In this document: positions 1 through 37,533 of the stretch, piece after piece
How the letters are laid out: each line of letters starts with the position of its first letter
How positions within the stretch are numbered: position 1 is the first letter of the stretch
IMG/VR virus record: IMGVR_UViG_3300033551_000020
Location: 1 to 37,533 of that record
Source: a virus
DNA length: 37,533 nucleotides
Strand: one strand, 5' to 3'
Program-made: the position numbers and the translations under genes
The notes under the pieces: generated by a model
Seen by the model: only the letters and a program-made list of their open reading frames with translations
Told to the model about the DNA's origin: nothing
The model's database searches: none

Positions 1-192
1 ACCCACCCACCCCCGCAGCTCCACCGGGTCCAGATCGGTGCGCAGCCATAGTTCGCCTTCACGGGGCTCCGCCGGGTCCGCCGAGAGCCCGCCGTGGTAG
101 TACAGGCTCTCGTACAGCAGGATCAGGTCAGGATCGCCCAGCCCGGTGACGGGATGCCGCGGCAGCGCCGTACGGCTTTTGCCGCGGCTCAT
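1..192 (-). CDS. Hypothetical protein, N-terminal part (runs off the left edge)
   Basis: The open frame starts at ATG 192-190 and stays open to base 1, giving 64 residues that begin MSRGKSRTALPRHP. The start overlaps the stop of the preceding 34-residue gene as ATGA, as at most junctions in this phage. The visible part is soluble, rich in Leu, Tyr and acidic residues (ILLYESLYYHGG, GELWLRTDLDP), with no membrane segment or known motif. I do not recognise it. Its place after a membrane/coiled-coil gene leaves a late structural or lysis role open, but nothing in the residues shows this. Confidence 0.6.
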   Translation of the reverse strand, partial: MSRGKSRTALPRHPVTGLGDPDLILLYESLYYHGGLSADPAEPREGELWLRTDLDPVELRGWVG

Positions 193-293
193 CCGATGAA
201 CGCGTGTTCGTCGGGCCATTCCTGCGCCCGGCAGGGCTTCCGTCGCAGCAGCACAGCGACGAGGACGCGGGACAGGCGACGCAGGTGCTTCAT
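189..293 (-). CDS. 34-residue basic small protein
   Basis: ATG at 293 overlaps the stop of the upstream gene (ATGA) and its own stop overlaps the next start (ATGA), so it sits in a coupled chain of three. A GAGG-type ribosome site lies just upstream. The peptide begins MKHLRRLSRVLVAVLLRR and then turns polar and acidic (QEWPDEHAF). The short hydrophobic stretch flanked by arginines could be a weak membrane anchor, but it is shorter than a normal transmembrane helix. Function unknown. The main evidence is the overlap at both ends. Confidence 0.5.
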   Translation of the reverse strand: MKHLRRLSRVLVAVLLRRKPCRAQEWPDEHAFIG

Positions 294-703
294 GGCCTCG
301 CCCTCACTCCCGGCGGGTCGTAGTAGGTGGGATTGGGCAGGAACTCGAAGCAGGCGGACGGGTCGCGCTCCTCCGCCATCCGCTTCAGGGCGCAGGTCTG
401 TGCGCGGTCCTCCTGCTTTTCCTCGTCCAGATGAGCGGCGAAGGCGGCCCGAAGCTGGCGCTGCTGCACCGCCAGCGTATCCTGCCGGGCCTGTAGCGCG
501 CGCTGCTGGCGGGGAAAGTCGCGGAGCGTGGCGCCGGTGGAGACGATGAAAATCATCGTCAGGCCGATGCTGGACGCCGCGCCGATCACGACCTTTCCCC
601 AGCGGGCGGCACGCTCGGCGGCGAGTAGCGTACGCTCCTCCGGAGGTAACATGGCCTCCGGCACGCGCCTGCGGCCCTCGGTCCTCGGTGTGGTTGGGCT
701 CAT
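290..703 (-). CDS. Membrane-anchored coiled-coil protein (137 aa or shorter)
   Basis: One transmembrane segment (VVIGAASSIGLTMIFIVSTG, about residues 38-57) is followed by a Gln/Arg/Ala-rich coiled coil (about 60-100) and a C-terminal tail with two cysteines and several Pro/Tyr. The layout resembles the 99-residue protein at 10374-10673: short cytoplasmic N-terminus, single span, coiled coil. Such shapes occur in phage spanin-like, holin-accessory and Rz-like proteins, but no family motif is visible, so a lysis role is only inferred. The frame begins at 703; an internal ATG at 652, with GGAGG just upstream, is an alternative start that would remove 17 residues. It ends in an ATGA overlap with the next gene. 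Confidence 0.65.
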   Translation of the reverse strand: MSPTTPRTEGRRRVPEAMLPPEERTLLAAERAARWGKVVIGAASSIGLTMIFIVSTGATLRDFPRQQRALQARQDTLAVQQRQLRAAFAAHLDEEKQEDRAQTCALKRMAEERDPSACFEFLPNPTYYDPPGVRARP

Positions 704-766
704 CGGTATGGGTCACAGGTGTGGTTGTCTGGAGTGAGGTACAGCAAGAGGATGCGACTTTGTGTG

Positions 767-823
767 TTTTTGGTCGATAACCCTGTAAGGGTTGACTTCG
801 CACTCTTCCGGTCCAAATATACC
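767..823 (+). promoter_or_regulatory. Plus-strand promoter with upstream box and palindrome (copy 1)
   Basis: TTTTTGGTCGAT (767-778) is followed by the perfect inverted repeat AACCCT-GTA-AGGGTT (779-793), which overlaps a -35-like TTGACT (792-797). An AT-rich stretch (AAATATACC, 815-823) could serve as -10 but is a poor match. The same TTTTTGGTCGAT, ACCCT and TTGACTT blocks recur in the same order at 10079-10107. It points at the plus-strand gene starting at 866. The palindrome is a likely operator, and it is not kept in copy 2. Confidence 0.55.
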
Positions 824-865
824 GAAGCGCCGTTCTCCTGCATCCTTCACCAAGGACCGCCGCCC

Positions 866-1051
866 ATGCCTACCGTACAAGTACGCCACGTCACGCAGCG
901 CACGATGCACATGGAAGCGGGCACTTCCTCCTCCAGCACGATCCACCTTGAATCCGACGACGGCACCGTGCACGTCCGCCTCATTGGCTCCGATCCGGAA
1001 GACTACCCGGCCGGGGCGAGCTTCGAAGTGAACATCACGCCAGCGACCTAA
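866..1051 (+). CDS. Plus-strand 61-residue hypothetical protein
   Basis: One of only two convincing plus-strand genes in the window. ATG 866 has AAGGA about nine bases upstream and lies 40-50 bp downstream of a plus-strand promoter-like element. The product is Thr/Ser/Val/His rich and probably all beta (VQVRHVTQRTMHM, TIHLESDDGTVHVRLIG), without signal peptide or membrane span. Its TAA (1049-1051) overlaps the TAG of the convergent tail gene by two bases. A separate promoter and opposite direction suggest independent control, perhaps in the prophage state, but the function is unknown. Confidence 0.6.
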   Translation: MPTVQVRHVTQRTMHMEAGTSSSSTIHLESDDGTVHVRLIGSDPEDYPAGASFEVNITPAT

Positions 1052-2112
1052 CAGCTTGTCCAGACGGTCGCTGGCGCAGTCCCGCAGCCGCTCCATGCTG
1101 TTGACGGTGGATCGCCGCAAGTCGCCCACGCATCCACCGTCAACGTCGGTCCCTCGTCCCAATCGGATACAAGTCCGTCCGCGTCGATGGTGCGCACGCG
1201 GGCCTGCGCAGTGCCGCCGCCTGCCGAAGACAGATCCCACGCGTACGTGAGCCCTGCTTGCGCCGGGAACAGCGCCGTCCACGCTCCCCCGTTGATGCGC
1301 TGCTGGCCCGCGTAGGTGAGCACGTCCCCGATCTCCGCGTCCGCATCAGCGCCCGCCGTCCACGTGAGCGTCTGTGTCCCACGCGACACCTCCGGACCCA
1401 CGGGGGCGGTGATGTTGGGGGGCGTGGGGTAGACCGGCCAGTTGCCGTCGATGGTGACGGTCTTGTAGCGTGCTACCGTGCTCCGGCTGGCCACCCCGCT
1501 CGGCCCCGTCACCCCAAGCATGTTTACGTCCACCAGCACGTCCACCGCCCACGCCGGCACCGCGTCCCCGTCCTTCCACATGCGGGCGCGAAAGCGATTG
1601 CGGTTCTGGAGATCGGAAGGGTCTTTGAGAACCTGCGTCTCCATCCACATCACCGTGGACGCGGTGAGGCCGGTGAACGTGCCCAGCGAGGCGGAGTCGT
1701 TCAGGCGCACGGTGCCGTTGGCCTGATACGCCTGATAGGAGACGGTGACGGAGCCGGTATTGACGGCGATGTTCGTGGTGGCGCGGTAGCCGGCGAAGCC
1801 GTTGGCGGCCGCCGGGTTGCCGCTGAACATCATGCAGGTGCCCGCTCCCCGCTCGGTGAAGCCGGGGCGAAGCATGCTGAAGCGGAAGGAGACGAGCACG
1901 CGGGACAGGGTGGCGCCCGCAGAGTCGTTCAGCGTGGCTGCACCCTGATCGTTGACGCCCAGCCCCGTGAACTGCCCCTCGCCGGAGCTTACGGTGAGCG
2001 TGCCCAGCAGCCCGGCGGTGGTGCCGGAGTTGATGACGCTCGTCCACCCTGCCGGCGCACCGTTCGGGTAGCCGGAGAAGTTGACCGCGAGCGAGGTTCC
2101 GGTGACTGGCAT
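1048..2112 (-). CDS. Tail-fibre / receptor-binding-like structural protein (354 aa)
   Basis: A beta-rich, Gly/Thr/Ser-rich protein typical of phage tail appendages. Residues about 1-215 look like a concanavalin/LamG-type jelly roll, with alternating hydrophobic strands and repeated Asn/Gly turns. Residues about 220-330 read like a fibronectin-III or Ig-like domain (TQTLTWTAGAD, AQARVRTIDADGLVSDWDEG). The C-terminal 25 residues hold four cysteines in a Gly/Thr/Pro context. It follows the neck/tail genes by 3 bp, so it is probably the last gene of the structural operon. Adhesin identity rests on composition and position, not on a recognised family. Confidence 0.65.
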   Translation of the reverse strand: MPVTGTSLAVNFSGYPNGAPAGWTSVINSGTTAGLLGTLTVSSGEGQFTGLGVNDQGAATLNDSAGATLSRVLVSFRFSMLRPGFTERGAGTCMMFSGNPAAANGFAGYRATTNIAVNTGSVTVSYQAYQANGTVRLNDSASLGTFTGLTASTVMWMETQVLKDPSDLQNRNRFRARMWKDGDAVPAWAVDVLVDVNMLGVTGPSGVASRSTVARYKTVTIDGNWPVYPTPPNITAPVGPEVSRGTQTLTWTAGADADAEIGDVLTYAGQQRINGGAWTALFPAQAGLTYAWDLSSAGGGTAQARVRTIDADGLVSDWDEGPTLTVDAWATCGDPPSTAWSGCGTAPATVWTSC

Positions 2113-2115
2113 GGC

Positions 2116-2790
2116 TTACGGCGCCGCAGCGGTAGTCTGCGTGCCGAAGCGGGTCTGGAGGGTGCCGGCGTAGGACGAAACGTGCGCGCGGAACGCCTCC
2201 AGCAACGGCACTTCGTCGGCCGTGGCGCGGGCCATGTGCGGCTCCGGATCGGTGACGGAGCGCCGGTAGATGTCCCGCTCCGCGTCCACGACCAGTAGCA
2301 TTTGGTGCGGCTCCGGCAGCTCCACGGTTACGGCCTTGTCGGTGGGGCCGATGGACGCAGGGAGGCGCGAATAGTAGATGCGCACCTCGTCCACCCCATC
2401 CAGATCGTCCGCCACCCCGTACATCACCCGGTCACGCACGATCACCCGCGGCGGGAAGGCGGACCCCTTGTCGTGGAGCGTGACCGGGAACACCTCGTCC
2501 CCCACCGCGTAGCCGCTGCTCCCCGCGTCGTAAATCTCGATGCGCTGGATCAGGTCCGGCGTGGGGACGGGGTCCGCGATGGTGTTCAGGTTCACCTGCC
2601 CCGTGCTCACCGGCGCATGGGCGCAGACGCCGAAGTAGTCCGGGTTGATCTTCCCCGCCAGCGCGAACAACTCCTGCTGCCGCACCCCGATCCGTGCGTA
2701 AATCAGGGCGCGGTTCTCGTTAACCTCGCTCGTGTACTGGCGGGCCCGCGCCAGTGCCAGAACGGCGACGTCCTCCACGGTGTAGCTCAC
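2116..2790 (-). CDS. Neck/tail structural protein, third of three related genes (224 aa)
   Basis: The likely start is GTG 2790 (protein VSYTVEDVAVLAL), just after the upstream TAG; the longer open frame overlaps the preceding gene and looks non-coding. The layout is an N-terminal helical region with ARIGVRQQELFALAGKINPDYFG, a beta-rich core with VFPVTLHDKG and VRIYYSRLP, then a C-terminal helical part. The same order of elements is seen in the gene at 2793-3422 (VIEVPLHDKT, LTLYYARTP) and more weakly at 3800-4471. Downstream of capsid in a P22-like order, such proteins usually form head-tail connector or tail-tube parts. Confidence 0.7.
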   Translation of the reverse strand: MSYTVEDVAVLALARARQYTSEVNENRALIYARIGVRQQELFALAGKINPDYFGVCAHAPVSTGQVNLNTIADPVPTPDLIQRIEIYDAGSSGYAVGDEVFPVTLHDKGSAFPPRVIVRDRVMYGVADDLDGVDEVRIYYSRLPASIGPTDKAVTVELPEPHQMLLVVDAERDIYRRSVTDPEPHMARATADEVPLLEAFRAHVSSYAGTLQTRFGTQTTAAAP

Positions 2791-2792
2791 GG

Positions 2793-3422
2793 CTAATTCC
2801 CCATCCTCGCTACGGTGGACGTGCTGCTGGCGCGTACGTAGGTGCGGAAATTCTCCATCCACGTGGCCCGCTCCGCCGTCTGGCGCTCCACCTCACCGGG
2901 CGGGTGGTTCGCGGCGTCCTTGCCGATCATGTGGATGTACAGGGCGAGGATGTGAATCTCGTCCCAATCCGATGTGAGCGCCGGATCCGTGGTGCCGGCC
3001 GGATCGCCGGTCGTGGCGGTCAGCGCCCGCGGCGTACGCGCGTAGTACAGCGTCAGGTTGCCGGAGGTGGGGTCAAGCGGGTTGCCCGCGCTGTAGAAGC
3101 TCCCGCCCATGGTGTAGACCGCCGGCTGTGACAGGTCGGCGGTCTTGTCGTGCAGGGGCACTTCGATGACCCGGTCCCCGGTGGCGTTCTGGATGCGGTA
3201 GACGGCGATGGCGTCGGACGGCTTGGCCCACGCGCCCCCGGAAAAGCTCACCGTGCCGCTCTTGCCGAAGAACGAGGGCCGTTCTTCGGCGGCGATCAGG
3301 AAGCATTCCAGCAGCGAGCGGCGCACGATGGCAAGCAGCTCCACGTCCTCGTTGAATTGCGCGGGGCGGGCCTTCAGGCTGCGGTTGTACGCGGCGTCGA
3401 TGAGCGAGGAGACGAGGGCCAC
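2793..3422 (-). CDS. Neck/tail structural protein, second of three related genes (209 aa)
   Basis: Starts at GTG 3422, five bases after the stop of the 19-residue gene, with GGAAG upstream. N-terminal helices (ARPAQFNEDVELLAIVRRSLLECFLIAAEERPSFFG in outline, about 18-52) lead into a beta core with VIEVPLHDKTADL, a Gly/Ser/Tyr loop and LTLYYARTPRAL, then helices (IHILALYIHMIG) and a C-terminal tail. The LHDK and YYxR landmarks recur in the next gene (2116-2790), which argues for a tandem duplication. No named family recognised. A virion role is inferred from position between capsid and fibre genes. Confidence 0.7.
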   Translation of the reverse strand: MALVSSLIDAAYNRSLKARPAQFNEDVELLAIVRRSLLECFLIAAEERPSFFGKSGTVSFSGGAWAKPSDAIAVYRIQNATGDRVIEVPLHDKTADLSQPAVYTMGGSFYSAGNPLDPTSGNLTLYYARTPRALTATTGDPAGTTDPALTSDWDEIHILALYIHMIGKDAANHPPGEVERQTAERATWMENFRTYVRASSTSTVARMGN

Positions 3423-3426
3423 GGTG

Positions 3427-3486
3427 TCAGCGCTTCCGGTAGTAGTAGACGAGCCACAGGGCCAGCACGGAGGAGAAGGCCCACAT
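3427..3486 (-). CDS. 19-residue membrane mini-protein
   Basis: MWAFSSVLALWLVYYYRKR is encoded between two structural genes. Its ATG overlaps the upstream TGA as TGATG and the next gene starts five bases after its stop. The sequence is one short hydrophobic helix with a positive C-terminus, so topology N-out/C-in would follow the positive-inside rule. It fills the gap exactly, which supports it, but such a short frame can occur by chance. No family can be assigned. Confidence 0.35.
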   Translation of the reverse strand: MWAFSSVLALWLVYYYRKR

Positions 3487-3803
3487 CAGTCGTCGTCTCC
3501 GGGCACGAAGCCCAGCTCGGCGCGCATCCCCTCCGACTCCAGCTTTGCCGCCCGTCGAAAGGCGAGCTGGTTGCGGCGCCCCTCCGGCGTGGAGACGATG
3601 AGGGTGTCGATGCTGGAGGCCAGCACGCGGATCGCGTCGCCGTCGATGTTGCGCAGGTGCACGAAACAGTCCCTCGTCCCGGCGGAGGACAGCCAATCGC
3701 TCATCTGCGCGTCGATGCTGTCCGCGCTGTCGGTGACGTTGAGCGCCTGTCCGTCCCCCATGCATACGACCGTGTAAACGTCTGGCGGTGTGTACCGGCT
3801 CAT
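3486..3803 (-). CDS. Hypothetical small structural-region protein (105 aa)
   Basis: Starts at ATG 3803, which overlaps the upstream TGA (ATGA) and has GGAGAATCAC in front. The much longer frame reaching 4328 is a shadow of the preceding gene. The protein is soluble: an N-terminal beta-like part (YTVVCMGDGQALNV) and a helical, charged C-terminus (RRNQLAFRRAAKLESEGMRA) ending in an acidic tail. No known motif. Tight coupling with neighbours places it in the structural operon. Confidence 0.65.
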   Translation of the reverse strand: MSRYTPPDVYTVVCMGDGQALNVTDSADSIDAQMSDWLSSAGTRDCFVHLRNIDGDAIRVLASSIDTLIVSTPEGRRNQLAFRRAAKLESEGMRAELGFVPGDDD

Positions 3804-4471
3804 GTGATTCTCCAGGTTCCGGCGTTGGACGACCCTGCCACGGTGGCGATGGCCATCGCCTCTGCGTCCATGGCCTGCTGCGGGAGGAGGGGTAGGTCGG
3901 ACACCGTCCGTGCTGTGCGTCCGGCCATGAACAGGGCGAGGTTGCACACCAGCGCGTCGCGGCAGGTGTCGGGGAGCGCTACGACGGAGGTGGGGCCGGT
4001 CAGGTCGTCCATCAGCGGCACGATCATCAGCTCCAGCCCGTCGTACTCCTCCCACCCGTTCGCACCGTAGACCGTACCCAGCGTGTCCAGCAGGTTCAGT
4101 GGGTACAACTTCCCGTTGACGATGGAGGCGGCCGGAAACCTCCACGCCCCCTCCGTGTTGCGACTGGCATGGTCGGTGATCTCCACCGGCACCCGTACCC
4201 CGTCGCTGGTACGCACCACGTACACCGGCCGCAGCAGGAACAGGTGCGCAGGCAGGGGGATGCCGCTTCTCCCATCGACCGCCGCCAGCAGCGTGGCGTT
4301 GTCCACCGTGGCCTGTGTCGCCAGACACGCTTCATCCAGCGCCACGATCTTCTCTGCCAGCCGCCTGGCGTAGCGGGAGAGCGCCCGCATGCAGGCCACG
4401 TCCGGCACCTGCTGGCGGGTGAACAGCGCGTGGAAGTCCCTCGCCTCGTCCAGCAGCTCGGCTACGGTCAC
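3800..4471 (-). CDS. Neck/tail structural protein, first of three related genes (223 aa)
   Basis: The likely start is GTG 4471, overlapping the upstream TGA as GTGA; the 20 extra residues of the longer frame are a shadow. The N-terminal third is helical (LLDEARDFHALFTRQQVPD, RALSRYARRLAEKIVALDEA), the middle is beta-rich with a Pro-containing segment (IPLPAHLFLLRPVYVVRT), and the C-terminus holds VALPDTCRDALVCNLALFM. The order helices, beta core, then a helical VxLP(D/E) region parallels the two downstream genes. It may be a head-completion or tail-adaptor protein, inferred from position. Confidence 0.7.
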   Translation of the reverse strand: MTVAELLDEARDFHALFTRQQVPDVACMRALSRYARRLAEKIVALDEACLATQATVDNATLLAAVDGRSGIPLPAHLFLLRPVYVVRTSDGVRVPVEITDHASRNTEGAWRFPAASIVNGKLYPLNLLDTLGTVYGANGWEEYDGLELMIVPLMDDLTGPTSVVALPDTCRDALVCNLALFMAGRTARTVSDLPLLPQQAMDAEAMAIATVAGSSNAGTWRIT

Positions 4472-4770
4472 GGCCCCACCACGCAGCAGCGCGCCGATCC
4501 GCTGGCCGTGGAGACGCGGACGAAGGCCCACTTCTCCACGAACACCTCCGACGTGCTGGTGGCGTCGGTCGCGGTGTCGTGCTCGCTGGCGCCCAGCGTG
4601 TCAACCTTGCTGTAGGTGACGGTGGCGCCCGATCCGGGGATGATGTTGATGCCGCGGTTGCCCCGCAGGTCGAACGTGCGCCCCGTGCCGTCCGCCAGCG
4701 TCACCGGCCCCTCGCGGCGGGCCAAGATCTCGTGCAGGGCGTTGCCGGAAAGCTGCGCTGCGTTGCTCAT
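4468..4770 (-). CDS. Small beta-rich structural-region protein (100 aa)
   Basis: Starts at ATG 4770 (MSNAAQLSGNALHEILARRE); no clear ribosome site is visible. The longer frame up to 5238 crosses two hairpins and a membrane gene and is a shadow. The protein has a short N-terminal helix and then a Gly/Thr/Val-rich beta part, with alternating polar/non-polar residues (VFVEKWAFVRVSTA). It could be a decoration or tail component; no family recognised. Its stop forms a GTGA overlap with the next gene. Confidence 0.6.
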   Translation of the reverse strand: MSNAAQLSGNALHEILARREGPVTLADGTGRTFDLRGNRGINIIPGSGATVTYSKVDTLGASEHDTATDATSTSEVFVEKWAFVRVSTASGSARCCVVGP

Positions 4771-4819
4771 GTGGGTTTGTTGTTGGTTTGCTGTCAGGAA
4801 TCGGAAAATCAACAGAATG

Positions 4820-4850
4820 CGTACCGGCGCTCTGACCGGGCGCCGGTACG
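4820..4850 (-). terminator. Hairpin between the holin-like gene and the neck genes
   Basis: A perfect 11-bp stem, CGTACCGGCGC (4820-4830) with GCGCCGGTACG (4840-4850), around a 9-base loop. It lies just after the stop of the membrane gene at 4857 in the transcription direction and is followed by a T-containing tract (CATTCTGTTGATTTTC), so a terminator or attenuator is likely. Confidence 0.6.
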
Positions 4851-4856
4851 GGAACC

Positions 4857-5081
4857 TCAGCCGGCCCTGGCGTTTATCTCCGCCACGGAAATCCCGGCGT
4901 CGTGCACCTTGGCGACGGGCACCACCTTCTGCCGCGTCCACCATGCCTGAAGCAGCGGCAGGGCGGCCACGGCCAGCGCCTTCCACAGCCGCGCCCGCTC
5001 CAGATCCAGTATCCCGTATGCGACCGCCAGCGCAATCAGCGCAGCCACGAAGCCAGCCGCCAGCGCGGGTTCTCTCTGCAT
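4857..5081 (-). CDS. Two-span membrane protein, holin-like (74 aa)
   Basis: Chosen start ATG 5081, because the longer frame would begin inside the 14-bp hairpin at 5107-5137. Two hydrophobic segments (about residues 6-24 and 33-47) are separated by the charged turn LDLERARLWK; a basic and then mixed tail follows (TRQKVVPVAKVHDAG). Length, two short spans and a charged C-terminus match small class II holins or similar phage membrane proteins. It is flanked by a hairpin on each side, so it is probably expressed as a separate unit. No endolysin was seen beside it, so the lysis role is only inferred. Confidence 0.6.
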   Translation of the reverse strand: MQREPALAAGFVAALIALAVAYGILDLERARLWKALAVAALPLLQAWWTRQKVVPVAKVHDAGISVAEINARAG

Positions 5082-5106
5082 GCCTATTGCTCGTATCCGG
5101 GGTTGC

Positions 5107-5137
5107 GGCCCGGCGCTGTGCTCCACAGCGCCGGGCC
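5107..5137 (-). terminator. Strong GC-rich hairpin
   Basis: A perfect 14-bp stem, GGCCCGGCGCTGTG (5107-5120) with its complement (5124-5137), and a 3-base loop. It stands directly behind the stop of the 131-residue gene. No T-run follows, so it may be a Rho-assisted terminator, a processing site or an mRNA stabiliser. Confidence 0.55.
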
Positions 5138-5146
5138 TCCGTGCGC

Positions 5147-5542
5147 CTACTTTGTGACGACGTTCCAGACCAACCCCAAGCCACCCTGCCTCTCGCCGTA
5201 CTCCTCGGCCTCCCTGCGGCTCTGGAACGGGCCTTCAAAGCTGCCGTTGGTCTGGTCCAAGCTGCTTACCGAAACCCAATACTCCACCTGCCGTGCCGCT
5301 TTCGCAGGCGGCTCCGTCGCGTTACACACCTTGCGCACCTGAAACACCAGCGCGCGGGGGATCAGCACTGTAGCCTCGGACAAGTCCCGTGCATTGCCGA
5401 AGAACGCGTAGTCTTCCCGCCAACCCTCCACCCGGTACGCATCCACAGCGGTGAGGCTGGGGCCGTCTGCGGACGGGCGGTAGTCTACGTGGTAGACGTT
5501 GAGCTGCGCATCCGCCTTGGGCATGGTCGTCTTGTGTACCAT
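5147..5542 (-). CDS. Hypothetical protein (131 aa)
   Basis: Starts at ATG 5542 behind a good ribosome site (GGAGGCAGTGAG). The N-terminal half is beta-like with many Tyr/Asp (NVYHVDYRPSADG, DAYRVEGWREDYAF). The C-terminal part (VEYWVSVSSL, FEGPFQSRREAEEYGERQ) looks like an alpha/beta domain with a charged helix. No known motif or signal peptide. It stands between a structural gene and a hairpin, so it belongs to the late region; function unknown. Confidence 0.65.
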   Translation of the reverse strand: MVHKTTMPKADAQLNVYHVDYRPSADGPSLTAVDAYRVEGWREDYAFFGNARDLSEATVLIPRALVFQVRKVCNATEPPAKAARQVEYWVSVSSLDQTNGSFEGPFQSRREAEEYGERQGGLGLVWNVVTK

Positions 5543-5604
5543 CTCACTGCCTCCGAAGAAAGAAAGATAGGTGCCGGAGATTTCGCCCGCTCCGGCTTCG
5601 GGCT

Positions 5605-6138
5605 TCAGCTCTCCACGTCTTCAGTTGGCGCCGCGGGCAGCATGGCCGCCGGAACCCCGTCGAAGTAAGTGGTGGTGATGCTGGCCGCGTTCAGCGCCGT
5701 AGTACCCGGCGTGAAGTTGCTGCCGCTCCCGTTGCTCACCGTAACGCTGCCGACGATAGCCTTGTCCGCCGGCCACGCGGGCAGCGTTACGGTCCCGGCG
5801 GCCAGCACGGTGTCCGACGCGGCCACGGTGGCGGCACCAGAGGTGTCCAACAGGAGCAGGTAGGTGCGCTTCTGTCCGGCGGGGATCACGGCGCCGGTAA
5901 GCGTCCAGAGGTCGTCGGTGCCGGACTTGGACTTGAATTCGCCGTTGATGGTGTAGAGAATGGTGGCGTTGGAGCGCGCCTTGCTCGCCGTGGTGCCGAT
6001 CCCCACACCACCATCGGAGAGGACGCGGTGCAGCAGCGCGTTCCGGAGCGCCACCGAAGTCGCCCGCATCTCGTTGTGGGCCTCCTTCAACACGTTCGGG
6101 AGGGACTGCGGGTGCGGGTAGGCGAAAGCGTTGGGCAT
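5605..6138 (-). CDS. Virion-associated structural protein, decoration- or fibre-like (177 aa)
   Basis: Starts at ATG 6138, six bases after the preceding stop, with GAGGA upstream. The N-terminal about 45 residues are helical. The rest is Thr/Ala/Gly/Val-rich beta structure (ATILYTINGEFKSKSG, GTVTLPAWPADKAIVGSVTV) typical of capsid decoration, head-fibre or tail-spike base proteins. Position two genes after capsid supports a structural role. The 60-bp gap to the next gene contains only weak inverted repeats. Confidence 0.6.
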   Translation of the reverse strand: MPNAFAYPHPQSLPNVLKEAHNEMRATSVALRNALLHRVLSDGGVGIGTTASKARSNATILYTINGEFKSKSGTDDLWTLTGAVIPAGQKRTYLLLLDTSGAATVAASDTVLAAGTVTLPAWPADKAIVGSVTVSNGSGSNFTPGTTALNAASITTTYFDGVPAAMLPAAPTEDVES

Positions 6139-6143
6139 CGGGT

Positions 6144-6902
6144 TCAGTCCTCGTCAGCGGTGGAAGTGGGGTGTTTGGTGGTCTTGTGGGCCTTCAGGCC
6201 ACGGGCGCTGCCCGCCTGAAAGTCGCACTGGTCGCACGGGAACGGCGGACCCTCCTCTCTGCTTGCCCCTTCCGGGGTGCCAGCGTCCGCCTGACTCATC
6301 GCCGGCTCGTTGTCCTCCACTTCCATCAACTCCACCGATTCACCTCCCGGCGCCGTGCCGCTCTGCTGCGGCTCGCCGTCCCGTCCCGACGAGCTGATGT
6401 AGCCGGAGCGCCCTTCGTCCGCGTCGTGCGCCGCTTCGAGGCTGGATTCCATGAAGTAGGGCTCCTCCTCGATGGGACGATATGGGTAGTAGGGCTCCGT
6501 ATCGTGCTCGGCGGCAGGGCGCCCACCGATGATGCCGCGGTTCGGGTCCACCGACACCGCACCCATCGAGTGGTAACGCGTGTAGGCATCCCGCCAGCGC
6601 TCTTCGCCCAACAGGTCGCGGTAGAAGGCATGCACACCCTCCACCGCACCCGTGACGGCGGACTGCACCATCTCCTGCGCCTGCGCCAGACCGATTAGCC
6701 CGCTGGGCGATGGCTGCACGGTCGGCACTGCACCGATCCGTGCATGGCGCGGGTTCCCGGCCAGCCCGCGGGTGAAAGCGACGTCCGCCCGTGCAGCGGC
6801 GCGCTCTTCCGCCAGCTCGTCGCGGGAGCGGCCGGTGACGCTGGTGAGGCGTGGACGCTCGCGGATCTCGCGAATTGGGGTCATGTCGTCGTTCATGCTC
6901 AT
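6144..6902 (-). CDS. Virion-region protein with a C-terminal C2H2 zinc finger (252 aa)
   Basis: The chosen start is ATG 6902, overlapping the preceding TGA as TGATG; the extra 66 residues of the longer frame are a shadow. The body has Arg/Glu helices and a long acidic, Tyr/Glu/Asp/Ser-rich disordered region. At the C-terminus FPCDQCDFQAGSARGL is followed by KAHKTTKH: Cys-x2-Cys-x12-His-x4-His, the spacing of a classical C2H2 finger. Single fingers of this kind are known from some phage proteins. Here it could hold the protein to DNA or to a partner during head assembly; that is inference. Confidence 0.65.
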   Translation of the reverse strand: MSMNDDMTPIREIRERPRLTSVTGRSRDELAEERAAARADVAFTRGLAGNPRHARIGAVPTVQPSPSGLIGLAQAQEMVQSAVTGAVEGVHAFYRDLLGEERWRDAYTRYHSMGAVSVDPNRGIIGGRPAAEHDTEPYYPYRPIEEEPYFMESSLEAAHDADEGRSGYISSSGRDGEPQQSGTAPGGESVELMEVEDNEPAMSQADAGTPEGASREEGPPFPCDQCDFQAGSARGLKAHKTTKHPTSTADED

Positions 6903-7414
6903 CAGGATGCGATTTGCAGGGGGTTGGCGATGGGATGGCCCATCCGCCAGCAGTAGTCGGCCGCGAAGTCCACGAAGCCGTCCCAATCCGCCGCGTGCAC
7001 GTCCCGCCGGTTCTGCTGGTAGGCGTTCACGTAAGCGGACCATTCCATCGGGCCGCGGAAGCGGGCGGGGTCGAAACGCTTGACGCGCTCCACGACCCAC
7101 ATCCCCGGCTCCCGGTAGTTGTCGTCCTCGTCGCGGAGCACCATAACAAGGTAATCATGGCCGCCACGGTCGGTGTCCCACAACTCCCAGCGTGGTTCGT
7201 ACTCGATGCGGCGGGGCTCGCCGTTGGCGTCGTAGCTGCCCGACTTGTGCGGGATGATGCGACCGCGCCGGTTGAACAGCAGGCGCAACGTGGGCTTGTG
7301 GCTCCGAAGCGCCTGCGCTACCCCATCCGGAGGAGCAAGGCGGAAATCATGGTCGATGTGCGGACCGATGATCTCCCGCTCTACGTCTTTGATGTTCAGG
7401 CTGGCCGGCAGCAT
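6902..7414 (-). CDS. Hypothetical protein downstream of the capsid gene (170 aa)
   Basis: The open frame reaches 7558 but its first part would cross the 7441-7479 hairpin and the capsid end, so ATG 7414 (MLPASLNIKDVEREI) is preferred; no strong ribosome site is seen. The protein is rich in Arg, Trp, Tyr and Asp (EYEPRWELWDTDRGGHDYLV, WVVERVKRFDP). It has mixed alpha/beta character and a Trp-rich C-terminal half (AADWDGFVDFAADYCW). A head-region accessory role is suggested by position only. Confidence 0.6.
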   Translation of the reverse strand: MLPASLNIKDVEREIIGPHIDHDFRLAPPDGVAQALRSHKPTLRLLFNRRGRIIPHKSGSYDANGEPRRIEYEPRWELWDTDRGGHDYLVMVLRDEDDNYREPGMWVVERVKRFDPARFRGPMEWSAYVNAYQQNRRDVHAADWDGFVDFAADYCWRMGHPIANPLQIAS

Positions 7415-7440
7415 GACGTTGATTAACTGTAACAGGTGAT

Positions 7441-7479
7441 CCCGCAGGGCTATCCGAATACCTTGGACAGCCCTGCGGG
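7441..7479 (-). terminator. Hairpin after the capsid gene
   Basis: CCCGCAGGGCT (7441-7451) pairs perfectly with AGCCCTGCGGG (7469-7479). Three more pairs follow after one mismatch, leaving a 9-base loop. It begins about seven bases after the capsid stop. There is no T-run, so partial termination or 3'-end protection of the capsid message is likely. Confidence 0.6.
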
Positions 7480-7485
7480 TACTGT

Positions 7486-8754
7486 TTACGTACGGGTGAT
7501 GCCCTCGATCACCGCGTGATTGGCCGGCGCACGCGTCACCATCTCCACGTGCTCGCACCAGTCGGCCGTGAAGGCGTGCACGCGCCCCTCGCCGGTCGTG
7601 ACGCGGTGCAGGATGTTGCCGTCGTCGTCGATCCAGCCGGAGGTGCCCATCTGACGGAAGAAGACATCATCCATCCGCAGCCAGTACATGCGCTGCGGGG
7701 GGCAGTCCTTGTCCTTCACCAGCGGCTTGCCGCCGTACTCGATGGCGTCCTGCCCCGACTTCAGCTCCATCGGGTTCACCTGCCGGCGCTCGCTCACGAG
7801 GTTGTTGACGTGCGTGTCGTGCACGTTCGTGTTGCTGAACGCGACCAGACCGCTCTGGTCCGTGGCCTTGCGGAACAGCGCCGAGTTGGTGGCGCGCATC
7901 GCCCTCTCCAGCAGGATCGGGTCGCCGTTGTACGGCGCCGCGGTGTAGTCCACCACCGTGGACTGGAGCACCGCCCGCCCGGTGCGGGAGAGGTTGAAGT
8001 AGTTGCCGGTGTCCGTGACGAAGCCGGAGACGCCGGTCAGCTCGTTCCCGTCGTTGCGGTTGGTCGAAGAGGAGCCAAGCTGGATCTCTTCGCCGTCCGT
8101 GAGCGTGACCGCCGTGTTCACGGTGATGGTGCCGGCGCTCTCGTCCACGGCGGTGATGGTGCGGGAGACGGCGGCCGTGGCGAACCACACCTCCATGTTC
8201 TCCTTCAGGCACATCACCTTCTCCCAGCCCTCCAGGTCGGACTGCACGTACGTGAGCCCGTAGGGGTCGGAGACGGGGACCGTCGTGCTGGACGTTACCG
8301 CGCCGTCAACCGTGGCGAGGATGGAGTTGCCGTCGCCCCAGCTCTGCCGCTGCTTGGAGAGCCGGTATCCCTCCTTGGTGTCATCCAGCGCCTGCGACAG
8401 CGCGGCCTTGAAGGTGGCGCGGCTCCCCTTGGTGGCGGCGATGGACTGGCCGGTGATGTAGAACGAGCCGTAGAGGCTCTTCACGTAGCCGGTGATGCGG
8501 TCGTAGCGGCCGAAGCCGGGGTTGGGCAGCGAAGCGTTCTCCGCGCGGGCACCGTGGCCCTGCGACGAAGCGGTCTTCAGCGGCTCCACCCAGTTCAGAC
8601 CCACATCCGTGGGCTTGGTCTTGATCCGGGACAGCAGCTCCGTCTTGGTGTTGATGAGGCTGCGGATCTCGTTGACGACGTAGTCCTCCTTCAGGAAGGC
8701 GGCGATGGTGCTTGCCGCACCCGCGTCGTCATAGATTACCTGACGTCCTGCCAT
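7486..8754 (-). CDS. Major capsid protein (422 aa)
   Basis: Identified by order (portal, scaffold, this gene), length and composition. The N-terminus is helical (STIAAFLKEDYVVNEIRSL). A middle beta-rich insert (TITAVDESAGTITVNTAVTL) could be the inserted domain common in P22/N4-type coats. The C-terminus is mixed alpha/beta, as expected for an HK97-type fold (YWLRMDDVFFRQMG, WCEHVEMVTRAPANHAVIEG). It forms the shell around the scaffold encoded just upstream. A hairpin follows the stop. Assignment is by context; I do not recognise a specific coat subfamily. Confidence 0.8.
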   Translation of the reverse strand: MAGRQVIYDDAGAASTIAAFLKEDYVVNEIRSLINTKTELLSRIKTKPTDVGLNWVEPLKTASSQGHGARAENASLPNPGFGRYDRITGYVKSLYGSFYITGQSIAATKGSRATFKAALSQALDDTKEGYRLSKQRQSWGDGNSILATVDGAVTSSTTVPVSDPYGLTYVQSDLEGWEKVMCLKENMEVWFATAAVSRTITAVDESAGTITVNTAVTLTDGEEIQLGSSSTNRNDGNELTGVSGFVTDTGNYFNLSRTGRAVLQSTVVDYTAAPYNGDPILLERAMRATNSALFRKATDQSGLVAFSNTNVHDTHVNNLVSERRQVNPMELKSGQDAIEYGGKPLVKDKDCPPQRMYWLRMDDVFFRQMGTSGWIDDDGNILHRVTTGEGRVHAFTADWCEHVEMVTRAPANHAVIEGITRT

Positions 8755-8822
8755 GGGCGTGTGACTCCTGCTCTGGTTCGTTTGCGTTCAGGCGTCCCCG
8801 GCAGGATGCCAAGGCGCCGTGT

Positions 8823-9959
8823 TCAGTCTCCGAAGAAGCGATCGACCATGCTGTCGATCACGTCATTCTCGCGCTCCGGGCGCACCCACTCCGTCTTGCG
8901 TCCGCCCGGAGCCGCGGTGTTGGGCGGGGTGGTGCGGCGAGCACCGGCCATCTTCGCCGTCCTGCGCACCCGTTCCTGCTGGGCCTTGCGGTCCGCCGCC
9001 TGCTGGGCCTTGGCGGCGTCCCTGCGCTCGCCGGCCAGCCGCTTGGCCACCTTGGCGGCATGCGCCCGCACGTCGGCCGCGGCCACCTTGGTTCCGGAAG
9101 CAGCGGCGCGGCGCAGGAAGTTGTCCACCGAGTCCTGTACGATCTCGATGGACTCCGCCTTGCGCACGCCCAGCTTGCCCGCCTCGTCCTGCACCAGCCT
9201 CCGCACCGTCTCCGCAACCCGCTGCTCGGACACCCGCTGCTGCGTGGCCCGCGTCTGCCCCTCACGATGGTTCTGCATGGCGATGGAGCGTTCGCCGTCG
9301 AACACCCGGCGCGCCCGCGGATCGTCGGAAAGCTCCTGCACCCGGTCCAGCGCGGCGGCCAGCAGCTCCGGGTTGCGGAGGCCGAGATCCACCAGCACCG
9401 TCTCGGTGAACAGCTCCGGCTTGGCGTCGGCCACCGTCAGAAGGAAGTGCTCTCCCCCCGCGGGCGTGGCGAGGTCGGCCATGAACTGCTCGTATTCGGT
9501 CTGGTAGCCACGGGCAGCGGATACCTCCTGTTCCGCGGCCTTGCGCAGCTCCGCCACCGCCTGCGTCTTGCGGGTGTAGTCCCGCAGCAGGCTCTTATAC
9601 GCCCGCTCCGCCACGGCCTTGGCCTTGGGGTCGCGGATGCGGTCGATCTCCTTGCGGTCGAAGGGGCTCTCCTCGTCGGCGTCGCCGTCCTCCTCGTCGG
9701 AGCGCTCGCCAGTGGCCTCGCCCTCGTCCGCCTCATCCTCGCCTTCGTCGCCAAGCCCGGTGTCGTCTTCAAGGTCGGAGTCCGAATCGCTCAAGCCGTC
9801 GCCAAGCGTCTCCAGGTCTTCCGTATCCTCTCCATCGGTCGAGCCCGCGTCGTCGTCAAGAACGGTCCCGTCTTCGTCCAGCGTATCCGCCGCGTCGGTA
9901 CCGCCGAAGTGGCGGTCGAAGATGTCGTCGGGGATGGACGTGCCCTGCATGTCGCTCAT
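8823..9959 (-). CDS. Scaffold protein (378 aa)
   Basis: The sequence has the features of phage scaffolds: a very acidic N-terminal third (repeated Asp/Glu/Gly, about residues 18-95), a long charged helical/coiled-coil middle (AVAERAYKSLLRDYTRKTQ, RKAAEQEVSAARGYQTEYEQ), and a strongly basic Ala/Arg/Gln C-terminal helix (about 285-340) that could bind coat. It lies directly upstream of the capsid gene and downstream of portal, as in P22-like phages. Start ATG 9959 has AGAGG upstream. It should be needed for head assembly and leave the mature particle. Confidence 0.8.
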   Translation of the reverse strand: MSDMQGTSIPDDIFDRHFGGTDAADTLDEDGTVLDDDAGSTDGEDTEDLETLGDGLSDSDSDLEDDTGLGDEGEDEADEGEATGERSDEEDGDADEESPFDRKEIDRIRDPKAKAVAERAYKSLLRDYTRKTQAVAELRKAAEQEVSAARGYQTEYEQFMADLATPAGGEHFLLTVADAKPELFTETVLVDLGLRNPELLAAALDRVQELSDDPRARRVFDGERSIAMQNHREGQTRATQQRVSEQRVAETVRRLVQDEAGKLGVRKAESIEIVQDSVDNFLRRAAASGTKVAAADVRAHAAKVAKRLAGERRDAAKAQQAADRKAQQERVRRTAKMAGARRTTPPNTAAPGGRKTEWVRPERENDVIDSMVDRFFGD

Positions 9960-10078
9960 CTGTGGTGCCTCTGTGCCGGATGATTGTGCCGCAGGGACCA
10001 GAGGTGGACCGTGCTGCGGGAACGGGGTGGAAACTGGTGACTGTGGATGCCTCGTGGGTGAGGATGTACGACAAACTG

Positions 10079-10129
10079 TTTTTGGTCGATACCCTTTGCT
10101 CTTGACTTACGGCATATAGGGATTAGATT
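10079..10129 (+). promoter_or_regulatory. Plus-strand promoter in front of repeat array 1 (copy 2)
   Basis: TTTTTGGTCGAT (10079-10090), ACCCT (10091-10095), TTGACT (10102-10107), a 16-base spacer and TAGATT (10124-10129). The first three blocks match those at 767-797. It points away from the scaffold gene into the array, where no plus-strand coding gene is evident. Confidence 0.6.
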
Positions 10130-10132
10130 GAA

Positions 10133-10390
10133 CCACTGTCGAGCCGACAGTGGAAAGACAACCGAATCATATAAGAGCAAGCCGTGACGTACGAGCAACC
10201 CGGTATGGTCTAAGCGAGTTGAGTAACGGTAGTCACCCGAGTGCAGAACAAGCCGTATTCTAGTGAGTCACCCGAAGGCAGCGAGCGAGCCGTAGGACCC
10301 CAATTCACCCAGCGAAGGGCAGCGAGTCTAAGCAGTTGAGGCCACCGGAAGCATGCAGCGTCACCAATGGCCGTCAGGGACAGGTTCCCG
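10133..10390 (+). repeat. Periodic repeat array 1a (alternating motifs A and B)
   Basis: Motif A (about GAGCCGT; GCCG(T) at 10143, 10181, 10252, 10289, and degenerate near 10219 and 10326) alternates with motif B (about GTCACCCG; ACC(C)G at 10161, 10198, 10235, 10270, 10307, 10344). A recurs about every 37 bp and B falls about 18 bp later. The first A lies in the loop of a perfect 9-bp hairpin, CCACTGTCG (10133-10141) with CGACAGTGG (10145-10153). The period is not a multiple of three and no gene is seen here, so the region is non-coding. It stops near the 3' end of the small membrane gene at 10374. Confidence 0.8.
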
Positions 10391-10673
10391 CGCCCTGACG
10401 GCCGGACTCCTGGTCGTCGCGGGCGCGCTGGGCGCAGAGCCACTGGATCTGCTGCTCCATGTCGGAGAAGCGGGCCTCATAATTCCGGTCCAGCGCGTTC
10501 TGCGCATCCAGGGCGCGTTCCATGTCGGTACGGAGGCGCTGAGTATCCGCCTCGTTCTCGTTGGTGCGATACTCGGTGCGCGCCACGGCCACGAACACAC
10601 CCATGGCCGGGAGGATGAAGGCAAGCACCCAGCGAGGGACACGCAGGTCGTTGTTGTAGTCGGATTCAGTCAT
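10374..10673 (-). CDS. Small membrane-anchored coiled-coil protein (99 aa)
   Basis: Starts at ATG 10673; the longer frame to 10970 runs into the repeat array and is not coding. A short N-terminus precedes one transmembrane helix (WVLAFILPAMGVFVAVA, about 15-31). A charged coiled coil follows (about 40-85; MERALDAQNALDRNYEARFS) and then a polar tail. The shape resembles the protein at 290-703. The gene sits alone between the two halves of the repeat array, on the strand opposite to the array promoter, with no strong ribosome site. Function unknown; a lysis, spanin-like or exclusion role is possible. Confidence 0.65.
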   Translation of the reverse strand: MTESDYNNDLRVPRWVLAFILPAMGVFVAVARTEYRTNENEADTQRLRTDMERALDAQNALDRNYEARFSDMEQQIQWLCAQRARDDQESGRQGAGTCP

Positions 10674-10686
10674 GGCCCTGGAGTCA

Positions 10687-11186
10687 ACCTTCACCGAAGT
10701 GTGCCACCATGCCAAGGTCATCTCCGTAGGTCGAAGCGAGCCGTAACGGCACGAGTCTCCCGTGGTACCCCAGCGAGTCGGCGTATCCAAAGCAAACCGA
10801 AAAAAGGGAACGATCCGAAGTATAGGAGCCACCCGTCGTATCGAAGCGAGTTGAAATTTCAGAGACGCCCGTATTGCAGGAACGAGCCGCAGCGAACGAG
10901 TAACCCTTTGGATAAAGAGCGAGCCAGCGTTTTTGAGACACCCGTCATCGACTAGCAAGCCGTGGTTCACGATACACCCGACGCTACTAGAGCGAGCCGT
11001 GCGAGCTGTGAGTAACCCGTAGCAGACTAGCGAGCCTAGCGCAAACGAGTAATCCGGTGCCCTCTAACGAGCCGTGCCACTTAACTCACCCTGATTGACC
11101 AGAACGAGCCGTGTCCGGGAAGCCACCCTTCTGTCCTTGAACGAGCCGTAGCGTTGGAGTCACCCAACTGCGAAGAACGAAGCGCA
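10687..11186 (+). repeat. Periodic repeat array 1b (alternating motifs A and B)
   Basis: The longest array. A sites (consensus RACGAGCCGT) have their GCCGT core at 10703, 10740, 10777, 10814, 10850, 10886, 10923, 10959, 10996, 11034, 11071, 11108, 11145 and about 11181: steps of 36-38 bp. B sites (consensus GAGTMACCCGT) lie 17-19 bp after each A: 10758, 10796, 10831, 10867, 10903, 10940, 10976, 11015, 11052, 11088, 11125, 11162, with weaker ones at 10687 and 10723. The bases between motifs are unrelated from unit to unit. Both motifs fit the broader pattern GYRASCCGT, so it may be one roughly 18-bp element in two alternating versions. Confidence 0.9.
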
Positions 11187-11220
11187 GGCCGCCTACATGG
11201 ATGTAGGCGGCCTGCGCTTC
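11179..11220. terminator. Perfect 20-bp hairpin between array 1 and the portal gene
   Basis: GAAGCGCAGGCCGCCTACAT (11179-11198) is followed after GG by its exact reverse complement (11201-11220). It lies one base from the portal stop (11222) and just after the last array unit, so it can end leftward portal transcription and rightward array transcription. There is no clear T-run on either side. Confidence 0.75.
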
Positions 11221-11221
11221 C

Positions 11222-13519
11222 TCAGTTCAACAGCCCGCCTCCCGCAGCATCTTCAAGCCCCTGCTCCAGCATGTCCGCCTCGGCCCCCAACGGGTCCAGC
11301 GCGGCCCCCATGCCACCCATCGGCCCCGGCGCGGTTTCTCCGCCCTCCTGCGGCATCCCACCGGGCGCGCCTCCGGCCAGCATCATGGCCTCCTGCATGC
11401 GCTGCTGGTCGATGGCGGCCTTCACCGCAAGGAAACGCTGCTGCAACACCATCTGCGCTTCCTCCGGCCACTCCTTCCACTCAGCGCCGGCCAGCGTACG
11501 TCGATGCTGGCGGTAGTGCACGGCGAGGTTCTGCCACGGCTGCGGGATAACCAGCTCCGTGGGGTCGTCCATCCCGTCCATGCCGCCGAGCAGGCTGATC
11601 TGCTCCTCGATGCGCATGGCCTCGGCCACGTCGCCGTCCTCCGACTCGTACGCCGCCTCCAGCCCGCCGAGCTGGAGCGCACGGGCAAAGCGGGCCGGGT
11701 CGGGCCGCCCCGTCTCCGGGTCGTTGAACAGGACGGGGAAGCGCTGCGCCAGATCCATGATAACCGCCTGCCGCGCAACCTCGCTCCCCGGCCGGCTGCT
11801 CCCCGCCTGCGGGATGACGTCCACCGCGCCCTCCAGGTCGGAGGCGCGGAAGCTCTGCACCATGTAGCGGCGATCCGGCCCCGCGGCGTAGTACAGCCGC
11901 TCGTCCGTGTAGTTGTTCTTGATGAGGATGAGCCACGCACCGGCAAGGTCCGCCACCGCTTCCTCCGCGGAGGCGAGGAAGGGACCAAGGTCCGCGTCGT
12001 CTGCCTCCTGAAGCTGCATGATGGCAATGCCAGCCGTCACCCCGCCCGTGGTCCCGCCCTGCGACACCGCCCGCATCCCCGTCACCCGCTCGAAGTCTAC
12101 CAGCAGGCGTTCCCGCTCCTGATACACGGACGCGGGGAGCGCCGGTACCGGCATGGGCTCCGGCTTGTACGGGTAGGTGTACCGCACCACCTCGCCCGGC
12201 TCCGTGGTGAAGGTGCCCTTCTTGATCCCCGCCTGATTGGGCACCGCGTACTTGCCGTTGGCGAACAGTCGATGGTGCTCCGCGATGCGGGCGGACAGCT
12301 CGTTGTATTCCCGGTTGATCGCGACCGCCGCCTCCAGCTTGCTCATGCCGTGGTAGCGGCCGGGCACGATGATGTCCTGCGTGTGGATCAGGCGGAACAG
12401 GCCGTCCGGCAGATCTTGCGGCTCCTCCAGCAGCACGTCGCCCACGCTCACCCAGTGACGCCCCTCCGGGAAGTCGGCGCACTGCTTCTCGTAGTAGAAC
12501 TTCACCAGCGCCCGTGGCAGGCTCTTCTGCCGCTCGTCCCGCGGCGAGACGCCGAACTCGCTGCCGTCGCTCAGTCGCCCGTCCAGCATGCCGCTGAGGG
12601 TGGAGAGAATCCCCATGACCGTGGACAGGTCTTCCGCCTGCACCTTGGCCGCCGCCTCCGGCCAGCGCTTCGCGATCTCGCGCAGACTCATGGGCTCCGT
12701 GACGATGAACCACGTCACGTCCTCGTCGCAGGTAGCTTCCGGGTTGACGCGCACCTGGAACGGCGAGTAGACGCGGAAGTCCACCTCGCCCTCCTCCACC
12801 ACGTGCGCCTTGGCCCCCGGACGCGGACGCCCATCCTCGCCCAGCATGGGTTCGCCCTCCGCGTCGTAGGGCACCGTCAGGATCTCGGTGGCCGGGACCA
12901 GCATCCCCGGCTCGTCCTCGCTCTCCACCAGCAGCGGCGTGACCCCGTCCGCCTCGTAGACCGGGCACTCCATCTCCGCCTCCAGCCGCTTGATGCGGCC
13001 GGCGCGGGGGTTCCAGAAGGGGAGCGCGTAGCCGTTGCCCGTGAGGATCGTCCAGCCGCAGAAATGACGGTAGCGGCGAGCCGCCTTCAGCTCCGTCCAC
13101 TTGGCCTCGATCAGGTCATCCCCGAGCTGGGCCGCCTTCATGTCCTTGGGATCGGACGACGCCGGCACCACCTGCGTGGCCGGGCGGGTCTTCGTGACCT
13201 TGGCCAGATAGGTGTTGTAGAAGGGGAGGCAGAGATTGTAGGTGGGCTTCAGCTTCCAGAGCGGGTCGGTGCGGTCCACCCGGAAGCCGTCCCGCCCCAG
13301 CCGGTGCCAGTGCTGTCCCACCAGGAACAGCAGGTTCTGCTGCCACGCGAGATGGAGCGGGCGGAGGTACTGCGTCTGCTCATCCCACAGCGCGGTCAGG
13401 TACGCGGCATAGGCGCGACGGGCGGTGTCGTTCCAGCCCGCGGTGCCGGGCAGCACGGTGGGGTACGGAGCCGGGCCGTGGTCGCCTACGGGCGTGGTGA
13501 GGTCGTTGTGCTCGTGCAA
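11222..13519 (-). CDS. Portal protein, P22-like (765 aa)
   Basis: Large portal downstream of terminase and upstream of scaffold and capsid. The N-terminal part has the long helical stretch and the Asn/Tyr/Lys/Arg-Pro segment common in P22-type portals (FYNTYLAKVTKTRPATQVVP, then DPKDMKAAQLGDDLIEAKW). A middle region reads RVNPEATCDEDVTWFIVTEP. The C-terminal part has AVAINREYNELSARIAEHH and a Gln/Met/Gly-rich tail (about 700-765). Length is close to the roughly 725 residues of P22 gp1. It forms the dodecameric DNA channel at one capsid vertex and docks the terminase. The first start codon is TTG 13519 without a clear ribosome site, so the exact start is uncertain. Confidence 0.85.
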   Translation of the reverse strand: MHEHNDLTTPVGDHGPAPYPTVLPGTAGWNDTARRAYAAYLTALWDEQTQYLRPLHLAWQQNLLFLVGQHWHRLGRDGFRVDRTDPLWKLKPTYNLCLPFYNTYLAKVTKTRPATQVVPASSDPKDMKAAQLGDDLIEAKWTELKAARRYRHFCGWTILTGNGYALPFWNPRAGRIKRLEAEMECPVYEADGVTPLLVESEDEPGMLVPATEILTVPYDAEGEPMLGEDGRPRPGAKAHVVEEGEVDFRVYSPFQVRVNPEATCDEDVTWFIVTEPMSLREIAKRWPEAAAKVQAEDLSTVMGILSTLSGMLDGRLSDGSEFGVSPRDERQKSLPRALVKFYYEKQCADFPEGRHWVSVGDVLLEEPQDLPDGLFRLIHTQDIIVPGRYHGMSKLEAAVAINREYNELSARIAEHHRLFANGKYAVPNQAGIKKGTFTTEPGEVVRYTYPYKPEPMPVPALPASVYQERERLLVDFERVTGMRAVSQGGTTGGVTAGIAIMQLQEADDADLGPFLASAEEAVADLAGAWLILIKNNYTDERLYYAAGPDRRYMVQSFRASDLEGAVDVIPQAGSSRPGSEVARQAVIMDLAQRFPVLFNDPETGRPDPARFARALQLGGLEAAYESEDGDVAEAMRIEEQISLLGGMDGMDDPTELVIPQPWQNLAVHYRQHRRTLAGAEWKEWPEEAQMVLQQRFLAVKAAIDQQRMQEAMMLAGGAPGGMPQEGGETAPGPMGGMGAALDPLGAEADMLEQGLEDAAGGGLLN

Positions 13520-13525
13520 GGAAGG

Positions 13526-13583
13526 ACGCTCTCCGGGTGGACGGCGCCGCGGGCTGGCGGTCGCCTCGCTACCCGGAGAGCGT
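13526..13583 (-). other. Long hairpin in the portal leader
   Basis: ACGCTCTCCGGGT (13526-13538) pairs perfectly over 13 bp with ACCCGGAGAGCGT (13571-13583) around a GC-rich loop of 32 bases. It covers the region just upstream of the portal TTG start, so it could end the upstream small-gene transcript or control portal translation. The rest of the gap to 13652 holds no gene that I can see. Confidence 0.55.
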
Positions 13584-13652
13584 AGTGTGTGTGTTGATTT
13601 TGGGGTAGATCTGAGCCCTCGCCTGCCAGTGAAAGAGTGGAGGGGGCGGGGG

Positions 13653-13940
13653 TCAGTAGCAGGAGGCGCAGCGGCCGTTCTCGTGAATGGACGACTCGCT
13701 CATTGCAAACCCGCAGTCGGCGCAGAACCCGTAGCCGGTAGGCAGGCCACGGACGCGAGAACCACGTACGCCATAGCCATCGAGCGGGTAGACGGTCGCC
13801 TCGTGATGCGGGCGCTCGCCACAGCGGCGAGCCTCAGCCTTGGCGTCCGTCGCGCTCTCCGCGAAGACCGCGATCCGGATGTGTGCCCCTCCGTCGTTCA
13901 CCGATACGCTCCACGCCCGAAGTCCCGTCGTCATGCTCAT
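13653..13940 (-). CDS. Small zinc-ribbon protein (95 aa)
   Basis: First gene behind the repeated promoter at 13961-14014; ATG 13940 (a second ATG lies at 13934). The N-terminal two thirds are alpha/beta (RAWSVSVNDGGAHIRIAVFA, ATDAKAEARRCGERPHH). The C-terminus has CADC, then CASC just before the end (Cys-x2-Cys ... Cys-x2-Cys), a likely zinc ribbon. Function unknown; it may be a small regulator or nucleic-acid-binding accessory protein. Confidence 0.65.
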   Translation of the reverse strand: MSMTTGLRAWSVSVNDGGAHIRIAVFAESATDAKAEARRCGERPHHEATVYPLDGYGVRGSRVRGLPTGYGFCADCGFAMSESSIHENGRCASCY

Positions 13941-13960
13941 GCTCCGCCTGCGACGTGCTG

Positions 13961-14014
13961 TGGGTTGGTTGACTTCACTGTACCTAAGTTAACTTGGGCT
14001 ATATGAGAAGTCAA
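13961..14014 (-). promoter_or_regulatory. Repeated minus-strand promoter with dyad, copy 1
   Basis: On the minus strand -35 TTGACT (14014-14009), a 17-base spacer and -10 TAACTT (13991-13986). The -10 lies inside the perfect palindrome AAGTTAACTT (13986-13995), and a second TTGACTTC on the plus strand (13969-13976) gives the whole site an inverted-repeat look. The 28 bases at 13961-13988 match those at 17163-17190 with one change. It should drive the gene at 13653-13940. Confidence 0.65.
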
Positions 14015-14110
14015 GGGCCACGTTACGACGCGTCGCTAGTTCATGGACCTGGCCCGCCTTCATGGGGCGGCACGCGACGATTGGCCGCGGATGGATGGAG
14101 CTTCCCATGA

Positions 14111-14275
14111 TTATTGAAGTTCGGAGCGACGCGGTATCGGTCGCTGCCTCCCGCAGTAGTCGCAGATGCCGGTCGCCGGCCACGTGCGCTTCACCGTGTG
14201 GTCGTCGTAGGCAATCTCCACTGCACCCTCCGACGTGATGTACCACGACTCCCACCCGTTGACACGGCGTTTCAC
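14111..14275 (-). CDS. 54-residue CxxC protein
   Basis: Starts at GTG 14275, which overlaps the upstream TGA as GTGA. Protein: VKRRVNGWESWYITSEGAVE, then a charged stretch with DDHTVKRTWP, then GICDYCGRQRP with a Cys-x2-Cys pair and a basic end. The beta-rich start and short zinc-knuckle-like end suggest a nucleic-acid or protein-binding mini-protein. Good third-position GC and exact coupling support it, although no ribosome site is visible. Confidence 0.5.
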   Translation of the reverse strand: MKRRVNGWESWYITSEGAVEIAYDDHTVKRTWPATGICDYCGRQRPIPRRSELQ

Positions 14276-14361
14276 CGTGATGTAGGCGTTCCGCCCGCAG
14301 TGGGGGCCGCGAACGCACCCACGATCACTGACACACAGATGACGATCAGGTTCTCCATCAT
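14272..14361 (-). CDS. 29-residue membrane mini-protein
   Basis: ATG 14361 overlaps the upstream TGA and has AAGGAG eight bases before it, a strong ribosome site. The peptide MMENLIVICVSVIVGAFAAP is almost wholly one hydrophobic helix, followed by a short polar tail (TAGGTPTSR). It is coupled at both ends. Such single-span mini-proteins are common in phage accessory regions; function unknown. Confidence 0.5.
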   Translation of the reverse strand: MMENLIVICVSVIVGAFAAPTAGGTPTSR

Positions 14362-14591
14362 GCTGCTTTCTCCTTCGGCTGCTGCGGATGTATGACGAAT
14401 AGGCTCCTTCCCCTCACCTGCACCGGCTCTCTCAGCGGGACACGCTCGTGCACCTCCCCGAGCAGCGGGGCCAGCAGCCGCAGCGCTCCCGTTGTCAGGA
14501 TGACGCATCCCTGCGCTTCCAAATCCGCAAGCACCAACTCCACCGCGTGCCTACGTCTCTGCCTCTCCGGTACGTTCGCCACGTCCTCCAC
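14358..14591 (-). CDS. Hypothetical small protein (77 aa; possible longer start at 14651)
   Basis: The C-terminal part of a long open frame clearly looks coding: EDVANVPERQRRRHAVELVL, DLEAQGCVILTTGALRLLAP, HERVPLREPVQVRGRSLFVI. Two starts are possible: GTG 14591, five bases after the preceding stop but without a ribosome site, or ATG 14651 with GGAAGG in front, overlapping the previous gene by 55 bases and giving 97 residues. No domain recognised; the basic helix followed by a beta part could bind nucleic acid. The stop couples to the 29-residue gene. Confidence 0.55.
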   Translation of the reverse strand: MEDVANVPERQRRRHAVELVLADLEAQGCVILTTGALRLLAPLLGEVHERVPLREPVQVRGRSLFVIHPQQPKEKAA

Positions 14592-15128
14592 GGTGACTAC
14601 GCAGAGTCGGGAGGAGGCGTCCGCCAATTGATGGGCTCCGGCGCGTACCATTCGCCTTCCTGCTCCTCGCCCTCGTGAACCACTGCCGGCTCCGCTTCTG
14701 GCATGGCGATGAAGCCCTCCCGCTGCATGCGCATCACTTTCTCCAACGTAGTGGCGCTCGCCTCCTTCTCGGCCCGCGACAGGTCGCGCCACAAGGCCCA
14801 CAACTCCCGCTCCCTTTTCTCTGCCGACTGCAACAGCTCGCTCACGATCTTGTTCCGGCGCTGGTTCTCGCGACGCGCCCACTCCACCGACAACGTAGCC
14901 GCCAGCATCGAACCCAGCATCACCGCCACCATGATCCACTCGTCGCTCATCTTCATCCTCCATCATCTCAGGTGGAAATTCGCGTACATCCAACAGTACG
15001 TACGGCGCCAGAGTCTCTACCGCCAGACTGCCGCTGTAATGCCACACCACATCCACATGGGACACGCCTTCCGCGTCCTCGTGATGTACAATCCACGGAC
15101 GAAGCGGAAGGCTTGGACCCTGGTTCAC
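14358..15128 (-). CDS. 256-codon stop-free frame enclosing another gene (overlapping or frameshifted gene)
   Basis: The frame opens with a plausible gene: GTG 15128 overlaps the upstream TGA (GTGA), and residues 1-60 look real (WIVHHEDAEGVSHVDVVWHY, ETLAPYVLLDVREFPPE). There is then no stop for about 190 more codons. The middle is Gly/Ala/Arg-rich and lies opposite a well-formed gene (14597-14950) in the +1 frame; the last 77 residues again look coding. Either this is one protein with an overprinted linker, or the first 60 residues end by frameshift or sequence error. The +1 shadow of GC-rich genes rarely contains stops, so the open middle alone proves nothing. Confidence 0.35.
   Translation of the reverse strand: MNQGPSLPLRPWIVHHEDAEGVSHVDVVWHYSGSLAVETLAPYVLLDVREFPPEMMEDEDERRVDHGGGDAGFDAGGYVVGGVGASREPAPEQDRERAVAVGREKGAGVVGLVARPVAGREGGERHYVGESDAHAAGGLHRHARSGAGSGSRGRGAGRRMVRAGAHQLADASSRLCVVTVEDVANVPERQRRRHAVELVLADLEAQGCVILTTGALRLLAPLLGEVHERVPLREPVQVRGRSLFVIHPQQPKEKAA
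14597..14950 (-). CDS. Membrane-anchored coiled-coil protein (117 aa)
   Basis: GGAGG lies six bases before ATG 14950, so this start is preferred over ATG 14956, which would touch it. The N-terminus is one transmembrane segment (WIMVAVMLGSMLAATLSVEW). A long charged coiled coil follows (about 24-85, with KRERELWALWRDLSRAEKEA) and then an acidic, Pro-rich tail. It lies wholly inside the 14358-15128 frame but in the +1 frame. The topology fits a phage inner-membrane accessory protein such as a spanin-like or exclusion factor; nothing specific is recognised. Confidence 0.7.
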   Translation of the reverse strand: MSDEWIMVAVMLGSMLAATLSVEWARRENQRRNKIVSELLQSAEKRERELWALWRDLSRAEKEASATTLEKVMRMQREGFIAMPEAEPAVVHEGEEQEGEWYAPEPINWRTPPPDSA

Positions 15129-15565
15129 CGTCCCTGCTGTGCACCGGAGGGGGCGGGCGAGACGCACGTGAAGCCGGAGCCGTCCGGCAAGGTGTAGTCG
15201 GAGAGCAGGTCTTCGCGCTCGCCTTTCGTGGCGCGACGTAACCCGTGCTCCGATTTGGCACGGTCCAGCATGACGTGCGCGCGCCGGATCGTGCTGTGTG
15301 CAGCCTCGCTCCCCACGGGGGCGGCTGGGGTGGGCAGGCAAGACAGCACTTCGATGCACAGCGCCTGCGCCCACGTGTGGTGCGGGAACTCTTCCGTCTC
15401 GTCGGGATTGCGAGCCTCGTCCACCATCCGGCGCACCAGCGCGCGCACCGCCTTGTACATGCCGCCGGTGCCCAGCACGTCGTACCACCACGGGCTGCCG
15501 TCCCCCCACCACTTCCGCGGCTCCGTGGCGGGCGTGTCCTCTCTCACCGTCTCGTCCGTGGGCAT
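15125..15565 (-). CDS. Hypothetical protein with DETVRED leader (146 aa)
   Basis: Starts at ATG 15565. The N-terminus DETVREDTP nearly repeats that of the 264-residue protein at 24956-25750 (DETVREDAP). A Trp-rich patch (RKWWGDGSPWWYDVL) is followed by a helical region with VRALVRRMVDEARN and a His/Trp/Cys-containing helix, then STIRRAHVMLDRAKSEHGLR. It ends with a GTGA overlap. No family recognised. Confidence 0.65.
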   Translation of the reverse strand: MPTDETVREDTPATEPRKWWGDGSPWWYDVLGTGGMYKAVRALVRRMVDEARNPDETEEFPHHTWAQALCIEVLSCLPTPAAPVGSEAAHSTIRRAHVMLDRAKSEHGLRRATKGEREDLLSDYTLPDGSGFTCVSPAPSGAQQGR

Positions 15566-15601
15566 CAGCGGCCTCCATCGGGGTTGGGGGTGCGGCGAGC
15601 G

Positions 15602-16000
15602 TCATCGCTCACGCGACTCTTGCAGCGAGTCTCCCGGCGGGCCGACTGCATCGCAATCCCAGCATCCGCTTTGGTACTGTATGCTCTCGCCGGAGTCGAT
15701 GCTCGATGAGGCGTAGTCGGCCTCGACGTCCGTCCCGCCGCAGAACGGGCACGGCTCCATCGCCTCTGCGTCCTCCTCGCTGGCGCGCGTGTGCACCCCG
15801 CCGTCCGGGTGGGAGGGGGTGCCGTGGAGCGTTGCCAGCTCCCGCGCGTACTCCGTCGTGGGCTCCACGACCCCCACGTACTCGTCCACCACGTGCGCAA
15901 GCGCCTCTTCGTAGACGGCGCCGTGGTGCTTCTTCAGGTACGCGGCTACCGCCCGATGATGCAGCAGGCCGTTGCGCTCCTTCGTCTCGTTCTCAGCCAT
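15602..16000 (-). CDS. Lar-like zinc-finger protein, restriction-alleviation type (132 aa)
   Basis: Starts at ATG 16000, overlapping the preceding gene by eight bases. Residues about 81-120 hold EPCPFCGGTDVEADY and then SGCWDCDAVGP: Cys-x2-Cys ... Cys-x2-Cys in the arrangement of Lar_restr_allev-type zinc ribbons (Rac prophage Lar and relatives). The N-terminal 80 residues are helical and charged. Lar of the Rac prophage relieves EcoKI restriction; whether this relative does so is unknown, as many small phage proteins share the finger. A methyltransferase in the replication region would fit a shared anti-restriction role. Confidence 0.65.
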   Translation of the reverse strand: MAENETKERNGLLHHRAVAAYLKKHHGAVYEEALAHVVDEYVGVVEPTTEYARELATLHGTPSHPDGGVHTRASEEDAEAMEPCPFCGGTDVEADYASSSIDSGESIQYQSGCWDCDAVGPPGDSLQESRER

Positions 16001-16325
16001 GGGCGGCTCCGTCGATGAGGGCGGCGATCGCTTCCAGCGTCTCCAGGGGGAGGGCGCGCCACGATTCAGGGCGCATCCCGGCGAGCTTGGACGCGACCCG
16101 GTCGTGGGCGATCTTCTGACGCAACTCCGGCGTGGGCTCCTTGATGGTGGGGAAGCGATACCCCTTGCCGCCGACCTGCCGGCCATCTGAACGCCGAAAC
16201 TTCGTCGCGCCCACGGCGACCTGGGTCGCTGACGCCCGCGTGATGCGCTCCAGCGACAGCCCCGACCACGGCCCGGAGACGACCACCTCGTCGCCCTCCT
16301 TCAGCGTCTCCAGCCAGTCAGCCAT
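15993..16325 (-). CDS. Hypothetical protein with KOW/SH3-like start (110 aa)
   Basis: Starts at ATG 16325, overlapping the upstream gene by eight bases; the longer frame to 16505 is a shadow. The N-terminal 45 residues look like a small beta barrel (LKEGDEVVVSGPWSGLSLER, then ATQVAVGATKFRRSDGR), as in KOW/SH3-like folds. The C-terminus is helical (TPELRQKIAHDRVASKLAGM, LETLEAIAALIDG). Similar arrangements occur in phage proteins of unknown function. No catalytic residues seen. Confidence 0.6.
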   Translation of the reverse strand: MADWLETLKEGDEVVVSGPWSGLSLERITRASATQVAVGATKFRRSDGRQVGGKGYRFPTIKEPTPELRQKIAHDRVASKLAGMRPESWRALPLETLEAIAALIDGAAHG

Positions 16326-16566
16326 GATCGGCCTCCGTGGTGATGGGCCATGGCAGCGCGCACTCGGGCTGCCCAGCCAAGAGGCGGGCCACGTCGTCCG
16401 TCGGGTTGATCCGTCCGTGACGCGACCGTTCGAGAGAGGTGGGCAGCCAGGTCCCATCCCAGCACTCCGGCAGGTGATCCCACGCCCACACGGTGCCGTC
16501 TGCATCTACCGTGAGGAAGCGGGTCCACTCGGGCACGCCGCACTCCTTCGTATCGATCTCGCTCAT
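16318..16566 (-). CDS. Hypothetical small protein with MSEID leader (82 aa)
   Basis: ATG 16566 has GGAG seven bases upstream, within the stop region of the preceding gene. The first residues MSEID and the DNA around the start (TGACGATGAGCGAGAT) are shared with the gene at 26255-26437. The body has WTRFLTVDADGTVWAWDHLP, CWDGTWLP and a Pro/Trp end. It is Trp/Asp-rich, soluble, with no known motif. Confidence 0.6.
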   Translation of the reverse strand: MSEIDTKECGVPEWTRFLTVDADGTVWAWDHLPECWDGTWLPTSLERSRHGRINPTDDVARLLAGQPECALPWPITTEADHG

Positions 16567-16568
16567 CG

Positions 16569-16892
16569 TCAGTCTCCGGTCAGGGTGCGGGCGCGGAGGA
16601 TCAGCGCGTCGAGGCGGGCGCCTAACTCATCGCTGTCAACGTCGCGGTCGTCGGTCTCCAGCCACTCGCCCACCGTGGGCAGCGCCGCCAGCTCCTCCAC
16701 CAGCGCCCGCAGGTCCGGCTGTTCGCGTAGGGCGGCGGCGGCGCGGCGGTAGCGGGTGGCAGAGAGCTCCAGCATCCCGCGCATCGAGGAGGCCGGGAGT
16801 TTGCCGGCTTCCTCGCGATCCAGCGCGGACATCCCCTCGAACCATTCCACCGCTTTGTCCTGCACCCGCTCCTCCGTTGTCGTCTCGCTCAT
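16569..16892 (-). CDS. Hypothetical helical protein (107 aa)
   Basis: Two ATGs are in frame (16898, 16892). The second is chosen because AGG lies seven bases before it and because the context ATGACGATGAGCGAG recurs at two other genes with start at the second ATG. The protein is all-helical and acidic (VQDKAVEWFEGMSALDREEA, ATRYRRAAAALREQPDLRAL, DSDELGARLDALILRARTL). No membrane segment or motif; function unknown. Confidence 0.6.
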   Translation of the reverse strand: MSETTTEERVQDKAVEWFEGMSALDREEAGKLPASSMRGMLELSATRYRRAAAALREQPDLRALVEELAALPTVGEWLETDDRDVDSDELGARLDALILRARTLTGD

Positions 16893-16913
16893 CGTCATGC
16901 CTGAAGGTGGGGG

Positions 16914-17141
16914 TCAGGCGAGGGGGCGAAGGTGCTCGCGGAGTAGATCCCACTCGCGTCCGGCTCGCGACCCCGAGAGAAGCAGGACCGTCACCCCGTT
17001 CGATCCTCGCCAGCCTTCCGGGGTCCAGACGAGTTCGCCGGAATCGTGGACCACCACGCATTCGGAGCCGTTCAGCGTGGAGTTCGCGTATCCGGCCGTG
17101 GCCTCCACGACCATCAAGCCGCCTATCGCCTGTTTGCTCAT
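16914..17141 (-). CDS. Hypothetical small protein (75 aa)
   Basis: First gene behind the second copy of the repeated promoter. Start ATG 17141 (MSKQAIGGLMVVEATAG) is preferred because the longer frame would begin in the promoter; AGGG lies upstream. It is beta-rich with a short C-terminal helix (RAGREWDLLREHLRPLA). No known motif. Its promoter and leader match those of the zinc-ribbon gene at 13653-13940, so the two are probably co-regulated. Confidence 0.6.
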   Translation of the reverse strand: MSKQAIGGLMVVEATAGYANSTLNGSECVVVHDSGELVWTPEGWRGSNGVTVLLLSGSRAGREWDLLREHLRPLA

Positions 17142-17162
17142 CTCCGTCTGCCCTGTGGCTGG

Positions 17163-17216
17163 TGGGTTGGTTGACTTCACTGCACCTAAGCTAGCTTATG
17201 CTGGATGCGAAGTCAA
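17163..17216 (-). promoter_or_regulatory. Repeated minus-strand promoter with dyad, copy 2
   Basis: -35 TTGACT (17216-17211), a 17-base spacer and -10 TAGCTT (17193-17188). The -10 lies in the palindrome AAGCTAGCTT (17188-17197). Compared with copy 1 the two inner bases changed on both sides (T to C and A to G), which keeps the palindrome. The -35 overlaps the terminase stop codon (TTGA). It should drive the small-gene cassette from 17141 leftward. Confidence 0.65.
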
Positions 17217-19996
17217 GGGTCTTGTTCAATCCGCTCCGCAAGCCGCTCCCGGTGTTCACGGACCCGGCGCTCCCGCGCCGTCTCGCCACGCCTCTCCTGC
17301 GTCACCAGCTCCGGGGGTGCCACACGCGCAAGGGTCGCGTAGCGTTCACCGTCCAGCATGTGCATACCTCCAGCCGTGTTCTTGTCCGGACCCGGCGTGT
17401 GCGCCTCATAGGGCTTGGGCTTCTTCCAGCGCAGATTCTTCATCTCCCATAGCAGGCGCGATCCAGCCATGAATTCGCCCTCGTCACTGGCGTCCGCCCC
17501 CGGCCGCAGGTGCACCCATTCGCTGTACAGGTTGTCAAAGATGTACCAGCGCGGCTCGCCCACGGGGCTAGGATCGTCCCGGTGCACCTGCGGCGGCGGC
17601 TCTCTGCGTGTGCTGGGGGCCAACAGGTTTTGCAGCATGCGAATGCCCGCGTCCACCGCCTTTAGCTTCTGGTCGAGCTGCGCGAAGATGAGCCGGGCGC
17701 CGATCTCCGCCGCAGCGGCGTTCAGCTCAATGCTATCTTGGAGCGCGGCGGTGTCGATGTAAATGGTGAGCGTGGCGTCCCGGTCCTCGTTGAGCCACGG
17801 TAGCACGGGGGGATAGAACCGGCTCCGGGTCTTGCCCTCCTCGTCGGTGCTCTCCACCGTACGGCCCCTGGTGAGATCGCGCCACACCGCGGACACCCGC
17901 TGCTCCGCTGTCTCCCCGCTGCCGCTGAAATACTCGTACACGGTGTACACGCGCCCCGTCTCGTCCATCGCCTTGATGACAAGGGCGAAGTAGTACGCCG
18001 AATCGCAACCACCCCACACCTCGTAGTACTGCGGCACCTTGAAGGCAGGGATGACGTGCACCGCCGGGTCGAAGTCCGCATACACGCCCCCGGTGCGGCG
18101 CTTGTAGATGCCGAAGACGCGTACCATCCGCTCCGCCGGGTCTTTGTAGCGGCGGGCGAAGCGGAGTACCTTCTCGCGGTCCATGTGGGGCACTTTAATG
18201 CGACCCACCCCCATGCTGGCCCGATCCCGCTTCTCCAGTGCTTCGTCGTACTCCGCCAGCCCGCCTTCGATCACGTACACGTCCGGGTTGTCGCCCCCCT
18301 TGTTGCCGGCGGGCAGGTACAACCCCTCCTCCATCCAGCCCAGCCCGTTGACCGGCGTGACGGTGATGTAAATCTGCCCGCCCGTGGTCGCCACGCGGGC
18401 GGCGGCCTCGTTGAAGTGCTCCTCCGGCACCGGCTCGTCCAGGTGGATGTGCCCCACCGCGTCACCCGTCCAACTCGTTGCGGCCTGCTCGTACGACACG
18501 AACCAGATCCGGCAGACGCCGCCGTCCACCCGCCGGATCGTGGCGCACTTGTGCTGCTCGCTCCAGTGCACCAGCAGGCGAGGGGGAACGAGAGAGAGGA
18601 AGATCTTCCGCGTCACCTTCTCATAGAAGGGGAAATCGGGGAAGCCAGACCACAGCGTCTCGATGAGCGGCACCCGCTTGTACGGGTGCACCCCGTGGGC
18701 TCGCCAGATGTTGTCAATATGTGCGATTGTCGTGTTGTGGGTAACAATGCAGTTCTCCACAACATAGGTACGCTCCGGGTGCGCCACCTCTATGCAGACC
18801 TGCTCGGTTTCTCCGGCGGGATCGATGCGAACCAAGATGCGTTCTTTGGTAACGCAAGGGTTTCTCTGGCGCGCCAACTTGCGGGAAAGCCTGAATAAAG
18901 GCACGTCGTGGACGCGTATGTTGACGCGGTACGACTCCCGTCCCAGCCGTTTTTCTCCTTTGTACGTGTACGATGTTCTGCGTACTCCCATAACCGCAGT
19001 ACCACCCAACGACTGAGCCAGGAAAACAACCGCATCAGCCAGACACTTTGATGTAGAACTAAACTCAATCTGCCCATTCTTTAGCGCCGATCCATCCGTG
19101 TCCATCAGTCCTTGCAAGAGCGCAAGTCGCTGAGGGGCGTCGTTGTACAAATAGCAGTCGGGGACGTGTTTCTCCCATGACCGCTTGCCCATCAACCCCA
19201 GCCCCCGCAGGGACGCAGTCAACGGGTTTGAACGAACGAAGTCCCCCTTCGCGTTGCGCGCATACGGGGCCGGTATACTCCAGTCGCAGTTTGTTCCTTT
19301 GACTTTTTGCAAACTGACGCCATCAGGAAGCAACCTGCGCACCTCTTCCAACAATTCATCATCAACGCTGGAAAGCCTAACCGCATCTTTGCTGATCCCA
19401 CCGTCGCCCAACAGCACGCCCATCAGATACGGGTCTACCGGCACGTCGCAAGCGGGCAAGCGCACAGCCCCTACGGCGGGTATGCTGAACCTCTGAGGCG
19501 GCTTGGGCCGCATGCCGCCGGGGCTACTCAGAATGTCACGCAGCGAGTACACACCCCATTGCATGTAGCGCCGACCAAAGCTCTGCTTGCCAGTGGCGTT
19601 CGGGTTGGCTTTGACAAAGCGAGCCTGCGGGTCTTTGGCCTTCCACAAATGGTCCAAGCCGCAACGGGTAGAGGCGCCATCGTTGAAAGTAAGCCGGTAC
19701 ACCGGCTTCACACCTTGGGGATAGACCCCTACCACAGGAGTAGGCGTGCCATCTCCAGCTATCACCAAGTCACCCACGCACAACTCTCCCATCTCACGCC
19801 ATCCGCTCGGCGTGAGTACGGGAGTGTCTACCGGCATCTCCTTCCCGTACCGATTTGAGGCGATATTCAGGACAACGGGGTAGTCCGCAATGCAGTATTC
19901 TTCCTGTCCCTCGTGGGGGGTAAACGGAAACTCGGCGGGACGCAGCAAATCCCGCCGAGGAGCCCACGGAGATACCAGATCGTCAATCGCGCTCAC
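17213..19996 (-). CDS. terL: Terminase large subunit with in-frame intein (927-aa precursor)
   Basis: Packaging motor of the phage; the spliced protein would have 558 residues. Residues 1-52 and 422-927 are terminase. The P-loop SNRYGK/TT is split by the intein. Walker B is HIHLDEP with downstream ITVTPVNGLGW. The C-terminal nuclease has acidic residues in WGGCDSAYYFALVIKAMD, TIYIDTAALQD and GPDKNTAGGMHMLDGERY, as in RNase-H-type terminase nucleases. Start GTG 19996. It stands directly upstream of the small-gene cassette and then portal; no clear small subunit is beside it. Its stop overlaps the next promoter. Confidence 0.9.
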   Translation of the reverse strand: MSAIDDLVSPWAPRRDLLRPAEFPFTPHEGQEEYCIADYPVVLNIASNRYGKEMPVDTPVLTPSGWREMGELCVGDLVIAGDGTPTPVVGVYPQGVKPVYRLTFNDGASTRCGLDHLWKAKDPQARFVKANPNATGKQSFGRRYMQWGVYSLRDILSSPGGMRPKPPQRFSIPAVGAVRLPACDVPVDPYLMGVLLGDGGISKDAVRLSSVDDELLEEVRRLLPDGVSLQKVKGTNCDWSIPAPYARNAKGDFVRSNPLTASLRGLGLMGKRSWEKHVPDCYLYNDAPQRLALLQGLMDTDGSALKNGQIEFSSTSKCLADAVVFLAQSLGGTAVMGVRRTSYTYKGEKRLGRESYRVNIRVHDVPLFRLSRKLARQRNPCVTKERILVRIDPAGETEQVCIEVAHPERTYVVENCIVTHNTTIAHIDNIWRAHGVHPYKRVPLIETLWSGFPDFPFYEKVTRKIFLSLVPPRLLVHWSEQHKCATIRRVDGGVCRIWFVSYEQAATSWTGDAVGHIHLDEPVPEEHFNEAAARVATTGGQIYITVTPVNGLGWMEEGLYLPAGNKGGDNPDVYVIEGGLAEYDEALEKRDRASMGVGRIKVPHMDREKVLRFARRYKDPAERMVRVFGIYKRRTGGVYADFDPAVHVIPAFKVPQYYEVWGGCDSAYYFALVIKAMDETGRVYTVYEYFSGSGETAEQRVSAVWRDLTRGRTVESTDEEGKTRSRFYPPVLPWLNEDRDATLTIYIDTAALQDSIELNAAAAEIGARLIFAQLDQKLKAVDAGIRMLQNLLAPSTRREPPPQVHRDDPSPVGEPRWYIFDNLYSEWVHLRPGADASDEGEFMAGSRLLWEMKNLRWKKPKPYEAHTPGPDKNTAGGMHMLDGERYATLARVAPPELVTQERRGETARERRVREHRERLAERIEQDP
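18734..19840 (-). other. Class 3-like intein with LAGLIDADG endonuclease, inserted in the terminase P-loop
   Basis: Residues 53-421 of the precursor. The first residue is Glu, not Cys/Ser/Ala, followed by MPVDTPVLTPSGW and VGDLVIAGDG (block A). Block B reads DHLW with Trp118. The F-block Cys is Cys401 (VCIEVAHPERTY). The end is IVTHN with Thr419, His420, Asn421, then Thr422 as first C-extein residue. Trp, Cys and Thr at these places form the WCT set of class 3 inteins. Two DOD endonuclease motifs are present (LMGVLLGDGG at 191-200, LLQGLMDTDG at 293-302). The base composition looks less GC-rich than the flanks, in keeping with transfer. Confidence 0.85.
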
Positions 19997-20032
19997 GGAT
20001 TACTGCTTGGATTGAATGGGGGGGGGATTGTT

Positions 20033-20194
20033 CTAAAGGAGGCGGTTGCGTTCATGCGGCGGTACGATCCCGTACCTGCGCCACTTTCGTCGCTCCGCTG
20101 TCCGCTCCACGACGTGCAGCGCCACGGTGAGCAGCAGCGCCGGGGTGCAGAGCCCCAGCAAGACGACGATCCAATCCCATAGAGTCGTGTTCAT
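20033..20194 (-). CDS. 53-residue single-span membrane protein
   Basis: ATG 20194 overlaps the upstream TGA (ATGA) and GGAAGAG precedes it. The N-terminal half is one transmembrane helix (WDWIVVLLGLCTPALLLTVA). The rest is strongly basic (ERTAERRKWRRYG), giving an N-out/C-in orientation. It stands just upstream of the terminase with a gap of about 36 bp. A membrane-associated phage accessory protein; no family. Confidence 0.6.
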   Translation of the reverse strand: MNTTLWDWIVVLLGLCTPALLLTVALHVVERTAERRKWRRYGIVPPHERNRLL

Positions 20195-20493
20195 GGCTCT
20201 TCCGCGATAGCCGGTTGTGTCGGGTTCTCCGAATGGTGACGGCAGCCCTGATGCTCAAAGGTAAGCAGGCCGGCGCGGTGGGACACAGGGTTCATACATA
20301 CGCCCCAATCAGAACTGCCGCGCAACTCCGCGAACCAGATGCATCCCGTGGAGCAATCGCTACCCCACTTTCCGTTGCCCTCCCGGTCGTCCCTGCCGTA
20401 CGGCTGGTAGTCTTCAGGCAGATCCTTCACAACACGCTTCGCCGCGATGTGTGTGACCCGCGCCGCCATGGGCATTTGTGATTCATCCAGCAT
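20191..20493 (-). CDS. DUF3027-like protein (100 aa)
   Basis: Residues about 40-85 hold SDCSTGCIWFAELRG, DWGVCMNPVSHRAG and LTFEHQGC. This Cys/Trp-rich signature (CSxGCxWF, DWGVCxNPxSxRxGLLTFEHQGC) is one I associate with DUF3027-type proteins of unknown function, widespread in GC-rich bacteria. Four cysteines and histidines suggest metal binding. Start ATG 20493 has GGAGGTGAGCG upstream; the stop overlaps the next start. Identification is from memory of the motif. Confidence 0.65.
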   Translation of the reverse strand: MLDESQMPMAARVTHIAAKRVVKDLPEDYQPYGRDDREGNGKWGSDCSTGCIWFAELRGSSDWGVCMNPVSHRAGLLTFEHQGCRHHSENPTQPAIAEEP

Positions 20494-20496
20494 CGC

Positions 20497-20628
20497 TCAC
20501 CTCCATCCGATGTGCAGGTGGGTCGCGACCCAGATCAGGCCGCCCACGATCGCCGCCCCACCGACGAGGGCGAACACGAGCACCGCGTAGATGACTCGCA
20601 TCCGGGGCATAAAGTCGTAGTCACCCAT
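20497..20628 (-). CDS. 43-residue single-span membrane protein
   Basis: ATG 20628 has an ideal ribosome site (GGAGGTGAGCG) and overlaps the end of the upstream gene by eight bases. The peptide is a short charged N-terminus (MGDYDFMPRMRV) and one long hydrophobic Gly/Ala/Val helix (VLVFALVGGAAIVGGLIWVA), ending HLHIGWR. The following gene starts four bases later behind the same GGAGGTGAGCG sequence. Confidence 0.6.
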   Translation of the reverse strand: MGDYDFMPRMRVIYAVLVFALVGGAAIVGGLIWVATHLHIGWR

Positions 20629-20998
20629 CGCTCACCTCCATGAGGTCGGACAGGTCGATCCCCTGCCAGGCGCAGTAGCAGCGGGCGATGGCTTCCTCAT
20701 CCGAAGACCCCTCTGCGACGTACACGCCCTCCGGCGTGTAGGCTGAGAAGATCCCCGGCGTGAGGGCGTACGTCCCGCCGCCGGCTCGCATCTCTTCCAC
20801 CAGTTCGCACACGTCGCACCAGTCCTGCGGCCAGCGGGGGACGACCGTGGGGCCCTCGTCGGCGTGCAGAGTCCCCGTCAATCCAGTCGTCGGACCACCC
20901 CAGCTCCACGGCGGGCTGCGCTGCAAGTCCGTGTAGCCCTTGCGCACCGCGATCCGCCGTTGGATCTCCAGCAGCACCTCGTCCCTCGTCATCTGCAT
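20621..20998 (-). CDS. Phage ABA-sandwich-like protein (125 aa)
   Basis: Starts at ATG 20998 or 20992 (MTRDEVLLEIQRR; AAGGA is nine bases before the second). The order is N-terminal helix, a Pro/Trp-rich segment, WPQDWCDVCELVEEMRAGGG, two beta strands (TYALTPGIFSAYTPEGVYVA), then DEEAIARCYCAWQGIDL. This resembles the small phage proteins with the so-called ABA sandwich domain, whose function is unknown. The longer frame to 21163 overlaps the HD gene and is not coding. Confidence 0.55.
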   Translation of the reverse strand: MQMTRDEVLLEIQRRIAVRKGYTDLQRSPPWSWGGPTTGLTGTLHADEGPTVVPRWPQDWCDVCELVEEMRAGGGTYALTPGIFSAYTPEGVYVAEGSSDEEAIARCYCAWQGIDLSDLMEVSDG

Positions 20999-21651
20999 CC
21001 GTCCTTTCCCAGCAGGCGGCGCACGGCGATAACGAATCGATCCCACCGCGTGGTCTGCCACGTAAGCTCGCGATACCGGCGCAAGAAGCGGCGCTTGGCC
21101 TTCGCGTGGCTCCACGGACGGCGCACGAACAGGTGCGAGTAGGGGGCATGGCTCAGACTCCATCCCTTGACGCGTCCGGGGCCATCCTGCGGCATAAGGT
21201 CGCGCGCCTCCGTCGCCAACATGCGCTCATCGGCGGTGACGACGCAGGCGGGCATCTTGTAGCGGCCCAGTTTGGACCGATCACCAAGCCCGAATCGGTC
21301 CTCCACGCAATCCATCAACTGCGCCTCCATCTCCGCGTACCCCGCCAGCGATGCTCTGGCCGGACGGGGCACATCCACCAGATACGCCTCGCTGGCGTCG
21401 TGCAGCAGGCCGTCCAGCGCGTACCTGCCGCAGCACTCGTACGACACGTGCACGCAGTGCTCAGCCACGGAGTAGTGACGACGAACATGGCCCCCGAACC
21501 TGCATTGTAGAGAGAGCGCGTGCGCGATGTCTTCGATGTCGAAGTCCCCGGAGCGGGGATCAGCGGGATAATACCTGCGTCCGCTGCTGGTGCACCCCCA
21601 ATCACCTACTCGCTCGCGCTCCTCGGTATGAGCATCCGCCTTGGCCGTCAC
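20989..21651 (-). CDS. HD-domain phosphohydrolase, YfbR-like (220 aa)
   Basis: HD motifs are clear: HYSVAEHCVHVSYEC (first His region), GLLHDASEAYLVDVPRP (His-Asp pair and following Asp) and a later Asp region. This matches phage and bacterial HD hydrolases of the 5'-deoxynucleotidase/YfbR type that act on nucleoside monophosphates in a metal-dependent way. A role in adjusting nucleotide pools during infection is usual for such phage enzymes, but the substrate is not shown here. Starts at GTG 21651 overlapping the repressor stop (GTGA). The C-terminus is very basic (HAKAKRRFLRRYRE). Confidence 0.8.
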   Translation of the reverse strand: MTAKADAHTEERERVGDWGCTSSGRRYYPADPRSGDFDIEDIAHALSLQCRFGGHVRRHYSVAEHCVHVSYECCGRYALDGLLHDASEAYLVDVPRPARASLAGYAEMEAQLMDCVEDRFGLGDRSKLGRYKMPACVVTADERMLATEARDLMPQDGPGRVKGWSLSHAPYSHLFVRRPWSHAKAKRRFLRRYRELTWQTTRWDRFVIAVRRLLGKDGCR

Positions 21652-21878
21652 GGCACCGGCTTCCCGCTCACCACGTAGTCCAGCCCCAGCCCCATGGCGC
21701 CACAGATGCGCTTCAGCGTCCCCACCTTGACGCTCTCGATGGGACGCTTTCCCTTCTCGATGGAGCAGAGGTGCGTCACCGACATGTCGGCCGCCTCCGC
21801 CAACTCATCCTGCTTCATCCCCCGTAGCGCCCGCGCCGCCTTGATGCGGTTGCCGGGGGTGGACGTCTCGCTTGCCAT
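21648..21878 (-). CDS. XRE-family repressor-like regulator (76 aa)
   Basis: Residues about 8-65 form a Cro/cI-type helix-turn-helix: GNRIKAARALRGMKQDELAE, ADMSVTHLCSIEKGKRPIES, then TLKRICGAMGLGLDYVV. No dimerisation or protease domain, so it is a minimal DNA-binding regulator. Start ATG 21878 is chosen because the longer frame covers the promoter and an operator-like repeat. It is divergent from the lipoprotein gene and leads the HD gene (GTGA overlap). A role in lysogeny or control of the accessory region is likely; the target is unknown. Confidence 0.85.
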   Translation of the reverse strand: MASETSTPGNRIKAARALRGMKQDELAEAADMSVTHLCSIEKGKRPIESVKVGTLKRICGAMGLGLDYVVSGKPVP

Positions 21879-21899
21879 TTTTATCTTCTCTCCCTCGCT

Positions 21900-21953
21900 G
21901 ATGATACAAAATGTCATCCCAACTAAATGTAGTGCGCGGACGCAAGAAGTCAA
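21900..21953 (-). promoter_or_regulatory. Promoter and operator of the XRE gene
   Basis: -35 TTGACT (21953-21948) and TACATT (21931-21926, 16-base spacer), followed by an imperfect inverted repeat with GATGA (21900-21904) and TCATC (21914-21918) around the start point. The -35 and its TTGACTTC extension match the promoters at 14.0, 17.2 and 33.4 kb. The repeat is a candidate site for autoregulation. Confidence 0.55.
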
Positions 21954-22018
21954 CAGGGATGAAGCCGTATCCACGTCTCACGTAGCACACCGCCGGAACC
22001 CTTGCAACCGTCACTCTC

Positions 22019-22047
22019 TTGCCCATCATCAACCACCATCCTATCTT
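22019..22047 (+). promoter_or_regulatory. Promoter of the lipoprotein gene
   Basis: TTGCCC (22019-22024), a 17-base spacer and TATCTT (22042-22047) on the plus strand, about 60 bp before the lipoprotein start. It is divergent from the XRE promoter within the same 229-bp gap. Confidence 0.45.
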
Positions 22048-22107
22048 GTGGGCCGTCTCTTGTTTTAGCCACGGACTTGCATCTCTCGCCACAAAAGGAG
22101 CAACAGA

Positions 22108-22335
22108 ATGAAGTACACGCGCATCAACTTCGGGATCGCAGCCTGCGTCGCCGCCTTCTCGCTGGCAGCCTGCAACGACACCCCCACGCACGCCCGCGGC
22201 TGCTCGTCTCCGGACACCTGCGACGCCAGCGCGAACGGCGTTCTCGGCGGAGGCGGCGGACGTACCGACACCATCCCGCAGCCCTCCAGCATGGGCGACT
22301 CCACCGGCGTGCTCGGGGGCGGCGGAGGGCACTGA
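22108..22335 (+). CDS. Small secreted lipoprotein with duplicated GVLGGGGG motif (75 aa)
   Basis: Residues 1-22 form a lipoprotein signal peptide: MKYTRINFG, a hydrophobic stretch, and lipobox SLAAC with Cys22. The mature part is short and soluble: two further cysteines (GCSSPDTC), then NGVLGGGGGRTD and, at the very end, TGVLGGGGGH, separated by a Pro/Ser linker. Start ATG 22108 has AAGGAG seven bases upstream, and the gene has its own promoter and a strong terminator. Independent expression on the opposite strand is typical of a prophage moron, for example superinfection exclusion; a signalling propeptide is another possibility. Confidence 0.75.
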   Translation: MKYTRINFGIAACVAAFSLAACNDTPTHARGCSSPDTCDASANGVLGGGGGRTDTIPQPSSMGDSTGVLGGGGGH

Positions 22336-22355
22336 GCCTAGATCGGGGTCCGGTA

Positions 22356-22394
22356 AAATCCAGAGGGGCGGCAAGGCGCCGCCCCTCTGGATTT
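22356..22394. terminator. Bidirectional terminator between convergent genes
   Basis: A perfect 17-bp stem, 22356-22372 with 22378-22394 (AAATCCAGAGGGGCGGC and complement), and a 5-base loop. It follows the plus-strand lipoprotein gene by 20 bp and touches the stop of the minus-strand gene ending at 22393. Leftward it runs into TTTTACC. Confidence 0.8.
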
Positions 22395-22599
22395 ACTCGC
22401 CTTCGTAATTAGCAAGAGCGGCGCGCACCTGCGCCATCCGCTCGCGAAGGTCAGCCACCTCTTGCGCGAGCGCTAAGACCAAGTTGTCACCGATACAGTC
22501 CCTCCACGGCACGCCGTGACGCTCCGCCCGCACCGATCCATCCACTCGCTGCTCCACAGCATATTCGCCCACCACCACGCGCAACCTCGCTTCTCCCAT
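22393..22599 (-). CDS. Hypothetical small protein with C-terminal coiled coil (68 aa)
   Basis: Start ATG 22599 lies behind AGAGGAGTAGGAGAA; the longer frame is a shadow of the Cys-rich gene. N-terminal beta strand (ARLRVVVGEYAVEQRVDGSV), then HGVPWRDC and a helix (VLALAQEVADLRERMAQVRA). Last gene before the bidirectional terminator. Function unknown. Confidence 0.6.
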   Translation of the reverse strand: MGEARLRVVVGEYAVEQRVDGSVRAERHGVPWRDCIGDNLVLALAQEVADLRERMAQVRAALANYEGE

Positions 22600-22604
22600 T
22601 TCTC

Positions 22605-22790
22605 CTACTCCTCTTGTTCTGGTGGATTGTCCGCGTAACGCACCCACGCGCAGCCGCCCTCGCATGTATCCCCGTGGTAGCACTCCAAGCAGTCCCCACA
22701 CTCATCGCAGAAATCCTTGCCACACTCCGGGTCACCCTCAGCGTCGCGCACCCACTTCCCGGTATCGCGATCATAGATGTGGCAGATCAT
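22605..22790 (-). CDS. Cys-rich zinc-binding mini-protein (61 aa)
   Basis: Eight cysteines and one histidine in 61 residues: ECGKDFCDECGDCLECYHGD then TCEGGCAWVRY. The Cys-x2-Cys spacings suggest two zinc sites or a cross-brace. AGGTGA lies before ATG 22790. It overlaps the end of the TPR gene by 20 bases, and its own end carries the ribosome site of the next gene. A nucleic-acid or protein-binding role is possible; no family named. Confidence 0.65.
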   Translation of the reverse strand: MICHIYDRDTGKWVRDAEGDPECGKDFCDECGDCLECYHGDTCEGGCAWVRYADNPPEQEE

Positions 22791-23625
22791 CTGTCACCTG
22801 TTCCTCCAGTTGATTGTCCAGCGTCAACCCGTGAACCTGCACCACGCCCAGCCGCACCATGATCTCGTCGGCACGGTCTTGCACGATGGGCTCACGGCGC
22901 CGTGACGCGATGTGCCGCGCGCTAGCCGCGTAGTCCATCGCCTCACCACGGCGCCCCATCATCTCCGCGCCGCGGGCCACGTCAAGCATCTGTAGCGCCA
23001 CCCCCTCCTCCGCACCCGCCAGCTTGTCCACCGCATAGTCGAAGCGGCGCCGCGACGCCTCGTACCAGCGCTCGTGCTGGAGCGTACCGGCCGCGAACGC
23101 CTGCGAGGCGAACAGCACCATGCGCTCGAACGGGTTCTGCGCGTAGAAGGCCGCCTGCGCCGCAGTCTGGTAGAGAAAGCGCGCATCCGTCTCACGCCGC
23201 AGCAGGCGCAGATAGGACAAGTCCTGCACGAAGGCGAACAGGCCAGAGGGGGAGTCCCGCCAAATGTCCATCCGCACCACCGCATGCGGCGAGGCGGTTC
23301 CCTTGTCGTTGAGCTGCATGGCCTCCACGAAGCAATCATGGTGCGCCGGTCCCAGCCATTCCGCCAGCCGGTTGCTCTCCGCCTCCCGCAGCGCGCTGCG
23401 GTAGGCCATGTACGCCTCCTCGTGCTCGGCGCGGTAGCGGTGCATGCGACCCACGCACGCGCGACTCTGGTACATGGTTTCCCCGTCCCCCACCGCGTTT
23501 GCCAGATCGTACGCCTTCTGCGCCATCTTGCGGCACAGGCCCACGTCCGCGATGGAGCGCGCCATCCGCGCATGCTTCAGCGTCCGCCGCGCCTCCTCGA
23601 ACTGCTCCGGAACCTCCTGGATCAT
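22771..23625 (-). CDS. TPR-like helical repeat protein (284 aa)
   Basis: All-helical, with TPR-like repeats (CRKMAQKAYDLANAVGDGET, YRAEHEEAYMAYRSALREAE, RRGEAMDYAASARHIASRRR). No HTH, membrane span or signal peptide. Start ATG 23625 is chosen for GAGGA six to seven bases upstream; the longer frame begins inside the promoter. It has its own promoter at 23693-23721. TPR proteins act as scaffolds or, in the RRNPP family, as peptide receptors. A partner role with the nearby XRE regulator and lipoprotein is inference from neighbourhood only. Confidence 0.7.
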   Translation of the reverse strand: MIQEVPEQFEEARRTLKHARMARSIADVGLCRKMAQKAYDLANAVGDGETMYQSRACVGRMHRYRAEHEEAYMAYRSALREAESNRLAEWLGPAHHDCFVEAMQLNDKGTASPHAVVRMDIWRDSPSGLFAFVQDLSYLRLLRRETDARFLYQTAAQAAFYAQNPFERMVLFASQAFAAGTLQHERWYEASRRRFDYAVDKLAGAEEGVALQMLDVARGAEMMGRRGEAMDYAASARHIASRRREPIVQDRADEIMVRLGVVQVHGLTLDNQLEEQVTDDLPHL

Positions 23626-23692
23626 GTCGCTTCCTCGCATCGGGACCGGACCCTTCCCATTGACGGGTGATGGCTGCCTGACTTTCGATACA

Positions 23693-23721
23693 AGATAACT
23701 TCCGCGCACCTATCCGGTCAA
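23693..23721 (-). promoter_or_regulatory. Promoter of the TPR gene
   Basis: -35 TTGACC (23721-23716), a 17-base spacer, -10 TTATCT (23698-23693) on the minus strand, about 70 bp before the start at 23625, in the only gap between the TPR gene and the gene upstream. Confidence 0.6.
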
Positions 23722-23724
23722 GGA

Positions 23725-24132
23725 TTATCGGAGCTGGCGACTACCGGGAGCGAATGCTTCAGCCGCGGTGCGCACCCGCCCCATGGACTCGGCGTCATAA
23801 CCCCAGCGGTTTCCGTCGTAACACCCCTCGCCAAAGAACCAACGGGGCACGGGCGTCGAGTGGCAAACGTACCGACGTAGCGCGATGATGAGGGCGCGCA
23901 GCGTTCCGCCTTCCGAGAAGCCCCGCCACCGTCCTTGCTCGTAGTGGGTGTAGACCAGCTTTCCGCTGTACTTGTCGCGGAGCCATACTCGTCCACGAGC
24001 GTCAATCTCCAACTGAGAGACACATCCCTCGTGGTGGAAGAACTGACGACCACAGGAGGCGATAAGCCGTATGAATTCGTTGGCCTGCTCCAGCCGGGCG
24101 CTCTTCTCGGCCCGCTCCTTGTGGGTGCTCAA
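23725..24132 (-). CDS. Hypothetical protein (135 aa)
   Basis: The best start is TTG 24132, overlapping the upstream TGA as TTGA, with GAAGGGG about ten bases before it; the longer frame to 24417 is a shadow. An N-terminal charged helix (THKERAEKSARLEQANEFIR) leads to a His/Cys-containing region and a beta-rich part with many aromatic residues (RVWLRDKYSGKLVYTHYEQG, PRWFFGEGCYDGNRWGY). No recognised domain. Confidence 0.6.
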   Translation of the reverse strand: MSTHKERAEKSARLEQANEFIRLIASCGRQFFHHEGCVSQLEIDARGRVWLRDKYSGKLVYTHYEQGRWRGFSEGGTLRALIIALRRYVCHSTPVPRWFFGEGCYDGNRWGYDAESMGRVRTAAEAFAPGSRQLR

Positions 24133-24962
24133 CTTACACCAGTCCCCTTCGAGTTGAGCACCGCGTTGACGATCTCCTCCTGCAAATTCGCCAGCTCGTC
24201 CAACACCTCCTCCGCGGGCACCCCATGTCGCGCGCCGAAGGCGAGCAGGCGCCGCCGGTTGATCTCCAGCAGCGTTTGCGAAAACAGGCGGACGGCGCCG
24301 CCGGAAAGCGTGTCCTGCGCCGCCTTCACGCGCGCGATTTCCGTACGGGCCAGCTTCGCCTTCAGCTCCACCAACGCGTCGTATCGCTCCGTGGCCGCCG
24401 CCCTCTCCTTGTGCCACTCAGCAATCTCCTTGGCGCGCTGGCGGTGCTCGGCCTCCCTCGCCTTGGCCGCCTCCTCCCCGTGCACCTCCGGGTTCAGCAT
24501 GGGCAGATCCAGCGGCTCCGGACAGGGGGCGGGATCGTCCAGCACCTCCACGGCGGCGGAAATCAACTCCTCCGTAATCTTCAGCTCGGGGTGGAGCGAC
24601 AGGTAATCCATGTCGTCCAGCCGGTCGTGGTAGCCCGCGAGCCGCCCCCGCAGCGTGTACCGGGACGCGGTGCCGTTGCGATAGGCGGGGCTCGCGATCC
24701 CGGCCAAGCTGTGTCCGCCATGGTTCCGGCAGGCCGGGCGTCCATACCGCGGGTCGCCATCCAACCTGCTCGTCTGGATGGGGCTGCGGACCATGCAGGG
24801 TTCATCGAAGCGGTTGCTCCGCCCGCAGACCTTGTAGCCCATGCGTCCGTCACACTCCTCGATCCAGGACACCCACTCCGCCGAACCGGGCTCCAGCCCG
24901 TGTCCCACCCGCTCGGGGAAGAGTGGCCCCCGCGGGTCCGTCAGCGCGGATGGCCTCACCAT
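24129..24962 (-). CDS. HGG-motif protein with C-terminal coiled coil (277 aa)
   Basis: Start ATG 24962 behind GGGAGGA, overlapping the upstream stop by seven bases. The N-terminal part holds KVCGRSNRFDEPC and then RPACRNHGGHSLAGIASPAY: the Cys-x-x-His-Gly-Gly pattern with following basic/aromatic segment (SRYTLRGRLAGYHDRLDDMD) common in phage HGGxSTG-type proteins. The middle is a long Glu/Ala/Arg coiled coil and the end is helical. Such proteins are often found near terminases and might serve as a small terminase, but nothing here proves DNA recognition. Confidence 0.65.
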   Translation of the reverse strand: MVRPSALTDPRGPLFPERVGHGLEPGSAEWVSWIEECDGRMGYKVCGRSNRFDEPCMVRSPIQTSRLDGDPRYGRPACRNHGGHSLAGIASPAYRNGTASRYTLRGRLAGYHDRLDDMDYLSLHPELKITEELISAAVEVLDDPAPCPEPLDLPMLNPEVHGEEAAKAREAEHRQRAKEIAEWHKERAAATERYDALVELKAKLARTEIARVKAAQDTLSGGAVRLFSQTLLEINRRRLLAFGARHGVPAEEVLDELANLQEEIVNAVLNSKGTGVS

Positions 24963-25750
24963 TCCTCCCGGTTGATGAGCGACACGAGCTTTGTCGCCTC
25001 TTCCAATCTCACCCCAGCGACCACCATCGCTTCCCCATGATTCACGTTGTACAGTCCATCCGGTCGGCAAGGGGAAATCCAAGCCCTCGCCAAGGCGCGT
25101 CGCGTAGCCAGTTCCCGCTCTTCCTCCAGCAGATCGTCCAGTGCTTCCGCCGGAGACGCAGGCTCCTTCAGGTCGGGCATGGCCGCGCGCATCTCCGCGT
25201 TGTAGCCGTTGTGCCGCTCGCGGATGGCGGCGAGTGCGGCGTACGCCTCGCTGTGGTCCTCCCCCTGCACGGGAGCGGAGCGGAGGGCGGCGATCTCGCG
25301 TTCCAGCCCCTCTCGCTTCATCGCCTCGTGCAGGAGCTGGGCGTGCAGCGTGTCGATGTTCCGACGCAGGCGGGCCCGCTCCGTCCCCGTGAACTCCGGT
25401 GACTCCTCCCTCTCCCGCGCGTCTCCCTGCTGGGAGGGGGAGGCCACCGCGCGAGCAATGCGATCTAGCAGGTACGCGCCGCTGAAATGCTGGGCCCTTG
25501 TCTCAATGAGCACTGCACCAATGCGGTCGCGCAACATTGATAGCGACTGCTTACAGTATGCATCCGCGCTGGCCCTGCGTTGAGCCTCGGTGTGTGCGGG
25601 ATACGAGGCTCCGTCCTCGGCACCGGCAACATAGGCGTCCCAGATGGATGACCACCCGAATTGTGGTTGCTGCTCGATCATCGCTGCCACCTCCCCGTCC
25701 CCCTGCTTTGCACCGGGCGCGTCCTCCCTCACCGTCTCGTCGTCAACCAT
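24956..25750 (-). CDS. Hypothetical helical protein with DETVRED leader (264 aa)
   Basis: Start ATG 25750 behind GGGGGAGAGA. The leader DETVREDAP is shared with the 146-residue protein at 15125-15565. The rest is mainly helical with a coiled coil (ERARLRRNIDTLHAQLLHEA, LEREIAALRS, EALDDLLEEERELATRRALA). The end reads ATKLVSLINREEW. No enzymatic motif. It is coupled to the HGG gene. Function unknown. Confidence 0.6.
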   Translation of the reverse strand: MVDDETVREDAPGAKQGDGEVAAMIEQQPQFGWSSIWDAYVAGAEDGASYPAHTEAQRRASADAYCKQSLSMLRDRIGAVLIETRAQHFSGAYLLDRIARAVASPSQQGDAREREESPEFTGTERARLRRNIDTLHAQLLHEAMKREGLEREIAALRSAPVQGEDHSEAYAALAAIRERHNGYNAEMRAAMPDLKEPASPAEALDDLLEEERELATRRALARAWISPCRPDGLYNVNHGEAMVVAGVRLEEATKLVSLINREEW

Positions 25751-26255
25751 TCTCTCCCCCTTTGTGATATTTGGCGTGCAGGGCCGCCGCCCGCTCTCGC
25801 TCCCGCTGCCTGCGCGCCTCTGTCTCCGCCTTGATCCGGTCGTCGTCGGCCACCACTCGTGCGGCAAGCGACCGAGCCAACCCAACCTCACCACCGTCGT
25901 ACGGTACATACGGTTCCGCTGGTTTGGCCGAACCAAGTAATCCCCTGTAAAAATTCACCGGCTGAGACGGCGCATAGCGAATCACCTCGCCGGGCCGTGA
26001 ACCCAGCAACCCCACCGACGCAAGTCCTTGAGCCCGCAGCGTAGCGTCCAGCACCGCGTCTTCTACGTAAAACTTCCGGATGGCCTTCTCCCGTCCCTCG
26101 TCTATCGATACCGCCGTGACCTCCTTCGTCTCCCGCTGCCAGAACTTGCGGTGCAGGCCCGCGAGACAGGACACCGGCCACAGCAACCAGCGCAGGGAGA
26201 GGAGGCGCACGTTCACGCCTCCCACCCGAATCTCCAGCAGATACGCGCCAGCCAT
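25743..26255 (-). CDS. Hypothetical protein (170 aa)
   Basis: ATG 26255 overlaps the preceding TGA as TGATG. The N-terminus is hydrophobic to amphipathic with Trp and Cys (VNVRLLSLRWLLWPVSCLAG) and could be a weak membrane segment. The middle is mixed (EKAIRKFYVEDAVLDATLRA), and the C-terminal helix is Arg/Glu/Ala-rich (AETEARRQRERERAAALHAK). No family recognised. Confidence 0.6.
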   Translation of the reverse strand: MAGAYLLEIRVGGVNVRLLSLRWLLWPVSCLAGLHRKFWQRETKEVTAVSIDEGREKAIRKFYVEDAVLDATLRAQGLASVGLLGSRPGEVIRYAPSQPVNFYRGLLGSAKPAEPYVPYDGGEVGLARSLAARVVADDDRIKAETEARRQRERERAAALHAKYHKGGENG

Positions 26256-26437
26256 CAGTCGATGTAGCCGTTGGCCCGCCGCACCCGACGCACCGCCTCG
26301 GGGATGCTGTCCGCATACTCTCGTTTGTCACCCTGCACCGCCCATACTACCGGGGGTACGCCACGGCTCACCGTCACCGTGGGCTCATCGCTCGCCACGG
26401 TCACATACTCGCTCTCGTCAATCTCGCTCATCGTCAT
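26255..26437 (-). CDS. Hypothetical small protein with MSEID leader (60 aa)
   Basis: Two ATGs (26437, 26431); the second gives MSEIDESEYVTVASDEPT and shares leader and start context with the gene at 16318-16566. The middle is beta-rich (TVTVSRGVPPVVWAVQGDKR) and the end is basic (EAVRRVRRANGYID). It lies directly downstream of repeat array 2, so the array may be its leader. No clear ribosome site. Confidence 0.55.
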   Translation of the reverse strand: MTMSEIDESEYVTVASDEPTVTVSRGVPPVVWAVQGDKREYADSIPEAVRRVRRANGYID

Positions 26438-26454
26438 TGCTTTGGTGTCCGTTT

Positions 26455-26684
26455 GGTTACGTTCAAGACGTACGGGTGACTCTACACCTACCGACTCGTT
26501 CCCGATATTCGGGTTACTCACTTGACACGGCTCGCTTCGCACGTTTCGGGTTACTGCTCATCCTCGACTCGCTCACCACATACGGTTGACTCACAGTAGC
26601 AGGCTCGCTTCCAAGATACGGGTCACTCAAATTCGGCGGCTCGCTCACACACTCCGGGTTACTATTCGGTCACGGCTTGCTCGT
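26455..26684 (-). repeat. Periodic repeat array 2 (inverted relative to array 1)
   Basis: On the plus strand the reversed B motif (CGGGTKACTC) starts at 26473, 26510, 26547, 26583, 26619 and 26655, and the reversed A motif (CGGCTCGCT) near 26492, 26528, 26565, 26601, 26637 and 26673. Each series steps by 36-37 bp and they alternate at about 18 bp, as in array 1 but on the other strand. The last A unit supplies the final codons and stop of the 152-residue gene (ACG AGC AAG CCG TGA). The 230-bp gap holds no other gene. Confidence 0.9.
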
Positions 26685-27128
26685 GAACCACGCCACCATC
26701 GCGACTTCCGGGGCCACGGCCAGATAAACACTTACTCCAGCCTCGGCGAGTGAATAGCGATTGTAGCGCGCCTCCCGAACATCTGGCATCTCCCTCAACG
26801 CCTCTGGGCCAACAATCACAGCAGCAAGCCGGGGTGGCACCACATAACGAAACATGACGTCTGGCCCGAAACTTACCCATCGCCAATCCACAACGTCATA
26901 ATCGATAGCACCGTCCAGAACCAGCGCAGCGGCAACCGCGCGTACGTCCCTTGGTACCCCTTCGCGCTCATCGGCAACCGCAGACTCCCACATCTGCCTG
27001 ATGGTGCGACCAGTCAACATGTCGTAATCGTAAATCTGCGGGACCACCGCGGCGATCTTCACGCCGAAGGCGTGCAGTTCCATCCCGTGCCACGATTCGA
27101 CTATGCCACACCCGTCCACGATAGCCAT
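26670..27128 (-). CDS. Hypothetical protein (152 aa), ends inside array 2
   Basis: Start ATG 27128, three bases after the stop of the alpha-CTD-like gene. An alpha/beta protein with no cysteine pairs: VKIAAVVPQIYDYDMLTGRT, RAVAAALVLDGAIDYDVVDW, RYVVPPRLAAVIVGPEALRE. Its DNA looks less GC-rich than its neighbours, which may point to recent acquisition. Its last four codons and stop are part of a repeat unit. No known domain. Confidence 0.65.
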   Translation of the reverse strand: MAIVDGCGIVESWHGMELHAFGVKIAAVVPQIYDYDMLTGRTIRQMWESAVADEREGVPRDVRAVAAALVLDGAIDYDVVDWRWVSFGPDVMFRYVVPPRLAAVIVGPEALREMPDVREARYNRYSLAEAGVSVYLAVAPEVAMVAWFTSKP

Positions 27129-27131
27129 CGC

Positions 27132-28421
27132 TCAGTCCCGCCCCACCATCTGCCACGGTCCCACGTACGACGCCTCGGAATGGCCCAGCACGGTGATGGC
27201 GTAGGGCTGACCCACCGGCAGGCCCAGCGCTTCCCGCCACACTTGCCAGAGATGCGACAGGAAAAGCTTCTCCGTCTTGCGCAGCGCCGTCAGGTGCTTG
27301 CGCCCGTCCGCCCAGCCCACGCGCTCGCGGTCCAGCTTCGCCCGCTCGGCGCGGTACACCTGCTCGTACTTGCCCCGCGGCACCTTCAGGAAGCCAGTGC
27401 CTACCAGATACATCTGCTTCTTCACGTAGGCGTCGTAGGTGGACTTCTGCCCGCGCGCCGGCTTGGGCTGGGCCGCACGCACACCGTCCTCCGGGCCGGC
27501 CACCTTCACCAGGGCGCCGGTGCACGAGGCGGTGCTTCCGAGCGCCTGATGCTTGCCGGTCACGTTGTAGCCCACCGGCCAGTCGCGCGTCATACCGCAG
27601 GCGGCGCAGGCGTAGCGCTCGCCGGGCACCGTGGCGAGGCCCGCGTACGCCCAAAACGCGGACGCCGTGGTCGCCTTCCTCGGGTCCAGCCGCGCCAGCA
27701 GCTTGCACGCGAGCGTAGGCCCGATCCCCTTCACCTGCGACAGCCACGGCCAGCAAACGTGTTCTTTCAGCGCACGCTCCATCTCCTTGCGAAGCTCCTG
27801 CTCCTCGGACCACGCGCGGTGGTACATGCGGCCCAAGATCGGCACCGGCCCGCTCTCCTCGCCGCTGGCGATGGCGCCCAGCATCTCCTCCACTCCCGCG
27901 ATCTCTTCCGTCCCCTCACCCCACGTCTCGTCACGGCCCTGAAGCACAGCGCGAATCTGCTCGCCGCACCCGATCCGCTTCCGCTGCGCCTGCTCATAGC
28001 CGTCCGCGAGGAATCGCAGCATGCGGTCGTTCTCGGACTGCGGGGGCGCCTCGGGGGCGGAGGACGGGAAAGAATCCAGATCAAACTCGCCACGGGCCGT
28101 CCTTTCCTCCATCTCCATGGCAAGACCCGCAACAAAAGCAGAATGCCTACTCTGCGGATACTGGCTCCACGTCCGCAGTTCCTCCAGCCCCTTCTTGCCG
28201 AATCCGCGAATCAGCAGCAGCGCTTCGTCCGACAGTCGCGCAGCCGCGCCGGGTGTGGCAAAGCCTTCGCTGCGCAGCGCATTGGACGTACGCGCCGACA
28301 GATCGGCCCAATCCTCGTCCCTCCCGGCCACGGCGGCTCCGTGGCGCGACGAGAAGAACGTCACGTCCGTACGCTCCCCGCTTGCCAGCTCCTTCAGCGC
28401 TTCCCTCTCGATGGTGCTCAT
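27132..28421 (-). CDS. RNA-polymerase-alpha-CTD-like plus IS110-type HhH protein (429 aa)
   Basis: Residues about 37-85 resemble the RpoA C-terminal domain: DLSARTSNALRSEGFATPGA, then LLLIRGFGKKGLEELRTW (helix-hairpin-helix). Residues about 226-265 contain a second HhH, LSQVKGIGPTLACKLLARLD, followed by AFWAYAGLATVPGERY, the pattern of the Transposase_20 C-terminal domain of IS110/IS116 transposases, and CAAC (272-275). The DEDD/RuvC-like catalytic domain of IS110 is not seen. DNA binding at junctions or at promoters is therefore more likely than transposition. Start ATG 28421 is chosen because a promoter covers the longer frame. Confidence 0.7.
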   Translation of the reverse strand: MSTIEREALKELASGERTDVTFFSSRHGAAVAGRDEDWADLSARTSNALRSEGFATPGAAARLSDEALLLIRGFGKKGLEELRTWSQYPQSRHSAFVAGLAMEMEERTARGEFDLDSFPSSAPEAPPQSENDRMLRFLADGYEQAQRKRIGCGEQIRAVLQGRDETWGEGTEEIAGVEEMLGAIASGEESGPVPILGRMYHRAWSEEQELRKEMERALKEHVCWPWLSQVKGIGPTLACKLLARLDPRKATTASAFWAYAGLATVPGERYACAACGMTRDWPVGYNVTGKHQALGSTASCTGALVKVAGPEDGVRAAQPKPARGQKSTYDAYVKKQMYLVGTGFLKVPRGKYEQVYRAERAKLDRERVGWADGRKHLTALRKTEKLFLSHLWQVWREALGLPVGQPYAITVLGHSEASYVGPWQMVGRD

Positions 28422-28447
28422 CTTCGGTTTCCTTGCTTCCGGTTGGT

Positions 28448-28477
28448 AGTATACAAATTGCACTGCGACATAACCAA
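28448..28477 (-). promoter_or_regulatory. Promoter of the alpha-CTD/HhH gene
   Basis: On the minus strand TTGGTT (28477-28472), an 18-base spacer and a good -10 TATACT (28453-28448), in the short gap between the sliding-clamp stop and the start at 28421. Confidence 0.55.
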
Positions 28478-28512
28478 CTTACATCACTGCATAACTCAGC
28501 GCAAGTGTCTCG

Positions 28513-29688
28513 TTACTGCGGACCTGCCATCGTGGATGCCGCGGTCGGGGAGGCGGGGTGCAGGGGCGCCAGCAGCAGCGTGTAGGGCGGCGAGCCCTCC
28601 GGCACTGCGGCCGGGGTGATGATGAGCGGCTGGCCGGGATGGCCGGGCAGGTCGATCCGCACCTTGTCCCCCGGCACCTTGTCCAGCAGGGCGAGCATCT
28701 GCTTGGCGTTGATGCCGCAGGTGAAGTCCGGCCCGTCGCCCTCCACGTCCACCAGATCGCGCGCGCGGCCGTTGCGGGTGGCGCTGTACAGGTGCAGCTC
28801 CTTGGCATGGCACACCGCGAAACGGACCGGGTGGATGTCCTCACCACTCGCCACAACGTCCATTCGCATCAACGCTTCGATCAGCGGCTTGCGCTCCACC
28901 TCGATCCAGGAACAGAGCTGCTGGCGCGCGCGGTTGAACACGTCGTCCACGGCGGAGGGGAACAACTCGGCGAGCGTCTTGGCGTGGTACTCCCGGTCGC
29001 CGGCCCGGAATGAGGCCCAGCCCTTGTGCACGGAGACTCCCACCGAGTCCAGCGGCTCAAAGAAGCGCTGGATGTTGGCGACGGACGGAGGCAGCAGGCT
29101 GATTTCGGTCCCCGGCTCCGGCTGCCGGCCGCCCTCGTACGGAACCTGAAGCTCCGCGAACACGGCGCTGTCCCCGGCGATGACCTGCATGTGCGTGGGC
29201 TTGAAGCGCAGCGCCATCCCCAGCAGCGCCGGCCGTCCCATGTCCGGGGTCGCAACCGCGAACGCCACGTGGTCCGCGGCGAGGTGCAGGTACTCCCCCG
29301 GCACGTACAGGATCGGGTCGTCCGGGGCGCCACCCACCGGCGGGAAATCGTCCACGTCCATCTGCGGGATCTCGTACCGACTGCGGCCCACAGCGATTGC
29401 CACCATCCCCTTGCCCTCCACCGCGAACGACACCTCCAGCCCGCTCGGCTTGCGCAGCGCCTCCGCCAGCATGTGCGCGCCCAGCAGCAGCCGTCCCGGA
29501 TGGCGTACCGTCGCCGCGACCCGCACGCGGGCGGCGGTCTGGATGTCCGTCCCGGTCAGCGTCACGTACCCTCCGGACGCCTCGATGAACACGCCCCGTC
29601 CAGCGGTGATGGACAGGCGGGGGTTGATGCTCCGCATCACGAGGGCGAGGGCGGACGAAAACGAACTCGCGTTGGCTGTGAATTTCAC
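28513..29688 (-). CDS. dnaN-like: DnaN-type sliding clamp (391 aa)
   Basis: The layout fits the three-domain bacterial beta clamp. Domain 1: KFTANASSFSSALALVMRSI, RLSITAGRGVFIEASGGYVT. Domain 2: YEIPQMDVDDFPPVGGAPDD, HLAADHVAFAVATPDMGRPA. Domain 3: EYHAKTLAELFPSAVDDVFN and the C-terminal LLLAPLHP, with a Gly/Ala tail. Length is a little above the 366 residues of the E. coli protein. It would tether a polymerase at the phage fork and may replace the host clamp. Start GTG 29688 has AAGGAGG five bases upstream and overlaps the upstream TGA (GTGA); the 41 extra residues of the longer frame are a shadow. Confidence 0.85.
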   Translation of the reverse strand: MKFTANASSFSSALALVMRSINPRLSITAGRGVFIEASGGYVTLTGTDIQTAARVRVAATVRHPGRLLLGAHMLAEALRKPSGLEVSFAVEGKGMVAIAVGRSRYEIPQMDVDDFPPVGGAPDDPILYVPGEYLHLAADHVAFAVATPDMGRPALLGMALRFKPTHMQVIAGDSAVFAELQVPYEGGRQPEPGTEISLLPPSVANIQRFFEPLDSVGVSVHKGWASFRAGDREYHAKTLAELFPSAVDDVFNRARQQLCSWIEVERKPLIEALMRMDVVASGEDIHPVRFAVCHAKELHLYSATRNGRARDLVDVEGDGPDFTCGINAKQMLALLDKVPGDKVRIDLPGHPGQPLIITPAAVPEGSPPYTLLLAPLHPASPTAASTMAGPQ

Positions 29689-29930
29689 CGCTTCCTCCTT
29701 TTCATGTCCGCCGCTCCCTCCATCAACCACGCGCCGATAGCGATCAACCAGCACAACGCCCACACTACTAGCGGAATCCAGACCGGAGACAACACCCACC
29801 ACCACGACCAATCCAGATTCCCGCTCACCTTCATCCCCACCACCGCGCCCATCACACTGCCAAGCAGTGCCCTTGTTATGATTCCATCAACGCCAAACGG
29901 GTTCGCGCCGTCGTGCTTCCATTTATTCAT
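29685..29930 (-). CDS. Two-span membrane protein (81 aa)
   Basis: ATG 29930 lies behind GGAGGGGAAG. There is one Gly/Val-rich hydrophobic segment (ITRALLGSVMGAVVGMKV) and a second, strongly hydrophobic Trp-rich segment (WVLSPVWIPLVVWALCWLIA), ending in a very basic tail (KRRKR) that overlaps the clamp start. A membrane anchor for replication proteins would be one reading, but only the position supports it. Confidence 0.65.
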   Translation of the reverse strand: MNKWKHDGANPFGVDGIITRALLGSVMGAVVGMKVSGNLDWSWWWVLSPVWIPLVVWALCWLIAIGAWLMEGAADMKRRKR

Positions 29931-30297
29931 CTTCCCCTCCCCCGTCGCCAACCACAACATCGTCATCCTTCAACGGGATCGCCTGCCCGTACTCCGTCCT
30001 GCACACTCGCTTATACCCGTTGCATTCCATGTTGGACAGCAGGATTCTTTCGTTCGGATCCGCCCTCTCTCGGATTTCCTCCACCGTCTCCTCACGCCCG
30101 TGCATGGTCCATGGCGAGCACACCTTCCATTCGCCCGTAAGCTCTCCGGATTCTCCTTCCACCTCCTCGCGCTCCACCAATCGATATCCGAAGGTGTGCG
30201 GTCGCTTACCGGTCAACCCTCCTTCGGGAAACTTCACATAGCTGTTTTCGGAGAACAGCAAGCCCGGATGCAGATACTCCACGTATCGAACGATCAT
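29923..30297 (-). CDS. Hypothetical acidic protein (124 aa)
   Basis: Starts at ATG 30297 with GGGAG upstream. The N-terminus is alpha/beta with aromatic residues (MIVRYVEYLHPGLLFSENSY), the middle charged (VEREEVEGESGELTGEWKVC), and two cysteines lie in NMECNGYKRVCR. The end is acidic and Gly-rich (KDDDVVVGDGGGEDE). Overlaps the membrane gene by eight bases. Function unknown. Confidence 0.6.
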   Translation of the reverse strand: MIVRYVEYLHPGLLFSENSYVKFPEGGLTGKRPHTFGYRLVEREEVEGESGELTGEWKVCSPWTMHGREETVEEIRERADPNERILLSNMECNGYKRVCRTEYGQAIPLKDDDVVVGDGGGEDE

Positions 30298-30321
30298 CTG
30301 TCTCGTCTCCCTTTAAGAATC

Positions 30322-33189
30322 TCACGCCGCACGTGCGGCCATGCGCGCCAGCAACTCCTGCATCATCCCGCGGTCCTCCTCGGCAGCGTCCCCGTCCGTG
30401 GCGGCGGACACCTCCTGCCGCCTGCGATCCAGGATCGCCATGATGTCCTCCTCAATGGTCCCCTCCGCCAGCAGATACCAGTGGTTCGCGGGATCGGGCT
30501 TGTCGATGTGCCCCACCCGCATCTCCAACTGGTCCATGTCGTCCGGCGTCCACCCCAGCTCCACAATGGCGGTATCGTTGGCTGCGGTCAGGGTCAGACC
30601 CATGCCGCCGCTCTGGAAGTTGATGGCGATCAGCGGCGTAGCCGCGTCCATCCGGTACGCCGGGCAGGGGAAGTCCGCGGCATAGTGCAGCTCGTGCGAC
30701 CTGCCGCACGCCGCGCAGCGCTGGAACAGCGTCACCGCCTCGTCCTTCTTCCCCGCCGACACCCCGCCGTGGATGTAGGGGGCGCTGAACCTGCGGGCCA
30801 CCTCCTCCACGATCTCCTGATGCCACGCACCGACGATCAGCTTTTCGCCAGACTCCTCCATGAACTCCTTGATCCACTCCGTCACCCCGGCCATCTTGCC
30901 GTGTGCGGCCAGCCGCTTCAGCGCCGAGATACGCACCAGCCCCTCCGCCCGCATCGCCCGGTAGGCGGCATCCTGCGCCCTCGCCTTGCGCGCCTCCCGG
31001 CGCTGCTCCGGGCTCATCCCCTCCAGCGAGCGGTTGAACTCAACGTCCTTCAGCGCATGGTCCGCCGCCCAGCCCGCCACGTCCTGTTCCGCTTTCTGGT
31101 ACTCGGCGCGGTTGTTGATGGCGAAGGGCACGACGTGGCGCTCCACCTTGGGAATCTCCGCGTACACGTCCCGGCGCCTCCGCCGGACCATGCAGACGCT
31201 CCGGAGCCGCTGGTTCAACTCCACCATGGCCTCCGGCGGCACTCGCACGCTCCCCATCACTCCGCCGGCATAGCCGCAGTAGCGGGTGGCGAACTGATAC
31301 CAACCGCCAAGGTCGTCCAGCCGGTCGATGATCTGGAGCGGCTGGATCAGGTCGGCGGCCTGCTTGCGCATCGGCGTGCCGGAAAGGAGTAGCTGCACCA
31401 TATCATGCATCCGCTCCCGGCACTCCGTCCTCCACTGTGCCGCAAGGTACTGGAGCACCAACGTGCGCTGCGCCTTTCGCCCCAGCACGTGGCGGTGGAA
31501 CTCGTCGCAAACCAGCCCACGGAACAGCATCGCCGCCAGCGGGCCATCGCAGGTATCCACGATACGCTTGCCGCGCTCGTTCACGGTCCAGCGCACGCCG
31601 GCCCAATCCATCAGGATGTCGTAATTGATGATGAGAATTTCGGCGCTGCGGAGTTGACGCATGCAGCCGGCAAACCACTCCGCGTGCCGCTCGGCGTAGC
31701 GCAGCACGGGCTCCACTTCGATCCAGTTGTCCGGCTCCCGCGGCGCCTTGCCCTCCAGCACAGCCACCGTACGACCGGGAAGCCACCGCTCCGCCTCACG
31801 ACGCCACGCGGGCTTCAAGGTGGCAGGCACCACCAGCAGGGCGGGGTAGGACTCGGTGTGGCAGAGAGTCGCCAATGCCTGCATCGACTTGCCAAGCCTC
31901 ATCTCATCCGCGATGATGACCCGACGCTGCCGGGACGCGTACGAGACGCCAACGCGCTGGAAGGGGCGCAGCGTGCCGCCGAGGTTGTCCACGTGGAATT
32001 CAGTGTCGGGCAGGCGGCTTTCTTCAAGGTTGGCCTGCGCGCGCTGGCCCGCAGACTCCGCGCGCCCCAGTGCTTCCGCCTCCACCTCGAAACCGTGCTG
32101 GGCGGCAAAACGCAGCAGTTCCGCGCCGGCCAACTCCGACACCTCCCACACCTTCTGAGCGTTGATCCAGCGCGCGCCCGGCACCTGCTTGATCGCCGTA
32201 ACCAGCGCCGCGCTGTACGGGAAAACGACGTGGAAGCGCTCACCACCCCAAATCACCCGGCGGGAATTGGGACGAGGCAGAGCTTCGGTTTCTGCCTTGG
32301 GCTCCTTCCGCTCCCACGTGGCCCGCGCCGCTGCTACGCGCTCCAGATCGCTGAGATATGCGTCCGCCTTGGCCCAGCGCTCGCGGTCCTGCCGCTCTAA
32401 CTCTTGTTCTCTGATTGCGTCCCTTTTGGCTTCCGTGCCTTCACCGCCTTCCCACTTTGGGAGCACTGCGGAGATTCCATCAACCGATTCCTCGCTTCCT
32501 GCTCGGGCCAGTAATGGTTCACAAAAGTCCAGTCTCCGGTCAGCGCCACTCGCTGCCGACAACGCGGACAAATCGCTGTTTTCACATTTCTCCTTGGATT
32601 GGAAATGCCTTATCTCTTGCTCTCGGGATACAACAGATTCATCAACTTGTCCGTCTCCCCGTCGATCCATCCATTCATCTCCCGAATTCGTGCGCCGGGC
32701 GCCGCTTCCGGTGGACCGAATCTCGTCAACTCTATTTGACGTAACACCATCGCCACTGCCGATTGAAGCGCCGCCTTCACCTGCTCCCTGTCCAGCATCG
32801 GATTCCTTGGGTTGATGGGAACGCAGCTCCACGCACTTGCGCGGCAACCAGCATTCGATTGTGGATTCGGTGGCAACGCGGTTCCGGATGGACTCCCGCT
32901 CGGCGGGGCTCATCGCGGCGTAGATTTCGGCGTGAGGAAGACCCAACTCCTTGGAACAGTCGGAGCCAAATCCCAACAGGCGGGAGGCGGGATTGTCGAT
33001 GTCGCGACCGCAGCGCTGGCAGAACTCGCACTCACGCACCAGCACGTGCGCGCGAACCTGCACCGCGGCCGGGGTTACACGGATGATCTCGGCGGCAATC
33101 TCACGGCTGGCGATACCCTTGTCCTTGGCGAGCCATGCAGGGAGCCCCAATTCCACGCGATCTCCCGCCGTGAGCTGCGCCGTTGCCAT
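30322..33189 (-). CDS. SNF2/HARP-like helicase with N-terminal zinc finger (955-codon frame)
   Basis: Residues 54-78 hold CEFCQRCGRDI and, further on, SRLLGFGSDC: a zinc finger of the kind in DUF6011 proteins. From about 305 a HARP-like domain (RRVIWGGERFHVVFPYSAAL) leads into an SNF2 motor like SMARCAL1: motif I ADEMRLGKS (about 427), motif II DEFH (about 560), LLLSGTP (about 604), INFQSGGMGLTL and a degenerate motif VI. It would remodel or anneal DNA at forks, beside clamp and primase-helicase. Residues about 130-265 form a Ser/Gly/Asp-rich linker opposite two small genes in the +1 frame, so finger and motor may be separate products; GTG 32466 could start the motor. Confidence 0.75.
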   Translation of the reverse strand: MATAQLTAGDRVELGLPAWLAKDKGIASREIAAEIIRVTPAAVQVRAHVLVRECEFCQRCGRDIDNPASRLLGFGSDCSKELGLPHAEIYAAMSPAERESIRNRVATESTIECWLPRKCVELRSHQPKESDAGQGAGEGGASIGSGDGVTSNRVDEIRSTGSGARRTNSGDEWMDRRGDGQVDESVVSREQEIRHFQSKEKCENSDLSALSAASGADRRLDFCEPLLARAGSEESVDGISAVLPKWEGGEGTEAKRDAIREQELERQDRERWAKADAYLSDLERVAAARATWERKEPKAETEALPRPNSRRVIWGGERFHVVFPYSAALVTAIKQVPGARWINAQKVWEVSELAGAELLRFAAQHGFEVEAEALGRAESAGQRAQANLEESRLPDTEFHVDNLGGTLRPFQRVGVSYASRQRRVIIADEMRLGKSMQALATLCHTESYPALLVVPATLKPAWRREAERWLPGRTVAVLEGKAPREPDNWIEVEPVLRYAERHAEWFAGCMRQLRSAEILIINYDILMDWAGVRWTVNERGKRIVDTCDGPLAAMLFRGLVCDEFHRHVLGRKAQRTLVLQYLAAQWRTECRERMHDMVQLLLSGTPMRKQAADLIQPLQIIDRLDDLGGWYQFATRYCGYAGGVMGSVRVPPEAMVELNQRLRSVCMVRRRRRDVYAEIPKVERHVVPFAINNRAEYQKAEQDVAGWAADHALKDVEFNRSLEGMSPEQRREARKARAQDAAYRAMRAEGLVRISALKRLAAHGKMAGVTEWIKEFMEESGEKLIVGAWHQEIVEEVARRFSAPYIHGGVSAGKKDEAVTLFQRCAACGRSHELHYAADFPCPAYRMDAATPLIAINFQSGGMGLTLTAANDTAIVELGWTPDDMDQLEMRVGHIDKPDPANHWYLLAEGTIEEDIMAILDRRRQEVSAATDGDAAEEDRGMMQELLARMAARAA
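32397..32585 (-). CDS. 62-residue zinc-ribbon protein nested in the SNF2 frame
   Basis: Starts at GTG 32585 with AAGGAG six bases upstream, an ideal ribosome site. Product begins MKTAICPRCRQRVALTGDW (GTG read as Met), then FVNHYWPEQEA and a basic end: a short CxxC ... FVxH ribbon of a type frequent in phages. Codons are G/C-rich at position 3, unlike the enclosing SNF2 frame here. It lies in the +1 frame relative to the helicase. Confidence 0.6.
   Translation of the reverse strand: MKTAICPRCRQRVALTGDWTFVNHYWPEQEARNRLMESPQCSQSGKAVKARKPKGTQSENKS
32610..32798 (-). CDS. 62-residue helical protein nested in the SNF2 frame
   Basis: ATG 32798 has AAGGA six bases upstream. The product is helical and charged: MLDREQVKAALQSAVAMVLR, then FGPPEAAP and WIDGETDKLMNLLYPESKR. 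Third positions are mostly G/C, as in real genes of this phage. It is in the +1 frame relative to the helicase and is followed after 24 bases by the nested zinc-ribbon gene. Function unknown. Confidence 0.6.
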   Translation of the reverse strand: MLDREQVKAALQSAVAMVLRQIELTRFGPPEAAPGARIREMNGWIDGETDKLMNLLYPESKR

Positions 33190-33344
33190 CACGCCCCCCG
33201 AAACCGGGCGATAGCGCGGCGTACGGGCTCTAACTCAGCCAAAGCCTTTTCGAAGTCGGACGTACCCTGCAACTGGTCGTTGATCCACGACTCCGCGACT
33301 TCCAGCGCGCGTTCGGCCGCCTGCACAATCGACAGCTCTTCCAT
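33189..33344 (-). CDS. 51-residue helical protein
   Basis: ATG 33344 lies behind GGAGGAGCAA and about 40 bases after a promoter. The product is one or two amphipathic helices: MEELSIVQAAERALEVAESW, then DFEKALAELEPVRRAIARF. Its TGA overlaps the helicase ATG (TGATG), so it is the first gene of the helicase operon. Function unknown. Confidence 0.7.
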   Translation of the reverse strand: MEELSIVQAAERALEVAESWINDQLQGTSDFEKALAELEPVRRAIARFRGA

Positions 33345-33385
33345 TTGCTCCTCCGGGGAATAGGTTGCTACTTCTCACTCATAGC

Positions 33386-33414
33386 AATCTATTCTAATCC
33401 GCAGGGGAAGTCAA
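33386..33414 (-). promoter_or_regulatory. Promoter of the helicase-clamp operon
   Basis: -35 TTGACT (33414-33409), a 17-base spacer and -10 TAGATT (33391-33386). The -35 overlaps the stop of the upstream gene (TTGA), as at the promoter behind the terminase. The TTGACTTC extension is shared with the promoters at 14.0, 17.2 and 21.9 kb. Confidence 0.7.
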
Positions 33415-33986
33415 GCGGCTTGTTTGGCGGCGCAGCAGGGGCCGTGGCGGTGGCGATCAATCTGCCCCATCGGATGCAGCTTGCCGCATTCCATGCAGGG
33501 GCCTTGTACAATCTCGCGCGTCTGGTAACGGCCGGTGAAGCGGAATCCCAGCCGCCCTTTCAGAAGGTGTTCGGCAGCACGGGGGTGGACGCCCAGCCTG
33601 CGTCCAAGGTCGGGCCACGTCAGGCGATTTTCTATGGACTCTCGCAGACTCTCGTTGACCGCCCGCCAGCCCTCGTCCGTGGTTATCACATGGCGCCTGC
33701 GGCTGGGGCGATTGTCCTCCGGCTGCATCAGCACTGGCCGCCGCATCGTCTCCTTCCGCCGCCGGCAGAACAGTTCGATGGCCTCCATGTAGATGGCTTC
33801 GGCGTCGGGGCTCCAGTCCGCCCAGCGCCACGGGGCGCCGGACGGATAGAGAGCTGCGGTGATCTCGGCGTCCATGGTCAACTCGCCAAAACGGGCGAGT
33901 ACGCGTTCCACGACGACGACGATCTCTTCGCGAGACAGCGGGGAGTAGGGGAGGTATGTTTGCGGTGGAGTCATGGCAACGGTCAT
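33411..33986 (-). CDS. HTH and zinc-knuckle protein (191 aa)
   Basis: Starts at ATG 33986, overlapping the upstream TGA (ATGA), although no ribosome site is visible; another ATG lies at 33974. N-terminal half: REEIVVVVERVLARFGELTM and a helical part. Middle: a helix-turn-helix-like stretch, LTWPDLGRRLGVHPRAAEHL. C-terminus: CMECGKLHPMGQIDRHRHGP then CC, a Cys/His cluster likely to bind zinc. A DNA-binding regulator or replication accessory is likely; the first half resembles nothing I know. Confidence 0.65.
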   Translation of the reverse strand: MTVAMTPPQTYLPYSPLSREEIVVVVERVLARFGELTMDAEITAALYPSGAPWRWADWSPDAEAIYMEAIELFCRRRKETMRRPVLMQPEDNRPSRRRHVITTDEGWRAVNESLRESIENRLTWPDLGRRLGVHPRAAEHLLKGRLGFRFTGRYQTREIVQGPCMECGKLHPMGQIDRHRHGPCCAAKQAA

Positions 33987-34411
33987 GTAGGGTGGGACGG
34001 TCCAATCACAATAACGCTCGCTCGGTTTGTGAACAGACCGAACGCAATCGCTTCCTGGCATGGGCGCCAAACCGGATATCCCATCTCCTCCGCATATCCC
34101 ACGGTAGACGCAGTGCCCTTCCCTCCGGGAAACGCAACCACTAAATCAGGATACGATTCCTTAAGCATTTCCCGATTGCGGATCGGGCCTGCGCGCCTTC
34201 CGTACTTCTCCCAGTCAGCGGGAAACTCCATCAGCATCACTCCAGCGTGTTCGGCCCACTCCTTGGCGAGCGCGTCCGCTCCCGGCGCACCGCCATGCAC
34301 TAAAAGTGTGATAGGGCGCCCTTTGTGCAATTGACTGAGCGCCAAGAACACTGCGCCTCGGTCGGCGTAGCCGCGCCCGCCCGTCACCACCACCACGTTT
34401 CGCTTTACCAT
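33983..34411 (-). CDS. SLOG/DUF2493-type nucleotide-binding protein, YspA-like (142 aa)
   Basis: Rossmann-like protein with the SLOG marks: VVVVTGGRGYADRGAVFLAL, VHGGAPGADALAKEWAEHAG, MEFPADWEKYGRRAGPIRN, DLVVAFPGGKGTAS. The GGAxGAD and FPGGxGT motifs form the ligand pocket in this superfamily (DprA/LOG/YAcAr relatives), which binds nucleotides or nucleotide-derived signals. Phage copies are common, with no settled role. GGAAGG precedes ATG 34411, which overlaps the primase-helicase stop by seven bases. Confidence 0.8.
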   Translation of the reverse strand: MVKRNVVVVTGGRGYADRGAVFLALSQLHKGRPITLLVHGGAPGADALAKEWAEHAGVMLMEFPADWEKYGRRAGPIRNREMLKESYPDLVVAFPGGKGTASTVGYAEEMGYPVWRPCQEAIAFGLFTNRASVIVIGPSHPT

Positions 34412-36207
34412 TCTTCACCTTCCTGTACGTGGCGCTGCGTAATCCGGAGGTTGCGGCGGTTGAAGCGAAAGGGCACTTCCAGTGTCGGGCCGTGGCGGTT
34501 CTTCGCGAGCACCGCCACGCTATCCACGTCCCCGGTGGGGTAGGCGTGGCCGTTGCCGTGCAGGTTGATGCTCTCCGTGACCGGCCGGACGCGGGAGTGG
34601 TCGGGGATGATGATCTGGTCCGGATCGGCGGCCATCTGCATGCCCCCGTAGAGATCCTGCATCACTGGCGTCTCCTTCTTCTTCGCGGCCTCGTTGGTGA
34701 GCTGCGATAGACCGAAGATCAACAGACGTTGCTCTTTCGCCAGCCGGAAGAGCGACTGCGAACCAGCGATGGCGTGCTCGTGCACCTTCTTCTCCACGCC
34801 CTGTGAAAGCATCCACAAGAGCTGGAGATAGTCCACCACGAAGGTGCGGCAGCCGCCGTATTCCCACAGGTGCAGTATGGACGATGTCACATCGTCTACA
34901 CTGCGCAGCAACTCGCGGTTCGTTTTGATGTCGGCGCCCGTCTCCTCCATGATGATCGCCATCCGCTCGGCGGCGGCGTCCCACGTCGCACGGTTGAAGC
35001 GCTCGCCGTAGCCAAGCTCCGCCGCCGTCACGTCCGCGATCATGGGCAGGAACCGGCCGGCGTTCTGGCCCTGCGACATCTCCATGGAGACGAAGCCCAC
35101 GCGCTCGCCGTGCATGAAGGCGGTGGCGGCACAGTTCTGCGCCAGCATAGACTTGCGTCCACCCTGCCCGCCGCCGATCACCACGTACCAGCCGTGCGCC
35201 AAACCCGTCTCGCCGCCCTCGTCGCCACAGGCTTCAGACCACTTGGCCCACGGCGTGGGAACCACGTCCAGCGGACATTCCCGCTCCTCCGCCATGCGCT
35301 CCAACGTATCGCCAACCAACGAGTCGAAGGCGAACGGTGGCTTGGGCGTGCCGATCTTCTCCGCGGCCCGCATCAACCCTTCCATGCGAGCACGGAAACC
35401 GTCCGGGTTCTGCTGGCGCAGCGCACAGGGGTCCTTGGCGCCCGCCGCCGCGGCGCGGATCACCTTGGCGCCCGGCAGGTCAGCGGCGATGGAGCGCACC
35501 ATGATTGCGCCGCCGCCGTCCGGCTCCTCCCACACGTAGACCTCGCGGTCCTTCAGGAAGGGAAGCACGGCTTCCCGGCAGTGCGACCACGTATCGGCCC
35601 CCGGAAGGCCCAAGGCCATGATTCCGGCACACCAGAGGGCCTGCGTGTCCGTCTCCCCTTCCACGAGGAACACAGGGGCATCCGACGCGATCTTGGGTAG
35701 CATCCAGAGCCCGTAGCAGCCGGGGATGCTGCCGCCCTCGCCCTCCCAATATTGGTTCTTCTTCCCCGGCCGCTTCTGGAGGCGCAGGCGGCGGCGCAGG
35801 AGCGCGCCGTCCGGCCCATAATAGGGGATGTACACCACGGGCGATCCGAACTTGCCCACTTCGGACACCACGCCCCACGACTCCAGCCGGTCCGCTGGCA
35901 ATCCCTTCTCCGCCGCGTAGTCGTCCACCGTGTAGCCGCGATGCTGGCGGATGCTCACCTCGATTCCCAGCGCGTCGGCCAGCCCCATCAGGCGTCCACT
36001 CCCCTGACCACCGCACCCGCTGCACTTCCAACCGTACTCGCCCAGCATGGCGGACGCGGTCGTATCGTCGTGGGCCACCAGCGGGCAGCGAAAGCGGAGC
36101 AGGCCGTTCGGTCCTGGCATCGGCTTCAGCTCGGGCCTGCGGCGAATATCGTCCACCAGCAGGGCGCGCAGCCCGGCAAGGTCCGCAACCTGGATCGCCT
36201 CGCTCAT
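34405..36207 (-). CDS. Bifunctional primase-helicase (600 aa)
   Basis: N-terminal CHC2-type finger (FRCPLVAHDD ... WKCSGCG, about 38-68). TOPRIM domain (PVFLVEGETDTQALWCAG, ALGLPGADTW, then YVWEEPDGGGA). C-terminal DnaB/RecA-type motor: P-loop VVIGGGQGGRKSMLAQ, FVSMEMSQ, Walker B TFVVDYLQLLW, LIFGLSQLTNEA. This is the T7 gp4-like arrangement, which makes primers and unwinds the fork. The P-loop has Arg where Gly normally precedes the Lys (GGRKS). Its start overlaps the methyltransferase stop (ATGA). Confidence 0.85.
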   Translation of the reverse strand: MSEAIQVADLAGLRALLVDDIRRRPELKPMPGPNGLLRFRCPLVAHDDTTASAMLGEYGWKCSGCGGQGSGRLMGLADALGIEVSIRQHRGYTVDDYAAEKGLPADRLESWGVVSEVGKFGSPVVYIPYYGPDGALLRRRLRLQKRPGKKNQYWEGEGGSIPGCYGLWMLPKIASDAPVFLVEGETDTQALWCAGIMALGLPGADTWSHCREAVLPFLKDREVYVWEEPDGGGAIMVRSIAADLPGAKVIRAAAAGAKDPCALRQQNPDGFRARMEGLMRAAEKIGTPKPPFAFDSLVGDTLERMAEERECPLDVVPTPWAKWSEACGDEGGETGLAHGWYVVIGGGQGGRKSMLAQNCAATAFMHGERVGFVSMEMSQGQNAGRFLPMIADVTAAELGYGERFNRATWDAAAERMAIIMEETGADIKTNRELLRSVDDVTSSILHLWEYGGCRTFVVDYLQLLWMLSQGVEKKVHEHAIAGSQSLFRLAKEQRLLIFGLSQLTNEAAKKKETPVMQDLYGGMQMAADPDQIIIPDHSRVRPVTESINLHGNGHAYPTGDVDSVAVLAKNRHGPTLEVPFRFNRRNLRITQRHVQEGEEW

Positions 36208-36881
36208 GCGGCCTCAGCGCTCATCGTCGCCGTCCGTTCCAGATACGAGATTAACTGCTCCCCGATGCACCGCGCATAGGCGGGAGGAATGGCCTCGAAG
36301 ATGTCCTTGACCCGCATCTTCCAGCCGATGCCCATGGCCTCCATCGCCTCCTCCATGGTGGCGGCCGTTCTGCCGCCACCCGGAATGCTGTCGTTGAGGC
36401 GGTGGTAGACCCCCACCGGCCGGCCTTGCTCCTTGTGGCGGCAGTTGGACGGAGCAGCGAGCATGACGGAGGACTCAAAGAGCCGGTGCCTCCGAACTCG
36501 CAGCCCGAACATCGAGCCGCACAGCGTGACGGCATCCCGCAGCGGGGCGCCGGGTACGTTCTCGATGACGTAGGGCTTGCCCGTGGCGATCAGAAGTTGG
36601 CGGATCGGCTCCACCAGCCGCGGCGACTTGTCCGCCTTGCCCTGGGCCTCGGCGAGCTTACGAGCGCGGGTGTAGCCCTGGCACGGCGGGCTGGCGTGAA
36701 TCGCGTCGAAGCGGTGTCCATGCTCGCGCAAAAACTCCAAGGCGTCCGCCTGAACGAAGCGATGAGCAGGATTCCTCGGTTGGGGGACAATGTCCACGGA
36801 TACGACCAGGAACCCGGCATCCATATAACCTTTCGCGCAGCCGCCCCCGCCACCGAACAAATCAAGCAGTCGGAACTTCAT
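36204..36881 (-). CDS. C5-cytosine DNA methyltransferase (225 aa)
   Basis: Motif I LLDLFGGGGGCAKGYMDAGF, motif IV ASPPCQGYT with the catalytic Cys, motif VI VIENVPGAP, motif VIII RVRRHRLFES, and a C-terminal AIPPAYARCIGEQL like motif X. At 225 residues the target-recognition region is short, as in many phage orphan methyltransferases; no partner endonuclease is seen. It probably protects phage DNA from host restriction. Start ATG 36881 overlaps the upstream stop (ATGA). Confidence 0.9.
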   Translation of the reverse strand: MKFRLLDLFGGGGGCAKGYMDAGFLVVSVDIVPQPRNPAHRFVQADALEFLREHGHRFDAIHASPPCQGYTRARKLAEAQGKADKSPRLVEPIRQLLIATGKPYVIENVPGAPLRDAVTLCGSMFGLRVRRHRLFESSVMLAAPSNCRHKEQGRPVGVYHRLNDSIPGGGRTAATMEEAMEAMGIGWKMRVKDIFEAIPPAYARCIGEQLISYLERTATMSAEAA

Positions 36882-37533
36882 GCTGCCACCTCCAGCGGAG
36901 CGTCAAACTCCTCCGGCCACGGCGCATACTCCCGTTCCGCCAGCCCCACGGTTTCCCCGGCAATGCCCATCTGCCGCTTCAGACGCACCGCCTCCGCCCG
37001 GCGACCGTCCCGGAGCGCCGCAACGAGGTGGATCATGTCCAGCTCACGACCGGTGTAGCCCCGGAACCCACCGCCACTGGACGTAGCCCGCACCGGCGCC
37101 GCGGCCGGCACGTCGGCGTCCTCGTCCACGGGCCACCACGGCTCCGGCTTCAGCTTGGACCGGGCGGTCCGCATGTGGCGCTCAACCGTGTCATCGTCCC
37201 GGAAGATGGTTTCCGGGTAGGTGTAGTCCACACCGTCCGGATTCCGGCTGCGGTCCGTCCCGGTCATGAACCCATCGGCCCGCGCCCCAGCCACCGCCAG
37301 CCGAAGCTGACCCCGGCTGTAGCCCGCCCGGAGCCTGTCTCGGACCTTCCGCCACCCGCGGCTCTTGGGGTCGTAGTTGCGCTTCCGCCCCGTCGCCGCC
37401 CGCCAATCGTCCAGCACTGCCGCCACTTCCGTGGCCTCCCGGTCCGACTTCCTCTCCTTTGGCGCCTCAATTTCCTTGTGGGGAAGGGAAGAGGGGAGAA
37501 AGGGGGAGGAGGAAGAGGCGGGGGGGACTATAG
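36878..37533 (-). CDS. Replication-initiation-like protein, C-terminal part (runs off the right edge)
   Basis: The frame is open to the last base of the window, so the start lies outside; the GTG at 37426 is internal. About 218 residues are visible. A low-complexity Ser/Pro/Glu/Lys part is followed by EVAAVLDDWRAATGRKRNYD, RDRLRAGYSRGQLRLAVAGA and DYTYPETIFRDDD, the pattern of the conserved phage C-terminal domain Phg_2220_C found in DnaT/DnaD/O-like replication proteins. A helical charged tail ends in the ATGA overlap. It probably loads or recruits the helicase at the origin. Confidence 0.7.
   Translation of the reverse strand, partial: IVPPASSSSPFLPSSLPHKEIEAPKERKSDREATEVAAVLDDWRAATGRKRNYDPKSRGWRKVRDRLRAGYSRGQLRLAVAGARADGFMTGTDRSRNPDGVDYTYPETIFRDDDTVERHMRTARSKLKPEPWWPVDEDADVPAAAPVRATSSGGGFRGYTGRELDMIHLVAALRDGRRAEAVRLKRQMGIAGETVGLAEREYAPWPEEFDAPLEVAA

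What the first reader, a model, noticed from the sequence alone, without database searches (positions are those of the whole stretch)
10133..11186. Long non-coding array of two alternating motifs with a 36-38 bp period
Seen directly: motif A (RACGAGCCGT) at 14 consecutive positions between 10703 and 11181 with steps of 36-38 bp, and motif B (GAGTMACCCGT) 17-19 bp after each, plus about six more units at 10143-10344. The bases between motifs are not conserved. About 36.7 bp is 3.5 helical turns, so successive A sites lie on opposite faces of the DNA. Both motifs fit GYRASCCGT, suggesting one protein (or a dimer of two related domains) that coats the region. It lies between scaffold and portal, where P22-like phages normally have no gap. 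No iteron, centromere or operator family known to me has this pattern. Candidates: replication or partition site, packaging or condensation site, or repeat RNA.
Basis: seen in the sequence. Interest (0 to 1): 0.9.

Follow-up and report, generated by a model that had tools for sequence, protein, structure and literature searches.

The report
Phage guide-RNA array (TIGR) with TasA
The regularly spaced repeats are a phage-encoded array of dual-spacer guide RNAs (a TIGR array) for a TasA protein encoded 16 kb away, a recently discovered RNA-guided DNA-binding system, here with the TasA protein unusually fused to a domain resembling the RNA polymerase alpha tail.

Summary
At 10138-10347 and 10735-11185 two 10-nt motifs alternate every ~18 bp with a 36-38 bp period (z 4.1 and 6.6 against dinucleotide shuffles), and the bases between them vary. 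It is not a protein-coated DNA site. TasA is a nuclease-less Nop-domain protein. Its family profile matches TasR (1e-62) and TasH (1e-43), and its predicted structure hits TasH and TasR first, then IS110 transposases. Of 80 homologous tas loci, 53 have a 36-nt array nearby, against none at control lags. Two features depart from published TIGR-TasA: orphan arrays more than 15 kb from tasA, and an N-terminal domain like the RNA polymerase alpha-subunit C-terminal domain. I infer an RNA-guided DNA binder without cleavage, possibly acting on transcription. No target was found in its own or related genomes. Known kind of system, new variant architecture.

The parts
10102..10129 (+). promoter-like site TTGACT-16-TAGATT, just upstream of the first array and in its sense
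   Evidence: only sigma-70-like site found in 9950-11300 (0.4 expected); same hexamers at the same place in relative G002. Consensus match only
10138..10347 (+). TIGR array 1a, 6 units
10374..10673 (-). 99-aa ORF with a hydrophobic segment between the two halves of array 1; not part of the array
   Evidence: read from sequence
10735..11185 (+). TIGR array 1b, 12 units plus truncated last edge repeat
11179..11220 (.). perfect inverted repeat, 20-nt arms, fused to the truncated last edge repeat; probable array terminator, between array and portal gene
   Evidence: analogous palindromes close array 1b in G002 and array 3 in G001 and G002
26473..26681 (-). TIGR array 2, 6 units, near tasA
27132..28463 (-). 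tasA: nuclease-less Nop-domain (IS110-like) RNA-guided effector, 443 aa
28173..28304 (-). RNA polymerase alpha-CTD-like helix-hairpin-helix domain of TasA (aa 54-97)
   Evidence: Pfam PF03118 28.7 bits, above its 23.8 cut-off; alignments to alpha-CTD chains
27135..28034 (-). Nop domain region of TasA (aa 144-443), with coiled coil and Transposase_20 core

Best explanation
The repeats are TIGR arrays: DNA that is transcribed into a precursor RNA and cut within each edge repeat into ~36-nt tigRNAs (half edge, spacer A, loop, spacer B, half edge). A dimer of TasA, encoded at 27132-28463, would bind one tigRNA through the edge and loop box C/D motifs. The two ~8-nt spacers would pair with opposite strands of a ~16-18 bp DNA target. 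Because this TasA has no RuvC or HNH nuclease domain, the complex would bind and bend the target without cutting it. The N-terminal alpha-CTD-like domain most likely gives this version an added contact, with DNA or the transcription machinery, so the likeliest outcome is RNA-guided interference with, or regulation of, a foreign or host locus. Shown here: array anatomy, TasA homology and fold, array/tas association across phages, alpha-CTD similarity. Inferred from the published system: transcription, processing, dual-strand targeting. Inferred only: the effect on transcription and the identity of the targets.
For: Unit of 10-nt edge (RARCGAGCCG), ~8-nt spacer, 10-nt loop (GAGTMACCCG), ~8-nt spacer, matching the published definition (8-12-nt alternating repeats, ~9-nt spacers, 16 nt in all for SpTIGR). 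Array 1b ends in a truncated edge plus hairpin, as published arrays do. tasA in the window: PDB phmmer hit to TasR 9mty E 2.5e-17; family profile to TasR 1e-62 and TasH 1e-43; AlphaFold2 core pLDDT 90-98 over most of the Nop core; Foldseek top ten all TasH/TasR (best 9.6e-10), then IS621/ISCro4, then weak Nop5. 53 of 80 homologous tas loci have a 35-37-nt array within 2.5 kb, 0 of 80 at control lags. The third base of box C co-varies between edge and loop repeats across arrays (Fisher p 4e-5), as expected if one symmetric dimer reads both. Arrays found independently of protein homology in unrelated phages, several with a tas gene beside them.
Against: No RNA data: transcription and processing are untested. 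The window repeats are more degenerate (36-38 bp, several mismatches per unit) than most arrays in the set. No target found. Array 1 is 16 kb from tasA and could be a decaying remnant, although array 1 is identical in the window and G001 and arrays 1 and 3 are largely recognisable in G002. The alpha-CTD-like domain has low model confidence (pLDDT about 46-60).
Confidence: 0.95

Rival explanations
1. A DNA-site array (iterons, centromere-like, packaging or condensation site) bound by a protein on alternate faces of the helix.
For: Regular 36-38 bp spacing of related motifs in a late-gene region.
Against: The motif set is directional, split into two repeat classes, occurs in several scattered blocks in both orientations, and travels with tas genes in many unrelated phages. 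Published arrays of this anatomy are transcribed into guides (PMC12045711).
Confidence: 0.03
2. TIGR array whose orphan blocks (array 1, and array 3 of relatives) are no longer used: only the tas-proximal array is active and the distal ones are relics.
For: Degenerate repeats; array 1 is 16 kb from tasA; published TIGR loci were sought within 5 kb of tas.
Against: Orphan arrays keep a promoter-like site (array 1) and terminal palindromes, and conserve repeats and many spacers between G001 and G002, which are only about 73-98% identical elsewhere.
Confidence: 0.2
3. The alpha-CTD-like part is only a generic helix-hairpin-helix DNA-binding module and the system simply blocks replication or transcription of competitors by RNA-guided binding, with no contact to RNA polymerase.
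For: HHH_5 also scores (21.5 bits, below cut-off); helix-hairpin-helix domains are common DNA binders; the TIGR authors suggest blocking as a TasA role.
Against: PF03118 scores above its curated cut-off while HHH_5 does not, and the top solved-structure matches of the N-terminal part are all RNA polymerase alpha subunits.
Confidence: 0.45

Closest known systems
TIGR-TasA (e.g. Flavonifractor plautii FpTIGR; Faure et al. 2025, PMC12045711)
   Same: Dual alternating ~10-nt repeats, ~36-nt unit, nuclease-less Nop-domain effector, phage location, array ending in truncated edge plus hairpin.
   Different: TasA has an N-terminal alpha-CTD-like domain, whereas the paper describes TasA as a solo Nop domain lacking accessory domains; arrays are dispersed, with one 16 kb from tasA here and a third elsewhere in relatives; unit length drifts between 36 and 38 bp.
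TasR / TasH TIGR nucleases (PDB 9mty, 9w04)
   Same: Nop core by profile and fold.
   Different: No RuvC or HNH domain found in the window protein.
IS110-family transposases (IS621, ISCro4)
   Same: Transposase_20 segment and weaker fold match.
   Different: No DEDD catalytic domain detected; transposon ends were not looked for; associated RNA is an array, not a single bridge RNA.
CRISPR arrays
   Same: Repeats separated by variable spacers.
   Different: Two alternating ~10-nt repeats and ~8-nt spacers rather than one 25-36-nt repeat with similar-sized spacers; no cas gene recognised among the proteins scanned.
Box C/D snoRNPs (Nop5/56/58)
   Same: Nop fold, box C/D-like repeat ends.
   Different: Fold match weak (E 0.35 and above); no fibrillarin or L7Ae recognised; a tailed phage, not a cell.

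Membership tests
TIGR-Tas | Array of two alternating 8-12-nt repeats separated by ~8-12-nt variable spacers, unit about 36 nt | tested here: met
   (10+8+10+8, 36-38 bp)
TIGR-Tas | Nop-domain Tas protein encoded in the same genome | tested here: met
   27132-28463 minus
TIGR-Tas | Array upstream or downstream of tas | tested here: met
   array 2 starts ~450 bp downstream of tasA in the window, about 12 bp downstream in G001
TIGR-Tas | Box motifs of edge and loop repeats co-vary | tested here: met
   third base of box C, Fisher p 4e-5 over arrays of homologous loci
[quoted passage not shown]
   array 1b: truncated edge plus perfect palindrome, without a clear U tract in the array sense; not seen for array 2
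TIGR-Tas | Transcribed and processed into 36-nt tigRNAs bound by Tas | not testable with these tools
   needs RNA sequencing
TIGR-Tas | Spacers A and B pair with opposite strands of one DNA target | tested here: inconclusive
   no target above control level in own or related contigs, nor in IMG/VR for one unit
TasA class of TIGR-Tas | No nuclease domain | tested here: met
   Pfam and Foldseek show alpha-CTD-like and Nop parts only
TasA class of TIGR-Tas | Solo Nop domain without accessory domains | tested here: not met
   PF03118 at aa 54-97 above cut-off in window and G002 proteins; hence filed as a variant of TasA
CRISPR array | Single repeat of 25-36 nt with spacers of similar size | tested here: not met

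The most novel reading that the evidence does not exclude
A phage RNA-guided transcription regulator: dispersed tigRNA arrays program a nuclease-less TasA whose RNA polymerase alpha-CTD-like domain recruits, or blocks, the polymerase at chosen host or competitor promoters.
Probability: 0.25. Interest if true: 0.9.

Novelty: new variant of a known kind. Interest (0 to 1): 0.62.

Why it matters
What TasA proteins do is an open question stated by their discoverers. A TasA fused to an RNA polymerase alpha-CTD-like domain gives a concrete, testable hypothesis (RNA-guided control of transcription by a phage). Arrays far from tasA show that searches limited to a few kilobases around tas miss guides. 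Three related phages with different tas-proximal arrays, two of them beside a nearly identical tasA, offer natural material on how such arrays gain and lose units.

Tried and rejected
Rfam: no match. tRNA/tmRNA: none. DNA similarity to known phages: none. Self-targeting in both spacer orders, gaps 0-2, up to 3 mismatches: no excess over control orders. Targets in related and other Tas-phage contigs: a few exact 16-mers, not clearly above control. IMG/VR scan for the conserved array 1b unit 8 in both orders: no hit. Spacer pairs of the Microcystis phage against known phages: only matches at E 6, which is chance level. Plasmids with tasA: none. Genome collection with the tasA sequence: none; with the alignment: query too variable. 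Alpha-CTD part in other Tas loci: only the window's own family. The low-confidence first model was superseded by one from a deeper alignment. The portal-gene control region also showed significant self-match at lag 33 (codon period), so the array claim rests on lags 36/37 and on motif parsing, not on autocorrelation alone.

Full report
Check of the observation. The two motifs alternate exactly as described. A parser that allows only alternating edge and loop repeats finds 12 units plus a truncated 13th edge at 10735-11185 and 6 units at 10138-10347 on the plus strand. Self-match at lag 37 is 0.399 in both blocks, with z 6.6 and 4.1 against 1000 dinucleotide shuffles, and peaks also lie at 18, 55 and 73. 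A 99-aa minus-strand ORF at 10374-10673 separates the blocks, so the whole span is not non-coding.

What it is. A pattern scan of IMG/VR for one edge plus one loop repeat, independent of any protein, returned 31 stretches; nine carry clear clusters of three or more motifs, some in close relatives of this phage and some in unrelated contigs, and in several of the unrelated ones an IS110-like ORF sits beside the array. This is the anatomy of a TIGR array as defined by Faure et al. 2025 (PMC12045711): two alternating 8-12-nt repeats, short split spacers, units of about 36 nt, an end with a truncated edge repeat and a hairpin, near a Nop-domain Tas protein. In the window the edge repeat is RARCGAGCCG, the loop repeat GAGTMACCCG, spacers about 8 nt each, as in SpTIGR with 16 spacer bases in all. 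Array 1b runs from its truncated last edge straight into a perfect 20-nt-arm palindrome (11179-11220), and the only promoter-like site of the region lies just before array 1a in its sense (kept in G002).

The effector. The minus-strand ORF 27132-28463 encodes 443 aa. Against solved structures it matches TasR 9mty (E 2.5e-17) and TasH (5e-6). A profile of 52 homologues gives TasR 1e-62, TasH 1e-43 and IS621 7e-6. The AlphaFold2 model has pLDDT 90-98 over most of the Nop core, and Foldseek ranks ten TasH/TasR chains first (best 9.6e-10), then IS110-family transposases, then weakly Nop5. No RuvC or HNH domain was found, so it is of the TasA class. Residues 54-97 match the RNA polymerase alpha-subunit C-terminal domain above Pfam's curated cut-off (PF03118, 28.7 versus 23.8 bits; also in G002), and the best solved-structure matches of the N-terminal part are all RNA polymerase alpha subunits. 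In those alignments an Arg, an Asn and a Gly-x-Lys motif are kept; from my own knowledge these correspond to the DNA-contacting R265, N268, G296 and K298 of E. coli alpha, which I did not test.

Association across phages. Of the 80 best homologous tas loci in IMG/VR, 53 have a 35-37-nt periodic array (self-match at least 0.45 in 220 bp) within 2.5 kb, against 0 of 80 at control lags. Across arrays with clear consensus the third base of box C is the same in edge and loop repeats (25 A/A, 6 G/G, 3 discordant; Fisher p 4e-5 on the A/G cases), as expected if one symmetric dimer reads both repeats. The window family is G/G.

Dispersed arrays and turnover. Two relatives, G001 (64.9 kb) and G002 (64.3 kb), carry the same two array sites and a third one (G001 55859-56087, G002 8528-8757) that lies outside this 37.5-kb fragment. 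Arrays 1 and 3 are more than 15 kb from tasA in the window and G001 records as given (in G002 the records' linear coordinates put array 3 far from tasA too, but the topology is unknown). Array 1 is identical in the window and G001. In contrast the tas-proximal array differs almost completely between them although the tasA side is 99.5% identical from 27131 on; only the last unit is shared in part, and single spacers recur in new combinations. The whole segment around array 2 is mosaic between these phages, so recombination with other phages could explain this without a dedicated acquisition mechanism.

Targets. No spacer pair matches its own or a related genome better than control arrangements, in either order, with gaps of 0-2. 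So simple self-regulation of this phage is not supported, within the limits of the known pairing rule, which was established for TasR and TasH. The order in which the two spacers lie on the target is my derivation from the published 8-nt 3' overhangs; I therefore tested both orders. Spacer G+C is 51% against 65% for the genome, and over 35 loci it tracks locus G+C (Spearman 0.69) but lower; this is unexplained.

Mechanism. Most likely the arrays are transcribed, cut within edge repeats to ~36-nt tigRNAs, loaded on a TasA dimer, and used to bind a 16-18 bp target through both strands without cutting. Transcription, processing and dual-strand pairing are taken from the published system; the effect on transcription is inference from the alpha-CTD-like domain alone, which I put at about one in four.

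Verdict. The array belongs to a kind known since 2025. What is unusual is the alpha-CTD-like fusion, found only in this phage family among the loci searched, and the dispersed arrays. I could not read the supplementary tables of the TIGR-Tas paper, so I cannot exclude that this family was listed there.

Noticed in passing
L071 5632-6831, L072 5566-6822, L073 5563-6837 (Gordonia phages LonelyBoi, Spooky, BENtherdunthat): Tas homologues annotated as hypothetical protein or transposase; the first ~100 codons hold alternating short motifs (such as GGCACCCAA, GACACCCAT, GGACCCAAC) at about 18-nt steps, so a TIGR-like array may lie in frame inside the tas gene.
   Followed up: partly
L031 11238-12698: A 16-unit TIGR array of exact 36-nt units is open in the same frame as the downstream tas gene, with no stop codon and no in-frame ATG between array and tas; translation of tas may start within the array.
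   Followed up: partly
L074 5950-7030 (Microcystis phage Mvi-JY20, PP438412.1 about 21367-22447): An isolated phage with a 241-aa TasA annotated as hypothetical, followed by a TIGR array of about 9 units and a terminator; a culturable system for experiments.
   Followed up: partly
L028 / L060 (G007) 200-1700: A long TIGR array in which some units are replaced by repeated longer elements with stem-loops (CACGTCTATCAGCTGTCGCTGATTTCCGCGCGGCAGATT...), perhaps a mix of dual-repeat and stem-loop array types.
   Followed up: no
17213-19996 minus: Terminase large subunit ORF of 927 aa with a LAGLIDADG match and a weak Hint match inside: probable intein with homing endonuclease.
   Followed up: no
28513-29811 minus: Phage-encoded DNA polymerase III beta clamp (DnaN-like) directly upstream of tasA.
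   Followed up: no
arrays of 35 Tas loci and window: Spacer G+C tracks phage G+C but is lower (51% against 65% here).
   Followed up: partly

Follow-up and report, generated by a model that had tools for sequence, protein, structure and literature searches.

A very probable class 3 intein in a predicted phage large terminase, with intein-bearing and intein-free sister alleles

A class 3 LAGLIDADG intein very probably interrupts the P-loop of the predicted large terminase subunit encoded in the window, which is the term used here for the entire 37,533-nucleotide stretch of viral DNA that was analyzed (IMG/VR record IMGVR_UViG_3300033551_000020). The intein itself is ordinary in kind. Its type is well known and widespread, this insertion site included, and the window contributes a further member to a large group already known. 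The new part, and the only unusual aspect, is its set of sister alleles: terminases that are otherwise nearly the same occur in two phages with the intein and in one without it. With this natural allele set, class 3 splicing and homing could be tested on a precursor, a product and a target DNA that match one another, and the set might also be a snapshot of intein spread in a wild phage population.

The intein occupies positions 18734..19840 on the minus strand and is 369 aa long (Glu1 through His368-Asn369), with a HINT splicing domain that is split by a LAGLIDADG endonuclease domain. It corresponds to precursor aa 53-421, ends in His-Asn and is followed directly by Thr, and the two junctions read ...NIASNRYGK / EMPVDTPVL...CIVTHN / TTIAHI... 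(N-extein / intein / C-extein). An earlier note on this DNA had placed an intein here, and its coordinates prove exact to the base. That note also proposed looking for terminases in which this insertion point is empty, and such an allele (L002) was found in a near-identical sister phage, contig G001. The empty allele reads NIASNRYGKTTIAHI, and its 506-aa C-extein is identical to that of the window. Compared base by base with G001, the window is longer here by exactly 1107 bp; the additional bases lie between AAG and ACG and can be placed nowhere else. Because this alignment cannot be slid, Glu must be the residue at position 1 (19838..19840, minus strand), Asn must be residue 369, and the +1 residue must be the Walker A Thr (18731..18733, minus strand), which is the first C-extein residue and the presumed second branch point. 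Thus, the empty allele bears out both the proposed Glu in place of an N-terminal nucleophile and the proposed insertion between the GK and TT of Walker A, which falls between the Walker A Lys and Thr (YGK/TT). Shifted boundaries, such as one that would place Met at position 1, are ruled out by the same allele. The GC content of the intein (57%) and its third-position GC content (66%) are both lower than those of the C-extein (85% at third positions). This is as expected for a newcomer, although the short N-extein is low as well.

The gene that carries the intein spans 17213..19996 on the minus strand and encodes a 927-aa precursor, which would be reduced to 558 aa by the predicted splicing event. 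Its N-extein (19841..19996, minus strand) is 52 aa long and has the Walker A sequence ...ASNRYGK at its end, and its C-extein occupies 17213..18733 on the same strand. When the precursor was compared with Pfam and NCBIfam profiles, solely intein and endonuclease-type models were returned and no terminase model, and the window terminase matches no Pfam family at an E value below 0.01. The assignment as a terminase comes from the intein-free allele, which has a modest PHROGs profile match (E 4e-13) to PHROG 2, the family of the terminase large subunit, and aligns to annotated terminases from four phages (DS1, PaP3, Brad and Shocker), in which the GK[ST] motif contains the insertion point. The window terminase also matches PHROG 31467, and among the other phage genes of the window are ones for a portal protein, a major head protein and a DnaB-like helicase. 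On sequence grounds, the host is a tailed-phage large terminase whose P-loop is interrupted by the intein. The possibility of a second intein in the precursor was rejected, as the intein-free sister protein can be aligned from end to end with the spliced protein of the window without a gap.

Class 3 inteins are defined by a Trp at B:12, a Cys at F:4 and a Thr at G:5, and an N-terminal nucleophile is not required (PMC5222942; PMC3196547). The window intein was aligned with 81 other IMG/VR inteins and seven from reference phages (n=89). Within this alignment, the block B His (B:10, intein H64, 19649..19651) is conserved in every sequence (89/89), as are the class 3 nucleophile Cys (F:4, intein C349, 18794..18796) and the signature Thr (G:5, intein T367, 18740..18742), whereas the signature Trp (B:12, intein W66, 19643..19645) is Trp in 85/89 and Phe in 4/89; all four codons lie on the minus strand. 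The earlier note had numbered the signature residues Trp118, Cys401 and Thr419 in the precursor. These numbers are correct, and comparison with the solved class 3 DnaB inteins and the 88 viral homologues puts all three residues at the right block positions. As grounds for refutation, the note had named a precise alignment that would place a Cys or Ser at position 1. That alignment was run and gave Glu instead, which leaves the class 3 claim standing.

Overall, the element has no Ser, Thr or Cys at position 1 (Glu1) and combines W66, C349, T367, Asn369 and Thr+1 with a HINT fold, as class 3 inteins do; in this class the +1 residue is Ser or Thr, and rarely Cys. A PDB sequence search with the splicing domain likewise identified class 3 DnaB inteins (6bs8 and 6rix/6riy) as the best natural matches; the top row of that search, 6riz, is gp41-1 engineered to bear the class 3 motif (PMC7664689). 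Glu1 is uncommon, yet not unique, among the 89 inteins, whose first residue is Ala in 57 cases, Ser in 13, Glu in six and Cys in none, with one contig cut off there. The +1 residue is Thr in 78, Ser in nine and Cys in two of the same sequences.

Two further patterns emerge from the alignment. Ser at position 1 accompanies the class 3 Trp, Cys F:4 and Thr G:5 in 13/89 related inteins (L022, L052, L056, L059, L080, L082, L083, L084, L088, L096, L098, L105 and L107), and thus a potential position-1 nucleophile can coexist with the class 3 set. In another four inteins (L051, L063, L092 and L099), Phe replaces the B:12 Trp while Cys F:4 and Thr G:5 are kept.

By analogy with the intein family, splicing would begin with an attack by Cys F:4 (Cys349, precursor Cys401) on the Lys-Glu peptide bond, giving the branched thioester typical of class 3 inteins. 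Transfer of the acyl group to Thr+1 would follow, and cyclization of Asn369 would release the intein. Joining of the exteins as ...RYGKTT... would be expected to restore the Walker A motif. In the unspliced precursor the P-loop, and with it the ATPase site, is split, and therefore the terminase should be inactive until the intein is removed, in which case packaging would be held up until then, as the earlier note proposed.

The endonuclease domain is intact. LAGLIDADG motif 1 (block C, YLMGVLLGDGG, intein 138-148, 19397..19429) contains Asp146, which is Asp in 84/89 sequences, and motif 2 (block E, LALLQGLMDTDGS, intein 239-251, 19088..19126) contains Asp249, which is Asp in 88/89; both motifs are read from the minus strand. 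The proposal that both DOD motifs retain their acidic residues is therefore borne out by D146 and D249, and each active-site Asp is present in the window intein. The precursor also matches the Pfam family LAGLIDADG_3 with an E value of 5e-12. An AlphaFold2 model of the intein, built with 64 aligned sequences, has a pLDDT of 94.9. Its best whole-length matches are PI-SceI entries (Z 27, aligned over 1..369, 3.5 A over 338 residues), and among lone splicing-domain structures the class 3 intein 6bs8 comes closest, at Z 19.4 and 1.5 A over 124 residues. Because homologous inteins occur in 772 GenBank phage records, at identities of up to about 40%, and because the predicted fold matches PI-SceI at Z 27 and a class 3 intein at Z 19, the identification as an intein is far beyond chance.

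Further copies of the terminase or the intein were sought in IMG/VR by peptide search, and the search with the C-extein yielded only two close relatives, G001 and G002, both from sample 3300028809. The G002 intein (L003/L004) equals that of the window at all 1107 bases. The C-exteins of the two phages differ at 7.4% of sites, and at this divergence about 82 differences would be expected in the intein, as opposed to the 0 that were observed. The occurrence of sister phages with and without the intein in one sample suggests recent intein movement between relatives.

The window as a whole is a mosaic, in which exact tracts match one or the other of these contigs, as judged by comparison with L012-L019. 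A tract of 3216 bp that includes the whole intein (18693..21908; rc 15626-18841, with the intein at rc 17694-18800) is identical to intein-bearing G002; this identity begins 2.1 kb upstream and runs on for 41 bp beyond the intein. A tract of 4170 bp that starts at the 3' end of the intein (14564..18733; rc 18801-22970) is identical to intein-free G001. The switch from one to the other lies in a 41-bp interval just past the intein (18693..18733), and the diagnostic sites are all G002-like between about rc 15.8 kb and the intein and all G001-like thereafter to 21.4 kb. Around the insertion site, G001 and G002 agree for 38 bp on the left and 41 bp on the right, and therefore the target is likely intact in the intein-free phage. 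About 6 kb of the window is close to neither contig (rc 10340-12592, 14250-15600 and 27622-29700), which implies either that a third strain may have contributed or that the contig may be composite. One further gene, at 27132-28463 on the minus strand of the window, encodes a 443-aa protein with a helix-hairpin-helix or RNAP alpha-CTD-like part; it has a weak IS110-type Transposase_20 match and also matches PHROG 4285 'transposase' (E 8e-40).

Tentatively, the window can be read as the record of a very recent natural homing event, with donor-type, recipient-type and recombinant alleles preserved in three closely related contigs, a reading that falls somewhat short of probable. During co-infection, the endonuclease would cut the intein-free terminase gene at its uninterrupted P-loop sequence, and repair from the intein-bearing phage would copy in the intein together with flanking DNA. 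The window would then represent a G001-like recipient to which a G002-like donor gave the intein and about 2.1 kb of upstream DNA. If so, and this too is held only tentatively, the co-conversion tract would be one-sided, with about 2.1 kb upstream of the site and at most 41 bp downstream. Such a combination of a long upstream and a very short downstream flank is permitted but not predicted by homing. The earlier note's suggestion that homing may still be active gains some indirect support from the mosaic among the sister phages. Phage nuclease genes have been described at the boundaries of genetic exchange (PMC10448857).

The evidence base for the mosaic is three metagenomic contigs, and the junction might instead be an assembly chimera of co-occurring G002-like and G001-like strains, in which case the intein would be just as described and no homing would have been recorded. 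This explanation is rather unlikely. Strain mixtures readily give rise to chimeric contigs, a single sample was the source of both G001 and G002, every identity tract is exact, and precisely 41 bp are common to the two contigs at the junction. However, an overlap of 41 bp is short for a wrong crossing by an assembler, and the window segments that are close to neither contig show that the window is no plain splice of G001 and G002. Furthermore, these two contigs share exact runs of 2.4 kb and 2.7 kb on a divergent background, as expected for phages that truly recombine.

It is similarly doubtful that the intein was gained through ordinary homologous recombination without the participation of its endonuclease, which may be inactive. 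The switch at the intein site is not unique, being one of about 13 identity switches in the window, and about a dozen other exchange boundaries lie away from any intein. Switches of this kind would also arise through general recombination or mis-assembly. Against this explanation stand the intact endonuclease with both Asp residues and the position of the boundary, since the chance that one of some 13 random breakpoints would fall within 41 bp of the insertion site is about 3%.

Several known systems resemble the window intein in part. The TerL1-a inteins of mycobacteriophages occupy a P-loop site between the invariant Walker A Lys and Thr of the large terminase (PMC5050341, Kelley et al. 2016). 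They share the host protein and the Lys/Thr site with the window intein, whereas the phage lineages differ; this comparison covers host and site. For mycobacteriophage terminase inteins other than TerL1-a, splicing has been shown, and two of these cut intein-free alleles (PMC5050341). The class 3 DnaB inteins of Mycobacterium (6bs8 from M. smegmatis and 6rix/6riy from M. chimaera) share the HINT fold and the Trp-Cys-Thr set, but they are mini-inteins without an endonuclease that reside in helicases, whereas the window intein has a LAGLIDADG domain and resides in a terminase. PI-SceI, the yeast VMA1 intein, has the same two-domain HINT and LAGLIDADG layout but is a eukaryotic class 1 intein (Cys1) of 454 aa, with 18% identity. 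That the window element itself belongs to class 1, or has decayed and lost the ability to splice, is very improbable: a Cys at F:4 is also found in some class 1 inteins and one class 3 homologue, from Arthrobacter, is a pseudogene (PMC3196547), but the empty allele sets Glu at position 1, all catalytic residues are in place, the Arthrobacter pseudogene lacks His B:10 and Cys F:4 (PMC3196547), and the host gene is intact and its product probably essential.

In addition to the GenBank records, at least 593 IMG/VR stretches carry homologous inteins. Outside the sister phages, the highest identity (47%) is to the intein of L032 (IMG/VR 3300038621_000007). This intein has the class 3 signature and a P-loop GK/T site behind the similar motif IAANRCGK, and its C-extein matches PHROG 31467, but it begins with Ala and about half of its residues differ. 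In a quick tree limited to relatives of the window intein, the window intein grouped with inteins of mostly terminase exteins, with moderate support (SH-aLRT 94). One terminase intein of the same group (L049, 2501-3805) lies a few residues upstream of the usual site (AANQ/CGKT) and has Cys at +1. In addition, the terminase of phage ctRVW222 (L031, 1039-2910) carries an apparent class 1 mini-intein (CFHGDTEVIT...VHN/C) in its C-terminal nuclease part.
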